Under the pieces are notes generated by a model, which saw only the letters and a list, made by a program, of their open reading frames with translations, ran no database searches and was not told where the DNA came from. Below, piece by piece: positions 1 through 64,000 of a stretch of 64,000 bases of DNA (the first letter of the stretch is position 1; each line of letters opens with the position of its first letter). A program made the position numbers and the translations under genes. The DNA comes from Komagataeibacter intermedius TF2 (GTDB lineage Bacteria > Pseudomonadota > Alphaproteobacteria > Acetobacterales > Acetobacteraceae): contig NZ_BANF01000072.1 in NCBI RefSeq assembly GCF_000964425.1, forward strand, positions 1 through 64,000, read 5' to 3'.

Positions 1-415
1 CCAGCAGGTCCGCCCGCCGCATGGGGTCCATATGGCGGCAGGTACCGGGATAGACCAGCGTGCCATCCGGGGCATGATGGGGCGCGCTGGCGGCTTCGGC
101 AATGTCGCGCCGGGTGCAGAAACACGGATACAGCAGCCCACGCGCGCGCAGGCTGTCCAGAACGTGGCGATAGTCCGGCATATGCCGTGACTGTCGGCGC
201 ACCGGCTGCGGCCATGACAGGCCAAGCCAGGCAAGGTCGGTGTAAAGATCCGTAACGAATTCAGGACGGCAACGGACCGTATCGATGTCTTCCACCCGCA
301 GAAGGAAGGTTCCCCCCGACTCCGCAGCCCGCCGCCAGCCATGCAGGGCCGATGCGACATGTCCAAGATGCAGGTGCCCGGTGGGGCTGGGGGCGAAACG
401 GGTGGTGACTGCCAT
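1..415 (-). CDS. gluQ: Glutamyl-Q tRNA(Asp) synthetase GluQRS (partial)
   Basis: Only the N-terminal 138 residues lie in the window; the gene runs off the left edge. The translation from the ATG at 413-415 begins MAVTTRFAPSPTGHLHLGH, the class I synthetase HIGH-type signature of the GluRS family. Further on, a Cys-x-Cys pair (YPCFCTRR) and a third Cys (GTCRHM) look like the zinc-binding site of GluQRS. Members of this family lack the anticodon-binding domain and glutamylate queuosine in tRNA(Asp). The short distance between the HIGH motif and the zinc cysteines favours GluQRS over full GltX, but the missing C-terminus prevents proof. It is transcribed divergently from the HNH gene. Confidence 0.88.
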   Translation of the reverse strand, partial: MAVTTRFAPSPTGHLHLGHVASALHGWRRAAESGGTFLLRVEDIDTVRCRPEFVTDLYTDLAWLGLSWPQPVRRQSRHMPDYRHVLDSLRARGLLYPCFCTRRDIAEAASAPHHAPDGTLVYPGTCRHMDPMRRADLL

Positions 416-620
416 TATCGAACCATATCAGGAAGATACCGGAAAAAATCACGGCTTTCCTGTTTCCCTGTGTGCATCGTGCGCGGGCGGTAGCCCCACG
501 GGCATGGGTTGCCACGCCATGCGGGGTCTGCAATAGATTCTACAGTTACCTGACGACGACGCACACCCCAGGCGTTCGCTTCGCTACAGAGTTACGCCTG
601 AACACCGTGCGCCGGCATTC

Positions 621-629
621 GGAAAGGAA
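621..629 (+). promoter_or_regulatory. Ribosome binding site deciding a GTG start
   Basis: GGAAAGGAA lies 7 bases before a GTG at 637. It is the only good Shine-Dalgarno match near the 5' end of the HNH gene, so it decides the start in favour of GTG 637 over the in-frame ATG at 472. Confidence 0.6.
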
Positions 630-636
630 TGCGTCC

Positions 637-1197
637 GTGCCCTGTGACAGTCAATACCTGCCTGCCCTGGTCCTGAATGCTGATTTCAGGCCCCTTTCCT
701 ACTTCCCGCTTTCCCTGTGGTCATGGCAGGACGCCATCCGCGCCGTCTGGCTGGACCGCGTATCGGTGCTGAGCGAATACGACACCGTCGTGCGCTCCCC
801 CACCCACAGCCTGCGCCTGCCCAGCGTCATCGCGCTGAAGGACTACATCCCGTCCGCCCGCAAACCAGCCTTCACCCGCTTCAATGTCTTCCTGCGGGAC
901 AATTTTTCCTGCCAGTACTGCAATACCCGCTTCCCGACACAGGAACTGACTTTCGACCACGTCATTCCCCGCAGCCGGGGTGGCCGCACCAGCTGGGAAA
1001 ACGTGGTGACGGCATGTAGTCCATGCAACCTGATCAAGGGGTCGTACATGCCACACCAGATCCGCATGTACCCCGCCGGCACCCCCGCACAGCCCACCAG
1101 CCGCAGGCTACAGGAAAACGGGCGCGCCTTTCCCCCCAACTACCTGCATGAAAGCTGGCGCGACTATCTGTACTGGGATACCGAACTGGAAAACTGA
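637..1197 (+). CDS. HNH endonuclease family protein
   Basis: A 186-residue protein if translation begins at the GTG at 637, which has a well-placed ribosome binding site. The frame stays open to an ATG at 472, but that extension (arginine and alanine rich) does not look like protein. The centre carries the HNH fold: a CQYC zinc knuckle, FDHVIPRSRGG with the catalytic His, then ENVV and AC..CN with the second zinc cysteine pair. Small stand-alone HNH proteins of this type are widespread in alphaproteobacteria and often encoded next to housekeeping genes; their substrate is generally unknown. A role in DNA repair or processing is only an inference. No restriction methylase or phage genes are adjacent. 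Confidence 0.85.
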   Translation: MPCDSQYLPALVLNADFRPLSYFPLSLWSWQDAIRAVWLDRVSVLSEYDTVVRSPTHSLRLPSVIALKDYIPSARKPAFTRFNVFLRDNFSCQYCNTRFPTQELTFDHVIPRSRGGRTSWENVVTACSPCNLIKGSYMPHQIRMYPAGTPAQPTSRRLQENGRAFPPNYLHESWRDYLYWDTELEN

Positions 1198-1224
1198 ACG
1201 GATCGGGGCACGGACCCCGACACG

Positions 1225-1539
1225 TTATTTTGTATAGCTGTATCCATATTCATCCGCCATCTTCTGCAGGTCGGGCGCGCCACGCAGCTTGAGTGGCAGC
1301 GGCTGGGGATGCTTGTGATTCTTGCTGAAAACGAAGTTGTGGTCGCTCATGCGCTGGCAGGTATTCGCCGCGATGGGAAAGCTGAGCTGCATGGCGGTGC
1401 CCATCTGCTCACGCAGGCACTTCACGTCACTTTCGAAAGGCTTGCGGCCGATTTCAGCGGTACACCCGCACATCATGACCACGCCGCATGCCAGCAGCCC
1501 GAGGCGGGCGGACATTTTTTCCACGATTTTCAGATTCAT
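1225..1539 (-). CDS. Small putative lipoprotein, unknown function
   Basis: A 104-residue protein from the ATG at 1537-1539. Residues 1-25 form a signal sequence (positive MNLKIVEKMSARLG, then a hydrophobic stretch) ending at VVMMCGC, a plausible though imperfect lipobox, so lipidation on the second Cys is likely. The mature part has two further cysteines (VKCLREQ and NTCQRM) that could form a disulfide in the periplasm, and ends in EYGYSYTK. I do not recognise a family. It is convergent with the HNH gene. The frame extends upstream to 1725, but the extra residues lack protein character and would bury the signal peptide. Confidence 0.6.
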   Translation of the reverse strand: MNLKIVEKMSARLGLLACGVVMMCGCTAEIGRKPFESDVKCLREQMGTAMQLSFPIAANTCQRMSDHNFVFSKNHKHPQPLPLKLRGAPDLQKMADEYGYSYTK

Positions 1540-1925
1540 TTCGACCCCGTCGCTTAAGCGGTGCCGACACTGCCACGAAAGCGCAGGCTGCGATAGGGGA
1601 CATGAAGACCGCCCCGCCCCTGTCCCGTCCGTAATGCATAGGTCCCCTTCCGACAGAGCCGGACATGAAGAAAAAACATACCTGACCATGGAATATGACA
1701 AAGGACACGCAGGCATTAGCTGCATGCATAGGTGATATTACCGTGAATTGGATGACAGATCACACTTATATTGCCACCCTCTGTCATTATTCTTATTTTT
1801 TCTAAATCATGTCTGATATATAAAAAATACAAATACAGCATTGGTCCGGCTGTAAATTTGTGACCGGATTGCGTATGCACTGGCGTGCTGTGACACCGTC
1901 CCCATCGATGCCCTGAGGTAAAAGA
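1540..1925. other. Intergenic region upstream of hpnR
   Basis: 386 bases without a convincing gene. The part from about 1735 to 1860 is distinctly AT-rich against its surroundings and should hold promoters for the lipoprotein (leftward) and hpnR (rightward). I could not fix a -35/-10 pair. The hpnR ribosome binding site is GAGGT at 1915-1919, six bases before its ATG. No tRNA or clear terminator is visible. Confidence 0.5.
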
Positions 1926-3470
1926 ATGAGATTACTGGCCGTCCATCCAAGCTCACTCATGTACACGAAGGTCTTCCTGCGTCTTGAACCGCTGGGACTG
2001 GAACTGGTTGCCGGTGCCGCGCGCAACAAGGGACATGAGGTGGAAATCATCGACCTCCAGGTCGAGAAGCATCCCGATTACTGGGAACGCATCGAGCGAT
2101 TCCGTCCGCACGCCATCTGCTTTTCCGGCAACTACCTGGCCAATGTCCCCGAAATCATTGACCTGTGCAAGGAAACGCGCCGGCGCCTGCCCAACGTGTT
2201 CCTGTTCATCGGGGGACATTCGATCTCGTTCATCGCGCGTGACGTGCTTGCGCTGTCCGACGGGGCCATCAACTGCGTGCTGAAGGGTGAAGGCGACGCC
2301 ACCGTCGGCCTGCTGCTTGAAGCATGGGAACAGGGCAAGGACCTGCTGACCGTGCCCGGCGTCGTCACCATGGAAGGGGACGGCCCGCCGCCGATCTTCA
2401 TCGAATCCCTTGATGAGGTCCGCCCCGCGCGTGACCTGCTGCGCCACCGCCGCAAGTACTTCATCGGCACGCTGGATCCCGCCGCGTCGATCGAATTCGC
2501 CCGTGGCTGTCCGTGGGACTGCACGTTCTGCAGCGCATGGACCTTCTACGGCCGGTCCTACCGCACCGCCAGCGCCAAGGTGATTGGCGAGGAACTGCAG
2601 GAAATCAAGGAACCCGGCATCTTCATCGTCGATGACGTGGCCTTCGTCCATGCCGAGCACGGCATGGCCATCGCCGATGAGATCAAGCGCCGCAACATCC
2701 ACAAGGAATATTACCTCGAGACCCGCGCCGATGTGCTCATGCGCAACAAGGAAGTGTTCGCGGTCTGGAAGGAAATCGGCCTGAGCTACATCTTCATCGG
2801 GCTGGAAGCGGTCGATGCGGAAGGGCTGAAGCGGTTCCGCAAGCGCGTGTCGATGGACCGCAATTTCGAGGCGCTGGAATACGCCCGTTCGCTGGACCTG
2901 ATTGTTGCGATCAACCTGATTGCCGATCCGTCATGGGACCGCGAACGTTTCGAGGTGATCCGCCAGTGGTGCCTGGAAATCCCGGATATCGTGAACATTT
3001 CGGTCACCACCCCCTATCCCGGTACGGAAATCTGGGAAAGCGAGTCCCGCAAGCTGACCACGCGCGACTACCGCCTGTTTGACATCCAGCACGCGGTCAT
3101 GCCCACCACGCTGCCGCTGCGTGAGTTCTATGAAGAACTGGTCAAGACCCAGCAGATCCTGAACAACAAGCATCTGGGCTGGAGCGCAATCAAGGACACG
3201 CTGGGCATTGCCCTGCGCCTTGCGCTGCGTGGGCAGACCAACTTCCTGACCATGATCTGGAAGTTCAACTCCGTCTTCAATCCCGAACTGCAGATGGCCG
3301 ACCATGCGCAGAAGCCGGAATATGAAATGCCGCTGAAGCCGGAAGGCTCCGACCAGAAGGTCGATCGCAAGACGCTGTATGTCCACGGTCCCGCCGGCCG
3401 CAAGTCGCGCAAGCTGGATGATGCGACAGAAAAGTTCGTGGATGAAACCCGCATGAGCACGGTGGACTGA
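1926..3470 (+). CDS. hpnR: Hopanoid C-3 methylase HpnR (B12-binding radical SAM)
   Basis: A 514-residue class B radical SAM methylase. Residues 1-150 form a cobalamin-binding-like domain. The [4Fe-4S] motif CxxxCxxC is at C195, C199 and C202 (RGCPWDCTFC), followed by a radical SAM barrel and an HpnR-type C-terminal region. HpnR methylates C-3 of the hopanoid A ring using S-adenosylmethionine; 3-methylhopanoids are typical of acetic acid bacteria and some methanotrophs. The sequence after the cluster (SAWTFYGRSYR) and the overall length fit HpnR better than HpnP (C-2 methylase) or HpnJ. A GAGGT ribosome binding site precedes the ATG. The gene stands alone between an AT-rich upstream region and a strong terminator, away from any hopanoid operon in this window. 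Confidence 0.87.
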   Translation: MRLLAVHPSSLMYTKVFLRLEPLGLELVAGAARNKGHEVEIIDLQVEKHPDYWERIERFRPHAICFSGNYLANVPEIIDLCKETRRRLPNVFLFIGGHSISFIARDVLALSDGAINCVLKGEGDATVGLLLEAWEQGKDLLTVPGVVTMEGDGPPPIFIESLDEVRPARDLLRHRRKYFIGTLDPAASIEFARGCPWDCTFCSAWTFYGRSYRTASAKVIGEELQEIKEPGIFIVDDVAFVHAEHGMAIADEIKRRNIHKEYYLETRADVLMRNKEVFAVWKEIGLSYIFIGLEAVDAEGLKRFRKRVSMDRNFEALEYARSLDLIVAINLIADPSWDRERFEVIRQWCLEIPDIVNISVTTPYPGTEIWESESRKLTTRDYRLFDIQHAVMPTTLPLREFYEELVKTQQILNNKHLGWSAIKDTLGIALRLALRGQTNFLTMIWKFNSVFNPELQMADHAQKPEYEMPLKPEGSDQKVDRKTLYVHGPAGRKSRKLDDATEKFVDETRMSTVD

Positions 3471-3505
3471 TCCCCGCCCTACCAGCGGTTACTGACTGAC
3501 ATCAC

Positions 3506-3536
3506 AAAAGGCCGGTTGCGCATGCACCGGCCTTTT
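3506..3536 (+). terminator. Rho-independent terminator of hpnR
   Basis: Perfect inverted repeat AAAAGGCCGGT / ACCGGCCTTTT with a 9-base loop, 35 bases after the hpnR stop. The T-run lies in the right arm. Confidence 0.85.
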
Positions 3537-3540
3537 CTGT

Positions 3541-3958
3541 CGTGCGTCATCCGGCCTGTCATCACGATACCGCATGCGCACCGGCCTGAAAGGCACGGAT
3601 TCCTCCGTAGCTGGTGAAGACGCTTCTCCCTGCCGTCCCGTGGCAATCCGGTTTCACACCGTGCAGGACGGGCATTCCTGCCTTCCTTCCATACGCACGT
3701 ATCCAGTGGGGAAGATGGGGCACAAGGCCGCGATTATCCTGCAGGTCGATATTTTTCAGGCGACCGTCCATGCGTCAATTTTATTACATTCGATAATATC
3801 GAACCATGCCCGACCAGGGGGGAGATCGTGCCAGCCGCACCGCCCTCATGAAAAAGGAGACAATGGCGCATGGGGATCTAATCTGGTGTAATCGGGTCGG
3901 TTCTCAACCACAGGCACCCATACACAGGCTGCCAGCAGGTGATAAAGGCGATCGGATC
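3541..3958. other. Intergenic region, no supported gene
   Basis: 418 bases between the hpnR terminator and the HMA gene. Short open frames exist on both strands, but none has a ribosome binding site, recognisable domain or natural composition. The left two thirds is GC-rich. The right part (3765-3805) is AT-rich and contains the palindrome at 3789-3803, so it is the likely promoter region of the HMA gene. No RNA gene was recognised. Confidence 0.5.
3789..3803. promoter_or_regulatory. 15-bp palindrome, possible operator
   Basis: TTCGATA-A-TATCGAA is a perfect palindrome with 7-base arms in an AT-rich patch 155 bases upstream of the HMA gene. It has the size and symmetry of a dimeric repressor site. 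Which regulator would bind is unknown. Confidence 0.4.
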
Positions 3959-4168
3959 ATGGAAAAAATAACACTGAACATAAGCGGCATGACCTGTGAC
4001 GGATGTGCATCCAAGGTCGTGCATGCACTCGAAGGCGTAGATGGCGTCGCGATGGTTGAAGTCTCGCTGGAACAGGGCAAGGCCTTCGTCACGTATGACA
4101 GCCGCACCACCAACCCCGATGACCTGTTCGCCGCGGTTGACGATGCAGGCTTTGACGCAGGTTACTGA
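3959..4168 (+). CDS. Heavy-metal-associated domain protein (copper chaperone-like)
   Basis: A 69-residue protein that is a single HMA domain with a ferredoxin-like fold. The metal site GMTCDGC is at residues 10-16, with both cysteines present. Stand-alone domains of this size deliver Cu(I) to P-type ATPases or copper regulators (CopZ/Atx1 type); GMTCxxC also occurs in mercury-binding MerP, but there is no signal peptide here, so a cytoplasmic chaperone is more likely. The start ATG at 3959 follows an AAAGG element; the open frame upstream looks non-coding. No copper ATPase is adjacent, so the partner must be encoded elsewhere. A terminator follows directly. Confidence 0.82.
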   Translation: MEKITLNISGMTCDGCASKVVHALEGVDGVAMVEVSLEQGKAFVTYDSRTTNPDDLFAAVDDAGFDAGY

Positions 4169-4197
4169 CCTGCATGGGCAGGCATGACCGCCTGCCC

Positions 4198-4232
4198 CGG
4201 TCCTTCCCCGTTACCTGGGGAAGGCCGTTTTT
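4198..4232 (+). terminator. Rho-independent terminator of the HMA gene
   Basis: Stem CGG(T)CCTTCCCC / GGGGAAGGCCG with a 7-base loop followed by TTTTT, about 30 bases after the stop codon. The T-run is also the first part of the repeat that follows. Confidence 0.8.
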
Positions 4233-4285
4233 GGTAAAATGTTCCGAAACACCGCCTTTTTGAAAAAAGGCGGTCCCGGAAACCT
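4228..4285. repeat. Palindromic repeat element (copy 1)
   Basis: Contains TTTTTGGTAAAA followed by the perfect inverted repeat ACCGCCTTTTT-GA-AAAAAGGCGGT (4251-4274). Pieces of the same element recur at 22849-22887 and 61661-61685: the 12-mer here is the reverse complement of TTTTACCAAAAA at 61661. It is probably a dispersed REP-like repeat of this genome. Confidence 0.55.
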
Positions 4286-4294
4286 GTCTGCCTG

Positions 4295-4738
4295 TCAGCC
4301 GCCCATGCCGGCGGCGGCCTTGCGTATGGCCTGCGCCATGGCTTCCACCCCGTTGCCCCGGTTGGTGGACAGTGCCTGCACCAGTCCAAGATCACGCAGG
4401 AATTTGGGGTCCGTATTCAGGATCTCGTCCCGGCTGCGCCCCGAATAGACCCGCAGCAGCAGCGCAACCAGCCCCGATACAATGGCCGCATCCGACGCAC
4501 CAGCCAGATACAGCAGCCCGTCACGCGGCTGTACTTCCATCCAGACCTGGCTCTGGCATCCCGGCACACGGTGGGCATCGTCCTGCCATTCGGGGGGGAA
4601 TGGCGGCAGCTTGCGCCCCAGCTCGATGATGTACTGGTAGCGCTGCATCCAGTCATCGAACAGGGCCAGTTCCTCACCAATCTCCGCAATGGCATCAGCG
4701 GCAGTATCGTCCTCGGGCTTTACGAAAGGATCGGTCAT
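4295..4738 (-). CDS. sufE: SufE family cysteine desulfurase activator
   Basis: A 147-residue SufE-fold protein. SufE accepts persulfide sulfur from the cysteine desulfurase SufS and passes it to the SufBCD iron-sulfur scaffold in the cytosol. The acceptor cysteine is in the signature VPGCQSQVWM near the middle, and the length matches the family (about 140). The gene opens with tandem ATG codons (4739-4741 and 4736-4738); AGGA is better spaced from the second, so that was used. No other suf gene is nearby, so this is a detached or accessory SufE; CsdE, the paralogue acting with CsdA, cannot be excluded. A terminator-like hairpin lies between it and hslU, which is on the same strand upstream. 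Confidence 0.88.
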   Translation of the reverse strand: MTDPFVKPEDDTAADAIAEIGEELALFDDWMQRYQYIIELGRKLPPFPPEWQDDAHRVPGCQSQVWMEVQPRDGLLYLAGASDAAIVSGLVALLLRVYSGRSRDEILNTDPKFLRDLGLVQALSTNRGNGVEAMAQAIRKAAAGMGG

Positions 4739-4791
4739 CATCTTTCCTGTTACGCGGGGGCCATGGCGGCCCGGAAAACGGAGCTGAACGC

Positions 4792-4817
4792 AAAAGGCCG
4801 CACCCTGCGGCGCGGCC
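4792..4817 (-). terminator. Terminator after hslU
   Basis: On the minus strand GGCCGC-N10-GCGGCC is followed by TTTT, 22 bases after the hslU stop. It separates hslVU from sufE. Confidence 0.65.
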
Positions 4818-4839
4818 CCTGCAGCGGGCAGGTACTGCC

Positions 4840-6153
4840 CTACAGGATAAAGCGGCTCAGATCACCCTTGCGGGCCAGGGGAGCCACACGGTTCTGGACA
4901 TCCTCAGCCGTGATCACCACGTCTTCCCCGCTCCGGTCGGCGGCGGTGAAGGATACATCCTCCAGCAGGCGTTCCAGAACGGTGGCCAGACGCCGCGCGC
5001 CAATATTCTCCACCCGCTCATTAATGTCGGCCGCCAGTTCCGCCAGCGCATCAATCGCGCCATCGGTAAAGGACAGCGTCACCTTTTCCGTGCCCAGCAG
5101 GGCGACGTACTGCTGCAGCAGCGAATGTTCCGGCTCGGTCAGTATCCGGCGCAGGTCATCACGCGTCAGCGACGCCAGTTCCACGCGGATGGGCAGGCGT
5201 CCCTGCAGTTCAGGCAGCAGGTCGGACGGCTTGGCGATATGGAACGCGCCCGATGCGATGAACAGGATATGGTCCGTGCGCACGGGGCCGTATTTGGTGG
5301 AAACGGTCGTCCCTTCGATCAGGGGCAACAGGTCGCGCTGCACCCCTTCGCGCGAGACATCGCCCCCACGCGATCCCCCTTCGGACGCACGTGCGCAGAC
5401 CTTGTCGATTTCATCAAGGAAGACGATGCCGTGGTCCTGCGCGTGGGCCACGGCTTCACGCGTCAGGGTTTCGGTATCCAGCATCTTGTCTGCTTCCTGC
5501 CGGATCAGGGCGGCACGGGCCGCAGCCACCGTCATGCGCTTCTGCTGCGGCATGCGGTTCATGAAGCCCTTCATCATGTCGGAAAAGTTGATGACGGCGC
5601 CGGGTGTCATGTTCGGCATGTCGGATGGTGATGGATTGCCCCCTTCGGCAATCGAGATCTCGACTTCCTTGTTTTCCAGTTCACCCGCGCGCAGCATCCG
5701 GCGGAACTTGTTGCGGGTTTCCGACGATGCGCCCTCGCCCACCAGTGCATTGAGCAGGATGTCCTCAGCGGCCTGTTCGGCGTTCTTTTCCACGTCCTTG
5801 CGCCGCAGGTCGCGCAGCATGTTGATCGATGCCTCGACCAGGTCACGCACGATACTTTCCACGTCGCGGCCGACATAACCGACCTCGGTGAACTTGGTCG
5901 CCTCGACCTTCAGGAACGGCGCCTGCGCCAGCTTGGCCAGACGGCGCGCGATCTCGGTCTTGCCGCAGCCGGTCGGCCCGATCATCAGGATGTTCTTGGG
6001 CACGACCTCGTCGCGCATCGCATCGGTCAGCTGCGCGCGCCGCCAGCGGTTGCGCAGCGCAATGGCCACGGCACGCTTCGCATCGGCCTGACCGATGATG
6101 TAGCGATCGAGTTCGGCCACGATCTCCCGCGGGGAATGATTGGGGATTTCCAT
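4840..6153 (-). CDS. hslU: HslU, ATPase subunit of the HslUV protease
   Basis: A 437-residue AAA+ unfoldase that forms a hexamer and feeds proteins into the HslV dodecamer in the cytoplasm. Visible motifs are Walker [17 protein letters not shown] near residue 57, the pore loop and start of the I-domain ([14 protein letters not shown]), Walker B with IVFLDEIDK, and the C-terminal tail ending DLSRFIL, which in this family docks into HslV. The usual length is about 440. Its ATG overlaps the hslV stop by one base (TAATG), so the two are translationally coupled in an hslV-hslU operon. Confidence 0.97.
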
Positions 6154-6746
6154 TACGCCGCTCCGTCCTGCGTATCCGCGCCCAGTGTTTCCACAATGAC
6201 GGAATGATTGGTGTAAACACAGATGTCACCGGCGATCTTCATCGACCGCCGCGCGATATCCACCGCTGACAGCCCCTCGATCCCCAGCAGCGCGCGGGCG
6301 GCCGACAGCGCGTAATTCCCGCCCGATCCGATGGCGATGATGCCGTCCTCGGGCTCCAGCACGTCGCCATTGCCCGTCAGGGTGAAGGACCGTTCCGCGT
6401 CCGCCACGGCCATCATCGCCTCAAGCCTGCGCAGGTAGCGGTCCGTGCGCCAGTCCTTCGCCAGTTCCACGCAGGCGCGTTCCAGCTGGTTGGGATAACG
6501 TTCCAGCTTGTTTTCCAGCCGCTCCAGCAGGGTGAAGGCATCCGCCGTGGCCCCGGCGAAACCGGCCAGTATCTGTCCGGTCGGGCCGATGCGGCGCACC
6601 TTGCGGGCATTTCCCTTGATCACGGTGGCGCCCAGCGTCACCTGCCCATCGCCCGCCATGGCCACCTGGCCGTCGCGGCGGACACATAAAATGGTCGTTC
6701 CATGCCACCCGACAGGGTCATGGGGAGATGAATGATATTCTTGCAT
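6153..6746 (-). CDS. hslV: HslV, peptidase subunit of the HslUV protease
   Basis: A 197-residue N-terminal nucleophile peptidase of the proteasome beta type. The catalytic Thr follows a short propeptide at [12 protein letters not shown] (residues 15-17), then comes the conserved [23 protein letters not shown] later in the chain is also typical. HslV is about 15 residues longer at the N-terminus than E. coli HslV, as in many alphaproteobacteria. No strong ribosome binding site precedes the ATG at 6746, but the family N-terminus requires a start at or near it. The first gene of hslVU; the hybrid kinase gene lies upstream on the same strand, separated by a weak hairpin. Confidence 0.96.
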
Positions 6747-6781
6747 ATCAATAGAAATAAAACGTTCTCACGCCAGCACAA

Positions 6782-6806
6782 GGGGCAAGGCCACACGCCC
6801 TGCCCC
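6782..6806 (-). terminator. Weak terminator-like hairpin ending the chemosensory operon
   Basis: On the minus strand GGGGCAGGG-N7-CCTTGCCCC (one imperfect pair) is followed by only TT, seven bases after the stop of the last kinase gene. Readthrough into hslVU is possible. Confidence 0.4.
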
Positions 6807-6812
6807 GCGCGG

Positions 6813-8780
6813 TCATGTCGCCTGCGGGGCGCGGTTCATGATCCGGTCGATATGGGCGGCCAGATCCGCGCGGGTAAAGGGTTTGTGCATGACGTTGGCG
6901 CTGCCCGCCGGCAGTGCGCCGGCATTGGCGTAGCCGGTCAGGTACAGCACCCGCAGTCCCGGCCGCAGCGCCTGCAGGTGATGGACGGTCTCCATCCCCC
7001 CCATGCCGGGCATCATCACATCCATGATGACAAGGTCGATCGGTCCCAGCCCCTGTTCCATGGCCTGCACGGCGGCGGCGCCACTGGCATATTCATGCAC
7101 GTCATGTCCACGCGCGCGCAGGAAGCCCGCCGTCACCGCGCGCACGCCCGGTTCATCATCCACCACCATGACATGCAGCGCATGCTGGCCCGTCCCCTGC
7201 CCCGGGGTTGCCGCCGTGGCCGCGACCGGGCCGTCGATGACACTCCCGTCCCCCTGCACCGGCAGGCACAGGTCAACGCGCGTGCCCTCGCCCGGCCTGC
7301 TGCGTACCTGCACCTCGCCGCCAACATGGCGGATGAAGCCATAGATCATGGACAGGCCCAGCCCGGTGCCGCGACCGACATCCTTGGTGGTGAAAAAGGG
7401 CTCGAACACACGGGCCAGCGTCTCGGGCGACATGCCGACACCCTGGTCGGTTACCGAAACCATGACATATTCCCCCGGCACGAGATTCGTCCCGGGCACG
7501 ATTTCCCTGACCCGCTTCAGCGCGGTGGACACCTTGATCAGTCCCCCCTCGGGCATGGCGTCAACGGCGTTGATGCACAGGTTGAGCACCGCGAGTTCCA
7601 GTTGCCCCGCATCGGTGCAGACCGGCGGCAGCATGCCGTCTGACGCCGCCGTGTCCACCACGATGGTGCATGGCGCGCCGCCGCTTTTTCCCTGCCGGGA
7701 CACCACCGTCTGCGCCAGCAGGTCGTTCATGCCATGCAGCAGGGCGTTCACGTCCACCGGTTCAAGGCTGAGATCGCGCGGACGGCTGAAATTGAGCAGC
7801 CTGCGTGTCAGCGACGCCCCACGCTGTGCTGCCGCGGATGCATTGTCCAGCAGCCGCGCCATCGGCCCCGTTTCCGGCCCCATGTCACGCACCAGCTCCA
7901 GCGACCCCAGCACCGCAGTCAGCAGGTTGTTGAAGTCATGCGCGATGCCACCGGCCAGCGTGCCCAGCGCCTGCATCTTTTCCGCCTGGCGCAGGCGGGC
8001 GGCCATTTCCTGCTGGCGGGTAATGTCACGGTTGATCACGACGGAACAGGCCGACCCGTCACCCAGCGCACCCAGCACGACGCGCGTGATCTCGCGCCAC
8101 CGTCCCTGCACGCCGCCACGGATATGGGCGGGCAGTTCGACAACTTCCTCGTCGCGCCCTTCATCATGCAGCCGTTCATGCGCGGCACGGATCAGGGGCA
8201 GCAGGTCCGCATCGCACAGTTCCTGTTCCGTGCGGCCAAGGCAGTCCGCAATGTTGCGGCCATAGAAATCCGCGGCCTGCTGGTTGATGCGGATAAAGCG
8301 GCCCTGCGCATCCATGAACCCCAGCCCCGATCGCAGGTTGTCCAGCAGGCCATGCAGCAGCATGCGTTCCGTGCGCAGTTCACGTTCCAGCCTGTGGTAA
8401 TCGGCCGCCTGCACGATCATGGCGCGCAGGGCGTCGGGGTCCCACGGCTTGTGGGAATAGAACGAAATACGCCCCTGGTTCAGCGCGACCGCGACCGCGC
8501 CGATATCGGCATATCCCGTCAGCAGGATGGCCTGCGCGTCGCTATGTTCGCGCGCGCGCGCCAGCATGACATCGCCCCCCATTTCGGGCATGCGCTGGTC
8601 GGATACGATCACATCCACATCGTTGCGGGCTGACAGGATGTTCAGCGCTTCACCCGGCGATGTGGTGGACAGGACGGTAAAGGTATCCTCCAGCAGGTCC
8701 GTAAGGGCCACAAGGATCTCGGCTTCGTCATCCACCAGCAGGACAACAGGGCGCGGTGGCGTCGCGGGGACGGTATTCAT
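6813..8780 (-). CDS. Soluble hybrid histidine kinase (REC-PAS-HisKA-HATPase-REC)
   Basis: A 655-residue cytoplasmic protein with no membrane segment. Domains in order: receiver (about 10-125; acidic pair DD at 17-18, phospho-acceptor D61 in SDQRMPEMGG, HKP lysine at 111), PAS (about 140-255), HisKA with phospho-His H281 in GGIAHDFNNLL, HATPase (GTGLGLSMIYGF), and a C-terminal receiver (535-650; D587 in MDVMMPGMGG). Having receivers at both ends suits a phosphorelay component. It is the last gene of the chemosensory operon, so its N-terminal receiver may accept phosphate from CheA; that is inference. The true downstream target, perhaps a phosphotransfer protein and DNA-binding regulator, is not encoded here. 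Confidence 0.88.
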   Translation of the reverse strand: MNTVPATPPRPVVLLVDDEAEILVALTDLLEDTFTVLSTTSPGEALNILSARNDVDVIVSDQRMPEMGGDVMLARAREHSDAQAILLTGYADIGAVAVALNQGRISFYSHKPWDPDALRAMIVQAADYHRLERELRTERMLLHGLLDNLRSGLGFMDAQGRFIRINQQAADFYGRNIADCLGRTEQELCDADLLPLIRAAHERLHDEGRDEEVVELPAHIRGGVQGRWREITRVVLGALGDGSACSVVINRDITRQQEMAARLRQAEKMQALGTLAGGIAHDFNNLLTAVLGSLELVRDMGPETGPMARLLDNASAAAQRGASLTRRLLNFSRPRDLSLEPVDVNALLHGMNDLLAQTVVSRQGKSGGAPCTIVVDTAASDGMLPPVCTDAGQLELAVLNLCINAVDAMPEGGLIKVSTALKRVREIVPGTNLVPGEYVMVSVTDQGVGMSPETLARVFEPFFTTKDVGRGTGLGLSMIYGFIRHVGGEVQVRSRPGEGTRVDLCLPVQGDGSVIDGPVAATAATPGQGTGQHALHVMVVDDEPGVRAVTAGFLRARGHDVHEYASGAAAVQAMEQGLGPIDLVIMDVMMPGMGGMETVHHLQALRPGLRVLYLTGYANAGALPAGSANVMHKPFTRADLAAHIDRIMNRAPQAT

Positions 8781-8816
8781 TGGGCTGCAACTCCCTGCGC
8801 TGGGGTTATGGCACGC

Positions 8817-10688
8817 TCACTCGGCGCGCGTGATGGATGAAGGATGGACAGACGGGGACGGCCCGCCCTCGCCCGCCGGCCCGGCGTTCCAGGGCACGGA
8901 AATGGTGAAACGCGCGCCCCCCTGCGGCGCACGGCCGACCGACAGGCTGCCATGGTGGGCCTGCACCACGCTGTAGGCGATCGCAAGCCCCAGCCCGGTT
9001 CCGGCACCCACCGGCTTGGTGGTGAAAAACGGCTCGAAAATGCGCTCCTGCACGTCGGGCGCGATACCGGGGCCGCTATCGGTAATGACAAAGACATAAC
9101 TGTCCTGTCCCTCCCCATTATGGGAGAGGAAGGTATGGATCTCGATTTCCCCTTCCGCGATCCCGCCACGGACAGACATATCATCAGGCTGGGCGGCAAG
9201 AATTGCATCCGCCGCATTGCTGATAATATTCATGATGACCTGATTGAGCAGCGCCGCCTGGCAGTACAGCCGGTCCGGGGCTTCGTAGCGACGTCTGACC
9301 ACGATGCCGCTGCCCAGCTTCTGCGTCAGCAGCGCCATGACGGTTTCCAGCGCCTCGGGCACATCAATCAGCTGGAACAGCCCTTCATCCAGCCGCGAGA
9401 ATTTGCGCAAATTCAGCACAAGGTTCTGGATGCGCCGCAGCCCCATGTTCATGGACCCTACCCGGTCGCGGCATTTGTTCAGGATCGCGGCCCTGCTGTC
9501 ATGATCGGGGTCCGCGCAGTCGGCTTCCATGCCGATCACGCGGTCCAGTCCGCGCGCCACCGTGTCCTTGTGCGCCAGAATGAAGGCCAGCGGATTGTTG
9601 ATTTCATGCGCGATGCCCGCCACCAGTTCACCCAGTGACGCCATCTTGGCCGTCTGCACCAGCTTGCCCTGTGTCTCGATCAGCTTGCGGTTGGCGTCGG
9701 CCAGTTCACGATTGGCCTGTTCCAGCGCTTCGGCCAGGGACGCTTTCGAGGCAATGGCCGCAGCTTCCGCCCGCGCGCTCTTGACCGCGATTTCACGCGC
9801 CTGCCGCTCGACCTCGATCCGGCGCACGTCATCCTGCAAAAGCTTGCGGCGCACCAGCACGCGAATACGCAGCGCCAGCGCCGCAGGCCCCACATCGCGC
9901 GAGACAAGGTCATCTATCCCCGCCTCGAACACCCGCGCCGAAAACTCCTTTGCGTCGGGGCGCGGGGCGCCGTCCACCCCCAGGATGCGCGGCGGCACGT
10001 TGCCCGACAGCAGGTCTTCCTGCCGCCATTCATCCAGCCTGCGGCAGACTTCCAGCCCGTCGAACTCCCGGCACGCCAGGTCGATCACCACGCAGTCGGG
10101 CACATGATCGGGATCATGCAGCAGGGACGGCTCCAGCCGGGCGGGATCGGGGCACAGGGTCACGATATGCCCGTCACGCCGCAACTGGTCGATCAGTTCG
10201 GGCACCGCGCGCCTGTGGGCGGGTTCGGGGGCGATGACCATGATCCGCGCGCGGCGGAACACGCGCTGCGGCAGGAGCGAGGGGGCATGTGCCGCATGTT
10301 CACGCAGCAGCGCGCGAATACGGAAGACGATCAGCGCAGGGTCGGACGATTTGGGGATATAGGCATCCGCCCCGCTTTCCAGCCCTTCGCGCTCCAGCCC
10401 CGGCTCGATCCCCTCCGTCAGGATCAGGACGGGGATCGTGCGCGTCACCGCGTTCATGCGCAGCTGGCGCGCCAGCTGCCCGCCATTCATGCCCGGCAGG
10501 TGATAATCGGCGATCACCAGCCCCGGCAGCCGTTCATCAAGGGTATCGAGCGCCTCCTCCCCGCTGGCCACGCGATGCACGTGAAAGCCGTGGCCTTCCA
10601 GCATGCGGCGGATACGCAGGGCCTGCGTGTCCGAATCCTCCACCAGCAGCAGGGTGTCGGTATGGTCCTCTCGGTCAGTCAGCGGCAT
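8817..10688 (-). CDS. Response-regulator histidine kinase with two N-terminal receivers (CheS3-like)
   Basis: A 623-residue soluble kinase. The first receiver (about 10-130) is intact: acidic residues E17-D18, D61 in IADYHLPGMNGG, lysine in IPKS. The second (about 147-285) keeps the central Asp (D203) but has lost the acidic pair (VIAPEP) and the conserved lysine (VSRD), so it is probably an inactive dimerisation or input module. A coiled coil (about 285-345) leads to HisKA with H361 in AGIAHEINNPLAF, then HATPase (GTGLGLAIAYSV). This REC-REC-HK layout is that of CheS3 of Rhodospirillum centenum Che3, which takes input from a CheA-like kinase. The gene lies 10 bases after cheB. There is no transmembrane sensor, so activity should be set by the chemosensory array. 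Confidence 0.86.
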   Translation of the reverse strand: MPLTDREDHTDTLLLVEDSDTQALRIRRMLEGHGFHVHRVASGEEALDTLDERLPGLVIADYHLPGMNGGQLARQLRMNAVTRTIPVLILTEGIEPGLEREGLESGADAYIPKSSDPALIVFRIRALLREHAAHAPSLLPQRVFRRARIMVIAPEPAHRRAVPELIDQLRRDGHIVTLCPDPARLEPSLLHDPDHVPDCVVIDLACREFDGLEVCRRLDEWRQEDLLSGNVPPRILGVDGAPRPDAKEFSARVFEAGIDDLVSRDVGPAALALRIRVLVRRKLLQDDVRRIEVERQAREIAVKSARAEAAAIASKASLAEALEQANRELADANRKLIETQGKLVQTAKMASLGELVAGIAHEINNPLAFILAHKDTVARGLDRVIGMEADCADPDHDSRAAILNKCRDRVGSMNMGLRRIQNLVLNLRKFSRLDEGLFQLIDVPEALETVMALLTQKLGSGIVVRRRYEAPDRLYCQAALLNQVIMNIISNAADAILAAQPDDMSVRGGIAEGEIEIHTFLSHNGEGQDSYVFVITDSGPGIAPDVQERIFEPFFTTKPVGAGTGLGLAIAYSVVQAHHGSLSVGRAPQGGARFTISVPWNAGPAGEGGPSPSVHPSSITRAE

Positions 10689-10698
10689 GGGGGCGTCA

Positions 10699-11790
10699 TT
10701 ATCCTGCTAGGGGGCCTGTGGAAGGGATCTGGCCACCCGCCATGATCCGGAAGATATGCGGGGCGATCTCGTGCATCGGCAGGCTTATGCACGCCGCCCC
10801 CGCGCGTTCGGCAGCGCCGGGCATGCCGTGGATGACCGCCGTGCTGCGATCTTCCACAATGGTGTAGCCGCCGGCGGCACGGATGCGGCCCAGCCCGTCC
10901 ACGCCGTCCTCGCCCATGCCGGTCAGCAGCACGCCGAGGCTGTCCGCGCCGAACACCCCCGCCACGGAGGAAAACAGCACGTCAGCCGATGGCCGCTGCC
11001 CCTGCACCGGCGCGTCATCATGCATAAGCACGTCCCCGCGCGGGCCGACGGTCATGTGCCGGTTGCCCGGCGCCACCAGCACCCGGCCCCGTTCCAGCTT
11101 CATGCCGTGCTGCGCCAGCATGACCGGCAGGGCGACATGCTGGTCCAGCCAGGCTGCGAACCCTTCCATGAAAGGCTGCCCCATATGCTGCACCAGCACC
11201 ACCGGCAGAGCGAAATCCGCGGGCAGATCCCCCAGCACGCGGGCAAAGGCCGTCGGCCCCCCGGTGGAGGCCGCAAGGGCAAGGATGCGCGGACGGATAT
11301 CAAGCGGGCGCGCCCACATGCCCTTGTGCCGGAAGGGCTCGGCCTGCAGCAGGCGGCGACGGATCACGGGCACCTGGCTCATGATATACAGCTGTGTCGC
11401 GATCCCCTGCGCCACGGCGGCCCCGGCTGCACCCGACAGGCCCTGCGGTTTCTCGATCACCGACAGTGCGCCCGAACGCAGCGCGTTCATGGATACCTGC
11501 GTCGCCTGTGCGCCGACCGTGTCACTGACAATCACGATGGGAGTGGGGAAATGCGCCATGATCTGCCGCGTGGCTTCCAGCCCGTCCATGCCCGGCAGGC
11601 AGATATCCATGGAAATCACATCCGGGCGCAGGCGGGGGACAAGACGCAGCGCCTCCTCCGCCGTTTCCACAGCTTCCAGCAGTTCCAGCCGCGGGTCGCC
11701 CGCCACCACGCGCATCAGCAGGTGCCGCAGGACCGCCGAATCCTCCACAATCAGCACCCGGCGCGGCGCAAGGGGCGTCACATCGCTCAC
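10699..11790 (-). CDS. cheB: CheB, receptor-glutamate methylesterase
   Basis: A 363-residue two-domain response regulator: receiver (10-130, D62 in SMDICLPGMDG) and C-terminal methylesterase (about 165-355). The catalytic triad is visible as Ser175 in AASTGGP, His202 in LVQHMGQ and the Asp in GMGEDGVDG. It removes methyl groups from the receptor's glutamates, counteracting CheR, and so sets adaptation. The start overlaps the end of cheA by four bases (ATGA). In Wsp-type systems the equivalent protein is WspF. Confidence 0.95.
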   Translation of the reverse strand: MSDVTPLAPRRVLIVEDSAVLRHLLMRVVAGDPRLELLEAVETAEEALRLVPRLRPDVISMDICLPGMDGLEATRQIMAHFPTPIVIVSDTVGAQATQVSMNALRSGALSVIEKPQGLSGAAGAAVAQGIATQLYIMSQVPVIRRRLLQAEPFRHKGMWARPLDIRPRILALAASTGGPTAFARVLGDLPADFALPVVLVQHMGQPFMEGFAAWLDQHVALPVMLAQHGMKLERGRVLVAPGNRHMTVGPRGDVLMHDDAPVQGQRPSADVLFSSVAGVFGADSLGVLLTGMGEDGVDGLGRIRAAGGYTIVEDRSTAVIHGMPGAAERAGAACISLPMHEIAPHIFRIMAGGQIPSTGPLAG

Positions 11791-13913
11791 AACAGCCCCT
11801 TTATGGTATCGATCAGTTCACCCTGATCGAATTTCTGCTTGGTCAGGTAGGCACGCGCTCCACCTTCCATGCCCCGGCGCACGTCATCCCCCTCATCGCG
11901 CGATGTCATGAGGACAACAGGGATGCCGGACAGGTGCGGATCGGCCTGCATGGCCGCCAGCAGCGCGAACCCGTCCATGCGTGGCATTTCGACATCCGTC
12001 ACCACCACATCCACATGCCGCGAGGACTGCTGGAGCAGAGCCAGCGCCTCCTCCCCATCCACCGCAAGACAGACATCGTAACCATGGGACTGCAATATGG
12101 TTTTCTGCAGTGTCCGTGTCGTGATTGAATCGTCCACCACCATGACCAGCGGCGCATGGCGCACGGCCACCACGGGGGCGGCTTCATCCACGTCACTGAA
12201 GCATACCCCCGCGCCATTGCCGCGCAGCCGCCAGCGCGCGAACAGACGGTCGGGGCTGAGGATGAAAACCGGCTGGTCCTCGCGCTGCCATGCGATGCCA
12301 GGCACCAGTTCACTATCCAGCCCCACGGCGGTCGCATCCGACACCAGCAGCGTGCGCACGTCCACCATGCGTTCCACCGCAAAGCCGCAGCGCACGCCAT
12401 CGACCTCCATCACCACCACGCTGACCGCGCCATCGCGCACGGGCAGCGGCGCGTTTTCATCCCCCACGAAGGCGCGCAGCGGCACAAGCGGCACAAGGTC
12501 CTCGGCCTGTCCGTCGCCCTGCGCACGATCCGGCTGCATGCCGCCGGAACGGTGGGGCACCACGGCAAAGGGCGCGCCATTGAGCAGCCTGATCCCGTCA
12601 CGCCGCACCCGCAGCAGGTGGCGGATCACCCGTCCGGGCAGACCCAGCGCCTGCCCCGCGTTTTCCACCAGCAGCACGGTGCGCTGGCGCTGGGACACCG
12701 GCACGGTCAGGGTCACGGTCGTGCCTGCGGGCTGGCGCTGTTCCATGCGCACGGTGCCATGCAGGGCGCGCGCTGCCTCTGCCACCACCGACAGTCCGAC
12801 CCCGCGCCCGGCCAGCGTATCCGCCTGCCCGCGCGTGGAAAAACCCGGTTCGAACACGCGCGCCAGCAACTGCCGCGCATCCAGCGGCGCATCGGCATGG
12901 ACCAGCCCCTGCCCTGCCGCCCGCGCGGCGATGGCCTGCAGGTCGGGGCCGCGCCCGTCATCACTGACCGCAACCTGCAGCCGCACGCCGGTCAGGGTGA
13001 CGGCAATGGTGATGTTCAGCCGTTCCGACTTGCCTTCCTTCAGCCGCTGGGCACGGGTTTCATGCCCGTGCACGATGGCGTTGCGCACCAGATGGACCAC
13101 CGGGTCGCGCAGGGCCTGCATCACCCGGCGTTCGGTCTGGACCTCCATGCCATACATGTGCACGTCCACCCCGGCATCCGGCCCCCCGTGTTCGCGCGCG
13201 ATGCGCCGGGCCATGGCGGCCAGGGAACCAAACACGCTTTCGGCGGGCACAAGGGTGACGGCGTGGACTTCCTCCCCCAGCCGCAGCAGCGCGCGGTCGA
13301 TCTGCCCGGACATGAGTTCACGCTCACGCCCCACCGTCATGAGCTTGCGCGTCATGCGCGCGAATTCGGCCACGGGGTCGGCGCGCATGCGTTCGGGGGC
13401 GTGCATGACCGCGCGGGATTCATCAAGCAGGTCCATGACCTGCGCCCACAGCCGTTCATGCCGTTCGGCCACGGACATGAGATCATGCACCGCCAGGGCC
13501 AGCGCATCGAGCCGCGCGACAGGCACCTGCACATAGGCGGGGTTTTCCGTAGCGGTAGCGGATGCCGGCGTTTCGTCCTCCGATGGATGGGCCTCGCCAT
13601 CCGCCGGGGCGGATGTCATGAGCAGGTCCACCTCATCCAGCGTGTCGGTAATGGCCTTCAGGTCCGCCGCATCCGGCAGGGCACGGGCGGCCAGCAGCGC
13701 CGACAGGCGGTTTTCCAGCGCGTGGGCCACCCCTTCGACCGTCGGCAGTTCGACCGCGCGCGCCGCCCCCTTGAGCGAGTGGACGCGCCGGAAGATTTCC
13801 GCCAGTCCCTGCGCATCGGGGCATCCGGCGGCCACGATGCCCCGGATCGCACGCAGGTGGTCGCGGTATTCCGCGTCAAATACCGCCAGAAGTTCGTCCC
13901 GAAGGTTGTCCAC
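11787..13913 (-). CDS. cheA: Hybrid CheA kinase with C-terminal receiver
   Basis: A 708-residue chemotaxis-type kinase. Domains: Hpt (1-105) with phospho-His H45 in RRVHSLKGAARA, a linker, dimerisation segment, CheA-type HATPase (VVHLVRNAIVHGHE and GRGVGLSVVAEAA), CheW-like domain, and a C-terminal receiver (about 590-708, D640 in TDVEMPRMDG). It has a single Hpt and no recognisable CheY-binding P2 domain, as in WspE and CheA3 proteins with fused receivers. The fused receiver may act as phosphate sink or relay. The start is a GTG (13911-13913) ten bases after the receptor stop. It probably phosphorylates CheB and the receiver of one or both hybrid kinases. Confidence 0.93.
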   Translation of the reverse strand: MDNLRDELLAVFDAEYRDHLRAIRGIVAAGCPDAQGLAEIFRRVHSLKGAARAVELPTVEGVAHALENRLSALLAARALPDAADLKAITDTLDEVDLLMTSAPADGEAHPSEDETPASATATENPAYVQVPVARLDALALAVHDLMSVAERHERLWAQVMDLLDESRAVMHAPERMRADPVAEFARMTRKLMTVGRERELMSGQIDRALLRLGEEVHAVTLVPAESVFGSLAAMARRIAREHGGPDAGVDVHMYGMEVQTERRVMQALRDPVVHLVRNAIVHGHETRAQRLKEGKSERLNITIAVTLTGVRLQVAVSDDGRGPDLQAIAARAAGQGLVHADAPLDARQLLARVFEPGFSTRGQADTLAGRGVGLSVVAEAARALHGTVRMEQRQPAGTTVTLTVPVSQRQRTVLLVENAGQALGLPGRVIRHLLRVRRDGIRLLNGAPFAVVPHRSGGMQPDRAQGDGQAEDLVPLVPLRAFVGDENAPLPVRDGAVSVVVMEVDGVRCGFAVERMVDVRTLLVSDATAVGLDSELVPGIAWQREDQPVFILSPDRLFARWRLRGNGAGVCFSDVDEAAPVVAVRHAPLVMVVDDSITTRTLQKTILQSHGYDVCLAVDGEEALALLQQSSRHVDVVVTDVEMPRMDGFALLAAMQADPHLSGIPVVLMTSRDEGDDVRRGMEGGARAYLTKQKFDQGELIDTIKGLL

Positions 13914-13923
13914 GGCCCGGCCG

Positions 13924-15606
13924 TCAGGTCCGGTAACGCGCGGAAATGGTCAGAAGCTGTTTCGACAGCTTGCCAAGGTTGCTGGCCGAGACCTCAAGAT
14001 TGCGCGTGCCTGCCGATGTCTGCTGGCTGGCCTGCCGGATGCTCTGCAACGCGGTCATGACCTGCTCGATGCCGATCTGCTGCTGGTTGGTGGACGCCAC
14101 GATCTGCTGGAAGGCATGCACGCCTTCCTCGATCCCGCCGGTCATGCGTTCGATGGTGCGATAGGCGATGTCGGTCCGTTCCTTGCCCGCCGAAACGCGC
14201 TTGACCGCTTCCTCCGTCAGCATGACCGAGGTGTTGATGCCGCGCTGGATGTCACCCAGTATGGCGCGCACGTTCTGCGTCGCATCGCGCGACTGGTCGG
14301 CCAGTATCTTCATTTCCGCCGCGACCACGGCAAACGACCGCCCGTGCTCGCCCGCTGCTGCCGCCTCGATCGCGGCATTCAGCGCCAGCAGGTGGGAACG
14401 TTCGGACAGGTCATTGACCGAGGCGATGATTTCGCTGATCGCCTCGGTCCGTTCGGACAGGGCGACGATGTTCGACGCCACGGCCTCGGCCCCGTCATGG
14501 GTGTGGGCCATGGCGCGGGCGGTTTCCTCAACCGCTTCCAGCCCGCTTGCGGAACTGTGGACGATCACCTCCGCCGAGGAAATGACCTCACGCGCGCGCT
14601 TGCTGATCTGGGCGCCGGAATGGGTGATTTCATCCACCGTCGCGGCCGTTTCCTGGACTGCGGCAAACTGTTCTTCCACGCTTGCGGCCTGCTGCTGGGT
14701 GGACGCGCGGATTTCGGCCACGGCGGCGTCAAGGTTCTGCGTGACTTCCCCGCTCTGCCGCGCGATTTCACGCAGGCCGTCGATCATGCGGTTCAGCCCG
14801 GCCGCAAGGCGGGCGACCTCATCACGGTCCTCGCCCATGCCGCCGACCTTCGCACGGGTGGCAAGGTCGCCCTGTCCCACGCGTTCCATGACATGCATGA
14901 TGGACGAAATCGGTTCCATGATCGACCGCCGCGTCCAGAACGTCACGATCAGCGCCACGACAACCGCGCCCCCCATGCCGATGGCCAGAGACCGGCGGCT
15001 GTAATCATACGACGCCGCCCCCTGCGTTTCGGCCACCTGCACCCCATGGTCCAGCAGGGACGCAGCCCGCCCCACCAGCAGGTCGATCGACTGCTCGCGG
15101 CTGTCGATACGCGACGCCTGTTCGCGCACGCCCGCGTCATTCCCCGCGCGGATGGCCTGAAACAGCATGGCGGCCCCGTGCGTATCCATCTGGAACTGCG
15201 CGGAAATATCACGCAGCTGACTGGCGACGGTATTGAACATCTCGCGCTGGTCATCGCTACGGGCCAGCCTGCCGGCTTCTTCCGCGCGCGACAGAACGCC
15301 CGCCAGCAGGCTGTCCGCCCCGCGCGCCTTTTCATCCCATCCGGCGATGGCGTCTTCCAGCACGGCGGGGGCGGTTTCGAAATCATGCGCGTAATAATGC
15401 GCAAGGATGGCGAGCCTGCGGGCGACAAGGTCGTTTTCGTTGGCGCGGATATGCGTCAGTTCACGGTAGACTGACAGGTCGCGGGTGACGATGATCGTCA
15501 TTTCATCACGCACCTCCCGGATCTGTCCCAGCGCATAGATGCCCAGCGAAACCATCAGCAGGACACCGACCATGAAGCCGAACAGCAGGCGATTGGCGAT
15601 TGTCAC
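13924..15606 (-). CDS. Methyl-accepting chemotaxis protein
   Basis: A 560-residue inner-membrane receptor. TM1 spans about residues 7-29, a periplasmic helical sensor follows (30-205), then TM2 (206-224), HAMP and the cytoplasmic signalling domain. The hairpin tip reads LSERSHLLALNAAIEAAAAGE, close to the universal MCP signature. The sensor has the look of a four-helix bundle (length about 175, no Cache motif); the ligand cannot be read from it. The start is GTG at 15604-15606, six bases after the upstream cheW stop. There is no C-terminal NWETF-type tether. As the only receptor in the operon it is presumably the dedicated input, comparable to WspA. Confidence 0.94.
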   Translation of the reverse strand: MTIANRLLFGFMVGVLLMVSLGIYALGQIREVRDEMTIIVTRDLSVYRELTHIRANENDLVARRLAILAHYYAHDFETAPAVLEDAIAGWDEKARGADSLLAGVLSRAEEAGRLARSDDQREMFNTVASQLRDISAQFQMDTHGAAMLFQAIRAGNDAGVREQASRIDSREQSIDLLVGRAASLLDHGVQVAETQGAASYDYSRRSLAIGMGGAVVVALIVTFWTRRSIMEPISSIMHVMERVGQGDLATRAKVGGMGEDRDEVARLAAGLNRMIDGLREIARQSGEVTQNLDAAVAEIRASTQQQAASVEEQFAAVQETAATVDEITHSGAQISKRAREVISSAEVIVHSSASGLEAVEETARAMAHTHDGAEAVASNIVALSERTEAISEIIASVNDLSERSHLLALNAAIEAAAAGEHGRSFAVVAAEMKILADQSRDATQNVRAILGDIQRGINTSVMLTEEAVKRVSAGKERTDIAYRTIERMTGGIEEGVHAFQQIVASTNQQQIGIEQVMTALQSIRQASQQTSAGTRNLEVSASNLGKLSKQLLTISARYRT

Positions 15607-15612
15607 GGTACT

Positions 15613-16149
15613 TCACACTCCGACATAACGGGAAGAAAACAGACGCGCGGGGTCGATAACCGTCAGGCTGCGCCCATCGGGCAGGCTGGCCCGGGGAAAG
15701 CCCGAAGGGGTGAGCGGCGTGGGGGTGCCCGCTATTTCCGCCGTGCCTAGCGCCGCAGTGGCCAGAAGCGCAATGCGCCCCAGCGGGATGCTGGACACCG
15801 AACGCAGCAGCAGCATCACCCCCGGCTGTTCCAGCGGCGCGCCGCCCAGCAGGATGGACAGGTCAAACACGGTGTACAGGTCGCCCTGGTATCCATGCAC
15901 CCCCCGCACGCCGGGCGGGCAGTCGGGCCTGCGGGGCATGTCGCTCCAGACCGGGTCGGTCACACGCAGCACGGCATGCAGGTCCACGCCGCAGGCCTGC
16001 CCGGCCAAGTCGAGCATGACCAGCGGTCGTCCCGCGGCGCCATCCGCCTGCCCCTGTCCGCGCGCGGCCATGATGCGCGCGCGTTCATGCAGGACCCGCC
16101 GGGCAAAGGCCTCCCTGCCCGCGGGTGGGCTCATCTCCGGATGCGTCAT
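15613..16149 (-). CDS. cheW: CheW-like coupling protein (receptor-adjacent)
   Basis: A 178-residue CheW-domain protein: residues 40-175 form the domain, recognisable by LVMLDLAGQACGVDL, GVRGVHGYQGDLYTVFDLSILLGG and the closing VIDPARLF. It links receptor and CheA in the array. The N-terminal 40 residues are an arginine-rich extension. Its start codon overlaps the cheR stop. In position and context it corresponds to WspB; the operon has a second CheW-like protein. Confidence 0.85.
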   Translation of the reverse strand: MTHPEMSPPAGREAFARRVLHERARIMAARGQGQADGAAGRPLVMLDLAGQACGVDLHAVLRVTDPVWSDMPRRPDCPPGVRGVHGYQGDLYTVFDLSILLGGAPLEQPGVMLLLRSVSSIPLGRIALLATAALGTAEIAGTPTPLTPSGFPRASLPDGRSLTVIDPARLFSSRYVGV

Positions 16150-17534
16150 CAGGATGTCACCCGCGCATCATGCCGCAGCGCTGGTCCTTCGCCAGCCTGC
16201 CGGGCAAGGCGCAGCAGGCCGCCTGCCGTCATGCCATCCCCGTCCGGCAGGACCATGTCGGGCGGGCAGCGGCGGACAAGATCGATCATCTGCTGGCGCA
16301 TGCGGTTTGCCTCCACCCATCCGCCCGCATCTTCCAGCAGGCGGGCAAGGTAGCAGCGCGCCATGACATGATCGCGGGCCAGATAGATGACCCGACGGAA
16401 CGATTCCTCGGCCTGCAGCAGGCAGCCCTCGCCCCATGCCAGAACAGCGGACAGGAAATGGATGCGGGTGTCCATGGGGTGACGCACCAGATGGTCGCGA
16501 CACATCCGCATGGCCCGGGCGACCTGCCCCCCGTCTGCAACACGGCGGATTTCCGCGGCAATGGGCGCGCTGTCCCCGGCAGGCACGGGCACAAGGGCAC
16601 GCGCGGCAGGCCTGCGCCGCGGCAGCACGGGCAACGCGGCACAGGCATCCTGCCGCCCTCCGTCCGAATCTGGCGCGCGGAACGCCAGCGTGCCCGGCAG
16701 GCGCACGGTTTCAAGACAGGGGCCGAAGTTGGATACCGGTTCCGAATGCCCCAGCAGGATCCAGCCTTCGGGCGCAAGCCGCGACGCCATGGCGCGCACC
16801 AGCGCCTGTGCCTGCGCCTGCGCGAAATAGATCAGCACGTTGCGGCACAGGATCAGGTCGAATGGCCCCGCAGGGCCGCCATCGGGCCGCAGCAGGTCCA
16901 GCACGTTGCCATACCGGAAGCGGACCATGCGGCGATAACATTCATGCAGCCGCCAGATACGGGCACTGACCGGGGTGAACCAGGCCGCCCGCTGCGCCGG
17001 GACGATATCGCGCAGGGTCCATGCGCTGAATTCCGCCAGCCGGGCCTGTTCCAGCGCACGGGTGCTGATGTCGGTGCCCAGGATTTCGATATGCCAGTCA
17101 GCGGCGTTCAGGCCCGCTTCATCAAGCAGGCGGGTCAGCAGGATGGCGATGGAATACGGTTCCGCCCCGTTGGAACAGCCAATGCTCCAGACCCGCAGGT
17201 GCCGCGTGGCCGCCGCCCGGCGGATAAGCCGGGGCATGATGGTCCGTTCAAGGGCGGCGAACTGTTCAGCGTACCGGAAGAAAAAGGTCTCGCCTATGGT
17301 AATGGCGGATTCCAGTTCCCGCCATTCCCTGTCGCCCCGCGCACCGTCGGACAGCAGGGCAAGGTAATCATGGCATGTCCGGCAGCCATGCAGCGCCATG
17401 CGCGCGCCCACCACCTGTTCCAGCAGGTCAGCCTTGTCCACGTAATAATGCAGTCCCGTGCGCCGGGTCACGGCATTGAGCAGGCGCCGGAAACCGGCAG
17501 GTGGAAAGGCGGCCGGTCCCATCATGAATGACAT
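16149..17534 (-). CDS. cheR: CheR receptor methyltransferase with C-terminal TPR-like extension
   Basis: A 461-residue protein. Residues 15-270 form a CheR methyltransferase: the N-terminal helical domain with ITIGETFFFR, the SAM site VWSIGCSNGAEPYS, and DLILCRNVLIYF. It methylates receptor glutamates with SAM. After a proline/arginine-rich linker (about 295-330), residues 330-430 form helical repeats resembling TPRs (QVARAMRMCRDHLVRHP and so on), as in WspC/FrzF-type CheR proteins, which use TPRs to bind partners. The start overlaps the preceding cheW-like gene by 13 bases. Confidence 0.92.
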   Translation of the reverse strand: MSFMMGPAAFPPAGFRRLLNAVTRRTGLHYYVDKADLLEQVVGARMALHGCRTCHDYLALLSDGARGDREWRELESAITIGETFFFRYAEQFAALERTIMPRLIRRAAATRHLRVWSIGCSNGAEPYSIAILLTRLLDEAGLNAADWHIEILGTDISTRALEQARLAEFSAWTLRDIVPAQRAAWFTPVSARIWRLHECYRRMVRFRYGNVLDLLRPDGGPAGPFDLILCRNVLIYFAQAQAQALVRAMASRLAPEGWILLGHSEPVSNFGPCLETVRLPGTLAFRAPDSDGGRQDACAALPVLPRRRPAARALVPVPAGDSAPIAAEIRRVADGGQVARAMRMCRDHLVRHPMDTRIHFLSAVLAWGEGCLLQAEESFRRVIYLARDHVMARCYLARLLEDAGGWVEANRMRQQMIDLVRRCPPDMVLPDGDGMTAGGLLRLARQAGEGPALRHDARVTS

Positions 17535-18130
17535 TCCCCCTCATCACCCGCCGGCATGTTGGGGGCGGGGGCGTCCAGTCCGGCCCACAGGGCGGCGCGC
17601 GCACGGGTGCGTTCCATCAGATTGTCCAGCCGCATGCGTTCATCATCATTGATGATGTCGGTCATGCGCAGCATGAATGCAATGCCACCATCCGCAAGTT
17701 CCAGTTCCCGGCCTGCATCCCCGGCCTGCGCCGCGTCACCGTCAGGCATGGCGGATGCACGGGGGACGGGCTGTACAACCTCGCACACCGCATCCACCAG
17801 CAGGGCCACGCTCCCCCCGCCGGGCAGGTTGCACAGCAGCAGCGGGCAGTACAGCAGGTCCACCGGCTGGCGCACCGCCTGCGCGCGGACACCCAGCAGA
17901 ACCCCAAGGTCAATCACCCCCACCATGGCCGCCCCCAGCCGGAACCAGCCCGATACATGCGGCAGCGCCACCGCCACCGGCATGAGTTCGGGCACGGGCA
18001 TGCATTCCCTGACCACAAGCCCGGCAGGCAGACCGTACTGCCGCGCGCCCACACGGAAGATCATGACGGAGGAGCGCGTGACCCGACCCGATCCATATCC
18101 ATTATCGTGCTGTGACGTGGCGTGATCCAT
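17522..18130 (-). CDS. cheW: CheW-like protein, first gene of the chemosensory operon
   Basis: A 202-residue protein whose first half matches the CheW fold: MIFRVGARQYGLPAGLVVRE, HVSGWFRLGAAMVGVIDLGVLLG, and LLLCNLPGGGSVALLVDAVCEV. The C-terminal 60 residues (acidic and methionine-rich helices) are an extension. It corresponds to WspD by position. The start is uncertain: ATG at 18128-18130 is used; another ATG lies at 18179-18181 and neither has a good ribosome binding site. The operon promoter should be in 18131-18265, shared with the divergent membrane-protein gene. Confidence 0.75.
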   Translation of the reverse strand: MDHATSQHDNGYGSGRVTRSSVMIFRVGARQYGLPAGLVVRECMPVPELMPVAVALPHVSGWFRLGAAMVGVIDLGVLLGVRAQAVRQPVDLLYCPLLLCNLPGGGSVALLVDAVCEVVQPVPRASAMPDGDAAQAGDAGRELELADGGIAFMLRMTDIINDDERMRLDNLMERTRARAALWAGLDAPAPNMPAGDEGECHS

Positions 18131-18265
18131 TGCGACGGCGCGACCTGCTGTTTCCCATATGCACAAGGCAGAAGTTTGCATTTAATACAAGCCATCGCTA
18201 CCTCGGTCTGGAATGCGTTTCCAACAATCCGGGGAAACGGCCCCCATGAGCGGAGTCTTGTTTTA

Positions 18266-18670
18266 ATGGACAGTCACTTTTCCAACCAGCAGCAGGACCG
18301 CATGCCGGTGTCCGGCACCACCATGGGTGGGGTGAACGTGCCACGCATCGTGCGGGTGGCGGTCTGGTCGGTGTTCTACTTCCTGTTCTATCTGGTGCAG
18401 CAGGTATCCGAACTGGTCGCCCCGCTGGTGCTGATCCTTGGCATCGGGTGGAGCGCGCTGCCCCACGTCATCGGGATCGTCAACGGCGCTGCGGGCAACG
18501 ATCCGCAGACGCGGGACATGATCGCGCATGTCGCCCATTCCATTCCCGACCATCTGGAGGTGGGATCGCACCTGCTGACCCCGTCCTCGCTGGTGTTTGA
18601 CGGGCTGCTGCTCATGGCTGCGGCGGCGCTGTGCGCGACGCTGTCCACCATCGCCGCGCGCACCATGTAA
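18266..18670 (+). CDS. Small membrane protein of unknown function upstream of ftsE
   Basis: A 134-residue protein with two predicted transmembrane segments (about residues 30-55, rich in V, F and L, and 105-125 LLLMAAAALCATL) and a polar N-terminus. No family was recognised. A GGAG lies 11 bases before the ATG at 18266. It is 20 bases upstream of the ftsE-like gene and on the same strand, so it is probably cotranscribed with ftsEX and may act in the same envelope process; that is inference from position. Confidence 0.65.
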   Translation: MDSHFSNQQQDRMPVSGTTMGGVNVPRIVRVAVWSVFYFLFYLVQQVSELVAPLVLILGIGWSALPHVIGIVNGAAGNDPQTRDMIAHVAHSIPDHLEVGSHLLTPSSLVFDGLLLMAAAALCATLSTIAARTM

Positions 18671-18690
18671 AGACCGGAAGGTCCGCCCGC

Positions 18691-19362
18691 ATGTTCCGCC
18701 TGCATGATGTCAGCTACGCCTATGGCGGCAATCGCGCCGGGGTGGCTGCCCTGTCGCATATCAGCCTTGATGTGGCGCAGGGCGAATTCCGCTGGCTGCT
18801 TGGCCCGTCGGGTGCTGGCAAGTCATCGCTGCTGTCCATCCTGTCGCTGGAGGTGCAGGCCAGCGCCGGCATGGTGGAAATACTGGGTGTGCCGGTCATG
18901 CAGGCGCGGCGCAGCAACCTTGCCCGCCTGCGTCGGCGCATCGGGACGGTGTGGCAGGATTTCCGGCTGCTGCCGGACCTGAGCGTGTTTGACAATGTCG
19001 CCCTGCCGCTGCGCCTGCAGCACCGCGCGGAGGACGAGATCGCCCATGAGGTCCACGCCATCATGAAATGGGTCGGGCTGGAAAACCGTCTGGACGCGCG
19101 CCCGCTGCAACTGTCGGGGGGCGAACAGCAGCGGGTCGCGATCGCGCGCGCGGTCATCTACCGCCCGGCCCTGCTGCTGGCGGATGAACCGACCAACGCG
19201 CTGGATGAACGGCAGGCGGGGCGTCTCATGGCCATGTTCCACCGGCTGGCGGAACTGGGCACGACCATCGTGGTGGCCACCCATAACGACGCCATCGTGG
19301 AAAAATACCCTGCCCCCGCCATTGAACTGGCGCATGGCCATCTGGTGCGGGATTACCGCTGA
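18691..19362 (+). CDS. ftsE: FtsE-like ABC transporter ATP-binding protein
   Basis: A 223-residue ABC ATPase. Walker A is GPSGAGKSS, the signature motif LSGGEQQRVAIARA and Walker B LLLADEPTNALD; the following ATHN contains the switch His. The Q-loop region IGTVWQDFRLLPDLSVFDNVALPL is typical of FtsE. FtsE with FtsX controls peptidoglycan hydrolases at the division septum. GGAAGG sits nine bases before the ATG, and the stop overlaps the ftsX start by one base (TGATG), as expected for ftsEX. Confidence 0.9.
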   Translation: MFRLHDVSYAYGGNRAGVAALSHISLDVAQGEFRWLLGPSGAGKSSLLSILSLEVQASAGMVEILGVPVMQARRSNLARLRRRIGTVWQDFRLLPDLSVFDNVALPLRLQHRAEDEIAHEVHAIMKWVGLENRLDARPLQLSGGEQQRVAIARAVIYRPALLLADEPTNALDERQAGRLMAMFHRLAELGTTIVVATHNDAIVEKYPAPAIELAHGHLVRDYR

Positions 19363-20288
19363 TGGTCCGCAGGCGTTACCATGACGGGCTGGCCCTGCAT
19401 CAGGCGCTGCCGGGGCAGTTCCTGCCCTTCCTTGTCGCGGCGATGTCCTTTCTTGCGGCGCTGGCGCTGGCGGGGGGGATCGCGGCGCATGGCCTGTCGC
19501 AGCGCTGGACCCATGGCGCGGGCGCCGTCACCACCGTGCAGGTGCCCGGCCCCGATGACCCCGCAGCCGGTTCGGGCACGCGCATCGCGGCGGTGCAGGA
19601 CATTGTGGCCCATGCCCCCGGCGTCGCCACGGCGCACAGGCTGAGCGATGCGGAACTGCGCGCCCTGCTGGCCCCATGGATCGAACAGACCGGGGATGCA
19701 TCCCTGCCGCTTCCCGCCGTGATCGAGGTGCATACGGTGCCGGGACAGGATCCGATGCCCCCCCTCCTGCCCCGGCTTGAAGCCGTCGCGCCGGGGGTGC
19801 TGGTGGAACATGACAGTGTCTGGAGCGACCGGCTGGCCGCGCTGGCCGCCAGCCTGCAGGCCTGTGCGCTGCTGGCCGTGCTGATCGTCATGACGGTGGC
19901 GGTATGCGTGGCCATGGCCGCAACACGGGCGGGCCTGCAGACCCGGCGGCAGGCCATTGCGCTGATCCACTCGCTGGGTGCCATGGACAGCTATATTGCC
20001 GGACGCTTCGCATCGCGCGTCGGACTGCTGGCGCTGGTGGGGGGACTGGGGGGCAGTATCGCGGCCCTGCCCATGCTGCTGGCCATGTCACATCTTGCGG
20101 CCCCCTTTTCCGCCATGACCGATGCGCAGGCCGTGGCCCCCATGGACTGGCACAGTCCCCGTGCATGGGCGGACATCGTACCGCACGCGCTGTTATGGAT
20201 GCTGCTGGCGCTGCCGCCTGCCGCCGGGATCACGGGCTGGATCACCACGCAACTGACCGTGCGGGCATGGCTGCGCCGCCTGCCATGA
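19362..20288 (+). CDS. ftsX: FtsX-like cell division permease
   Basis: A 308-residue membrane protein with the FtsX layout: one N-terminal transmembrane helix (about 22-45), a periplasmic loop of about 110 residues, then three helices toward the C-terminus (about 165-190, 220-245, 275-295). It would be the membrane partner of the upstream ATPase, transmitting ATP hydrolysis to periplasmic cell-wall amidase activators. The sequence itself is divergent, as FtsX usually is in alphaproteobacteria; the assignment rests mainly on topology and the coupled ftsE gene. Confidence 0.83.
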   Translation: MVRRRYHDGLALHQALPGQFLPFLVAAMSFLAALALAGGIAAHGLSQRWTHGAGAVTTVQVPGPDDPAAGSGTRIAAVQDIVAHAPGVATAHRLSDAELRALLAPWIEQTGDASLPLPAVIEVHTVPGQDPMPPLLPRLEAVAPGVLVEHDSVWSDRLAALAASLQACALLAVLIVMTVAVCVAMAATRAGLQTRRQAIALIHSLGAMDSYIAGRFASRVGLLALVGGLGGSIAALPMLLAMSHLAAPFSAMTDAQAVAPMDWHSPRAWADIVPHALLWMLLALPPAAGITGWITTQLTVRAWLRRLP

Positions 20289-20959
20289 CCCCCACGCCCC
20301 CCACGAACCGGGCGCGCCCGTCGCTGCTGTGCCGCTGGCTGGCAGGGGCGGGCGTGCTGGCGGCGCTGCTGGCGTGGCTGGGCGGACTGGCGTGGTTTAT
20401 CCATGACGCCATGCGCGCGCCCACGCGGCCGCCGCATGTGGACGGGATCGTGGCACTGACAGGGGGACAGGGCCGGATCGACGAATCCCTGCACCTGCTG
20501 GCACAGGGGAATGCCGACCGACTGCTGATTTCGGGCGTGGACCTGCATGCCACGCTGGGCGATTTCCTGCGCCATCAGGCCCGGCCCGTGCCCCTGACCT
20601 TATGGACGCATACGACGCTGGGCCACAGCGCCACATCCACGCTGGGCAACGCGGACGAAACGGCGGAGTGGGTGCGCGCCTACCATATCCGCAGTCTGGT
20701 CGTGGTGACGGCGGGCTATCACATCCGCCGCGCCATGCTGGAAATCTCGCGCACGGTGCCCGATGTGCGGCTGTATGGGTACCCGATCCGTTCCCCCGCG
20801 CTGCGCCACCTGCTGCATCCCGCCACCATGCGGCTTATGGTGACGGAATATGACAAGTGGCTGCTGGCCTGCCTGAATGTCGCGCGCCTGACACGCCCGC
20901 TGCACGGCCTGATCAACCACGGCGATACCCGGCCCGGCGCGCCCCCGGTCATGGGCTGA
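20285..20959 (+). CDS. YdcF/ElyC family (DUF218) membrane-anchored protein
   Basis: A 224-residue protein with one N-terminal membrane anchor (about 18-40) and a DUF218 domain: DGIVALTGGQGRIDESLHLL, NADRLLISG, and the later block NADETAEW with VVTAGYHIRRAMLE. Some members (ElyC, SanA) affect envelope integrity and peptidoglycan precursor use; the biochemical activity is not established. The start overlaps ftsX by four bases (ATGA), placing it in the ftsEX operon and supporting an envelope role. Confidence 0.85.
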   Translation: MTPTPPTNRARPSLLCRWLAGAGVLAALLAWLGGLAWFIHDAMRAPTRPPHVDGIVALTGGQGRIDESLHLLAQGNADRLLISGVDLHATLGDFLRHQARPVPLTLWTHTTLGHSATSTLGNADETAEWVRAYHIRSLVVVTAGYHIRRAMLEISRTVPDVRLYGYPIRSPALRHLLHPATMRLMVTEYDKWLLACLNVARLTRPLHGLINHGDTRPGAPPVMG

Positions 20960-21038
20960 ACACCGACATGTCGCTTGTCCTGACCACGGTTTTCTGGTGT
21001 TAGGAAAAGCCGACCCCACACTGCCGGACCCGTTCGTG

Positions 21039-21788
21039 ATGACATTGCTGCGCGCGCTTGCCTTCAACCTGTATTTCCTGCTGCTGACCATCGTGATGGG
21101 AATTCTGGCCTTTCCCATCCGCCTGTTCGCACCGGGCCGCGCGCTGGCCTATGCAAAGGTATGGACGGGGCTGACCCTGCGCGGGCTACAGCGTATCTGC
21201 GGGATCAGCATACAGATCAGCGGCATGGAGCACCTGCCGCCGGGACCGTGCCTGCTGGCGTGCCAGCACCAGTCGGAATTCGATACGCTGGTCTGGATGA
21301 ACCTGGTGCCGCGCCCGACCTATGTCATGAAGCGTGAACTGGAACGCATACCGCTGGTTGGCCCCATGCTACGGCTGAGCGGCATGATCCCGGTAGACCG
21401 GGATGGCAAGGCAAAGGCCCTGCGCGCCCTGCTGGCCGCAACGGACGACGCCGTGGCTGACCGGCGCCAGATCATCATCTTTCCCGAAGGCACGCGCACG
21501 GCGCCGGGCGCGCCCATCAGCCTGCAGCCGGGCATTGCCGCGCTGTCGACCCATACCGGCCTGCCGGTCATTCCCGTGGCGACCGATGCGGGCCTGTACT
21601 GGAAACCCGGCAGCCTGCTGAAATGTCCGGGCACGATCCACATTGTCGTGGGCACGCCCCTGCCCGCAGGCCTGCGCCGCGCGCAACTGCTGCCCGCCAT
21701 CGGTCAGGCATGGCAGGACCTGTGCGCAACCCATGGCCTGCCGGTTCCCGCCCCGGCACAGGCGCGCCAGAAGGGTGTTTCAGAATAG
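21039..21788 (+). CDS. plsC: 1-acyl-sn-glycerol-3-phosphate acyltransferase (PlsC family)
   Basis: A 249-residue acyltransferase that adds the second acyl chain to lysophosphatidic acid at the inner membrane. An N-terminal hydrophobic helix (residues 3-28) is followed by the catalytic HxxxxD motif CQHQSEFDT, then GMIPVDRDG and FPEGTRTAPG, the phosphate-binding motif. The frame is open upstream to a GTG at 20997; the ATG at 21039 is preferred because the protein then begins directly with the membrane helix, but neither has a clear ribosome binding site. It may belong to the ftsEX transcript. Which acyl acceptor is used cannot be read from sequence. Confidence 0.88.
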   Translation: MTLLRALAFNLYFLLLTIVMGILAFPIRLFAPGRALAYAKVWTGLTLRGLQRICGISIQISGMEHLPPGPCLLACQHQSEFDTLVWMNLVPRPTYVMKRELERIPLVGPMLRLSGMIPVDRDGKAKALRALLAATDDAVADRRQIIIFPEGTRTAPGAPISLQPGIAALSTHTGLPVIPVATDAGLYWKPGSLLKCPGTIHIVVGTPLPAGLRRAQLLPAIGQAWQDLCATHGLPVPAPAQARQKGVSE

Positions 21789-21946
21789 GCTGGCACCATT
21801 TTTTCCATAAAGGGCGACATTCGCTAAAGCTTTCTGGAAAACGCTGCTCCAGAACCATCTTTCGATTTCAGGGGCAGGTTCCGGCAACGGTCCACGATCG
21901 AAAGAACAACCGGATGGGAACAAAGCGCGCCGTTGCAGCCTATTGG

Positions 21947-22510
21947 CTATTGGCCCGGCGTGCCGCCCTGCCTCCCGTCATCCAGACGCGCCTGTAACGC
22001 CGCCACCTGCTGGCGCAGGTCCATGATTTCCTGCAGCAGGTTTTCCACCGTCCGGTTGCCTGTCCGCTCCACGGCATACAGGGATGTGAACAGGGACATG
22101 GCCTGCCGCACCACGGCGGCATTTTCCTGTCCCAGCCCATCCAGCCCGTCGGGCGTCACGCCGCCCGGCGGACGGTCCATGAATTCGGTCATCATGCGTT
22201 CCAGATAATCGGATACCTCGCCCTGCATGCTGTCGCCATAACAGCGGATAAGCTGCCGCAGGAAGGCCACCGGCAGCATGGCGCGGCCGCGGGTTTCCTC
22301 TTCCAGCATGACCTGCGCCAGCACGCCACGGGTTATGTCATCGCCCGTGCGGGCATCCAGAATGACGAACGCCCGGTCCTGCTTGACCATGTCCATAAGG
22401 TTTTCAAGCGTGATGTAGGCCGACAGATCGGTATCGTACAGCCGCCGATTGGCATATTTCTTGATGATCACCGGGACAGAAGAGACCGACAAATGCCTTA
22501 CCTTTCGCAT
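21947..22510 (-). CDS. phaR: Polyhydroxyalkanoate synthesis repressor PhaR
   Basis: A 187-residue regulator. Residues 14-75 carry the N-terminal PHB/PHA accumulation DNA-binding domain (IKKYANRRLYDTDLSAYITL and FVILDARTGDDITR), followed by the PHB_acc domain (LAQVMLEEE, LPVAFLRQLIRCYGDSMQ) and a C-terminal coiled coil (LLQEIMDLRQQVAALQARL). PhaR binds PHA and represses phasin genes and others linked to carbon storage. No PHA synthase, phasin or acetoacetyl-CoA reductase gene is nearby, so it may regulate distant genes or have a broader carbon-flux role. Confidence 0.93.
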   Translation of the reverse strand: MRKVRHLSVSSVPVIIKKYANRRLYDTDLSAYITLENLMDMVKQDRAFVILDARTGDDITRGVLAQVMLEEETRGRAMLPVAFLRQLIRCYGDSMQGEVSDYLERMMTEFMDRPPGGVTPDGLDGLGQENAAVVRQAMSLFTSLYAVERTGNRTVENLLQEIMDLRQQVAALQARLDDGRQGGTPGQ

Positions 22511-22800
22511 GGATCAGGGGCGCGTTACCCCGGTGGGCCATGTCGCCACCCGCCAGATGACGCCTGCACCGGCCATGCACCGCGCATGCAGGCCAGTCAA
22601 TGAAGTGTTCCGCATATACCCGGCCCCGGCAGGACACCCCCACCCCACGGTGTGGCGCGATGATCCGTCTTCCCCGCCCTGACGGCCAGATCCCTGCATT
22701 ATGTCATAATACGGTTTCCCGCCATGCATCGGATCATTAATCATGTTTCCAGGCGGGAAAAACAATACTGCCATGCCAGCGGCGACATAACTCCACCAAA

Positions 22801-22825
22801 AGTGTCCACAGGACATCCGGACACT
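22801..22825. repeat. 7-bp inverted repeat, function unknown
   Basis: AGTGTCC-N11-GGACACT is perfect. It could be an operator or a small hairpin. It lies about 290 bases upstream of phaR and beyond the 3' end of gloB, so it might equally affect either transcript end. Confidence 0.35.
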
Positions 22826-22848
22826 CATAAGAAAGTTTTCCGGTGACG

Positions 22849-22887
22849 CTTTTTCAAAAAGGCAACATCCGGAACCTTCTGTTATTT
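22849..22887. repeat. Palindromic repeat element (partial copy 2)
   Basis: CTTTTTCAAAAAG (22849-22861) resembles the core palindrome of the element at 4251-4274, and CTTCTGTTATTT (22876-22887) is identical to 61674-61685. It lies 30 bases beyond the 3' end of gloB. Confidence 0.5.
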
Positions 22888-22917
22888 TTTATCAATCGGC
22901 TGGATTCACACATCCTG

Positions 22918-23649
22918 TCAGAAACTGTCCTTTTCCTTTCGCAGCAGCCCAAGGGTCGCGGCATCCGACGCGCGCAGGAAGGGATTGGTCTGGCGTTCCA
23001 CCGACAGCGGAACCGGCAGCGTGGGCAGGCCCCTGCGCCGCAGGTCCGCCACCTGTGCCGCGCGCGCCTTCAGCGCGGCATTGTCCGGATCGACATGCAG
23101 GGCGAAACGCGCATTCGACTGGGTATATTCATGCCCGCAGCATATCAGCGTGTCATCCGGCAGGGCCCTGATACGCGACAGGCTGGCAAACATCTCGGCG
23201 GGCGTGCCCTCGAACAGGCGTCCACACCCCATGCTGAACAGCGTATCGCCACAGAACAGGGCCGGCCCGTCAGGAAAATAATACGAGACCTCGCCCGCTG
23301 TATGGCCCGGTGTTGCAATCACCTCCGCACGGGTGTGCCCCAGCGCCACGACATCGCCATCGCGCACCGCGACATCAAGGCGTGGCAGGCGGGCGGCCTC
23401 GGCGTCCGGTCCCACGATTTTCGCACCGTACCGCTGGCGCAGGGCATCGGCCGCCGCGATATGGTCGGCATGGTGGTGGGTCAGGAAAATCAGGTCCAGC
23501 CTGCCCCCCGCCGCATCGATTGCGTGGGTCAGGGGGGCTTCCTGCGCCGGGTCGACCATGGCGGCGGCCCCCGTCGCCACGTCATGCACGAACCAGGCGT
23601 AATTGTCCGACAGGATGGGAATCGGCTTTATGGCAAGCTTCTGTGTCAT
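22918..23649 (-). CDS. gloB: Hydroxyacylglutathione hydrolase (glyoxalase II)
   Basis: A 243-residue metallo-beta-lactamase-fold hydrolase that splits S-D-lactoylglutathione to D-lactate and glutathione, the second step of methylglyoxal detoxification. The dinuclear metal motif THHHADH is present (family THxHxDH), followed by the later ligands in TPGHTAGEV, CGDTLF and CGHEYT. The C-terminal substrate-binding helical region ends with ERQTNPFLR, typical of glyoxalase II. The ATG at 23647-23649 has a GAGGA site; the frame extends about 80 codons further but that part is not protein-like. Confidence 0.94.
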   Translation of the reverse strand: MTQKLAIKPIPILSDNYAWFVHDVATGAAAMVDPAQEAPLTHAIDAAGGRLDLIFLTHHHADHIAAADALRQRYGAKIVGPDAEAARLPRLDVAVRDGDVVALGHTRAEVIATPGHTAGEVSYYFPDGPALFCGDTLFSMGCGRLFEGTPAEMFASLSRIRALPDDTLICCGHEYTQSNARFALHVDPDNAALKARAAQVADLRRRGLPTLPVPLSVERQTNPFLRASDAATLGLLRKEKDSF

Positions 23650-23735
23650 GACTGTCCTCGACATTTCCGTTGCATGGGCCCGACCATCCGGCATGACGTG
23701 ATGGCCGGGGCGATGGGGTATGCTAGTGTGTACCA

Positions 23736-24500
23736 ATGCCAGAGAACATGCACACCGCCGCCAGCTTCTATGCCACCCGCCGGGGCCAGGTGGCCGCGCG
23801 CCTGCTGTGCCAGCGCATGGCCGCCATCTGGCCCGAAGGGACGGCGGGGCACACGCTGGGCCTTGGGTACGCGCACCCCTTCCTGCCATTATGGGACCGG
23901 CCCGACAGGCCGTGCGTGTCCGCGCGGCTGGACACCCACGTTACCCGTGATGCACAGCCATGGCAGGGACGCGACTGTATCGTGAATGGCACGCATCTGC
24001 CATTCGATGACCTGCAGTTCGACCGTATCGTGATGATCCATGCGCTGGAGGTCAGCGAGGACAAGAACAGCCTGCTGCGGCAGGTCTGGAAAGTCCTGAA
24101 GGATGACGGGCGGCTGCTGCTGGTCGTGCCCAACCGGGCGGGGCTGTGGGCGCATGCCGACAATTCCCCCTTCGGGCAGGGCACGCCGTTTTCGCGCCGG
24201 CAGATCAGCCGCTGGCTGGCCAATGCCTGTTTCCGGGCGGAACGCCATGAAGATGCGCTGTACGCCCCACCTGCCGGCCCATGCCCGGCCGCCCCGCTGG
24301 GCATGATGGAATGGACGGGGCGCAACCTGTTCCCCCGTCTGGGCGGTGTCTGCATGATCGAGGCGGTCAAGGACATTTACGCCGCCGTGCCCACCCGTCC
24401 CGCGACACTGGTGCCCACGGGGCTGCGCCTGCGGCCGGCACGGGTCTTTTCACGCAATGCGACATCCCGTCGGCAACCACGGGACATGCAGAATACTTGA
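23736..24500 (+). CDS. SAM-dependent methyltransferase (class I), possibly ubiE/BioC-type
   Basis: A 254-residue protein with a class I methyltransferase core: FDRIVMIHALEVSEDK (post-IV region) and WKVLKDDGRLLLVVPNRAGLWAH, the pattern of the Methyltransf_11 group. The N-terminal glycine-rich SAM loop is degenerate (TLGLGYAHPFL), so cofactor binding is less certain. It is divergent from gloB, an arrangement common in alphaproteobacteria. The substrate is unknown. Confidence 0.8.
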   Translation: MPENMHTAASFYATRRGQVAARLLCQRMAAIWPEGTAGHTLGLGYAHPFLPLWDRPDRPCVSARLDTHVTRDAQPWQGRDCIVNGTHLPFDDLQFDRIVMIHALEVSEDKNSLLRQVWKVLKDDGRLLLVVPNRAGLWAHADNSPFGQGTPFSRRQISRWLANACFRAERHEDALYAPPAGPCPAAPLGMMEWTGRNLFPRLGGVCMIEAVKDIYAAVPTRPATLVPTGLRLRPARVFSRNATSRRQPRDMQNT

Positions 24501-24534
24501 CCATTTTTACCGAAATCTTCATGAACATTATCCC

Positions 24535-25212
24535 ATGTCGCTGATTCAATCGCTCAAGCTTGTCATTGCACCGCCGCACCCGGCCGCGCGCCCCTTTCTC
24601 CTTGCATCGGGGGCCGGGGCCGTCATCGGTCGGCTGCTGCCGTTCCGGGTGACCAGATGGCTTGGTACAGCCAGTGGCCTGTTCTTCGGCTTCTGCCTGT
24701 ATTTTTTCCGTGACCCCGAACGCGTCACCCCGGCCGAGCCGAACGTGGCGGTTGCCCCGGCAGACGGGCATGTCGTCTCGATCGAGAAAGTGGCTCCGCC
24801 ACCGGAACTGGATATGGGGGATGCCCCGGTCTGGCGCATCGCCACCTTCCTGTCGGTTCTGGACGTGCATGTGAACCGTATGCCCGTCGCGGGCACCGTG
24901 ACGAAAATCGCCTACCATGCCGGGCAGTTCCTGAACGCCAGCCTGGACAAGGCGTCCGAGCTGAACGAACGCAATGCGCTGCGCGTGACGCTGAAGGATG
25001 GCCGTCAGGTTGCCGTGGTCCAGATCGCGGGACTGATCGCGCGGCGCATCCTGTGCGATGCGGAAGAAGGCATGCAGTACGAAACCGGCGAACGCTTCGG
25101 GCTGATCCGCTTCGGCTCACGCACCGACCTGTACCTGCCGCCCGATGTCACGCCGCTGGTGGAAGTCGGCCAGACCATGATTGGCGGCGAAACCGTGATG
25201 GCGCGGCTTTAA
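24535..25212 (+). CDS. psd: Phosphatidylserine decarboxylase proenzyme (short form)
   Basis: A 225-residue pyruvoyl enzyme converting phosphatidylserine to phosphatidylethanolamine at the inner membrane. An N-terminal hydrophobic part (residues 20-55) precedes FRDPERVTPAEPNVAVAPADGHV and the later HVNRMPVAGTV. Near the C-terminus FGSRTDLYLP contains the Gly-Ser pair where self-cleavage creates the pyruvoyl group of the alpha chain. The length fits the short alphaproteobacterial/archaeal-type family. It is followed six bases later by pssA. Confidence 0.94.
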   Translation: MSLIQSLKLVIAPPHPAARPFLLASGAGAVIGRLLPFRVTRWLGTASGLFFGFCLYFFRDPERVTPAEPNVAVAPADGHVVSIEKVAPPPELDMGDAPVWRIATFLSVLDVHVNRMPVAGTVTKIAYHAGQFLNASLDKASELNERNALRVTLKDGRQVAVVQIAGLIARRILCDAEEGMQYETGERFGLIRFGSRTDLYLPPDVTPLVEVGQTMIGGETVMARL

Positions 25213-25218
25213 CCGGGC

Positions 25219-26076
25219 ATGGCCACCCCGCCGACACGCCGTATCCGACGGTTGAAAAAACGCCAGCGCCCCCGCGTGCGGGGCCTGTCGTTCAACCGGA
25301 TGATCCCAAACCTCATGACGATGCTGGGCCTGTGCGCGGGCCTGACGGGCATGCGATTCGGGCTGGAAGGGCGATTTGGCAGTGCGGCGACCGCCCTGCT
25401 GATCGCCGCCTGCATTGACGGGCTGGATGGACGAATCGCGCGCCTGCTGCGCGGCACCAGCCGCTTTGGCGCGGAATTCGACAGCCTGTCGGATTTCCTG
25501 TGCTTTGGCGTGGCCCCTGCCTTTGTCCTTTACCTGTGGGCGCTGCATGAAGGGGGGCGGTTTGGCTACATCCCCTGCATCATGTTCACGGTATGCATGG
25601 CGCTGCGCCTGGCGCGCTTCAACGCCAGCCTGGATGACGACGCCAACCAGCCCAAATACGCCAGCAACTTCTTCACCGGCGTTCCCGCCCCGGCGGGCGC
25701 GGGGCTGGCGCTGTTTCCGCTTTTCCTCGGGCTGGAAGCACAGCACCTGCACTGTGACTGGCTGTATGAACTGACGCGCGACCCGCTCCTGCCCGCGCTG
25801 ACGCTCAGCGGCACGGCCTTCCTGCTGGTATCGACCCTGCCGGTCTGGTCGTTCAAGAACTTCAAGGTACCCTCCCCCATGATCCTGCCCACCATGCTGG
25901 GCACGGGGGCCTATGCCGCCGTTCTGGTGGCCGAACCATGGGGCGCGCTGGCGGCGGCGGGGATCATCTACATCCTGCTGCTTCCCATGAGCAGGCGGAG
26001 CTTCCACCGCCTGCGCCGCGAAGCCGAGGCATTGCAGGAAAGCGACGACCAGCCCGTACCCACCCCTTCGGCCTGA
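25219..26076 (+). CDS. pssA: CDP-diacylglycerol-serine O-phosphatidyltransferase
   Basis: A 285-residue integral membrane enzyme making phosphatidylserine from CDP-diacylglycerol and serine, the substrate of Psd just upstream. The CDP-alcohol phosphotransferase signature DGxxAR(x8)GxxxDxxxD is complete: DGLDGRIARLLRGTSRFGAEFDSLSD. About eight hydrophobic helices follow. The gene pair psd-pssA gives a two-step route to phosphatidylethanolamine. It is convergent with the hydrogenase-like cluster, with only 22 bases between stops. Confidence 0.94.
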   Translation: MATPPTRRIRRLKKRQRPRVRGLSFNRMIPNLMTMLGLCAGLTGMRFGLEGRFGSAATALLIAACIDGLDGRIARLLRGTSRFGAEFDSLSDFLCFGVAPAFVLYLWALHEGGRFGYIPCIMFTVCMALRLARFNASLDDDANQPKYASNFFTGVPAPAGAGLALFPLFLGLEAQHLHCDWLYELTRDPLLPALTLSGTAFLLVSTLPVWSFKNFKVPSPMILPTMLGTGAYAAVLVAEPWGALAAAGIIYILLLPMSRRSFHRLRREAEALQESDDQPVPTPSA

Positions 26077-26098
26077 ACACCCTCCCCGGTTCCTTCCG

Positions 26099-26548
26099 TC
26101 AGGTCGCCTTCCCTTCGCCCTGCGTGCGCCAGCGGATCAGGGCATCGAGGATTTCCGCAGGCGATGGCGGGCATCCGGGCAGCAGCAGGCTGGCGCGCGC
26201 ACGTCCGCCCACCCCGCCCAGAACCGCGTAACCGGGCGTGAACACCCCCCCATCCACCGCGCAGTCCCCCACTGCGGCCAGCAGGCGCGCGCCCGGCATG
26301 GCCTGCCATGCCAGTTCGACAACCGGGGCCATGTCCACCGTCAGGCTGCCGGTCACCAGCAGCAGCCCCGCCTGTCGTGGCGTGGAGACAAAACGAATAT
26401 CGGAATGCCCTTCCACCAGGACGCGCGACAGGCTGCGCAGTTCAATCGCACAGCCCGCGCAGCCCCCGGTTTCCATGTGGAAGATGTCCAGCGGCACCAT
26501 GCGCGGCAGCACAGCACCATCTGGCCAGAACAGGTTCAGATACGCCAT
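26099..26548 (-). CDS. hyfI: Hydrogenase-4/NuoB-like FeS small subunit
   Basis: A 149-residue small subunit of the NuoB/HyfI/EchC family. All four cysteines expected for the proximal [4Fe-4S] cluster are present: C30 and C33 (GGCAGC), C96 (GDCAVDGG) and C126 (LPGCPPSP). The CxxC spacing is that of group 4 hydrogenase small subunits, rather than the CC of complex I NuoB. It should pair with the large subunit encoded just upstream and link it to the membrane arm. It is the last gene of the cluster; no ferredoxin-like NuoI/HycF subunit accompanies it here. The symbol is by homology. Confidence 0.85.
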   Translation of the reverse strand: MAYLNLFWPDGAVLPRMVPLDIFHMETGGCAGCAIELRSLSRVLVEGHSDIRFVSTPRQAGLLLVTGSLTVDMAPVVELAWQAMPGARLLAAVGDCAVDGGVFTPGYAVLGGVGGRARASLLLPGCPPSPAEILDALIRWRTQGEGKAT

Positions 26549-26557
26549 GGCCCCATC

Positions 26558-28024
26558 CTACAGATCCGCGCCCGCAGCCGACAGGCCAAGCGATGTCAGG
26601 ATCAGCGGCACGTCCTCATACACCGCGCCGGACAATATGCCGGGCAGCGCCTGAAACAGTAACAGGGACGCATCACCACACCACCATGCCGCGACACGGC
26701 CATGCTCCACCCTGACCCAGTGCCAGACAGGCCCGGTGGGGCCTTCCACGCAGCCTACGCCTTCCCCCGATCCATGCGCGCCATGCCCGGCGGGCACGCT
26801 GACGGCCGCGCCATCGAACGTGGACAGGATGCCAACGGCCGTTTCCACCTCCTGCAGGCGCATGGCCAGACGGTCAGCCACATCGCCTCCCATGCCCTCA
26901 TGCCCTGCGGACCGTGACACATAGGCCCGCAGATCACCTTCAGCGCCAGACGCCCGGCCCACGCAGCCCGCAATCCCCCACCTGCGGGCTGCATCCGCCG
27001 ACAGGATACCCCGCCCGCGCGCCTGCATGGCCATGCCACGCGGCCGCCAGAACAGACGGCGCAACGTGGCGCAGCCCGTGCGCAGCTCCGTCAGGATCTC
27101 CATGGGAATGGACACGGCCCGTCCCGTGTCGCCTGCAGGTGGCAGCACGTCAAACAGCAGGCGACTGCCACAGCCATCCCGACAGGCCTGCCGCACACGC
27201 TCCAGCAGGGTTGCGGCAAGAATGGCAAAACGCCCATCGGCCAGCAGGTCCGCCGCGGTGGCCAGCGTGTCCAGATGGATCGCAATGCGTTCCAGTTCGC
27301 CCACGAACATGGCCGCATCATCCATATCCGCGCCTGCCTGTTCCCCCGCCGCCCCCAGCGCGCGGGCAAAAGCCACCTGGTGGGCCACCGTAGCCGTTGC
27401 ATCGATCCGGGCGACCAGCCGGGCTGCCTGCGCCACCGTGGCGCCACGCATGCGCGCGCACAGGCCACGATGGGCGTACCCCATGCGGGTGCGGACCTGC
27501 ATGATCCGCTCACCCGGCAGGCCCAGACGCAGGTGGAAGGGAGAGTGGAAATCCCCCTCCGCCGGGCCGTACCCCACAACGGTGCCACCGGCCTGCACCA
27601 TGGCGGCATCATCGGTGAATTCCACGCCTTCCGGTGGCGCTGGCGCGGGCGGTGGCCGGTCATGCAGGGGCCATGTCACCGGCCACCGTCCCTGATCCAG
27701 CCATGGGGCGCTGTCTGTCGCCCCCATGCCCTCGATCCCCCACAGATCCTGCGTGATGCGTTCATAAGCCGCCGCCCCGGCGCGTACGGGGGACAGGGCA
27801 AGATAGCGCCCATCCATGACCGCGACACTGGCCAGCAGGGGACATGTCCCCTCCATGAACAGGGCATGTATCTGCACCCCATCCGACCACAGCCCCAGCA
27901 GCGGCAGGGTGGAATGACGCAGGTTTTCCACCATGTCGCGCCACGCTCCGCCATCCAGCACGAACCGCCCGGCACACGCCGCAGGCATTCCGCTGCGAAT
28001 CAGGTCCGGTACCTGCGCTGTCAT
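26558..28024 (-). CDS. hyfG: Hydrogenase large-subunit-like protein without nickel ligands
   Basis: A 488-residue protein fusing a NuoC-like N-terminal part (about 1-120) to a NuoD/HycE-like large subunit (about 150-488), as in HyfG. Conserved pieces are GYAHRGLCARMRG and the helical core. In NiFe hydrogenases two CxxC motifs bind nickel; here the first is replaced (R206-I-D-A-T-A-T-V-A-H215 in place of RICGICxxxH) and the second reads D471-V-P-L-I-L in place of DPCxxC. Hydrogen chemistry is therefore unlikely. Such proteins belong to energy-converting hydrogenase-related (Ehr) complexes of unknown reaction. The start ATG overlaps the preceding gene by four bases; an in-frame extension to 28246 was rejected for that reason. 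Confidence 0.85.
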   Translation of the reverse strand: MTAQVPDLIRSGMPAACAGRFVLDGGAWRDMVENLRHSTLPLLGLWSDGVQIHALFMEGTCPLLASVAVMDGRYLALSPVRAGAAAYERITQDLWGIEGMGATDSAPWLDQGRWPVTWPLHDRPPPAPAPPEGVEFTDDAAMVQAGGTVVGYGPAEGDFHSPFHLRLGLPGERIMQVRTRMGYAHRGLCARMRGATVAQAARLVARIDATATVAHQVAFARALGAAGEQAGADMDDAAMFVGELERIAIHLDTLATAADLLADGRFAILAATLLERVRQACRDGCGSRLLFDVLPPAGDTGRAVSIPMEILTELRTGCATLRRLFWRPRGMAMQARGRGILSADAARRWGIAGCVGRASGAEGDLRAYVSRSAGHEGMGGDVADRLAMRLQEVETAVGILSTFDGAAVSVPAGHGAHGSGEGVGCVEGPTGPVWHWVRVEHGRVAAWWCGDASLLLFQALPGILSGAVYEDVPLILTSLGLSAAGADL

Positions 28025-29091
28025 GACCCTCTCCCCACCCGGTACGCAACAGTGGCAAGCACCGCGCACCCGGCCACCAGCAATAACGTCGCCTGTGCCC
28101 ATGGCGGCCTGCCATGGGCGTCCCGGCCACGCAGCGCCAGCACCGGCCACAGGCTGGCACCGGCGGCAAACGCCACGGGGGCCATGCCGCCCATTTCCCC
28201 GACAAGCACGAGACCCGCCGCCATGCCGGGCAGGAAGGGCGGCCACACCATATATCCAGCCGGTGGACCATCCGATAACGGCACGCAGGCCATAACCAGC
28301 AGGCAGGCAGCCAGTGGCAGCGCCCCCATGCCGTCATCCGGCAGGCCCGCAGCCAGCACGGCCCAACCGGCCCAGTATCCCCCGCCAGAGACGCGCCCCC
28401 GCCGGAACAGGACCGCCCATGACAGGCACACACATCCCATGAAGGTCAGGACAGGCAGCAGGACCGGCCACACCCCTCCCGCCCGCGCCACAACCGGCAG
28501 GACGGCCAGAATTTCCATGTTCCATCCCGGCCCGGCCTGCCCCGGCCGACCCATGACGGCACAGGCCAGCAGCAGCCCGCCCACCAGCAGGATCGCCCCG
28601 GCCTGATCGTGCATATGCCCCCATCCCGCCTGCAACACGAACAGGCCCCCCTGCGCCATCAGCAACCCGCACAGTTCCATGCGCAGGACCTGCCAGCCGT
28701 CCCGCTCCAGTCCGCGCGGCCCAATCGCCAGCGCAAGACGGGCCACAAGCCCGCAGCCCAGAAACAGTCCGAGCAGGTCACACCGCCCGAAAGCGATGGC
28801 AAGGGCGGCAATGCCCGACAGGAAAAAGGGCAGCACGGCCGCCCCGCGCGATACGTTCCCTGCCCCGTGCCGCGCCCTGAAAACCCACACGCATAATGCC
28901 AGCGCGGGCGCCGTTTCCATCATGCATCCCGCCACATCGCCCGACAGGCCACCCGCCACGCCGCACAGCACCAGAAACAGCACCGTCAGAAGCACGCGCA
29001 GCGCCTGTGTCGCCCCGGTCGCCAGCAGGGCGGTCAGCGCCAGCGCCAGCCAGCCGCCCAGCAGGCTGGCATAAAGGGAAAGCGACATCAT
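28021..29091 (-). CDS. hyfF: HyfF/NuoN-like proton-translocating membrane subunit (short)
   Basis: A 356-residue polytopic membrane protein with about ten helices in the antiporter-like fold shared by NuoL/M/N and HyfF. It is far shorter than E. coli HyfF (about 526), so one or more terminal helices are absent; no frameshift is visible and the neighbours overlap by four bases at each end, so the length appears genuine. The identification rests on gene order (B-C-E-F-G-I, as in hydrogenase-4) more than on strong motifs. It would contribute to ion translocation. Confidence 0.72.
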   Translation of the reverse strand: MMSLSLYASLLGGWLALALTALLATGATQALRVLLTVLFLVLCGVAGGLSGDVAGCMMETAPALALCVWVFRARHGAGNVSRGAAVLPFFLSGIAALAIAFGRCDLLGLFLGCGLVARLALAIGPRGLERDGWQVLRMELCGLLMAQGGLFVLQAGWGHMHDQAGAILLVGGLLLACAVMGRPGQAGPGWNMEILAVLPVVARAGGVWPVLLPVLTFMGCVCLSWAVLFRRGRVSGGGYWAGWAVLAAGLPDDGMGALPLAACLLVMACVPLSDGPPAGYMVWPPFLPGMAAGLVLVGEMGGMAPVAFAAGASLWPVLALRGRDAHGRPPWAQATLLLVAGCAVLATVAYRVGRGS

Positions 29092-29633
29092 TCCCCCCGT
29101 CCATGCACGCGCGGCGCCGCGGCCAGCAGGACATTCAGCCCGATTGCCGCAACAATCACCTCCCCCATGACCAGCAGGTCATCCGTGCGTACCGCCAGCA
29201 GCATGACACCATCCAGCCCACAGGCCAGCCCCGCGCACAACGCGACAGGCCCGCGCGCGATACACGCGCTCCATACGCCACACAGGATGGCGGCCAGACC
29301 CGTCATGCCCATAAGGCGCGCCGTCATGCCATCCTGCGGTCCCTGCATGATGACCTGTGTCAGCACCGCGACACAGGCCAGGCCACCGGCAAGCCGCAGC
29401 CCGCTACGCTCCCGCCGGGCCGCGGGAATATGCAGCATCTGCACGCCCAGCAGTCCGAACAGGGCCGCAAGCCCCACCGCCATGATGCAGGCCAGCCCGA
29501 CCTGCCCCTGCATCCAGCGCGACAGGCACACGCACGCCGCCGTACACGCCGCATGCCAGACCGGACCGCCGCCCCGCCCCCCCGACGTCGAGAGCGAGAG
29601 AATGACCAGCACGCCCAGAAGCAGCACCAGCAT
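29088..29633 (-). CDS. hyfE: HyfE-like (NuoK-related) membrane subunit
   Basis: A 181-residue protein with six or so hydrophobic segments, corresponding in place and size to HyfE (about 216 residues), which contains a NuoK-like part. It starts at the ATG 29631-29633, two bases after the hyfC stop; the open frame extends further upstream inside hyfC but is not used. Sequence similarity is weak to the eye, so the call leans on gene order and topology. It overlaps the next gene (ATGATG/TGA) by four bases. Confidence 0.68.
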   Translation of the reverse strand: MLVLLLGVLVILSLSTSGGRGGGPVWHAACTAACVCLSRWMQGQVGLACIMAVGLAALFGLLGVQMLHIPAARRERSGLRLAGGLACVAVLTQVIMQGPQDGMTARLMGMTGLAAILCGVWSACIARGPVALCAGLACGLDGVMLLAVRTDDLLVMGEVIVAAIGLNVLLAAAPRVHGRGE

Positions 29634-29635
29634 GC

Positions 29636-30604
29636 TCAGCCCATCCCCCGCCCGGCAAACAGCAGCACCCCGGCCATGATGGCGCATAACAGCGCAAGAC
29701 CGCCCCGCCAGCCCGCATGCCGCTGTCCCGACACCACGAAAACCCGTATCGCCGCGACACACCCGCAGGCCAGCAGCATATGCGCCACCCACAGCGCGAC
29801 CGCCACCAGCATGGGCGCCAGCACCCCTGATCGCGGCAGGATGTCGGGCTCCGCAATTCCTTCAGGCCAGATCAGGTCACGCGCCAGCATCATCCACACC
29901 ACCGCCAGCAGGTCACGCGCGTACTGGGCCACGGCGCGATCAGGGCCGGCAAGGTCCTCCAGCATGGCCGAAAACAGCGTTGATGTCGTTCCGTCCCCTT
30001 CACCCACCGCCCCCAGCACCAGCGCGCCGGCAACCAGCGCCAGCGGCACGCGCACAAGGTTCATGTCCGCCACATGCGCCTGCCGCACCAGTCCCGCCAG
30101 CGTGCCATCAGGCAGGCACATGCCCAGCACCGCGCAGGCCAGCAGCATGACCGGCTGTATCATGATCCCCCCCGCCACGACCCGCAGTCCCGCATGCCCC
30201 GGTCGCGCCAGCCCCGGCGCAAGGGCCGCCACCACCAGCGCAAGGAAGACCATTTCCAGCAGCCCGCCGATAATCAGCACATCCGACAGGTCGCCCCCAG
30301 GCATGCCGATGGAAAAGGACGGCACCAGCAGCGCCGCCCCCATGCCCGCCGCCAGCGCCAGCCAGGGGGCAACCGCCGTCACCTGCGCGCCTGCGGCCGA
30401 CCGCACGCCCACCTGCCGCCATGCATGCAGCAGCACACGCCAGTGCGCGGTCGGGTCCGGCAGGCGGCGTTCCCCCTCCATCACGGCGGCCATCCAGCGC
30501 AGCAGGCCGATCCATACCGGCGCGCCCAGCATGACCAGCGCCATATGGCAGCCCGCAAGCAGGAGGGCCTGCATCCGCGCGGCCAGCATGAATGACGTCA
30601 TCAT
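29636..30604 (-). CDS. hyfC: HyfC/NuoH-like membrane subunit
   Basis: A 322-residue membrane protein of the NuoH/HycD/HyfC family, which joins the peripheral electron-transfer arm to the membrane arm. Supporting elements are eight predicted helices and the hydrophilic loops near GMPGGDLSD, GDGTTSTLF and EDLAGPDRAVAQYARDL, which resemble the quinone-site loops of NuoH. The ATG at 30602-30604 directly follows AGGGGC; alternative starts are at 30601, 30616 and 30625. It begins five bases after the hyfB stop. Confidence 0.8.
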   Translation of the reverse strand: MMTSFMLAARMQALLLAGCHMALVMLGAPVWIGLLRWMAAVMEGERRLPDPTAHWRVLLHAWRQVGVRSAAGAQVTAVAPWLALAAGMGAALLVPSFSIGMPGGDLSDVLIIGGLLEMVFLALVVAALAPGLARPGHAGLRVVAGGIMIQPVMLLACAVLGMCLPDGTLAGLVRQAHVADMNLVRVPLALVAGALVLGAVGEGDGTTSTLFSAMLEDLAGPDRAVAQYARDLLAVVWMMLARDLIWPEGIAEPDILPRSGVLAPMLVAVALWVAHMLLACGCVAAIRVFVVSGQRHAGWRGGLALLCAIMAGVLLFAGRGMG

Positions 30605-30608
30605 GCCC

Positions 30609-32345
30609 CTATCCATGCCATGCAATGAATATGAGTGCCGCCATGCACGCCATGACCATCATCACCGGCGCGGACACCGTCATGCCATCCTGTCGCCTGT
30701 CGGCCACATATTGCGCCAGCAGGGGCCATACCCGCGCGCCCCGCCGCCGCAGGCGCACGCAATCGCGCATGAACCGCCTGCGCACCGCGACCGTTCCCAC
30801 CATGTCCAGCAGCATATTCACGGGATTGCCCGGCCCCACCTGCGTCAGCGGGTCGCCAAACACCATCCACGGCGGCACGGGGGGCGCACCCTGCCGCCAC
30901 CCCGCGACCTGCCGGGCGGACGTGGGACAGGCCATGCGCCGCACCACCACGACCATGCCCCCGACCACGGCCACCAGCAGGCACAGCCGCGCAGGATGCA
31001 GCACCGCCGCCCCATCGGGCGACGTCAGCGCGACATTGTCCACGGCCACACCCGCCCCCGCGCCCGCCAGAAGCCCAAGCCAGTATCCCGGCCATACGGA
31101 CACGCACACCACCGGCAGGACCGCCAGCACGATGGCCGCCATGTCCCGCCCCGACGGATCAGCGGCCCCCGCGCCGCGCGGCGTGCGTGGCCTGCCGCAC
31201 AGCATGACCGCCACGATGCGCACAAGCGCCAGCATACGCACTGCCCACCCGATCCCCAGCGCCAGCAGCGCCAGCAGCAACGGCAGGTCGCCCCCCAGCC
31301 CCCCGCCGCGCGGCATGGCCGCCAGCAGGCGCAGCAACATCCAGATTATGGAAAAACCCAGCAGCGGCGGCAGTCCGCTTTCCGCCAGAAGCCCGATGGA
31401 AAACAGGGCCGACAGGCGCGGCATCAGCACGCCCAGCCCACCCAGCCGGTTCAATATCAGGGGACCTGCCTCGCGCTCCATCACATCCATCGCACGCGCC
31501 ATGAACATCCATGTCAGCAGCGCGCCAGCCACCAGCATGAACGTGCGGCTGGCGCAGGCGGCCATGGCGGGCAGGTCATCGGCACGGGCCAGCAGCCCCA
31601 GCCCCGCCAGCACGATCACCAGCGCCCCCGTGCCCCCCATCAGTCCCGTCATGACCCTACGCCCGTCCCCCGCGCACAGCGCCCGCCACGAAGCCGTCAT
31701 GTACAGCAGGCAGCCGGCAACGATCAGCACGCCGCCCCACCGCATGTCCCCCACCATGCCGCCAGCGGGCAGGTGCCGCCACAGCGCCATGGCCGCAACC
31801 ATCGCGGCGATGTCAGCCATATGGAAAGGGTGCAGGCCACGCGGCGACACGCGTGGCGAAAAGGACAGGCCCAGCAGCCCGCGCGTGGCAAGCCAGCACA
31901 GCCCGGGCAGCAGCCAGCCCGCCGGACGTGCAAACAGCAGTACCGCCGCCATAAGCAGCAGGGCGACCAGGTCAGGCGCCTGCCGCGCCATATCATCGTG
32001 CGGGCCATCCCTGCGTGCGATCAGGGTCCACCCCGCCCCCACGCAGGACAGGACCGGCCCGCCGGTCACCGCAAGCGCCGCGCCCGCGCAGGCCGCCAGA
32101 CCGCGCGCGCCGGACGCCGCCGCCCCGACAACGCCAAGCGGCACCAGCAGGGCGGTATCATGCATGTCACCCGAAAAACCGGCCCATGGCGCGATGCCCC
32201 CCGGCAATCCCGCCCCAAGGCAGGACAGGATGGCCATGATGCACAGCGCCATCCACCCGCAGCGCAGGACAGGTACCATTCCGGCCATCTGCCTTACGCC
32301 GCAGGCGGGCGGCACGCTGGCCACCGCCAGCAGCAGCACGGTCAC
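30609..32345 (-). CDS. hyfB: HyfB/NuoL-like proton-translocating membrane subunit
   Basis: A 578-residue protein with about 14 helices in the NuoL/M/HyfB antiporter-like fold. A short antiporter-type motif is visible in SALFSIGLLAESGLPPLLGF, together with HPFHMADIAAMVAAMALW. It is the first of six overlapping or closely spaced genes (B-C-E-F-G-I). The first in-frame canonical start is GTG 32343-32345 with no ribosome binding site. GGGAGG lies six bases before an in-frame ATC at 32366, so a non-canonical ATC/ATT start adding six or seven residues is possible. The aldo/keto reductase gene 58 bases upstream may be cotranscribed. Confidence 0.8.
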   Translation of the reverse strand: MTVLLLAVASVPPACGVRQMAGMVPVLRCGWMALCIMAILSCLGAGLPGGIAPWAGFSGDMHDTALLVPLGVVGAAASGARGLAACAGAALAVTGGPVLSCVGAGWTLIARRDGPHDDMARQAPDLVALLLMAAVLLFARPAGWLLPGLCWLATRGLLGLSFSPRVSPRGLHPFHMADIAAMVAAMALWRHLPAGGMVGDMRWGGVLIVAGCLLYMTASWRALCAGDGRRVMTGLMGGTGALVIVLAGLGLLARADDLPAMAACASRTFMLVAGALLTWMFMARAMDVMEREAGPLILNRLGGLGVLMPRLSALFSIGLLAESGLPPLLGFSIIWMLLRLLAAMPRGGGLGGDLPLLLALLALGIGWAVRMLALVRIVAVMLCGRPRTPRGAGAADPSGRDMAAIVLAVLPVVCVSVWPGYWLGLLAGAGAGVAVDNVALTSPDGAAVLHPARLCLLVAVVGGMVVVVRRMACPTSARQVAGWRQGAPPVPPWMVFGDPLTQVGPGNPVNMLLDMVGTVAVRRRFMRDCVRLRRRGARVWPLLAQYVADRRQDGMTVSAPVMMVMACMAALIFIAWHG

Positions 32346-32403
32346 GACAAGGGTGACAGGAATGATGGCAGCCCTCCCGCATGCGCCCGGAAGGCCGGGC
32401 GGG

Positions 32404-33255
32404 TCAGATCATGGCCAGCGGCTCCTTGCGGCGCGGCGGCGCTATGGCTTCATCAATCTCCGCCAGATCATCGCGCGTCAAGGTGATCTCGACTGCTGCG
32501 AAGTTTTCTTGCTGATGCCGCGGGCTGCCTGCCTTGGGAATGGCCAGCACGTTTTCCTGCCGAAGCACCCATGCCAGCGCGATCTGCGCCGTCGTGGCCG
32601 GCCCGAGGGATGTGCTGTGACGCGCTGCCATGCGCCTGAGCACCGGCGCGCGCAGCAGGTCACCCCCCTGCCCCAGTGGGGAATAGGCCATGGTTACGAC
32701 GCCAGCATCACGATCACGTTGCAGCAGGTCGAATTCCACGCCACGGTAATCAAGGCTGTACAGCACCTGGTTTGCGGCGCATGGCGTGCTGGCCGGTGTG
32801 CTTTCGACCTCCATCATGCCATCGGCGTCGAAGTTGGATACGCCCCAGCTCCGGATCAGGCCCGCATCAACCAGATCATCGAATCCCGCCAGCGTTTCCT
32901 CCAGTGGTACGCTGCCGGGCCAGTGCAGCAGGTAAAGGTCAAGAAAATCGGTGCCCAGCCGTTTGAGTGACGCCTCGCACGCACGCCGCACGCCCGTGCG
33001 CGATGCGTTGGAGGGCACGACCTTACTGACTAGGAACACGTCACCGCGGCGTCCCCGTATCGCCTCGCCCACCAGCTTTTCGGAACGGCCGGAGCCATAC
33101 ATTTCCGCCGTGTCCACCACGCGGATCCCCGCGTCGAGACCTGCGTGGATGCTCTTTATCTCATCCGCGCGGCGGCTGTCGCTGTCCCCCATGTTCCATG
33201 TGCCCATGCCCAGCGCGGGCACCGTGGTTCCATTGGGGAAAGTAACCGTCTTCAT
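32404..33255 (-). CDS. Aldo/keto reductase
   Basis: A 283-residue NAD(P)H-dependent (beta/alpha)8 oxidoreductase. The catalytic tetrad is visible: Asp and Tyr in RVVDTAEMYG, Lys in FLVSKVVPS and His in YLLHWPG. The downstream GVSNF and the PKAGSPRHQQEN cofactor loop complete the family pattern. It most resembles the 2,5-diketo-gluconate reductase-like group, fitting the sugar chemistry of acetic acid bacteria, but the substrate is not determinable. An AAAGG-type site precedes the ATG. It lies directly upstream of the hydrogenase-like cluster on the same strand. Confidence 0.92.
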   Translation of the reverse strand: MKTVTFPNGTTVPALGMGTWNMGDSDSRRADEIKSIHAGLDAGIRVVDTAEMYGSGRSEKLVGEAIRGRRGDVFLVSKVVPSNASRTGVRRACEASLKRLGTDFLDLYLLHWPGSVPLEETLAGFDDLVDAGLIRSWGVSNFDADGMMEVESTPASTPCAANQVLYSLDYRGVEFDLLQRDRDAGVVTMAYSPLGQGGDLLRAPVLRRMAARHSTSLGPATTAQIALAWVLRQENVLAIPKAGSPRHQQENFAAVEITLTRDDLAEIDEAIAPPRRKEPLAMI

Positions 33256-33308
33256 TACGCAACCTGCCTTTCGTCCATGCCGCCACCGCCCCGCAGCGGG
33301 GCGTGCGG

Positions 33309-33755
33309 CTATTTGCGACGCGCCCAGCCTCTGGGCTGCTGTTGCCAGTAGCTCAGGTCATGGCCACCATCGCGCCATGCCACCCAGCGTTTGCGTGCGC
33401 TGGCGACGGCGGCCTCATCATGGCCATCGAACAGGTCGAACACCCGTTCGAAAGGGGACAGGTCGGCGGCTTCCACCCCGTCAAGCAGGAAGGCGAAGGT
33501 CGCGCCGTTGGGCACGTCCTGGCCATCCGTCAGCCAGATCGGCTGCCACGGCCCATGCCCCATGGCCTGCGTGCCATGGGGAAGCCACAGCGGGTCGGTC
33601 GCCCGCCACAGCCCGTCATCAAGCTCCTGCACCCGTTCCACCGTGGCGCAGCGGACCACCGCCCGCTTTCCCGCCGCAAGCGTCCGGCCCAGCAGCGCAG
33701 GCAGGACCGCCAGCGCCGGTGAACGCGTCAGGTGATAGAAGCCGATCTGCGCCAT
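33309..33755 (-). CDS. holC: DNA polymerase III chi subunit
   Basis: A 148-residue protein of the HolC family, matching from the N-terminal GFYHLTRSP through ALLGRTLAAGKRAVVRC, DDGLWRATDPLWLPHG (the F/Y-WLPH feature of HolC), PIWLT and ERVFDLFDGHDE. Chi binds single-stranded DNA-binding protein and helps the clamp loader on lagging strands. It is encoded 42 bases downstream of pepA on the same strand, the order seen in many proteobacteria. Confidence 0.93.
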   Translation of the reverse strand: MAQIGFYHLTRSPALAVLPALLGRTLAAGKRAVVRCATVERVQELDDGLWRATDPLWLPHGTQAMGHGPWQPIWLTDGQDVPNGATFAFLLDGVEAADLSPFERVFDLFDGHDEAAVASARKRWVAWRDGGHDLSYWQQQPRGWARRK

Positions 33756-33797
33756 GGAGTTCCCTATCCCGATCCGGCCTGCCGCGCGGGGCAGGCA

Positions 33798-35276
33798 TTA
33801 CCCTTCGTAATACGTGCCGACCATGCGATCGAGCAGGCGCACGCCAAAGCCGGTCGCCCCACGGGGCGCATGCGATGTCGCCTTGGACGTAAACGCCGTG
33901 CCCGCAATGTCCAGATGCGCCCACGGCACATCGTTCACGAAGCATTCAAGGAACTTGGCCGCCGTGATCGACCCGCCGGGACGCCCGCCAATATTCTTGA
34001 GGTCCGCAATGTCCGAGCGCAGCAGTTCAAGGTAGCTGGCGTCCATGGGCATGCGCCACAGCTTCTCGCCCGTCTGTTCCCCCGTGGCCGACAGGTGGCC
34101 CGCAAGGCCGTCATTGTTGGAGAACAGGCCCGCGCGCTCAACCCCCAGGCTGACCACGATCGCCCCGGTCAGGGTGGCAAGGTTGACCATGAAGCGCGGT
34201 TTGAAGCGGTCCTGCGTGTACCACAGCACGTCCGCCAGCACGAGACGCCCTTCGGCATCGGTGTTCAGCACTTCAACCGTCTGGCCCGCCGCCGTGCGGA
34301 CCACGTCGCCCGGACGCTGCGCATTGCCCGACAGCATGTTTTCCACCAGCCCCACGACACCGACGGCGTTCACCTTCGCCTTGCGGCCCGCAAGGGCCGC
34401 CATGGTGCCGACCACGGCGGCGGCGCCTGCCATGTCGGTCTTCATTTCGTCCATGCCAGCCGCAGGCTTGATCGAGATACCGCCCGAATCAAACGTCACG
34501 CCCTTGCCGACGAAGGCCACCGGCGCCGCGCCGTCCGTGCCGCCATTCCAGCGCATGATGACCGTGCGCGGCGGCGCGTCACTGCCCTGCGCCACCCCCA
34601 GCAGGGCGCCAAAACCCAGCTTGTGCATGGCGTCGCGGTCCAGCACCTCGACCTCCACCCCAAGGTCACGCAGGGCAAGGATACGCTGCTCGAACTCGGG
34701 CGGGCGCAGCATGTTCGCGGGTTCGGACACCAGGTCACGGCACAGGAACACCCCGCGCGCCACCGCCGAAAGCGGCTGCCATGCCGCCTGTGCCGCGGCG
34801 GGATCGGCGCAGGCAACGGTCACGGCCGCCAGCGGGCCCGCATCGCCCTTGCGCGGCCGGGTACGGTACGAATCGAAACGGTAGCTGCCCAGCACGACAC
34901 CCAGCGCCACATGGGCGGCCAGGTCGGGGGCAATGCCATCGGCCACGACCACGCCCGACGTGCCCGCATCGGACAGGGCGCGGGCGGCCGCGACACCGGC
35001 CTGTTCGGCTACGGCGCCATCCAGCGCGTCCAGAGCGCCCAGACCCACCAGGACCACGCGGTCATATCCCGCCCCGGGCGCCAGCACGACACAGGTTTTC
35101 GCGGCGTCGAAGCCGAAGCCCGTGGCCTTCGCGGCCCGGGTCAGCGCGCCGCCCACCGCGGCGTCCAGCGCAGCAAGGGCGCCCGCGGGCGCCCCGCCGG
35201 ATGCGGCAAGGATGGCAATGGTGCCACTGGCGGGCAGGCTTGCGTCGGAAAAGGCGATATCGAGCATATGAATCAC
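33798..35276 (-). CDS. pepA: Leucyl aminopeptidase (cytosol aminopeptidase, M17)
   Basis: A 492-residue two-domain M17 peptidase that releases N-terminal amino acids. The C-terminal catalytic domain has FVGKGVTFDSGGISIKPA (metal-binding Lys and Asp), MKTDMAGAA and the signature NTDAEGRLVLADVL with the zinc-coordinating Asp/Glu. The N-terminal domain is the usual macrodomain-like region. The start is GTG at 35274-35276 (GGAG four bases before) or ATG at 35267; the GTG is used here with low certainty. It is divergent from cysQ. Confidence 0.95.
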   Translation of the reverse strand: MIHMLDIAFSDASLPASGTIAILAASGGAPAGALAALDAAVGGALTRAAKATGFGFDAAKTCVVLAPGAGYDRVVLVGLGALDALDGAVAEQAGVAAARALSDAGTSGVVVADGIAPDLAAHVALGVVLGSYRFDSYRTRPRKGDAGPLAAVTVACADPAAAQAAWQPLSAVARGVFLCRDLVSEPANMLRPPEFEQRILALRDLGVEVEVLDRDAMHKLGFGALLGVAQGSDAPPRTVIMRWNGGTDGAAPVAFVGKGVTFDSGGISIKPAAGMDEMKTDMAGAAAVVGTMAALAGRKAKVNAVGVVGLVENMLSGNAQRPGDVVRTAAGQTVEVLNTDAEGRLVLADVLWYTQDRFKPRFMVNLATLTGAIVVSLGVERAGLFSNNDGLAGHLSATGEQTGEKLWRMPMDASYLELLRSDIADLKNIGGRPGGSITAAKFLECFVNDVPWAHLDIAGTAFTSKATSHAPRGATGFGVRLLDRMVGTYYEG

Positions 35277-35419
35277 GGTGCTCCGCTTCGAAGGTGTTGG
35301 GCAGACAGGATAAATTCCTGCACCAGCACGCCGCGCCCCGGACCGACGCCACCCTGTCCGCGGCCATCGGCACCGATAAGGACATGACGGCGCGCCGTGA
35401 GTAAGCTAATGCGAACAGC

Positions 35420-36205
35420 ATGAATACGCCATCCATGCCAGCATATGAGGACGGATTCCTTCTGGATCTGGCCCTGCGCCTTGCCAGTGAAGCCGCCGAC
35501 CTGATCCGCACCATCCGCGCGCGCGGGTTCGCGACCAGGGTCAAGACCGACAGTTCCCCCGTGACCGAAGCCGACCACGCGGCGGAAAAACACATCCTTG
35601 CGGGCCTGCGCGCCCATGCCCCCGCCATTCCCGTCGTGGCGGAGGAGGAGGTCGCAGCCGGCATCATGACCGATACCGGGCGGGAGTTCTGGCTGGTGGA
35701 CCCGCTGGATGGCACGCGGGAATTCGCGGCCGGGCGGGATGATTTCACCGTCAATATCGGCCTTGTGCGTGATGGGCGGCCAGTGCTGGGGGCCGTGGCG
35801 CTTCCGGCCTATCACCAGCTTTATGGCGCGGGCGCGGGACGCGGGGCCTTCCGCATCGACGCCAGCGGCACGCAGGCCATCCATGTCCGCACACCCCCGG
35901 CGGAGGGACTGACGGTGCTGGCGTCGCGCCATTACGCCGATGATCCGCGCCTGAAGGAATTCCTGGGCGGACACACCATCGCACATCTGGGCAATATCGG
36001 CTCGGCGGCCAAATTCATCCGTGTGGCCGAAGGCGTGGCCGATCTCTACCCCCGCCTTGGCACCACCATGGAATGGGACACCGCCGCCCCGCAGGCCGTT
36101 GTCGAAGCTGCCGGCGGGTCCATCACCACGCCCGATGGCAAGGTGCTGGGCTATGGCAAGCCCGGCTTCCGCAACCCGCATTTCCTGTGTCGTGGCGCGG
36201 CATAA
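35420..36205 (+). CDS. cysQ: 3'(2'),5'-bisphosphate nucleotidase CysQ
   Basis: A 261-residue member of the inositol monophosphatase superfamily. CysQ hydrolyses 3'-phosphoadenosine 5'-phosphate (PAP) to AMP, preventing accumulation during sulfate assimilation. The metal sites are visible as the Glu of VAEEEV, WLVDPLDGTREF and the closing EWDTAAPQAVVEAAGG. Length and the TDSSPVTEADHAAE segment fit CysQ, although other inositol-phosphatase members are close. It is followed 10 bases later by the Sua5-type gene. Confidence 0.92.
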   Translation: MNTPSMPAYEDGFLLDLALRLASEAADLIRTIRARGFATRVKTDSSPVTEADHAAEKHILAGLRAHAPAIPVVAEEEVAAGIMTDTGREFWLVDPLDGTREFAAGRDDFTVNIGLVRDGRPVLGAVALPAYHQLYGAGAGRGAFRIDASGTQAIHVRTPPAEGLTVLASRHYADDPRLKEFLGGHTIAHLGNIGSAAKFIRVAEGVADLYPRLGTTMEWDTAAPQAVVEAAGGSITTPDGKVLGYGKPGFRNPHFLCRGAA

Positions 36206-36215
36206 CCGGCATTCC

Positions 36216-37190
36216 ATGCATACACGCCTGTTGCATAACGACCCACAGGGACTCGCCACTGCCGCCGCCATGCTGCGCGCGGGCGGACTGGTCGCCTTCG
36301 GGACGGAAACGGTTTACGGCCTTGGGGCGGATGCGGGCAATGATACGGCCGTCGCCGCCATCTATACCGCCAAGGGGCGGCCGGGCCACAACCCGCTGAT
36401 CAGCCATTTCGCCAGCGCGGACGCTGCGTTTGAACAGGTTGAGGCCACGCCACTTGCCCGCAGGCTGGCCGAACGGTTCTGGCCCGGTCCGCTGACAATG
36501 GTGCTGCCACGTACTGCGCGGTGCGGCATATCCGCCGTCGCCACCGCCGGCCTGCCGACCGCCGCCGTGCGGGTGCCGGCGGGTCAGACCACGCAGGCCC
36601 TGCTGGCGGCGTGCGGATTTCCGGTCGTGGCCCCTTCGGCCAACCCGTCGGGCCGGGTCAGCCCGTCCGATGCGCAGCACGTGCTGGCGGGGCTGGATGG
36701 CCGCATTGACGCTGTCCTTGACTGCGGTCCGTGCCGCGTGGGCGTGGAAAGCACGATCATCGACCTGTCCCGCGATGTCCCTGTCCTGCTGCGTCCCGGC
36801 GGCATCACGCTGGAGGCGCTGGAGGCGGCATGCGGCGTGATGCTGGCCCTGCCCGCAGGCAGCAACGACGCCCGTCCCACCGCCCCCGGCCAGCTGTCAT
36901 CGCATTACGCGCCCGGCCTGCCGGTCCGTCTGGATGCCCACAGCGTGGCCCCTGACGAGGCGCTGCTGGCGTTCGGCCCGCCCCTGCCCGGCAGCGCGCT
37001 GGTATGGAACCTGAGTGCCACGGGTGATTTGCATGAAGCGGCCGCGCGCCTCTTCGCGGGGCTGCGGTTTCTTGATATGGAAGGTCACCGCCGGGGACTG
37101 GTCGGGATTGCGGTGCAGCCTGTGCCCGGACACGGGCTGGGCCGTGCGATCCGTGACCGCCTGATCCGCGCGGCCTGCCCGCGACCGTAA
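36216..37190 (+). CDS. L-threonylcarbamoyladenylate synthase, Sua5 type
   Basis: A 324-residue protein with an N-terminal YrdC domain (1-200; GGLVAFGTETVYGLGADA, then AKGRPGHNPL with the KxR motif, and PVVAPSANPSG) and the C-terminal Sua5 domain (about 240-324). It makes threonylcarbamoyl-AMP for the t6A modification of tRNAs reading ANN codons. The presence of the Sua5 domain distinguishes it from the shorter TsaC. The ATG at 36216 is 11 bases after the cysQ stop. Confidence 0.93.
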   Translation: MHTRLLHNDPQGLATAAAMLRAGGLVAFGTETVYGLGADAGNDTAVAAIYTAKGRPGHNPLISHFASADAAFEQVEATPLARRLAERFWPGPLTMVLPRTARCGISAVATAGLPTAAVRVPAGQTTQALLAACGFPVVAPSANPSGRVSPSDAQHVLAGLDGRIDAVLDCGPCRVGVESTIIDLSRDVPVLLRPGGITLEALEAACGVMLALPAGSNDARPTAPGQLSSHYAPGLPVRLDAHSVAPDEALLAFGPPLPGSALVWNLSATGDLHEAAARLFAGLRFLDMEGHRRGLVGIAVQPVPGHGLGRAIRDRLIRAACPRP

Positions 37191-37230
37191 AATAGTTTCA
37201 ACCGCATGATCCGACCCCGGTGCCCCTGAG

Positions 37231-37851
37231 ATGAGCGACACAATCGACCCCAAGGAACTGAAAATCCTTTCGGACATCCTCGCACTCGTGCTGGAGGAGC
37301 ATGCAGGCCAGTCGGAAAACGCGCTGGCCGCCATCCGCGCGCGCGCGCAGAAAAACCAGGTGACCGGCGGGGCGCTGAAAAACCTGTTTGCCGCCATCGC
37401 CCCCAACCCGCCCAAAAAGGCCGCCGCGAAGCCGCGCGCGCCCCGCACGACAAAAGCCAGCGCCGCCGCCGCGAAAGAAATTCAGGAATCACACCTGCGT
37501 ATTTCCCAGCTGACAGAAAGCATCCGCAGGCTGGATACGGAAATACGCGACCTGAAAGTTGACAATTCGGCGCTGCGCGCGGAACTGAACCAGACGCGGC
37601 AGGCCCGCGCCGAAACGCAGGCCGTCCTGTCGTCAGTGGTGCAGTCCCGTCCCCCCGTGCGCCGTTCGGGCCTGCTGGTGGCGGCGGCGGTGGGCGCGCT
37701 GACCGGTTTCGCGCTGACCGAGACATGGCACCTGTTCATGTCCCCCAGCCCGGCGCAGGCCAGCGCCACCTACCCGCCCGTGCACCATCAGGGGCAGGCC
37801 TACCTGCCGCCGCCCTCCTTACCCCTCCATTCAGGAAGCATGCCGTCATGA
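37231..37851 (+). CDS. Coiled-coil protein with C-terminal membrane helix, unknown function
   Basis: A 206-residue protein. Residues 1-55 are helical (KILSDILALVLEEHAGQSEN and RAQKNQVTGGALKNLF) and may be a small N-terminal helical domain. A lysine/alanine/proline linker (60-80) is followed by a coiled coil (about 82-130, HLRISQLTESIRRLDTEIRD), a likely membrane helix (about 147-168) and a proline-rich tail. The N-terminus would face the cytoplasm. I do not recognise a family. Its end overlaps the next gene by four bases (ATGA), so the two are translationally coupled. Confidence 0.7.
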   Translation: MSDTIDPKELKILSDILALVLEEHAGQSENALAAIRARAQKNQVTGGALKNLFAAIAPNPPKKAAAKPRAPRTTKASAAAAKEIQESHLRISQLTESIRRLDTEIRDLKVDNSALRAELNQTRQARAETQAVLSSVVQSRPPVRRSGLLVAAAVGALTGFALTETWHLFMSPSPAQASATYPPVHHQGQAYLPPPSLPLHSGSMPS

Positions 37852-39305
37852 CCGTTCCCACCCCAACCGCACCGGCACGGCAGGACCTGATCGCCCGTTT
37901 TACCGACATGCTGGGGCCTGTGGGCGTGATTACGGGTGAAACCGACACCGCGTCCTACTGCACCGACTGGCGCAACCTGTACCATGGCCGTGCGCTGGCG
38001 GTGCTGCGTCCCGCCAGTACGGAAGAACTGTCGCAGCTTGTCCGGTTCTGCAGCGAACACGGCATCCCCATGGTGCCACAGGGCGGCAATACCAGCATGG
38101 TGGGCGGCGCCACGCCGGATGACAGCGGGCACGAGGTCGTGGTCTGCCTGTCGCGCATGAACCATATCCACGGCATCGATCCCCATGACCTGACCATGGA
38201 AGTCGAAGCCGGCGTCACGCTGAAGGCAGCGCAGGACGCGGCGTGGGATGCGGGGTTCATGCTGCCGCTCTCCATTTCATCCGAAGGGTCGGCGCAGATT
38301 GGCGGCGTGCTGGCGACAAATGCTGGCGGCAACAACACCCTGCGCTATGGCAACGCGCGTGAACTGGTGCTGGGGCTGGAAGCGGTCATGCCCGATGGCG
38401 GGGTGTTCCATGGCCTGCGCCGCCTGCGCAAGGACAATACGGGATATGCCCTGCGCCAGCTTCTGATCGGGTCCGAAGGCACGCTGGGGTTCATCACCAC
38501 AGCCATCCTGCAGCTTCACCCGCAGCCCCGCGCGATCGAGGCCGCGCTGTGCGCCGTGGACAACGCCGAGGCCGCGCTGAAGCTGCTGGGACTGCTGCGC
38601 GCGCGCGATCCCGCCCTGCTGCAGGCGTTCGAGTTCATGTCCGGCACCGGCATGGACCTTGTCATCGATCTGATCCCTGGCGCCGCCCTGCCGCTGGGCG
38701 AGCGTGCACCCGCCTATGTGCTGCTGGAACTGGCGACCCCGCGCCCCGATGCCGACCTGCGTGAATATGCCGAGGAAGTGCTGGGCGAAGCGCTGGAGGA
38801 AGGTATCATCACCGATGCCGTCATTGCCGAAAGCGAAGGCCAGCGCGCCGGCCTGTGGAAACTGCGCGAGGAACATGCCGAAGCCCAGCGCCGCGCGGGG
38901 GCAAGCGTCAAGAACGACGTATCGGTGCCAGTGACCTACGTGCCCGAACTGATCGCGCGCGCCAGCGCCGCGTGTGAAAGACTGATTCCGGGCTGCCGTC
39001 CCGCCCCGTTCGGTCACATGGGCGACGGCAACATCCACTTCAATGTGGTCCAGCCCGAAGGCATGGCGGCGGATGCCTTCCTGGCCCGCAGCCACGACAT
39101 AATGGACACGGTGGCGGCGATCGTGAAGGATCTGGACGGTTCGTTTTCGGCCGAACATGGCGTGGGGCAGCTCAAGCCCTACATGATGCCGTCATGGCGG
39201 GGCGGGGCGGAACTGGAGGCTATGCGCCATATCAAGGCCGCCCTTGACCCCCGGAACGTCATGAACCCCGGCAAGGTGCTGCCGCCTGTCACACCCGGAA
39301 CATGA
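37848..39305 (+). CDS. FAD-binding 2-hydroxyacid dehydrogenase (D-lactate/2-hydroxyglutarate type)
   Basis: A 485-residue FAD oxidoreductase of the VAO/GlcD family. The PCMH FAD-binding domain (about 35-210) shows VPQGGNTSMVGGATP, the SSEGSAQIGGVLATNAGGNN block and LIGSEGTLGFI. The C-terminal FAD-oxidase domain contains RPAPFGHMGDGNIHFNV (the metal/His substrate site) and FSAEHGVGQLKP. Such enzymes oxidise D-lactate, D-2-hydroxyglutarate or glycolate, passing electrons to quinone or another acceptor; the substrate is not decided by sequence. It overlaps the coiled-coil membrane protein gene, which might anchor it, a suggestion based on position only. Confidence 0.88.
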   Translation: MTVPTPTAPARQDLIARFTDMLGPVGVITGETDTASYCTDWRNLYHGRALAVLRPASTEELSQLVRFCSEHGIPMVPQGGNTSMVGGATPDDSGHEVVVCLSRMNHIHGIDPHDLTMEVEAGVTLKAAQDAAWDAGFMLPLSISSEGSAQIGGVLATNAGGNNTLRYGNARELVLGLEAVMPDGGVFHGLRRLRKDNTGYALRQLLIGSEGTLGFITTAILQLHPQPRAIEAALCAVDNAEAALKLLGLLRARDPALLQAFEFMSGTGMDLVIDLIPGAALPLGERAPAYVLLELATPRPDADLREYAEEVLGEALEEGIITDAVIAESEGQRAGLWKLREEHAEAQRRAGASVKNDVSVPVTYVPELIARASAACERLIPGCRPAPFGHMGDGNIHFNVVQPEGMAADAFLARSHDIMDTVAAIVKDLDGSFSAEHGVGQLKPYMMPSWRGGAELEAMRHIKAALDPRNVMNPGKVLPPVTPGT

Positions 39306-39331
39306 CGCCGGGCGCATCCACACGCCCGGCG
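39306..39331 (+). terminator. Strong hairpin after the FAD oxidase gene
   Basis: CGCCGGGCG-N8-CGCCCGGCG is a perfect 9-bp stem starting directly after the stop codon. No T-run follows, so it is either a rho-dependent or mRNA-stabilising structure. Confidence 0.5.
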
Positions 39332-39405
39332 CCTGAGCATACCTGTCCCCGCCGCATGAGGGGATCACCCCTTTTGCACGGGCGGGAACGGGGTTAGACA
39401 GGGGC

Positions 39406-40572
39406 ATGCCTGCCGCCCGCCCTGTCCCTGACCGCCTTGCGCCGCGCCTGTCGATTCTGGACAGCTACATGCTGCGCCAGCTTCTGCTGGCGCTGGTGGC
39501 GACCACGGGTGCGCTTGTAACGCTGATCTGGCTGACGCAGTCCCTGCACTTCGTGTCACTGGTGGTGGGGCGCGGGCTGTCGCTACGCGTGTTCCTGGAG
39601 CTGACCAGCCTGCTGATCCCCTCCTTCATCGCGGTCATCCTGCCGATCACCACGTTCGTGGTGGTGCAGTTCGTCTACCAGCGCCTGGGCACCGACCGGG
39701 AACTGACGGTCATGCAGGCCGCCGGCCTGTCGCCCGCCATGATGGCGCGACCGGGGCTGGCCTGCGCTGCCATTGCGACAGCGACCTGCCTGGTGCTGAA
39801 TGTCTGGATCGTGCCGGTTTCCTACCACGCCTTCCGGCAGTACGAATTCCAGATCCGCAACCGCATGGCCGCCTTCCTGGTGCAGGACGGCGTGTTCACG
39901 CAGGTGTCGGACAACATGACCGTGTACATCCGCGCGCGCGACAAGGACGGCACGCTGCATGGCATCATGGTGGAAGATGACCGCACCCCCGGCGCCGAAG
40001 CCACCATACTGGCGGAAGAAGGCAATCTGGTCATCCTCAACGACCAGCCACGCGTGGTCCTGTTCAACGGGTCGCGGCAGGAAATCGACAGCCATACCGG
40101 GCGGCTGAACGTGCTGACCTTCACCCGCAACACGATCGACCTGTCCAGTCCGCACACCGCGCATACGCGCCTGCCCGACGCCAATGAACTGTCGATTTCC
40201 CAACTGCTGCACCCGGACATGCGCCAGTATTCGCGCCGGGACGAAAGCAAGATGTTCATCGAAGCCTGGCGTCGGCTGAGCAGCCCCTTCTGCGCGTTTT
40301 CCTTTGCCATGATCGGGCTGGTCGGGGCGATGGGCGGCAGCTATTCCCGGCAGGCCAGCATCATCCGGCCCGTCCTGGCCATCCTTGCCGTTGTCGCGGT
40401 GCAGGCGCTGACGCTGCTGGTGCAGAACCTTGCGTCGCGCAACCTGCAGCTCATGCCGCTCATGTGGATCTGTTCGATCGGGCCGGGCGTGATCTGCGCG
40501 GGTATCCTGTTCTGGCCGGAATTCCGCGCCGATCGTGAAGCCCGGGCGATAACGGGCGCCACACGGTCATGA
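39406..40572 (+). CDS. lptF: LPS export ABC transporter permease LptF
   Basis: A 388-residue YjgP/YjgQ-family membrane protein. It has three N-terminal helices (about 20-45, 60-85, 105-125), a periplasmic beta-jellyroll domain (about 130-270; DKDGTLHGIMVEDD is typical of LptF) and three C-terminal helices (about 300-370). LptF and LptG form the inner-membrane channel that, with LptB, pushes lipopolysaccharide toward the outer membrane. It overlaps lptG by four bases. Confidence 0.94.
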   Translation: MPAARPVPDRLAPRLSILDSYMLRQLLLALVATTGALVTLIWLTQSLHFVSLVVGRGLSLRVFLELTSLLIPSFIAVILPITTFVVVQFVYQRLGTDRELTVMQAAGLSPAMMARPGLACAAIATATCLVLNVWIVPVSYHAFRQYEFQIRNRMAAFLVQDGVFTQVSDNMTVYIRARDKDGTLHGIMVEDDRTPGAEATILAEEGNLVILNDQPRVVLFNGSRQEIDSHTGRLNVLTFTRNTIDLSSPHTAHTRLPDANELSISQLLHPDMRQYSRRDESKMFIEAWRRLSSPFCAFSFAMIGLVGAMGGSYSRQASIIRPVLAILAVVAVQALTLLVQNLASRNLQLMPLMWICSIGPGVICAGILFWPEFRADREARAITGATRS

Positions 40573-41684
40573 AGCTTGCCTTTACGCTGTCGCTGTACAT
40601 CGCCCGTCAGTTCACCTACGCCACGCTGTCGGTGATCGCCTTCCTGACCGGGCTGATCACCATGTTCGACTTCATCGACCTGCTGCGCCGGGTTTCAACC
40701 CGGCCCAACGTGCCGACATCGCTGGTCAGTGAAATCGCCTTCCTGCATATTCCCTTTGCCTGCCTTGAAATCCTGCCCTTTGGCGTGCTGCTGGGGGGGA
40801 TCATCTGTTTCTGGCGCCTGGCGCGGTCATCGGAACTGGTGGTGGCGCGGGCGGCGGGCATTTCGGCGTGGCAGTTTCTGGCGGGACCGGTCACCTGCGC
40901 GGTGCTGATCGGGACGGTCGCCACCACCTGCGTCTCTCCCCTGTCTTCCGTCATGTACCGCCGGGCGGAAATGCTAGACCGCCAGTACCTGCGCGACAAC
41001 AATGGCAAGTCCCTCAACCTCAGCGGTGGCACCCTGTGGCTGCGGCAGGGGGATAACGGACTGATGGACCACGGGGTGGACATCATCCATGCGCGGCATG
41101 TCAGGCTGACGGGGAACGTGCTGCATATCGCCGGGATCACCATTTTCCGGCTTGGCCCGGATGACAGCCTGCTGACCCGTATCGAAGCCGATAGCGGTTA
41201 TCTGGGCAAGGATCGCTGGGTTCTGGAATCCGCCCATCAGCTGCGCCCTGATGAACTGCCGGTTGATATGGGGCACCTGACGCTGCATGCCGACCTGACG
41301 CTGGCGGGGGTGGAGGAAAGCTTCGCCTCCCCCGATACGCTGTCCGTCTGGGCGCTGCCCGGGTTCATCCGCCAGCTGAACAGGTCGGGATTTTCCACCA
41401 TCCGCCACCGGCTGCATTTCCAGACGCTGCTCACGCTGCCGGTCCTGTCTGGCACCATGGCGCTGGTGGCGGCCGGGTTTTCCATGCGGCCCGCGCGGCG
41501 GGGCGGGGTCATCCGCATGATCAGTTTTGGCGTGGCGGCGGGTTTCGCGTTGTTTGCGCTATCTAAAATTGCCGCCCAGTTTGGTGAGACGGGCACATTG
41601 CCCCCCCTTCTGGCCGCCTGGGCCCCCACCGGGGCCGGGCTTTGTCTTGCAGTCACGCTACTTCTTCATCTAGAGGACGGTTAA
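40569..41684 (+). CDS. lptG: LPS export ABC transporter permease LptG
   Basis: A 371-residue partner of LptF with the same layout: three helices, periplasmic domain, three helices. The coupling-helix region after TM2 (RLARSSELVVARAAGISAW) contacts LptB in this family. LptG differs from LptF by the FDFIDLLRR segment after TM1. The ATG at 40569 overlaps lptF (ATGA), and its TAA overlaps the lptD ATG by one base. Confidence 0.94.
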   Translation: MKLAFTLSLYIARQFTYATLSVIAFLTGLITMFDFIDLLRRVSTRPNVPTSLVSEIAFLHIPFACLEILPFGVLLGGIICFWRLARSSELVVARAAGISAWQFLAGPVTCAVLIGTVATTCVSPLSSVMYRRAEMLDRQYLRDNNGKSLNLSGGTLWLRQGDNGLMDHGVDIIHARHVRLTGNVLHIAGITIFRLGPDDSLLTRIEADSGYLGKDRWVLESAHQLRPDELPVDMGHLTLHADLTLAGVEESFASPDTLSVWALPGFIRQLNRSGFSTIRHRLHFQTLLTLPVLSGTMALVAAGFSMRPARRGGVIRMISFGVAAGFALFALSKIAAQFGETGTLPPLLAAWAPTGAGLCLAVTLLLHLEDG

Positions 41685-44083
41685 TGGACCGTCCCGCCCC
41701 TTCCACGCGCGCGCCGTCATTGACACGGCTTGCTGCCGTTCTGCGGCAGTTTCCGCGCGGGTTGCTGCTTTCAGCCACCATGCTGGGGGGCATGCTGTGC
41801 GCGCTGGGCCCGCGCGACGCCCATGCCGACGCCCCGCCCGACGGGCCACGACGCAGCATGCCCATCCACGCCCCCAAGAGCCAGCCACAGTCACCCGCCA
41901 ACTTTTCCGGCACGGTGTCCAATACCGACCCGATGACATTCCAGGCCGACCATGTGGCCTATGACAGCCGCAACGGCATTGCGACATGGACCGGCAATGT
42001 CCAGCTCTGGCAGAATGACCAGATCATGCGCGCCGACAAGGTGGTCTATGACCGCAATACCGGGGTTGCGTCCGCCCGGGGCAACGTGGCCATGGTGGAA
42101 CCGGACGGCACGGTGCTGTTTACGGAATATGCCGAACTGAGCAACGGCATGCGCGACGGCATCATGACCCGCATGTATGCCCGCATGGAAGATAACGCGC
42201 GCATGGCGGCCAATGGCATGCGGCGCACTGGCGCCAAGGTCAACGACCTGACGCGCGTGGTCTATACGGCGTGCGAAATCTGCGCCCGCCACCCTGAACG
42301 CGCGCCATTCTGGCAGTTGCGCGCGTATGACGCCACGCATGACCTGCAGCACAAGCGGCTGGAATTCCGTGACGCCTTCGTAGATTTTTTCGGGGTGCCG
42401 ATTTTCTACCTGCCGGCCTTCTCCATGACCGATCCGTCGGTTCGGCGCCAGAGCGGCTTCCTGACCCCCGGCTTCACGCCGCATGACCGTTATCTGGGCA
42501 CGTATGTCACCATTCCCTATTACTGGGTCATTGACCGGCAGTCGGATGTCACGCTGCAGGGGCTGTTTTCCACCCGCACGGGGCCGGAGCTTACGGCAAA
42601 CTACCGACGTTATTTCAGCAACGCGCGCCTGAACCTGACCGGTGGCATCGCATATGATACGCATCGCGACATCGATTACACCAATACCTTTGGCCAGAAC
42701 GTGGAAAGCGCCGACAACCACGGCATGCAGGGCTATATCTTCGCCAACGGCCAGGTTTCGATAAACCGGACATGGCGGGCGGGCGCCAACATCCGCTGGG
42801 CCAGTTCGCCCAACTTCATGCGTGACTACCGTGTCAGCGGATACGGGCAGGACACGCTCAATTCCAACATCTACCTTGAAGGGTTCGGAACGGGATCGTA
42901 TTCGCGCATTGATGCCGAAGGCTACCAGGGCATGAACCAGGGCATCATCCATAACCAGGACCTGCCATGGGTGCTGCCGCGCTATACCTACAGCTATTTC
43001 GGGCAGCCCGATGCGCTGGGCGGACGGTTCAGCCTCGATACGACCGATTTCTACGTCTATCGCGAAAACGGGACATCGGACCAGCGCGGGCAGCTTTCGC
43101 TCAACTGGGACCGGCCGTTCCACAACTCGCTGGGACAGATCTGGAACCTGACGCTGCATGTTGAATCCGCCATCCATCGCGCGACCGAACTGAACCAGCA
43201 GCCCAATTATGCCCGCACCACCCGCGCACAGGTGGAGGGGCAGGTCCTGCCCACCGTAGGGCTGAAGATGAACTGGCCGTTCCTGCGCAGCTTCAACCAC
43301 AATACCGGCACCCAGATACTTGAACCCATCGTGCAGTTCCTGGCCGCGCCAAACACGGGCAACAGCACCTCGCGCAACATTCCCAACGAAGACAGCCTGT
43401 CCTACGAATTCACCGATTCCACGCTGTTTGCGCTCAACCGCTATGCCGGCACGGACCGGCTCGACGGTGGCCTGCGCGCCAATGTCGGGCTGCACAACAA
43501 CTGGACATGGAACGGCCATCAGATTGACGTGCTGATCGGCGAAAGCTTCCAGGAACATGTCGACCACAACCGCATCCCCTATTCCGGGCTGGGCCATCAC
43601 CTGTCGGATGTGGTCATGGGCACGCATATGGTACCCAACCAGTTCTTTGATTTTGATGGCAAGATGCGTCTTGATCCCTATGGCGGCAAGGTGGACTTCG
43701 CCGATGCGCTGGGCAGCGCGGGCTTCCGCCATTTCCGCGTTACGGGTGGCTATCTGTTTGAACCGGTCACGCCCTATTATTATTATGCCCAGCGCCCGTA
43801 TGACACGGCGGCGCCCGATATTTACTACAAGCCGATCAGCGAGCTTACGGTCGGGGCTGCCTCCAACTGGGACAACTGGCATATTGCCGCCTACCTGCGC
43901 CGCAGCCTGTCGCGCAAGGAAAGTGTGGCGGTGGGTGGCGACGCCGGTTACCAGAATGACTGTTTCGGGCTGGATGTCATGTATCTCAAGCAGTACACCA
44001 CGATTGGTGGCCAACAGAGCAATTCAACCGTAATGTTCTCCCTTACGTTCAAAACCATCGGTACATTTGGTATTAATGGCTGA
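41684..44083 (+). CDS. lptD: LPS-assembly protein LptD
   Basis: A 799-residue outer-membrane protein. A signal peptide (about 1-50, cleaved near AHA-DA) is followed by the OstA/LptA-like periplasmic jellyroll (about 75-190; TFQADHVAYDS and ATWTGNVQLWQ) and a large beta-barrel (190-799, many alternating aromatic strands). With LptE it inserts lipopolysaccharide into the outer leaflet. A CxxC pair (YTACEICARHPE) in the N-domain is usual for alphaproteobacterial LptD, and a single late cysteine (NDCFGLD) could pair with it. A GAGG site precedes the ATG at 41684. Confidence 0.93.
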   Translation: MDRPAPSTRAPSLTRLAAVLRQFPRGLLLSATMLGGMLCALGPRDAHADAPPDGPRRSMPIHAPKSQPQSPANFSGTVSNTDPMTFQADHVAYDSRNGIATWTGNVQLWQNDQIMRADKVVYDRNTGVASARGNVAMVEPDGTVLFTEYAELSNGMRDGIMTRMYARMEDNARMAANGMRRTGAKVNDLTRVVYTACEICARHPERAPFWQLRAYDATHDLQHKRLEFRDAFVDFFGVPIFYLPAFSMTDPSVRRQSGFLTPGFTPHDRYLGTYVTIPYYWVIDRQSDVTLQGLFSTRTGPELTANYRRYFSNARLNLTGGIAYDTHRDIDYTNTFGQNVESADNHGMQGYIFANGQVSINRTWRAGANIRWASSPNFMRDYRVSGYGQDTLNSNIYLEGFGTGSYSRIDAEGYQGMNQGIIHNQDLPWVLPRYTYSYFGQPDALGGRFSLDTTDFYVYRENGTSDQRGQLSLNWDRPFHNSLGQIWNLTLHVESAIHRATELNQQPNYARTTRAQVEGQVLPTVGLKMNWPFLRSFNHNTGTQILEPIVQFLAAPNTGNSTSRNIPNEDSLSYEFTDSTLFALNRYAGTDRLDGGLRANVGLHNNWTWNGHQIDVLIGESFQEHVDHNRIPYSGLGHHLSDVVMGTHMVPNQFFDFDGKMRLDPYGGKVDFADALGSAGFRHFRVTGGYLFEPVTPYYYYAQRPYDTAAPDIYYKPISELTVGAASNWDNWHIAAYLRRSLSRKESVAVGGDAGYQNDCFGLDVMYLKQYTTIGGQQSNSTVMFSLTFKTIGTFGING

Positions 44084-45485
44084 CCTGATGCGCGAAAGAC
44101 TGAGCCGGATGTCCTTCTTCCCCATGCCCCGTGGCGCTGTTTCCTCCCCCGCACCGAACCACGGCCGCGTGGGACGCACGCTGGCCGTGGCCCTGCTGGC
44201 CTGTGCCGCGCTGGTCGGCCACGAACATGGTGCCGCCGCCAGATCCGCACGCGCCATTGCCCAGCAGGCGCAGGCGGCGGAAGACCAGGATGCGATCATC
44301 GCCACCGTCAACGGCGCCGTGCTGACCAAGCGCGATGTCGATACGCGCGGGCGGCTGTTCGCGCTGTCATCGGGGCTGGATGTCAGCGATGACGTGATGC
44401 AGCGGCTGCGACCGCAGATCGTGCGGCAGCTGATTGATGAAAAACTGCGCATGCAGGAAATGCTCGACCGCCACATCAACGTACCCATCCAGCAGATCGG
44501 GGACGCCATTGCCGGCATCGAACAGCGCAACGGCATGCCGCAGAACGCCCTGCGCAACAAGCTGGCGGAGGACGGTGTCTCGCTGACCACGCTGATTGAC
44601 CAGATCCGCGTACAGATCGGCTGGTCGCAGGTGCTGCGTCAGGAAACGGCCGAGCATGGCCGCATCACCGCATCCGAAATCGAGCAGCGCATGGCCGCGC
44701 TGAAGCGCGAGGACGGCAAGCCGGAATACATGATCAGTGAGATTTTCGTGCCGGTGGACGACCCGCGCCATACGGAAAACGAACTGAAATTTACCGAAAC
44801 CATCATTCAGGAACTGCGTGAGGGCGCGCCCTTCCCCATTGTCGCCGCCCAGTTCTCGCAGGGGCAGAGCGCGCTGGACGGCGGCATGATGGGCTGGACA
44901 CAGGAAGACGGCCTTGACCCGCAGGTGGTGGACGTGGCGCGCAAGATGCCTGATGGCGCCATTTCAAACCCCATCCGCGTTGCGGGTGGGTACGTGATTG
45001 CCACCATTGCCGAACGGCGGACGGTCGGCCACCAGATGGCGACGATCCTGAGCATCCGACAGGTCTTCTTCCCCTTCGATGAGCCACTGAACCCCGAAAA
45101 CCCCACCGACCAGCAGAAATCGACGCTGGACACCGCCACGGCGTTCGCCAACGAAGTCAAGAACTGTGACCAGATGGAAGCCGAGAACAAGAAACTGGGG
45201 GAAAAGCACCCCAGTGATCCCGGCGAACTCATGATGAACCACCTCAACCCCCAGATGCGCGAGATACTCGAGCCCCTGATGCCGGGCAAGACCAGCAAGC
45301 CCCTGGTGTCGATGGATGGCATTCTGGTGCTGATGGTCTGCACCAGGGAGGAACGGAACATCGCGATCCAGACCCCCAGCCAGATCGCCGATCACCTGAT
45401 GAACGAACGCGTGGAACAGACATCACGCCAGCTGAACCGCGACCTGCAGCGTCGTGCGATCATCGACATGCGTTCCAAGACCTGA
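44076..45485 (+). CDS. surA: SurA-like periplasmic peptidyl-prolyl isomerase/chaperone
   Basis: A 469-residue secreted protein. An N-terminal signal sequence (hydrophobic VAVALLACAALVG, residues 30-45) precedes a SurA_N region with DAIIATVNGAVLTKRDVDTR, followed by a parvulin PPIase domain (about 220-320; YMISEIFVPVDDP, FPIVAAQFSQG, GGMMGWTQEDGLDP). SurA escorts outer-membrane proteins such as LptD through the periplasm. The ATG at 44076 overlaps the end of lptD by eight bases; a TTG nine bases earlier is in frame. Position after lptD is the conserved lptD-surA order. Confidence 0.9.
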   Translation: MADLMRERLSRMSFFPMPRGAVSSPAPNHGRVGRTLAVALLACAALVGHEHGAAARSARAIAQQAQAAEDQDAIIATVNGAVLTKRDVDTRGRLFALSSGLDVSDDVMQRLRPQIVRQLIDEKLRMQEMLDRHINVPIQQIGDAIAGIEQRNGMPQNALRNKLAEDGVSLTTLIDQIRVQIGWSQVLRQETAEHGRITASEIEQRMAALKREDGKPEYMISEIFVPVDDPRHTENELKFTETIIQELREGAPFPIVAAQFSQGQSALDGGMMGWTQEDGLDPQVVDVARKMPDGAISNPIRVAGGYVIATIAERRTVGHQMATILSIRQVFFPFDEPLNPENPTDQQKSTLDTATAFANEVKNCDQMEAENKKLGEKHPSDPGELMMNHLNPQMREILEPLMPGKTSKPLVSMDGILVLMVCTREERNIAIQTPSQIADHLMNERVEQTSRQLNRDLQRRAIIDMRSKT

Positions 45486-45491
45486 TCGGTC

Positions 45492-46343
45492 ATGACCATG
45501 ACCGGACGCCCGTCGGGGCTGGAACCCCTGCGCGAGACCATTGCGCGCCACGGGCTGGACGCACGCAAGGCGCTGGGCCAGCACTTCCTGCTGGACCCGG
45601 GTATTACGGCGCGCATCGCGTCGCTGGCAGGTAACCTTGCGGGCCAGCATGTTGTGGAGGTCGGCCCCGGTCCCGGTGGCCTGACCCGCGCGCTGCTGGA
45701 TACCGATGCCGCCAGCATCGTGGCGGTAGAAGTGGATACACGGGCGGTTGCCGTCATTACGGAACTGGCCGCCCATGCGCCCGACCGCCTGCGGGTGATC
45801 GAAGCCGATGCCATGCGGTGCGACCTGACCACGCTGTGCCCCGCCCCGCGGCAGGTCATCGCCAACCTGCCCTACAATGTCGGCACGCCCCTGCTGGTGG
45901 GGTGGCTGCGGCAGGCGGCAGAGTGGTCGCGGCTGACGCTCATGTTCCAGCAGGAAGTGGCCGAACGCATCTGCGCTGCCCCCGGTTCGGCCCATTACGG
46001 CAGGCTGGGCGTGCTGGCGCAATGGACGTGCCGTTGCGGGGTGCTCATGCATATTCCCCCCGGCGCGTTTTCCCCGCCGCCCAAGGTGCATTCCGCCGTG
46101 GTCGGCCTGATCCCGCACGCAGACCAGCCCGATGCCGCACTGTTCCGCGCCATGGAACAGGTGACGGCGGCGGCATTCGGGCAGCGGCGCAAGATGCTGC
46201 GCGGGGCGCTGAAATCCATCGGGGGAGAAGCGTTGCTGGACGAGGCCGGAATTGAAGGCAGCCGCCGGGCCGAGACGCTGGATATTGCCGAATTCGACCG
46301 TCTTGCCCGCCTTCATGCCCGCAGGGCCGCGACACTGTCCTGA
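45492..46343 (+). CDS. rsmA: 16S rRNA dimethyladenosine transferase KsgA
   Basis: A 283-residue methyltransferase that dimethylates A1518 and A1519 of 16S rRNA late in 30S assembly. Motifs are KALGQHFLLD at the N-terminus, the SAM-binding VVEVGPGPGGLT, and catalytic NLPYNV. The C-terminal helical domain includes FRAMEQVTAAAFGQRRKMLRGALK. It starts six bases after the surA stop. No pdxA lies between them, unlike in E. coli. Its last 31 bases overlap the convergent cfa gene. Confidence 0.95.
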   Translation: MTMTGRPSGLEPLRETIARHGLDARKALGQHFLLDPGITARIASLAGNLAGQHVVEVGPGPGGLTRALLDTDAASIVAVEVDTRAVAVITELAAHAPDRLRVIEADAMRCDLTTLCPAPRQVIANLPYNVGTPLLVGWLRQAAEWSRLTLMFQQEVAERICAAPGSAHYGRLGVLAQWTCRCGVLMHIPPGAFSPPPKVHSAVVGLIPHADQPDAALFRAMEQVTAAAFGQRRKMLRGALKSIGGEALLDEAGIEGSRRAETLDIAEFDRLARLHARRAATLS

Positions 46344-47560
46344 TCAGGCAGGCCCACGGGCTGCGGGGCATACATGTAATCACGCGACAGGGGCACGGCG
46401 TTGATGTCACGCACCAGCTGCAGCTGGAAGTTCAGGTGCCCCTGCACGCGGAAGGCCAGTTCGGACACCACAAGGTAGAATTCGAACATGCGGCAGAACC
46501 GTTCATCATACAGCAATGCGACCTGCTGGCGTCTGGCCGCGAACCGGCGGCGCCAGTGGGCAATGGTGCGCGCGTAATGCAGGCGCCAGATCTCGCAGTC
46601 CGTCAGCCATAGCCCGGCACGTTCCACTGCGCTGACGGCCTCGCTAACCGCCGGCGAATAGCCGCCGGGGAAGATATAGCGGTCAATCCACGGGTTGGTG
46701 ACGCCCGGCCCTTCCCTGCGCCCGATGGAATGCAGCACCATGACCCCATGGGGGTGCAGGGCCGCGCGCATGGTGTCAAAAAACGCCGGATAATGGGCCA
46801 CGCCCACATGTTCGAACATGCCGATGGAAATGATCCGGTCGTACCGCCTGATGACGGCACGGTAATCCAGCAGTTCAAACCGCACGCGCCCGTCCAGCCC
46901 CGCCGCGCGCGCGCGCTGGCGCGCGATATGCAGCTGTTCCACCGACAGCGTGATGCCCGTGACCTGCGCGCCGTAATCACGCGCCAGCGTCAGGGCCATG
47001 CCACCCCAACCGCACCCGACATCCAGCACGGTCATGCCGGGACGTGACAGGTGCAGCTTGGCGGCCAGATGATGTTTCTTGGCTGCCTGCGCCTGCGCCA
47101 GCGTTTCGGTTCCCGTGGGGAAATAGCCGCAGGAATACTGCATGTCCGCATCAAGGAAGAGACGGTACAGCCTGCTGTCCAGATCATAATGATGCGCCAC
47201 GTTCCGCCGGGCGCGCCGCAGGGTGTTATTCTGCAGCCATGTCCGCGCGATATAGCGCAGGGAACCGAAAATCCGCTCCCCCGCCGGGCTGCGCCGCATG
47301 ATATTGAGCATAAGCACATGCATCAGGTCATACAGCGTGCAGTCAACGGGGCGCAGCCTGCCCGCCATATACGCTTCCCCCAGCTTCAGCGCGGGATCAA
47401 GCAGCAGGGCGCGCACCGTTTCCCCATCCGCGATCCACATGCCCGCACGTGGTCCGGGGCCGCCTACATACGCACGCCTGTCGCCGCCAGGGTAATGGAC
47501 ATCCAGCCGCCCCAGGGTCACGAAGTGCGCAAAGGCCCGATCCAGCAATACAGATGCCAT
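46313..47560 (-). CDS. cfa: Cyclopropane-fatty-acyl-phospholipid synthase
   Basis: A 415-residue enzyme that adds a methylene from SAM across double bonds of membrane phospholipid acyl chains, typically in stationary phase or acid stress, which fits an acid-producing organism. The N-terminal lipid-binding domain (1-130) precedes NVAHHYDLDSRLYRLFLD, the SAM site VLDVGCGWGGMALTLA, MFEHVGVAHYPAFF, and the conserved CEIWRLHYARTIAHWRRRF. The ATG at 47560 has a GGGAG site; an upstream in-frame start at 47593 is less favoured. It overlaps the end of the convergent ksgA gene. Confidence 0.94.
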   Translation of the reverse strand: MASVLLDRAFAHFVTLGRLDVHYPGGDRRAYVGGPGPRAGMWIADGETVRALLLDPALKLGEAYMAGRLRPVDCTLYDLMHVLMLNIMRRSPAGERIFGSLRYIARTWLQNNTLRRARRNVAHHYDLDSRLYRLFLDADMQYSCGYFPTGTETLAQAQAAKKHHLAAKLHLSRPGMTVLDVGCGWGGMALTLARDYGAQVTGITLSVEQLHIARQRARAAGLDGRVRFELLDYRAVIRRYDRIISIGMFEHVGVAHYPAFFDTMRAALHPHGVMVLHSIGRREGPGVTNPWIDRYIFPGGYSPAVSEAVSAVERAGLWLTDCEIWRLHYARTIAHWRRRFAARRQQVALLYDERFCRMFEFYLVVSELAFRVQGHLNFQLQLVRDINAVPLSRDYMYAPQPVGLPDQDSVAALRA

Positions 47561-47623
47561 CGCCCGCTCCCTTAACGCATGTGCGCCCGGCAAAAAGCCC
47601 GATGCATCCGCCCCGGAAACGGC

Positions 47624-47657
47624 AAAAGCCCGGAAGAGTTTCCTCTTCCGGGCTTTT
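47624..47657 (-). terminator. Terminator of the rpsF-rpsR-rplI operon
   Basis: Perfect 15-bp stem AAAAGCCCGGAAGAG / CTCTTCCGGGCTTTT with a four-base loop, 42 bases after the rplI stop. The A- and T-runs on both sides make it potentially bidirectional. Confidence 0.9.
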
Positions 47658-47698
47658 GTAACCTGCCTGCCACCCCGGAGGGTAACGGATCAGGTCAA

Positions 47699-48289
47699 TC
47701 AGACAGCCGGGGTTTCCTCAACGGCGGTTTCTTCCGAAACCTCGCCTTCGGTTACCACGCCTTCTTCGGCCAGAACCTGCTCGTCGTCCTGATCGACGCC
47801 GATTTCCTCACCGCGTGCCTGACGTTCCGCTTCTTCTTCGGAACGGGCAACGTTTACGGTGACCTGCATGTTCACTTCCGGATGCAGGGCGACGCTGACT
47901 TCATACAGGCCAAGCTGCTTGATCGGCTCGGGCAGGATGACCTGGTTGCGGCTGATGGTCAGGCCGGCCTTGGTCGCGGCTTCCGCGATGTCACGGGTCG
48001 TGACGGAGCCATACAGGCTGCCGCTGTCACCAGCCTGACGGATCAGGATGACGGACAGGCCGTGCATACGCTCGGACAGGCGCTCGGCCTCCTCGCGGTT
48101 CTTGAGGTTCTGGGCCTCAAGCTGTGCACGTTCACGTTCGAAACGCTCGCGGTTGTGTGCGTTGGCGCGGATCGCCTTGCCCTGGGGCAGCAGGAAGTTA
48201 CGGGCATAGCCCGGCTTCACCGTGACGATCTCGCCCATCTGGCCCAGCTTCTCGACGCGCTGGAGCAGGATGAGTTCTACTGCGGACAT
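47699..48289 (-). CDS. rplI: 50S ribosomal protein L9
   Basis: A 196-residue L9. The N-terminal domain ([36 protein letters not shown]) binds 23S rRNA at the base of the L1 stalk; a long connecting helix and C-terminal domain follow ([11 protein letters not shown]-like region [17 protein letters not shown]). The last 45 residues are an acidic Glu/Val-rich tail beyond the usual 150-residue length, common in alphaproteobacteria. It is the third gene of rpsF-rpsR-rplI. Confidence 0.97.
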
Positions 48290-48302
48290 GTTTCTGCCTC
48301 CC

Positions 48303-48578
48303 TCAGCTTACAATGTAGGGCAGCAGGGCCAGGAAACGGGCGCGCTTGATGGCCTGGGCCAGTTCACGCTGCTTCTTGGCGGACACTGCCGTGATGCGGC
48401 TGGGAACGATCTTGCCACGCTCGGACAGGAAGCGGCTCAGCAGGCGCACGTCCTTGTAGTCGATCTTCGGCGCGTTGGGGCCGGAGAACGGGCAGGACTT
48501 GCGACGACGGTAGAACGGGCGACGCGCACCAACCGCAACGCGGCGGGCGGCGGGATTGATCTCGGTTGATTCGGACAT
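48303..48578 (-). CDS. rpsR: 30S ribosomal protein S18
   Basis: A 91-residue S18 with the expected basic N-terminus ([15 protein letters not shown]), [25 protein letters not shown] and the closing [21 protein letters not shown]. It binds with S6 at the 30S platform. It lies six bases after rpsF and 13 before rplI. The single cysteine in KSCPFSG is part of the common S18 pattern. Confidence 0.97.
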
Positions 48579-48584
48579 CAGCTC

Positions 48585-49070
48585 TTACTCCGCTTCGGCA
48601 GTGGCGGTGGCGTTGGCGCGCTGCTGTTCTTCACGCTCGTTACGGGCGCGGAACTCTTCGCGGTCATCGAAATTGCGACGCGTGCCACGACCGCTTTCGA
48701 AACGGCCAGAGGGCTTGGGCCCACGGAAGCCACGCTCACGCTCGTCACCCTTGCGCGACAGGATGACGGACGGTGCTTCGTCAATCTCATCCACACGCAG
48801 GGTCAGCACGCGCAGAACGTCTTCGTTCAGGCTGAGCTGACGCTCGATTTCCTTGATGGCACTGGACGCCCCATCAAGACCCAGAAGCATGTAATGCCCC
48901 TTGCGGTTCTTCTTGATACGGTACGCCAGCGTGCGCAGGCCCCAGTATTCACGCTTCTTGACGGAACCGGATTCCGCTTCAAGCTGGGCTGCGATGCCAT
49001 CGGCAATGGCTTCGACCTGCTGCTGCGACACGTCATTACGTACAATCAGCACGGTTTCATACAACGGCAT
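48585..49070 (-). CDS. rpsF: 30S ribosomal protein S6
   Basis: A 161-residue S6. The core (1-100) begins MPLYETVLIVRNDVSQQQVEAI and contains KREYWGLRTLAYRIKKNRKGHY, the ferredoxin-like fold that pairs with S18. The C-terminal 60 residues form a charged extension (RERGFRGPKPSGRFESGRG then an E/A-rich tail), longer than the E. coli protein. AAGGGAG precedes the ATG with good spacing. The operon promoter should lie in 49071-49223; no clear hexamers were identified. Confidence 0.96.
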   Translation of the reverse strand: MPLYETVLIVRNDVSQQQVEAIADGIAAQLEAESGSVKKREYWGLRTLAYRIKKNRKGHYMLLGLDGASSAIKEIERQLSLNEDVLRVLTLRVDEIDEAPSVILSRKGDERERGFRGPKPSGRFESGRGTRRNFDDREEFRARNEREEQQRANATATAEAE

Positions 49071-49223
49071 TGGAACTCCCTTCGGATCAGTTCAACCCCG
49101 GCATGGACGGACACGGTCCGCCATGTTGCCATGAAGGCACGGGTATAGCCGGGGACGATGCCACGCACCCGGCAGGGAAGAGGCGGTTTGAAACACAAAC
49201 CTGCCAGACAGACAAGGAAAAAG

Positions 49224-49778
49224 TCAGTCAACCACCGTTTTTATCGGCTCCAGCCACGTAAAGACCGGTGTGGGGCGGACATCCTGCGGGCGGTCATGAC
49301 GGAATCCGGTCACGGCCTTCACCACTTCCAGCGGAACATCCAGCATGCTGCCCGGGCCGCGCGGGTCCACCATTCCGCGCTGCACCGCGGCAAAGGCCCG
49401 CTTGTGCAGTTCGGGCACCGCATCCGGCGCGTTACCTTCTATATCCAGATCCAGGCAGTCATTGTTGCGCCCGTCATGCTGGACGATCCAGATTTCTTCG
49501 CCATTTTCATAGCCCGCCGCCTGGCTGACCGGATCGACCGTCGCGACATCGCACGTGATCAGTTTACCCTCACGGCACAGCGTCTTGCGGTCGTAATTGG
49601 AAATCAGGCCACTGTCGTTATTGGTGCGGATGACAAACCAGCCATTGGGCAGGTCCGCGATGGCGTATGGCGCCTCATCATTCGGGTCCGGCTCTCCTGT
49701 ATCACGCATGCCAAGGGCATCCAGCAGCGCGGCACGGTCGACACCATGAAATTTGTAAAAGGACAGATCGAAATCCAT
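49224..49778 (-). CDS. Hypothetical cytoplasmic protein
   Basis: A 184-residue protein from the ATG at 49776-49778, which follows an exceptionally good site, AGGAGGGGGAG. The sequence is acidic and soluble: YKFHGVDRAALLDALGMRD, YAIADLPNGWFVIRTNNDSG, a block around EEIWIVQHDGRNNDCLDLDIEG, and TGFRHDRPQDVRPTPVFTW. There are no membrane segments, signal peptide or known catalytic motif. I do not recognise the family. It lies upstream of rpsF on the same strand, but 153 bases away, so it is likely a separate transcript. Confidence 0.72.
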   Translation of the reverse strand: MDFDLSFYKFHGVDRAALLDALGMRDTGEPDPNDEAPYAIADLPNGWFVIRTNNDSGLISNYDRKTLCREGKLITCDVATVDPVSQAAGYENGEEIWIVQHDGRNNDCLDLDIEGNAPDAVPELHKRAFAAVQRGMVDPRGPGSMLDVPLEVVKAVTGFRHDRPQDVRPTPVFTWLEPIKTVVD

Positions 49779-49875
49779 GCTCCCCCTCCTCTGGGTATGG
49801 AAGGGGAAATGGTTACAATTTCGTGTTATCACAATTCTTGAAATCAAGATTCTGTTTACTAATGCCGATCTTTCT

Positions 49876-50391
49876 TCAGTCCAGACGCAGGCAATCCGGC
49901 ACGTTCAGCCCCAGCGCGTCCGGAATGGTCCAGATTTCATGCAGGGTGCGCACCTTGCGAAAACCGGCCCGCTGGTAATTGGGTAATGCACGCGGGTGAT
50001 CGGCAGAACATGTATTGACCCGCAGCACCGCCGGATTCATGGCCCACGCGCGCGCCACCATCTGGTGCAGGAATATCCGTCCGACGCCACGGCCAATCCA
50101 TGCGGGCAGCAGACCGAAATAGGCAATGTTGATATCGGGGCCGTAGCGGCTGTCGAGTTCACAAAACCCGGCTGGCGCATCGCCATCATACAGCACATGC
50201 ACGCCAATGCCCGGACTGGACAGAAGGGCGGCCAGATCCGCATCGGGCATGACCCGGCGCAGCCACCAGCAATACTCCCTTCCCACCGCATCATACAGCC
50301 CGCGATACCACATGACGCCGGGGCGGAAAGTCTGCCGGATGCTGAAACCATGCGGCAGGGCGGGCGGGATGCCGGGGGGCGGACGGTCCAT
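49876..50391 (-). CDS. GNAT family acetyltransferase
   Basis: A 171-residue protein (from ATG 50389-50391) with a GNAT fold: [38 protein letters not shown] contains the acetyl-CoA-binding R/Q-x-x-G-x-G/A loop (GRGVGR), and [21 protein letters not shown] is the C-terminal motif B region. It would transfer an acetyl group from acetyl-CoA to an unknown amine. The frame is open upstream to an ATG at 50478 that overlaps the rpoD stop, which would suit translational coupling; the proline/glycine-rich extra part makes it less attractive. Confidence 0.83.
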
Positions 50392-50467
50392 GCACAGGAA
50401 CGTCACATCCACCCCGACCCGTGTTCCATCACCGCCCGGCCCGTCCTGGGGGGCGGGGCATGGAACC

Positions 50468-52447
50468 TCAGTTATCATCAAGGAAGGAACGCAGCTTGCG
50501 GCTCCGGCTGGGGTGCTTGAGCTTGCGCAGGGCCTTGGCCTCGATCTGGCGGATACGTTCACGCGTCACGTTGAACTGCTGGCCCACCTCTTCCAGCGTG
50601 TGGTCAGTGTTCATGCCGATGCCAAAGCGCATGCGCAGCACACGTTCCTCACGCGGGGTCAGCGAGGACAGGACCCGCGTCGTGGCTTCACGCAGGTTGG
50701 TCTGGATCGCGGCATCCAGCGGGATAACAGCGGCCTTGTCCTCGATGAAGTCGCCAAGATGGCTGTCTTCCTCATCCCCGATCGGGGTTTCGAGCGAGAT
50801 CGGCTCCTTGGCGATCTTCAGCACCTTGCGTACCTTTTCCAGCGGCATGCCCAGCTTTTCAGCCAGTTCCTCAGGCGCGGGTTCACGCCCGATCTCATGC
50901 AGCATCTGGCGCGATGTGCGGACCAGCTTGTTGATCGTCTCGATCATGTGGACCGGGATACGGATGGTCCGCGCCTGATCGGCGATGGAACGCGTGATGG
51001 CCTGCCGGATCCACCACGTGGCGTAGGTGGAGAATTTGTAGCCACGGCGGTATTCGAATTTGTCCACCGCCTTCATCAGGCCGATATTGCCTTCCTGAAT
51101 CAGGTCAAGGAACTGCAGGCCGCGATTGGTGTATTTCTTGGCGATCGAGATCACCAGCCGCAGGTTGGCCTCGATCATTTCCTTCTTCGCGCGCGCCGAA
51201 TCCCGCTCGCCCCGCGACACGGTGGCGTAAACGCGACGGAATTCCCCCACCGGCAGGCCGGTTTCCTGCGTCAGGTCGGCCACCTGGTTACGCAGGCGGA
51301 TCACGGTCTCGCCGTGCTTGGCCAGGAAGTTCTTCCACGACTTGGCCGGCAGGGTGGCGACCATGTCCATCCAGCCGGGGTCCAGTTCGCGGCCACGGTA
51401 TTTCAGCAGGAAGTCATCGCGCGATACGCGGGTGCTTTCCGCCAGTCGCAGCATGCGCCCTTCCAGACCGTTCAGGCGCTGGAAGATTTCCTTCAGGTGT
51501 TCGACCAGCACCTCGATCCGCGCATTGTGCAGGTGGACCTGCTGCACCTTGCCCACCAGTTCCATGCGCAGGCGTTCATAGCGGCTTTCGTCATCGGCGG
51601 AGATTTCCGCGCCCGCCGTGAACTTTTCCAGCCGTTCGGCCTGCACCTTGTGCAGGGCTGCGTACAGCGCCTCGACTTCCTCGAACTGCTCAAGGATTTC
51701 CGGCTTCAGCTTTTCCTCAAGCGCGGACAGCGACAGGCCGGCCCCTTCGCCTTCGCCCTCACCTTCGCCTTCGGTTTCCTCGGCCTCTTCGTTTTCAGCG
51801 CCTTCGTTTTCGCCAAAGGCCTCGTCGCCCTCCGCCGCCTCGGCGGGGTCGTTGCCGCCGGACTGCATGGCCTCAAGGTCCACGATGTCACGCAGCAGCA
51901 TCTCACCGGCCTTGAGCCGTTCATGCCACGAAATGATGGCGCGGAAGGTCAGCGGGCTTTCGCACAGCCCGCCAATCATCTCGTCACGCCCGGCCTCGAT
52001 ACGCTTGGCGATCGCGATTTCGCCCTCGCGCGACAGCAGTTCGACCGATCCCATTTCGCGCAGGTACATGCGCACCGGGTCATCGGTGCGGCCCAGGCTT
52101 TCGGTATCGACGTTACCGGCAGCCGGTTCCTCGCTCTCGGTTTCTTCCTCGGCGGTGTCGTCGCTCTTGGTTTCGGTGGCGGCCGGCGTTTCGGTTTCGT
52201 CGTTGTCTTCGTTCTCGACAACCTGCATGCCCATTTCCGACAGGGCCGCCATCACATCCTCGATCTGCTCGGAGGACATCTGGTCCTGCGGCAGGACGGC
52301 GTTGAGTTCGTCGAACGTGATGTAACCGCGTTCCTTGCCGCGGGCGATCAGTTTCTTGACGGCGCCGGACCGGGTGTCCAGCAGGGTCGTATCGTTATCC
52401 TGATCCCCCGAAGCCGTGTCCGTACCCGTGGCTGTCTTTGTCGCCAT
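50468..52447 (-). CDS. rpoD: Primary RNA polymerase sigma factor RpoD
   Basis: A 659-residue sigma-70. Region 1.1 is at 25-90, followed by an acidic low-complexity segment, region 1.2 ([29 protein letters not shown]), a long non-conserved insert that is Glu/Gly-rich, region 2 ([22 protein letters not shown] and the -10 helix [15 protein letters not shown]), region 3 and region 4 ([26 protein letters not shown], the -35 recognition helix). It directs transcription of housekeeping genes. It follows dnaG at 217 bases in the same orientation, as in the classical macromolecular synthesis operon, but a separate promoter is likely. Confidence 0.98.
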
Positions 52448-52560
52448 GCCCGATCAATCCCTACCCAGCAAATCCGTTTACGCACGCGCGCACACCCTGC
52501 CCGCGCCCAGCGGCCGCCCCATTTCCGCCCGCCGGTATAGAGCGGGACAGGATACGGCCA

Positions 52561-52589
52561 ATCATACCGTTTTCATCTGCTTTTGTCTG
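52561..52589 (-). promoter_or_regulatory. Possible rpoD promoter
   Basis: On the minus strand CAGACA-N17-TATGAT lies about 115 bases upstream of the rpoD start. The -10 hexamer matches five of six consensus bases; the -35 matches four of six. Confidence 0.35.
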
Positions 52590-52664
52590 GTGCAGGTGGT
52601 CGATAACATGGCCGAAGTCAAGGGTTGGGCCGGACCATTTCATGCAATCGGTCAATTTTCCGCC

Positions 52665-54464
52665 TCATTCATCAAGGTCAGCCCCACCCCGGCGCAGGGT
52701 ATCAAGCGCCAGCAACCTGGTGCGCAGGCTGGCCCATGCGGCCTCATCCAGATCGCCTGCGCACATCCGTTCCGTATCCGCGCGAATTTCGGCGGCAAAG
52801 CGTTCAACGTTCAACAAAGCGTAAAAATGCCACCACTCATGCCGGGGGTCGGTGCCGAACAGGTCGTCATCGCCATGGCCGCCCGCGCGTCGCCCGCGCG
52901 TCGCGCGCACGCGCTGGCACACATCGTCCAGCCCGGCGGCAGACAGGAAGGCCGCCAGTTCACCAGGCGGCGGCAGTTCGCCACGCGCGTCATACAGGTC
53001 CAGCAGTTCCTCGCGCAGCGCGGCAAGGTCGGCGGGCAGTTCAAGGCGGCAATAGGCGTCCTGCACCTCATCCAGCACGCCGGGCTGTTCCAGTATGATG
53101 GCGCTGAGGATGCACTGGCGCTGCAGGTCCGCATTCACTGTGGCGACGGGGGACGTGGCCACGCCAGCCTTTTTCACGCCCCCCCGCGCGCCGGAACGGC
53201 GGAACGCCTGAAAAAAACTGTCCAGCAGGGTGGAACGGTATTCGGACGCCAGCGCCTTGTCGGGAATCAGGGCAGCCACGTCCACCAGCCTGCGCCGCAG
53301 GGCCGCGCGCTGTTCGGGGCCGGGGTTGCGCACGCCCTCGCTCAGCAGGTCGAACAGGACCTGCCCCATCGGGCGCGCGCCGGTGATCAGGGCCGTCATG
53401 CCGGCGGGGCCATCACGCCGCACCAGGCTGTCGGGGTCCTCGCCTTCCGGCAGGACACAGAACCGCAGGGTATGGTCCACGTTCAGCAGCGGCAGCGCGG
53501 TTTCCGCCGCCTTCACCGCCGCGCGCTGCCCGGCCGCGTCACCATCGAAACACAGCACCGGTGCCGGGGCGACCTGCCACAGGGCTTCAAGCTGTTCGGA
53601 TGTCAGCGCCGTGCCAAGGGGGGCGACCGCGCCACGGAAGCCCGCCTGATGCAGGGCGATCACGTCCATGTAGCCTTCCACCACCAGCAGGTCCGCTTCC
53701 GGCCCCGTGCCGCGCACCGCCTCCCGCGCACGGTCAAGGCCGAACAGCACCCGCCGCTTGGAAAAAATGGCGGTTTCCGGGCCATTGAGGTATTTGGGCT
53801 GGCCATCGCCCAGTATGCGCCCGCCAAAGGACACCAGCCGCCCGCGCCGGTCGCGGATGGGAAAGGTCACGCGGTTGAAGAACAGTTCGCGCGATGGCGT
53901 GCCATCCTCATCCGCGCGCATCACCCCTGCGTCGCGCAGCATGGCGGGGGTGATGTCCAGCGCCGCCATTTCCGCAACCAGCCCGCCGCGCCCTTCCCCC
54001 GACCAGCCAAGGCCGAAGGCGGCAATGGTTTCATCCGTCAGGCCACGGCCCCGCAGGTAGGCCAGCCCTTCGCGTCCCTCCGGCTGGTAAAGCCTGCGCT
54101 GCCATGACGCCTGCACCGCTTCCAGCACGTCGCCCAGCGTGCGGGCGCGTTCGGCCTGCTCGCGCTGGTTGCGGTCGGGCTTTGGCATCTCCATCCCGGC
54201 GGCGGTGGCCAGTTCCTCCACCGCTTCGGGGAAAGAACGGCCCTCGCTCTGCATCACGAAGGTGATGACATCGCCATGCGCCTGACAGCCAAAGCAGTGG
54301 TAATGGTCGTCATAGACATAGAACGATGGCGTCTTTTCCCCGTGGAAGGGGCAGCATGCCTTCCAGTTCTTTCCCGAACGCACCAGCTTCGTCCGCCGCC
54401 CGATAATGGGGGCGATGGGCGTGCGGGCACGCAGTTCGTCAAGGAATGCGGGATCAAGCGCCAT
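52665..54464 (-). CDS. dnaG: DNA primase DnaG
   Basis: A 599-residue primase. The N-terminal CHC2 zinc finger is at about 39-64 (CCPFHGEKTPSFYVYDD and CFGCQAHG). The catalytic core includes DRRGRLVSFGGR and the TOPRIM motif LVVEGYMDVIALHQAG with downstream CFDGDAAGQRA (metal-binding DxD type). The C-terminal helicase-binding domain is the last 150 residues. It makes RNA primers for replication with DnaB. Encoded between yqeY and rpoD on the same strand. Confidence 0.97.
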   Translation of the reverse strand: MALDPAFLDELRARTPIAPIIGRRTKLVRSGKNWKACCPFHGEKTPSFYVYDDHYHCFGCQAHGDVITFVMQSEGRSFPEAVEELATAAGMEMPKPDRNQREQAERARTLGDVLEAVQASWQRRLYQPEGREGLAYLRGRGLTDETIAAFGLGWSGEGRGGLVAEMAALDITPAMLRDAGVMRADEDGTPSRELFFNRVTFPIRDRRGRLVSFGGRILGDGQPKYLNGPETAIFSKRRVLFGLDRAREAVRGTGPEADLLVVEGYMDVIALHQAGFRGAVAPLGTALTSEQLEALWQVAPAPVLCFDGDAAGQRAAVKAAETALPLLNVDHTLRFCVLPEGEDPDSLVRRDGPAGMTALITGARPMGQVLFDLLSEGVRNPGPEQRAALRRRLVDVAALIPDKALASEYRSTLLDSFFQAFRRSGARGGVKKAGVATSPVATVNADLQRQCILSAIILEQPGVLDEVQDAYCRLELPADLAALREELLDLYDARGELPPPGELAAFLSAAGLDDVCQRVRATRGRRAGGHGDDDLFGTDPRHEWWHFYALLNVERFAAEIRADTERMCAGDLDEAAWASLRTRLLALDTLRRGGADLDE

Positions 54465-54484
54465 CTGGGCGTATGCCTCCTGCC

Positions 54485-54943
54485 TCAGGCGGCAAGCTGC
54501 GCGCGCACCACGGCGGACGCGCGTGCGGGGTCAAGGGCGGCGCCAAACTGCTGCTTCAGCGCGGCCATTACCTTGCCCATGTCCTTCATGGAGGTGGCAT
54601 CGGTGCGTTCAATGGCTTCGCGCACGGCGGCCTCGATGGTGGCGTCATCAAGGTCGGGCGGCAGGTAGGCGCGGATGATCGCGATTTCGGCGTTTTCCTT
54701 GTCCGCCAGTTCGGGACGGCCACCCCTGGCATACATCGCCGCCGATTCCGTGCGGGACTTGATCATGCCACGCAGCATGGAAATCACGGCTTCATCACTG
54801 ACCTGGTCCTCACCCCTGGCGCGGCTGGCGATATCGACATCCTTCAGCTTCGCGGTGATCATGCGGATGGTGCCAACCTTTTCGCTCTGGCCTGCCTTCA
54901 TGGCTGTCTTCAGGTCATCGGTGAAACGTGCGCGCAGGGACAT
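54485..54943 (-). CDS. yqeY: YqeY/GatB-tail domain protein
   Basis: A 152-residue protein of the YqeY family, resembling the tail domain of GatB: LRARFTDDLKTAMKAGQSEKVGTIRMI at the N-terminus, ELADKENAEIAIIRAYLPPDLDD, and SMKDMGKVMAALKQQFGAALD at the C-terminus. The family may assist tRNA-dependent amidation or bind tRNA, but its role is not settled. The ATG at 54943 has a GAGGAG site nine bases away. It occupies the place held by rpsU in the E. coli rpsU-dnaG-rpoD operon and is 20 bases from dnaG. Confidence 0.92.
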   Translation of the reverse strand: MSLRARFTDDLKTAMKAGQSEKVGTIRMITAKLKDVDIASRARGEDQVSDEAVISMLRGMIKSRTESAAMYARGGRPELADKENAEIAIIRAYLPPDLDDATIEAAVREAIERTDATSMKDMGKVMAALKQQFGAALDPARASAVVRAQLAA

Positions 54944-54994
54944 GGCTGTCAACTCCTCTGCCCGGCGGGCGGGGCAGAATGCCCCGACCGTGCC

Positions 54995-55009
54995 GGGAAT
55001 AATTTTCCC
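54995..55009. promoter_or_regulatory. Inverted repeat operator candidate 1 upstream of carA
   Basis: GGGAA-TAATT-TTCCC, first of two identical-armed inverted repeats. The centres of the two are 38 bases apart, 95 and 57 bases before the carA start. It also lies close to the yqeY start on the other strand, so it could act on either promoter. Confidence 0.6.
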
Positions 55010-55031
55010 ATCATCTCATTTGATCGGCATG

Positions 55032-55048
55032 TGGGAATTTTCTTCCCA
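55032..55048. promoter_or_regulatory. Inverted repeat operator candidate 2 upstream of carA
   Basis: TGGGAA-TTTTC-TTCCCA, the second copy of the GGGAA-N5-TTCCC repeat, extended by one base pair on each side. A regulator bound at both copies could cover the promoter of carA, whose own N-terminal HTH domain is the obvious candidate binder. Confidence 0.6.
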
Positions 55049-55079
55049 ATTGCCAGAGACGCTGTTAGGCAATACTCCC

Positions 55080-55087
55080 GGAAGGGA
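55080..55087 (+). promoter_or_regulatory. Ribosome binding site for the HTH-CarA start
   Basis: GGAAGGGA nine bases before the ATG at 55097. It supports translation of the N-terminal HTH domain. A second GGAG at 55294-55297 is six bases before the in-frame ATG 55304, which would give a CarA without the HTH. Confidence 0.6.
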
Positions 55088-55096
55088 CATCATCCA

Positions 55097-56494
55097 ATGC
55101 CGATGACGATAGAAAGTATTATCGAACGCCTTGGCGGCGCCGAACAGGCAGCCCGGCTGACAGGAGTCAGCACCGAGGCCATTCGCAAATGGCGGCAGGC
55201 CCGCGCCATTCCGCCCAAGCACTGGACCACCGTGCTGCGCGCGACCGGACTGTCACTGTCCGACCTGCAACCCGACACAGAATCCGACCGACCGGAGCCC
55301 ATGATGAGCACGTCAAACCCGATCGCACCGGCCGCCAGGCCCGAAACCGCGACAGCCGCCCTGATCCTGGCGGATGGCACCATCCTGTGGGGGCGCGGAT
55401 TCGGCGCGTACGGGACGGACCGCGCACTGGGCGAAATCTGCTTTTCCACCGGCATGACCGGATACCAGGAAACACTGACCGACCCGTCATTCGCGGGACA
55501 GATCATCACCTTCACCTTTCCCCATATCGGCAATACCGGCACCACGCCGGAAGATGATGAGGCGGCCCGGGTGCATGCCCGCGCGCTGGTGGTCAAGGAA
55601 GACCTGACCGCGCCAGCCAACTGGCGTGCGACCGAATCGCTGGATGCATGGCTGAAGACACAGGGCGTTCCGGGCATATGCGGCATCGACACCCGTGCGA
55701 TTACACGCCGCATCCGCGAAGGCGGGCCGCAGACGGCCATCGTGGCCTACCCTGCTGACGGCAAATTCGACATCCCCGCCCTGCTGGCGCAGGTGCGCGC
55801 ATGGCCGGGGCTGGAGGGCATGGATCTTGCGGGGGATGTCACCTGCAGCAAGCCCTATGCATGGGCCGAAGGCGTATGGCAGTGGCCGCATGGCACGGCC
55901 CCGCTGCCTGAAAAGCGCCGGAAAGTGGTTGCGGTCGATTACGGGGCCAAGCGTAACATCCTGCGCTGCCTTGCCACCGCCGGCTGCGACGTGACGGTGG
56001 TGCCCGCCACGGCGACGGCGGAGGAGATCCTCGCCCTTGATCCCGCTGGCGTGTTCCTGTCCAACGGGCCGGGCGACCCGGCGGCGACGGCGAAATACGC
56101 TGTCCCCGCCATCCGCGGCGTGCTGGAAGCGGGCAAGCCGGTATTCGGCATCTGCCTCGGCCACCAGCTTCTGGCGCTGGCGCTGGGGGCCACGACCTAC
56201 AAGCTGGCCCGCGGCCACCGTGGCGCGAACCAGCCGGTCAAGGACCTGGCGACGGGCAGGGTGGAAATCACCAGCCAGAACCACGGCTTCGCGGTGGATG
56301 ACAAATCCCTGCCCGCTGACGTGCGCGCCACCCATACCAGCCTGTTTGACGGATCGAACGAAGGCATCAGCACCAGCCGTTACCCGGCATTTTCGGTGCA
56401 GTACCATCCCGAAGCCAGCCCTGGCCCGTCCGACAGCCATTACCTGTTCCGCCGTTTTGTCGATCTGATCGACACCACAACCAAGACCGCGTGA
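55097..56494 (+). CDS. carA: Carbamoyl-phosphate synthase small subunit with N-terminal HTH domain
   Basis: A 465-residue protein from ATG 55097. Residues 1-58 are a helix-turn-helix domain of Cro/YdaS-like character ([20 protein letters not shown]), absent from E. coli CarA. After a linker (59-85) the CarA part begins ([17 protein letters not shown]), with the N-terminal CPSase domain and the class I glutaminase: nucleophile Cys in [15 protein letters not shown] and His/Glu in [11 protein letters not shown]. It supplies ammonia from glutamine to CarB. An in-frame ATG pair at 55301/55304 with its own GGAG could yield a normal 396-residue CarA, so both forms may be made. The carB gene starts 10 bases after the stop. 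Confidence 0.92.
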
Positions 56495-56504
56495 AAGCCG
56501 ACCC

Positions 56505-59500
56505 ATGCCAAAACGGACAGACATACGCTCCATCCTGATCATCGGCGCCGGCCCGATCGTTATCGGCCAGGCGTGCGAATTCGATTATTCCGGCGCGCAG
56601 GCGTGCAAGGCGCTGAAGGAAGAGGGCTACCGCGTCATCCTGGTCAACTCCAACCCCGCCACGATCATGACCGATCCGGGGCTGGCGGACGCGACCTATA
56701 TCGAGCCGATCACCCCGGAATTCGTCGAACGCATCATACTGCGTGAAAAGCCCGACGCGGTCCTGCCCACCATGGGCGGCCAGACCGCGCTGAACACGGC
56801 CATGGCGCTGGACAAATCGGGCTTCCTGAAAAAGCACAATGTCGAACTGATCGGCGCCAACGCCGAAGTGATCGACCGTGCCGAGGACCGGCAGAAATTC
56901 CGCGAGGCGATGGATGAAATCGGCATCGAAAGCCCGCGCAGCCTGATCGCCCATTCGCTGGAGGAAGCGCGCAGCGCGCTGGCCACGGTCGGCCTGCCCG
57001 CGGTCATCCGCCCGTCCTTTACCATGGGCGGCTCGGGTGGCGGCATCGCCTATAACAGGGAGGAGTTCGACCGCATCGTCTCCTCCGGGCTGGATGCCTC
57101 CCCCACCACGGAAGTCCTGATCGAGGAATCCGTGCTGGGCTGGAAAGAGTATGAGATGGAGGTCGTGCGCGACACGGCTGACAACTGCATCATCATCTGC
57201 TCCATCGAAAACATCGACCCGATGGGCGTGCATACCGGTGATTCCATTACCGTCGCCCCCGCGCTGACGCTGACGGACAAGGAATACCAGCGCCTGCGTG
57301 ACATGTCGCTGGCGTGCCTGCGCAGGATTGGCGTGGAAACAGGCGGGTCGAACGTGCAGTTCGGCATCAATCCCGTCGATGGCCGCGTTGTCGTGATCGA
57401 GATGAACCCGCGCGTATCAAGGTCTTCCGCCCTTGCATCCAAGGCGACAGGCTTCCCGATCGCGAAGGTCGCGGCCAAGCTGGCCGTAGGCTACACGCTG
57501 GATGAGCTGACCAACGACATTACCGGCAGCACGCCCGCGTCGTTCGAGCCGACGATCGATTACGTCGTGGTCAAGATCCCCCGGTTTACGTTCGAGAAAT
57601 TCCCCGGCACCCCTGCCCTGCTGTCCACCAGCATGAAGTCGGTTGGCGAGGCGATGGCCATTGGCCGTTCCTTCCCCGAGGCGCTGCAGAAGGGCCTGCG
57701 GTCAATGGAAATCGGGCTGGCAGGCCTGGACCCGGTGGAAGCGCCGGGCGATGGCGGCCCCGACGCCTTCCGCGCCGCCCTGTCGCAGCCGCGCCCCGAG
57801 CGTATCCTTATGGCCGCACAGGCCCTGCGCGCGGGGCTGAGCGTGGAAGACATCCACGATGCCTGCCGCTTCGAACCGTGGTTCCTGCGCGAACTGGCCA
57901 GGATCGTTGCAGCCGAACACGTGGTGGTGCGTGATGGCCTGCCGGAAGATGCCGACAGCCTGCGCACGCTCAAGGCCATGGGCTTTTCCGACATCCAGCT
58001 TGCCCGCCTGTCGGGCACCAATGCGGATGAAATCGCGAAGCTGCGCGAAAACCGGGGCGTGCTGCCGGTTTACAAGCGCATCGATACCTGTGCGGGTGAG
58101 TTCGCATCCCCCACGCCATACATGTATTCGTCCTATGAAGGCGGGTATGGCGTGCCGGAATGCGAAAGCCGCCCGACCGATCGCAAGAAGATCGTCATCC
58201 TTGGCGGTGGCCCGAACCGCATCGGACAGGGGATCGAGTTCGACTACTGCTGCGTCCACGCCGCCTACGCCCTGCGCGAGGCCGGGTTCGAGACGATCAT
58301 GGTCAACTGCAACCCTGAAACCGTCTCGACCGACTACGACACGTCGGACCGCCTGTATTTCGAACCGCTGACGGGCGAAGACGTGATCGCCCTGATCCGG
58401 CGCGAACAGGAAAACGGCACCGTGCTGGGCTGCATTGTCCAGTACGGCGGGCAGACGCCGCTCAAGCTGTCGCGCGCGCTGGAAGCCGCCGGCATCCCGC
58501 TGCTGGGCACGCCAGCGGACGCGATCGACCGCGCCGAGGACCGCGAACGCTTCCAGGCCATGCTGCACAGGCTGGGCCTGCGCCAGCCCGCCAACGGCAT
58601 CGCCCGCAACCCGGCCGAAGCCGAGGCCGTGGCGGAAAAGATCGGCTACCCCGTGGTGGTCCGCCCGTCCTACGTGCTGGGCGGGCGCGCGATGGAAATC
58701 GTGCATGACCGCGCCAGCCTGCAGCGCTACATGCGCGTGGCGCTACAGCTTGCCGGTGCGGAAGTGGCCAGCGGCCCCGTGCTGATCGACCATTACCTGA
58801 ACGATGCGATCGAGGCGGATGTGGACTGCATCGCTGATGGCAACGAGGTGTATGTCGCGGGCGTCATGGAACATATCGAGGAAGCGGGCATCCATTCCGG
58901 TGACAGCGCATGTTCGCTGCCGCCCTATACCCTGTCGCCCGCCATCGTGACCGAACTGAAAAGCCAGACGGAAGCCATGGCCCGCGAACTGGGTATTGTC
59001 GGCCTAATGAACGTGCAGTACGCGATCAAGGGGCAGGAAATCTTCGTGCTGGAAGTCAACCCGCGTGCCTCGCGCACCGTGCCGTTCGTGGCCAAGGCCA
59101 CGGGGGTTCCGGTCGCCAAGATCGGCGCGCGTGTCATGGCGGGCGCGAAGCTGGGTGAATTCCGCCTTGATGACCGCGCCGTCGCCCCGCATGTGGCGGT
59201 GAAGGAAGCGGTCTTCCCGTTCAACCGCTTCCCCGATGTCGATACGATCCTCGGCCCGGAAATGCGCTCCACCGGCGAGGTCATGGGCCTTGACGCCTCG
59301 TTCGAACGCGCTTTCGCCAAGTCACAGCTTGCCGCGGGCGTGAAGCTGCCCCTGTCGGGCACGGTGTTCCTGTCGGTGCGCGACAGCGACAAGCCCGCGG
59401 TCAAGTCCATTGGCCGCCTGCTGTCGGACATGGGCTTCCGCATCGTGGCGACACGCGGCACGGCAAAGTGCCTGCGTGAAGCAGGCGTGAACGTGGATGT

Positions 59501-59759
59501 GGTGAACAAGGTGCTGGAAGGCCGTCCGAACTGTGTCGACGCCATCCGCTCGGGCGATGTCCAGATGGTCATCAACACCGCACAGGGTGCGCAGGCCGTC
59601 AGCGACAGCTTCGACATCCGCCGGTCCGCGCTGACGCATGGCATCCCGCACTACACCACCATCGCGGGCGCGCGCGCCGCGACCCACGCCATTGCGGCCA
59701 TGCGCGAGGGGGTTCTTGAAGTCGCGCCCCTTCAATCCTATTTTAAGGGATCATTCTGA
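56505..59759 (+). CDS. carB: Carbamoyl-phosphate synthase large subunit
   Basis: A 1084-residue enzyme of the usual length that makes carbamoyl phosphate from bicarbonate, ammonia and two ATP for arginine and pyrimidine synthesis. Two homologous ATP-grasp halves are clear: [22 protein letters not shown] at the N-terminus and [21 protein letters not shown] at about 560, each followed by its NSNPAT/NCNPET and [17 protein letters not shown] blocks. The C-terminal MGS-like allosteric domain (about 945-1084) contains [17 protein letters not shown]. It is cotranscribed with carA. Confidence 0.98.
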
Positions 59760-59775
59760 GCGTATCGTACCAAAA

Positions 59776-59811
59776 CGGGTGGCCACCGGTCCCGGAACCG
59801 GCGGCCACCCG
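59776..59811 (+). terminator. Hairpin after carB
   Basis: CGGGTGGCC...GGCCACCCG with an inner CCGG/CCGG pairing, 17 bases after the carB stop. There is no T-run, so intrinsic termination is uncertain. Confidence 0.5.
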
Positions 59812-59890
59812 CGTTGCATTGGTGCGATGCGCCCGGAGACGGCAACCAACAGTCAGTTGTGGAAACTGACCTTCACCTCGGGGACAAACC

Positions 59891-60364
59891 TTGCAGAAAT
59901 TTCCGATGACAGGCCCCGGCCTGGAACGGCTTGAAGACGAACTGCGCAAGCTCAAGAGTGAAGAACGCCCCGCGATCATTCGCGCGATCGCCGAAGCGCG
60001 GAGCCATGGCGATCTTTCGGAAAACGCGGAATACCACGCAGCCCGCGAACGCCAGTCCTTTACCGAAGGCCGCATTCAGGAACTGGAGGAAATCGTCTCC
60101 TCCGCTGAAGTGATCGACCCTGCCGCCCTGTCGGGCGACCAGGTGAAATTCGGCGCGCGCGTCAAGCTGGTGGATGAAGAAACCGACAAGGAAGCGACCT
60201 ACCAGATCGTGGGCGTGTACGAAGCCGACATCAAGCAGGGGCTTCTGTCCATTTCCTCGCCGCTTGCCAAATCACTGATTGGCAAAAGCATTGGTGACAC
60301 CGTGTCCGTCCCCGCCCCCGGCGGCGACCGGACGTACGAGATCCTGGAAGTCATCTACCGCTAG
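59891..60364 (+). CDS. greA: Transcription elongation factor GreA
   Basis: A 157-residue cleavage factor that rescues backtracked RNA polymerase. The N-terminal coiled coil (about 10-75) has the acidic tip [12 protein letters not shown], whose Asp/Glu reach the polymerase active site; the C-terminal FKBP-like domain contains [16 protein letters not shown]. The start is TTG at 59891: GGGGAC lies seven bases upstream and MQKFPMT is the conserved GreA N-terminus, so the TTG is more likely than the ATG at 59906. It is followed 12 bases later by ilvA. Confidence 0.95.
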
Positions 60365-60376
60365 GCGCACCCGACC

Positions 60377-61573
60377 GTGATCACGCTTGAAGACATCACC
60401 GCCGCCGCACAGCGGATAAAGGGGCGCGTGCTGCATACGCCCACCGTGCCGTGCCAGACACTTTCACGCGCGACCGGCGCGGATATCGTGCTCAAGCTCG
60501 ATAACCTGCAGGCTGTCGGTTCGTTCAAGGAACGCGGGGCCGCCAACAAGCTGGCCCTGCTGACCCCGCGCGAACGCGAACGGGGCGTCATTACCGTCTC
60601 GGCCGGCAACCATGCGCAGGGCGTCGCCCGCCATGCCTCCCTGCTGGGTATTGACGCGGTGATCGTCATGCCGCGCTTCACGCCCGCAGCCAAGGTCACG
60701 CGCACCGCCGCATGGGGGGCGACCGTGGTGCTGGAAGGCGACAACTTCGCCGAGGCGACGGACCATGCCAACATGCTGTGCCAGCGCGAGGGCCGCGTGT
60801 TCGTCCACCCCTATGACGACCCCGAGGTCATGGCCGGACAGGGTACCTTCGCCCTTGAACTGTTCGAGGATGCGGGACCGCTGGACACCTTCGTGTGCCC
60901 CATTGGCGGTGGCGGCCTGCTGTCGGGCTGCGCGGTCGCGGGACGTGCGTTGCAGCCGGACATGGATATAGTGGGCGTGCAGGTGGAAAACTATTCCTCC
61001 CTCGCCGGTTTCCCGGGGGATGAGGTGCTGCCCCCGGGCGGGGCCACCATCGCCGAGGGCATCGCGGTGCTGCAGATCGGCCGACAGCCGCTGGAAGTCA
61101 TCCGCGAACTGGTGTCGAATGTGCTGGTCGTGCCCGAAAGCGCGATCGAGACCGCGATCACCATGCTGGCGGAAGGGGCCAAGCAGGTCAGCGAGGGCGC
61201 GGGCGCAACGGCCCTTGCCGCCGTGCTCACCTACCCCGAACTGTTCCGTGGCAAGCGGGTGGCGCTGCCGGTGACGGGCGGCAATATCGACAGCCGCATC
61301 CTGGCCAATACGCTGCTGCGTTCGCTGCTGCGTGACGGGCGGCTTCTGTGCCTGAAAATGGAAATACCTGACCGCCCCGGCGTGCTGGCCGATATTTCGC
61401 GCAAGATCAGCGATGAAGGCGGCAACATCATCGAGGTCTCGCACCAGCGCCTGTTCACAACGCCCAGCGTGCAGGCCGCCGAGCTTGAGGTCATGATCGA
61501 GGCCCGTGATCCCGACCATGCCCGCGCGCTGGAAGCGGAACTGGCCAAGACCTATATCGTGCGCCGCGCCTGA
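60377..61573 (+). CDS. ilvA: Threonine ammonia-lyase (threonine dehydratase)
   Basis: A 398-residue PLP enzyme that converts threonine to 2-oxobutanoate, the first step of isoleucine synthesis. The PLP lysine is in GSFKERGA, the phosphate loop in GGGGLLSG, and SAGNHAQGVA is the substrate loop. The C-terminal ACT domain (about 325-398, MEIPDRPGVLADISRKI) is of the single-ACT type seen in shorter IlvA/TdcB-like enzymes. The start is GTG at 60377, 12 bases after the greA stop. A terminator follows. Confidence 0.95.
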   Translation: MITLEDITAAAQRIKGRVLHTPTVPCQTLSRATGADIVLKLDNLQAVGSFKERGAANKLALLTPRERERGVITVSAGNHAQGVARHASLLGIDAVIVMPRFTPAAKVTRTAAWGATVVLEGDNFAEATDHANMLCQREGRVFVHPYDDPEVMAGQGTFALELFEDAGPLDTFVCPIGGGGLLSGCAVAGRALQPDMDIVGVQVENYSSLAGFPGDEVLPPGGATIAEGIAVLQIGRQPLEVIRELVSNVLVVPESAIETAITMLAEGAKQVSEGAGATALAAVLTYPELFRGKRVALPVTGGNIDSRILANTLLRSLLRDGRLLCLKMEIPDRPGVLADISRKISDEGGNIIEVSHQRLFTTPSVQAAELEVMIEARDPDHARALEAELAKTYIVRRA

Positions 61574-61603
61574 ACCATCAGGGTCAGGCAATGCCACGAC
61601 ATG

Positions 61604-61638
61604 AAAAACCTGCGGGGCATATACCCCGCAGGTTTTTT
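61604..61638 (+). terminator. Bidirectional terminator between ilvA and upp
   Basis: AAAAACCTGCGGGG / CCCCGCAGGTTTTTT, a perfect 14-bp stem with a six-base loop, 30 bases after the ilvA stop. The A/T runs at both ends would serve ilvA and the convergent upp gene. Confidence 0.9.
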
Positions 61639-61660
61639 AAATTTGACAGATAATTAAACG

Positions 61661-61685
61661 TTTTACCAAAAAACTTCTGTTATTT
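61661..61685. repeat. Palindromic repeat element (fragment, copy 3)
   Basis: TTTTACCAAAAA (61661-61672) is the reverse complement of 4228-4239, and CTTCTGTTATTT (61674-61685) matches 22876-22887. The fragment runs into the last codons of upp. Confidence 0.45.
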
Positions 61686-62333
61686 GGTACCGAACAGGCG
61701 GTCGCCCGCATCCCCAAGGCCAGGACGGATATAACCATGTTCATCCAGCCCCCGGTCAATGGCGCAGGTAACGATGCGCACATCCGGGTGGGCCTTGCGC
61801 AGGCACGCGATCCCTTCGGGGGATGCCAGCAGGCAGACGAAGACCATGCGCGCGCAGCCCGCCTGCTTCAGCCGGTCGATTGCGGCAACGGCGCTGTGCC
61901 CCGTCGCCAGCATGGGATCGACCACCAGGCAGATGCGGTTGCCGACATCATCGGGCAGCTTCAGGTAATATTCGACCGGTTCCAGCGTTTCGGGGTCACG
62001 GTACAGCCCGACATGGCCAATCCGCGCCGAAGGCACCAGATCCAGCAGCCCGTCCAGGATCCCGTTTCCCGCCCGCAGGATGGAAATCAGGCACAGCTTC
62101 TTGCCCGCAAGCCGCCATGCCTGCATGCGTTCCATGGGGGTATCGATTTCCACGGGTTCCAGCGGCAGGTCCCGCATGGCCTCATACCCGATCAGCAGGC
62201 TGAGTTCGCGCGCAAGGTTCCGGAATTCACCCGTCGAGGTCTGGCGTTCGCGCATGAGTGTCAGCTTGTGCTGTACCAGCGGGTGGCTGACGACAATCAC
62301 ATCATCATCATGCGTGGCGGGGGCCTGGGTCAT
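61680..62333 (-). CDS. upp: Uracil phosphoribosyltransferase
   Basis: A 217-residue salvage enzyme joining uracil to PRPP to give UMP. The PRPP-binding motif reads [15 protein letters not shown], and the uracil-binding region near the C-terminus is [28 protein letters not shown]. The N-terminal [22 protein letters not shown] is conserved in the family. It is encoded 21 bases after msrB on the same strand and converges on ilvA. Confidence 0.97.
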
Positions 62334-62354
62334 ATCTGTTCCTTCAATGCCATT

Positions 62355-62768
62355 TCATTTCCGTGATAAGGTAGCGCCATCACGCGGGACGAAAGTCAAT
62401 GCCAGTCCGTTCATGCAATAGCGCAGACCGGTCGGCGGCGGCCCGTCGGGGAACACATGGCCCAGATGGCCGTGGCAGTGGGCGCAGTGCACTTCCGTCC
62501 GGGTCATGCCGTGGCTGGTGTCGGTCGTGGTGCCCACGCCCCCCGGAATCGCCTCGAAAAACGAGGGCCATCCACTTCCGCTTTCGTATTTCGCGCCGGA
62601 ACGGAACAGTGGCGTCCCGCAGCCGGCGCAACGATATTCCCCGGCACGCTTTTCACTGTTCAGCGGACTGGAACCGGGGCGCTCGGTCCCGTGTTCGCGC
62701 AGGATGCGCAGCTGTTCGGGGGTCAGGCAGCCACACTGCGCCCCATTGGTGTTGGCGGTATCGGTCAT
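62355..62768 (-). CDS. msrB: Peptide-methionine (R)-S-oxide reductase MsrB
   Basis: A 137-residue repair enzyme reducing methionine-R-sulfoxide in proteins. Two CxxC pairs (CAGC, CAHC) bind zinc, GSGWPSFFEAI is the substrate-binding block, and the catalytic Cys lies in RYCMNGLAL. The conserved early Cys region reads GAQCGCLTPEQ, possibly a resolving cysteine. The ATG at 62766-62768 follows AGGAAA; an upstream in-frame start at 62798 is less likely. It is divergent from gpmI. Confidence 0.96.
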   Translation of the reverse strand: MTDTANTNGAQCGCLTPEQLRILREHGTERPGSSPLNSEKRAGEYRCAGCGTPLFRSGAKYESGSGWPSFFEAIPGGVGTTTDTSHGMTRTEVHCAHCHGHLGHVFPDGPPPTGLRYCMNGLALTFVPRDGATLSRK

Positions 62769-62859
62769 GACGATTTCCTTCCTCCGGCAGACAGGCATTT
62801 CACGCCCGCTTTTTTTAGGGCATCATACCACCCAAAATAAGACAGGGAGACAATAACCC

Positions 62860-64000
62860 ATGAACGACCAGGCACGCGCACACAAGGCACCCCGTCCCGT
62901 CATGCTGGCCATCCTTGATGGCTTTGGCTGGCGCGAGGACCCGGCGGACAACGCCGTCCGGTCCGCCCATACCCCCGCATTCGACCGGCTGTGGCAGGCG
63001 GGGCCGCATGCCTTCCTCAAGACCTGTGGGGAGGATGTCGGCCTGCCGCAAGGGCAGATGGGCAATTCCGAGGTCGGTCACCTGAATATCGGCGCGGGCC
63101 GGGTGGTGATGCAGGAACTGCCGCGCATTTCCACGGGCCTTGCCAACGGGTCGGTCGCGCGTGGCGCGGTCATGCAGGATTTCATTGCCGCGCTGAAAAA
63201 AAGCGGTGGTACCTGCCACCTGCTCGGTCTTGTCTCCCCCGGCGGGGTCCATGCCCATCAGGACCATGCCATAGCCCTTGCCCGCATCGTACGCGAAGCT
63301 GGCGTGCCCGTGACATTCCATATCTTTACCGATGGTCGGGACACGGCCCCCCAGTCCGGGCATGGCTATGTCAGCCAGGTGCTGTCCGCCCTGCCCGATG
63401 GCGTGCGTATCGGCACCGTGTCCGGCCGGTATTACGCCATGGACCGTGACCGCCGCTGGGACCGGGTGGAAAAAACCTACAACGCCATTGTCGCGGGCGC
63501 AGGCCCGCATGCGGGCGACGCGCTGGAGGTACTGGACCGCGCCTATGAAGCGGGCATCACGGATGAATTCGTGGTCCCTACCGTCATCGGGGAATATGGC
63601 GGCATGCGCGACGGGGATGGCGTGCTCAGCTTCAATTTCCGCGCCGATCGCATCCGGCAGCTGCTCGATGCCCTGCTGGAACCGAATTTCGAGGGCTTCC
63701 GGCGCACCAGGCTGGTCAACCTTGCCGCCGTGACCGGCATGACGCGCTACAGCGACCGGCTGGCGGAACTGATAACCGTGCTGTTCCCGCCGCAGGAACT
63801 GCATGACCTGCTGGGCGATGTGGTGTCGGCCGCCGGCCTGAAGCAGATCCGCATGGCCGAGACCGAAAAATACCCCCACGTCACCTATTTCCTCAATGGT
63901 GGACGCGAAGGCGAACTGCCTGGCGAGGACCGGGTGATGGTCCCCTCCCCCAAGGTCGCGACCTATGACCTGCAGCCCGAAATGTCCGCGCCGGAACTGA
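62860..64000 (+). CDS. gpmI: 2,3-bisphosphoglycerate-independent phosphoglycerate mutase (partial)
   Basis: The first 380 residues of a gene that runs off the right edge; the family is about 510 long. GpmI interconverts 3- and 2-phosphoglycerate using a phosphoserine and two manganese ions. MLAILDGFGWRED carries the first metal Asp and MGNSEVGHLNIGAGRVV the catalytic Ser. LGLVSPGGVHAHQDH, FTDGRDTAPQSG and SGRYYAMDRDRRWDR follow as in the family. The later metal ligands are outside the window. GGGAGA lies nine bases before the ATG. Confidence 0.96.
   Translation, partial: MNDQARAHKAPRPVMLAILDGFGWREDPADNAVRSAHTPAFDRLWQAGPHAFLKTCGEDVGLPQGQMGNSEVGHLNIGAGRVVMQELPRISTGLANGSVARGAVMQDFIAALKKSGGTCHLLGLVSPGGVHAHQDHAIALARIVREAGVPVTFHIFTDGRDTAPQSGHGYVSQVLSALPDGVRIGTVSGRYYAMDRDRRWDRVEKTYNAIVAGAGPHAGDALEVLDRAYEAGITDEFVVPTVIGEYGGMRDGDGVLSFNFRADRIRQLLDALLEPNFEGFRRTRLVNLAAVTGMTRYSDRLAELITVLFPPQELHDLLGDVVSAAGLKQIRMAETEKYPHVTYFLNGGREGELPGEDRVMVPSPKVATYDLQPEMSAPEL

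Follow-up and report, generated by a model that had tools for sequence, protein, structure and literature searches.

A probable Ehr-type relative of complex I in Acetobacteraceae that appears to have lost the proton-channel charges of its membrane arm

How one cluster and quinone couple to the distant membrane proton channels of complex I has been debated for a long time. Ehr complexes are nickel-less relatives of complex I and the group 4 hydrogenases, and their published descriptions already rest on missing nickel cysteines (PMC10284858, PMC6349859). In another study, antiporter-module residues that match those followed below carry protons (PMC11496545), the matching of positions being our own. 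The open-access literature searched, outside which most subscription papers on Ehr lie, yielded no description of the present complex in acetic acid bacteria.

The window, by which we mean the whole 64,000-nucleotide stretch of Komagataeibacter intermedius TF2 that was analysed, carries on its minus strand a six-gene set in the order B-C-E-F-G-I, the hydrogenase-4/Ehr layout that the first-pass annotation had recognised, and the same order recurs in relatives. The set is not a product of chance, since the small subunit matches Oxidored_q6 (PF01058) at 7e-21, the large subunit matches Complex1_49kDa (PF00346) at 3e-9 (2.7e-9 before rounding), and the gene order is repeated; in four named Komagataeibacter loci, all six genes are found at 71-98% identity and at nearly full length. 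Subunit I (26099-26548) is a NuoB/HyfI-like small subunit, and subunit G (26558-28024) a HycE/HyfG/NuoD-like large subunit of 488 residues, for which the ATG at 28024, overlapping the stop of F, is a fitting start and the GTG at 28246 in the list of open reading frames is too early. Its profile (A1) matches HycE (7z0s_E) at 5e-54 and MbhL at 9e-50, and 7z0s_E was also the best match in a fold search with a structure model of G that was of moderate confidence (pLDDT 63) and served for fold only; the model of B (pLDDT 40) was of no use. A viral search with the large subunit returned no relatives.

The NuoH-like and antiporter-like membrane subunits were recognised by gene order and iterative HMM, their Pfam and NCBIfam matches being weak or absent. 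Subunit B (30609-32345), a HyfB/NuoL-M-like membrane protein of 578 residues, matches the NCBIfam model for hydrogenase 4 subunit B at 3e-12 (46 bits, against a cut-off of 667) and PF00361 at 21 bits, compared with 172 bits in the canonical locus L079. Subunit C (29636-30625) is HyfC/NuoH-like by iterative HMM and synteny, subunit E (29088-29792) is HyfE-like by position and iterative HMM, both with uncertain start codons, and subunit F (28021-29091) is HyfF-like by iterative HMM, with 356 residues against a canonical median of 482.5; none of C, E and F has a Pfam match. Adjacent genes overlap by 4 bases (F/G and E/F) or 17 bases (B/C), that of C and E being conditional on the uncertain start of E, and G is separated from I by 9 bases. 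A ferredoxin-type Pfam domain is, as previously stated, absent from the six proteins, but this gap does not imply an unusual partner or set the window apart, because 15 canonical loci screened with HyfH also gave no match. Neither the six genes nor the neighbours that could be identified supply NuoE, F or G, the NADH-oxidising module.

The four [4Fe-4S] cysteines of the small subunit are in place (C30, C33, C96 and C126, just as had been reported), and window-type small subunits hold them in 27, 28, 27 and 27 of 28 loci, counted without those in which I was not found (L042, L080, L092, L093, L098, L110 and L113). Three of the four are lost in locus L111, so the cluster looks dispensable in one lineage. 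In the pocket of the large subunit, the His of HRG and the Arg of RxCGxC are each present in 31/31 window-type loci and the His of AH in 29/31, and 30 columns are invariant over 15 diverse sequences; the quinone-holding tyrosine of NuoD is replaced by alanine here, which weakens the case for quinone in the pocket. The nickel site is a different matter. Its first motif reads D208/A211, as noted earlier, whereas the earlier reading of the second as P473/L476 was a misalignment, the cysteine columns of L2 in alignment with HyfG being S482 and G485; the conclusion that no nickel ligand is present stands. Window G thus lacks the two CxxC nickel motifs of group 4 [NiFe] hydrogenases, and no nickel-binding cysteines appear elsewhere in the large-subunit alignment. 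Such cysteines are absent from 31/31 window-type loci, apart from one isolated residue in one locus, and canonical Ehr has them in 0/28 loci at each of the four positions, so that their loss is ordinary and not the special event that a nickel site described as "erased" would suggest.

The membrane arm departs much further from the canonical pattern. In B, the TM5 Glu, TM7 Lys, TM8 Lys, TM11 His, TM11 Lys and TM12 Glu are each found in 0/26 window-type and 24/24 canonical loci, a contrast that is partly by construction, because the two labels were assigned after the same residues had been seen, and for which the large-subunit tree is the independent evidence. (These counts omit L049, L092-L095 and L108, where no B was found, and L078, L098, L099 and L113, where the frame first taken for B is F.) By the antiporter-module residues (Glu in TM5, Lys in TM7 and TM8, Glu or Lys in TM12), window B has none. 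The five charged positions of F are retained in 2, 0, 1, 0 and 1 of 26 window-type loci against 28, 23, 28, 27 and 28 of 28 canonical ones (loci without F, namely L042, L049, L107, L110 and L092-L093, left out), and the two positions of C in 6/31 and 5/31 against 26/26 for both; in window C, Gln replaces the Glu of VEP. The label "energy-converting" given in the first-pass annotation is therefore not borne out: the channel Lys, Glu and His of B and F are gone throughout the clade, stray cases aside, together with most of those of C.

On the large-subunit tree, the window-type loci form one clade (31 rows, 94/73), all from Acetobacteraceae, which is nested within canonical Ehr and has the partly stripped locus L106 as its sister; the broken locus L092 was left out of tree and counts, and 12 further loci (L129-L140) lie outside the tree and were assigned from profile matches and neighbouring genes. 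Close to its end, B carries an LPFGD-type insert in 22/26 window-type sequences, 8/10 from canonical Acetobacteraceae and 0/14 other canonical ones, and together with the tree this insert argues for common descent with canonical Ehr. Loss in a single strain or a sequencing artefact is ruled out by a large subunit that is unbroken in 19/19 genomes drawn from the genus and by the four Komagataeibacter loci with six genes. Judged from its sequences, the complex is very probably of the Ehr type and belongs to a separate clade of Acetobacteraceae whose membrane arm has lost its conserved charges too, whereas the peripheral head, made up of one NuoB-like [4Fe-4S] site and a HycE/NuoD-like pocket in which His and Arg are invariant, is conserved under purifying selection.

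We infer that proton pumping has been lost as well. A role other than pumping is probable, since the nickel site and the pumping charges are gone and yet the complex is kept across genomes, including some without complex I. Our preferred reading of the whole mechanism, to which we assign a probability of roughly 0.45, is a non-pumping, membrane-anchored, single-cluster redox module derived from Ehr. Electrons from a putative cytoplasmic donor would enter an N2-like cluster and pass to a small molecule bound where the active site used to be, for which a quinone is the likeliest candidate; the complex might thereby act as a low-flux, non-coupled reductase or sense the redox state of the quinone pool, with B, C, E and F serving as anchor and scaffold. 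Counting against a redox module are the fast-evolving membrane subunits and a broken G in genome G126, both compatible with slow decay, and counting against the absence of pumping is that a pump might in principle work with Arg, Asp or His where Lys and Glu used to be. A more specific version is doubtful: a membrane-bound redox sensor or switch, whose pumping arm would have been silenced once in an ancestor of the Acetobacteraceae and whose scaffold would report the state of the FeS cluster or of the pocket ligand. Were it true, the redox head of complex I would have been split off functionally from the proton machinery in evolution, with the assembly retained in full.

The complex could instead still be an energy-converting Ehr with a rebuilt proton path that relies on Arg, Asp, His or water and no longer on Lys and Glu. 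B, C and F are retained as membrane proteins at the same operon positions, the predicted hydrophobic stretches of window B contain 19 Arg and 8 Asp, and the clade conserves charged residues at several positions of B (D60 in 19, Arg at H191 in 20, R376 in 20, R387 in 17, R390 in 19 and R470 in 17 of 21 rows, a count that omits five congeneric rows), as is D115 of C in 19/26. Only R390 and R470 differ from the canonical majority residue, however; the canonical type also has D60, R191, R376 and R387 in B and D115 in C, which therefore replace nothing. The six canonical charges of B are lost jointly in 26/26 loci and nearly all those of F with them, the median length of F falls from 482.5 residues in the canonical type to 397 in the window type, and five loci without a recognised B have at its position an unrecognised frame of 393, 442, 480, 456 or 724 residues, with no Pfam match for those of L094 and L095. 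We regard a rebuilt path as unlikely.

Retention of the membrane arm despite its lost charges would also be expected if the complex had a structural or assembly role, such as holding respiratory complexes together. Such a role has been published for the deranged bc1 of Acetobacteraceae, with complex I as client (PMC10715153), and the analogy makes it conceivable here. The window genome has two true complex I NuoD genes elsewhere, but 14 of 21 chosen genomes have the complex and no complex I NuoD; complex I therefore cannot be the general client, and its support is ruled out as a general role. All 14 keep the four FeS cysteines, which, like the pocket residues, would be needless for a purely structural part, and we consider this role rather improbable.

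Those 14 genomes are small (1.9-2.6 Mb), and retention of the genes in them speaks against a slowly decaying relic whose function is gone. By their substitution rates, the six genes are under relaxed purifying selection: in two close pairs within the genus dN/dS is 0.11-0.38, against 0.04-0.13 for neighbours, and it spans 0.11-0.45 in the three closest pairs and rises to as much as 0.69 in a less closely related one, staying below 1 in every comparison. A relic would account for this relaxation, for the broken G and the cysteines lost in L111, and for a lysine content near that expected from GC pressure: lysine is absent from B, C, E, F and G, and the six genes have 1 in 2139 residues (78 in 4655 in 11 other window genes), where a mutational bias to 80% GC would by itself predict 4.2. 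Selection against lysine was considered, but GC pressure on relaxed sites accounts for most of the shortage. With dN/dS below 1 throughout, G intact in all 19 genus genomes drawn and its invariant columns, there is little to recommend decay as the explanation. That the complex is a cryptic hydrogenase is extremely improbable, even with HycE and MbhL as its closest solved relatives, and is ruled out by the missing nickel cysteines and by a genome in which neither a PF00374 large subunit nor the maturation gene hypD was found, the latter in a search positive in 4/14 control genomes, E. coli included.

Upstream of B by 58 bases and on the same strand lies an aldo/keto reductase gene (32404-33255; PF00248, 7e-57), followed on the minus strand by holC (33309-33755; PF04364, 4e-31) and the leucyl aminopeptidase gene pepA (33798-35276), each near G in 18/31 window-type loci. 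Convergent on the plus strand are pssA (25219-26076) and psd (24457-25212; PF02666, 3e-46), near G in 22/31 and 21/31. We rejected the aldo/keto reductase as an electron partner: only its position speaks for it, and such enzymes are not known to carry a cofactor able to feed an FeS cluster.

Canonical Ehr with all charges, L106 as an intermediate and an entire clade devoid of them form a natural series in which the assembly is kept throughout and which offers ready-made candidates for uncoupled relatives. Annotations of hydrogenase-4 or complex I in acetic acid bacteria need a residue check before they are read as proton pumps, a check that is relevant to energy models of cellulose- and vinegar-making strains.

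Set beside described systems, the window complex shares with the canonical six-gene Ehr of Alphaproteobacteria its gene order, the absence of nickel cysteines, an FeS small subunit and the missing HyfH match. Canonical Ehr, however, has lost none of the B and C charges examined and hardly any of those in F, and lies beside pepA, holC, pssA or psd in 0/28 loci, whereas the window type sits mostly at one locus. With E. coli Hyf and Hyc the complex has subunit order and large-subunit fold in common, but it lacks nickel ligands and proton-channel residues, its six genes include none for HyfA, HyfD or HyfH, and hypD was not found in the genome. The NuoB cysteines, the NuoD His of HRG and D208, equivalent to the NuoD Asp, are those of complex I, from which it differs in having no pumping residues and no NADH module in the operon or among the identified genes beside it. 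The deranged bc1 and COX1 of Acetobacteraceae are likewise respiratory proteins kept after the loss of cofactor ligands (PMC10715153, whose main text does not contain the terms Ehr or Hyf); the window complex, in contrast, keeps its redox cluster and has lost the part that would pump ions.

The six genes B, C, E, F, G and I lie on the minus strand at 26099-32345 (G starting at the ATG at 28024) of contig C872, within a 3.88 Mb genome, and the nearest named relative found for the large subunit, that of Komagataeibacter oboediens, is 94% identical. In four named loci, each of the six genes is retained across almost its full length. In the window, Pfam matched G to Complex1_49kDa at 37 bits and I to Oxidored_q6 at 75 bits, placed B slightly below the cut-off at 21 bits, and returned no match for C, E or F; the same library gave 172 bits for B, 136 for C and 182 for F of the canonical locus L079, and no match for its E.

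We compared the membrane arm across 61 loci (the window, L031-L050 and L076-L115), using HyfB, HyfF, HyfC and the NuoL, NuoM, NuoN and NuoH of the window's own genome as references for the residue table. Six charges of B (TM5 Glu, TM7 Lys, TM8 Lys, TM11 His, TM11 Lys and TM12 Glu) were each present in 24 of 24 canonical loci and in 0 of 26 window-type loci, a contrast that is partly by construction because class labels were assigned after the residues had been inspected. Losses in F were nearly as complete: TM5 Glu was found in 2, TM8 Lys in 0, TM11 His in 1, TM11 Lys in 0 and TM12 Glu in 1 of 26 window-type loci, against 28, 23, 28, 27 and 28 of 28 canonical loci, and the median length of F is 397 residues in the window type versus 482.5 in the canonical type. 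The two glutamates of C persist in 6/31 and 5/31 window-type loci, compared with 26/26 each in canonical ones. Equivalent residues make up the proton path and ion pairs of the complex I antiporter modules in the passages of PMC11496545 that treat them, the matching of residue numbers to alignment columns and the helix numbers being our own. Other charges of B are conserved in both types (D60, R191, R376 and R387), and among 21 window-type rows R390 is conserved in 19 and R470 in 17.

These losses belong to a single clade. When the large subunit, a protein other than those carrying the charge-loss trait, was placed in a maximum-likelihood tree, a single branch separated all 31 window-type rows from the rest (support 94/73, not starred; recovered in 93% of 200 bootstrap trees), and these rows sat within a set of canonical Acetobacteraceae rows; the tree program warned of some long branches (L093, L049 and HyfG). 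The sister of this clade, L106, is an intermediate between the two types: its B keeps the TM5 Glu and has lost the other five charges, its F likewise keeps the TM5 Glu alone of five, and its C keeps both glutamates. Close to its end, B carries an LPFGD-type insert in 22/26 window-type rows, in L106 and in 8/10 canonical Acetobacteraceae rows, and in 0/14 canonical rows from outside the family; L100 and L109, the two canonical family rows that lack the insert, both group with non-family rows in the tree. Every window-type row (31/31) comes from the Acetobacteraceae, and the 15 loci fetched from outside the family, where at least 31 genomes have an Ehr-type match, were all canonical. Two genomes contain both types (G099, with L097 and L098; G062, with L109 and L110). 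The neighborhoods of G also differ, with pepA, holC and akr each nearby in 18/31 and pssA in 22/31 window-type loci, versus 0/28, 0/28, 1/28 and 0/28 canonical loci in that order. Six Ehr loci of the Acetobacteraceae, with both types represented, have a DUF1489 gene (PF07370) nearby: L045 (11964-12386), L099, L104, L105, L106 and L112.

Judging from the dN/dS values of the pairs compared, the six genes are under purifying but relaxed selection. By Nei and Gojobori counting, which gives rough values here because some G starts were extended, dN/dS was 0.11-0.38 for the six genes versus 0.04-0.13 for neighboring genes in the close pairs L034/L035 and L035/L091, and 0.13-0.45 versus 0.02-0.07 in L034/L091; in the distant pairs window/L031 and L036/L038 it reached at most 0.52 versus 0.20 and 0.69 versus 0.26. 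Lysine accounts for 1 of 2139 residues in the six proteins of the window versus 78 of 4655 in a set of 11 further genes of the window (one of them lysine-free), when mutation pressure alone at 80% GC would leave about 4 in the six proteins; this scarcity is consistent with individual residues having long been under relaxed constraint. In the window species, B, C, E and F have no lysine from which the usual proton path could be built, and B, C, F and G are also free of lysine in L036, L037, L039 and L040. The near-absence spans the whole operon at 26099-32345, the soluble large subunit included. The large subunit of G126 (L092) is split into several frames; that of G046 (L093), from the same genus, is one open frame.

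The Ehr-type large subunit is widespread. With a profile score above about 230 bits, if unbroken, marking the Ehr type and scores up to 175 bits marking NuoD, it was found in 57 of 60 genomes drawn from the order (in at least one it is broken, and the window type does not account for all of them), and, with at most three candidates scored per genome, in at least 31 of about 380 genomes of the class outside the family. Some match, NuoD included in the count, was present in 289 of 299 family genomes, and all 19 genomes drawn from the genus have the large subunit without internal stop. Canonical Ehr genes also occur in G468 (locus L078), a genome of 0.9 Mb with a completeness rating of 100%.

A general role in stabilizing complex I can be dismissed, since the window-type complex occurs without complex I NuoD: among 21 genomes, chosen non-randomly and with NuoD as the sole complex I subunit sought, the window-type large subunit was the only PF00346 protein in 14, a true NuoD was present in 6 and neither in 1, and complex I is reported absent from Gluconobacter oxydans in a passage of PMC3751514. 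The 14 genomes with the window-type subunit alone all keep the four FeS cysteines (L094, L095 and 12 others). In 12 of these loci (L129-L140), a search with the B profile detected no B; an open reading frame at the B position of L094 (393 residues) and L095 (442 residues) still has a visible PPLPGF stretch. In five small genomes of the genus g33, about 4 kb of other DNA separates G from I (L095, 2346-6316; L134, L138, L139 and L140). The window's own genome has two true NuoD genes outside the window. Its complex I operon on C918 (L055, 9981-13369) has no nuoM between nuoL and nuoN, and a full NuoM match lies on a separate contig (C896:31239-32678); likewise, the complex I genes listed for A. 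pasteurianus 386B in PMC3751514 include one that is separate from the others. At C917:58000-77500 (L056) there is another operon resembling that of complex I, in which NuoCD is fused.

The first-pass annotation had described an energy-converting complex with its FeS cysteines in place. We infer instead that the membrane arm would no longer pump protons and may serve as an anchor, and that the peripheral head is probably still functional, bearing a single cluster along with a ligand pocket. In the head, RxCGxC keeps its Arg and HRG its His in 31/31 window-type loci, and the AH pair keeps its His in 29/31; the NuoD histidine is retained in the window's G, and the position of the NuoD tyrosine, which we take to be its partner, is Ala. 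Counting against a redox module, three of the four FeS cysteines are missing from the open small-subunit frame of the window-type locus L111 (11084-11704), so that the cluster too may have been lost in this one lineage. From kinship, we would guess that the pocket ligand is a quinone.

The erased nickel site, on which the first-pass annotation had centered, aligns at D208, A211, S482 and G485 of the window's G with the nickel cysteines of E. coli HyfG, positions on which alignment to the solved structures of HycE and MbhL agrees. Cysteine occupies these four positions in 1, 0, 0 and 0 of 31 window-type loci and in 0/28 canonical loci, and neither HypD (4/14 control genomes positive) nor PF00374 (5/14 positive) had a match in the window's genome. 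A Foldseek search with a moderate model of G (pLDDT 63) returned HycE as the closest fold (E 1.4e-16). Because Ehr is already in use, in passages of PMC10284858 and PMC6349859, as the name for complexes of this kind without CxxC, the absence of a nickel site is a trait of the family and not the novelty.
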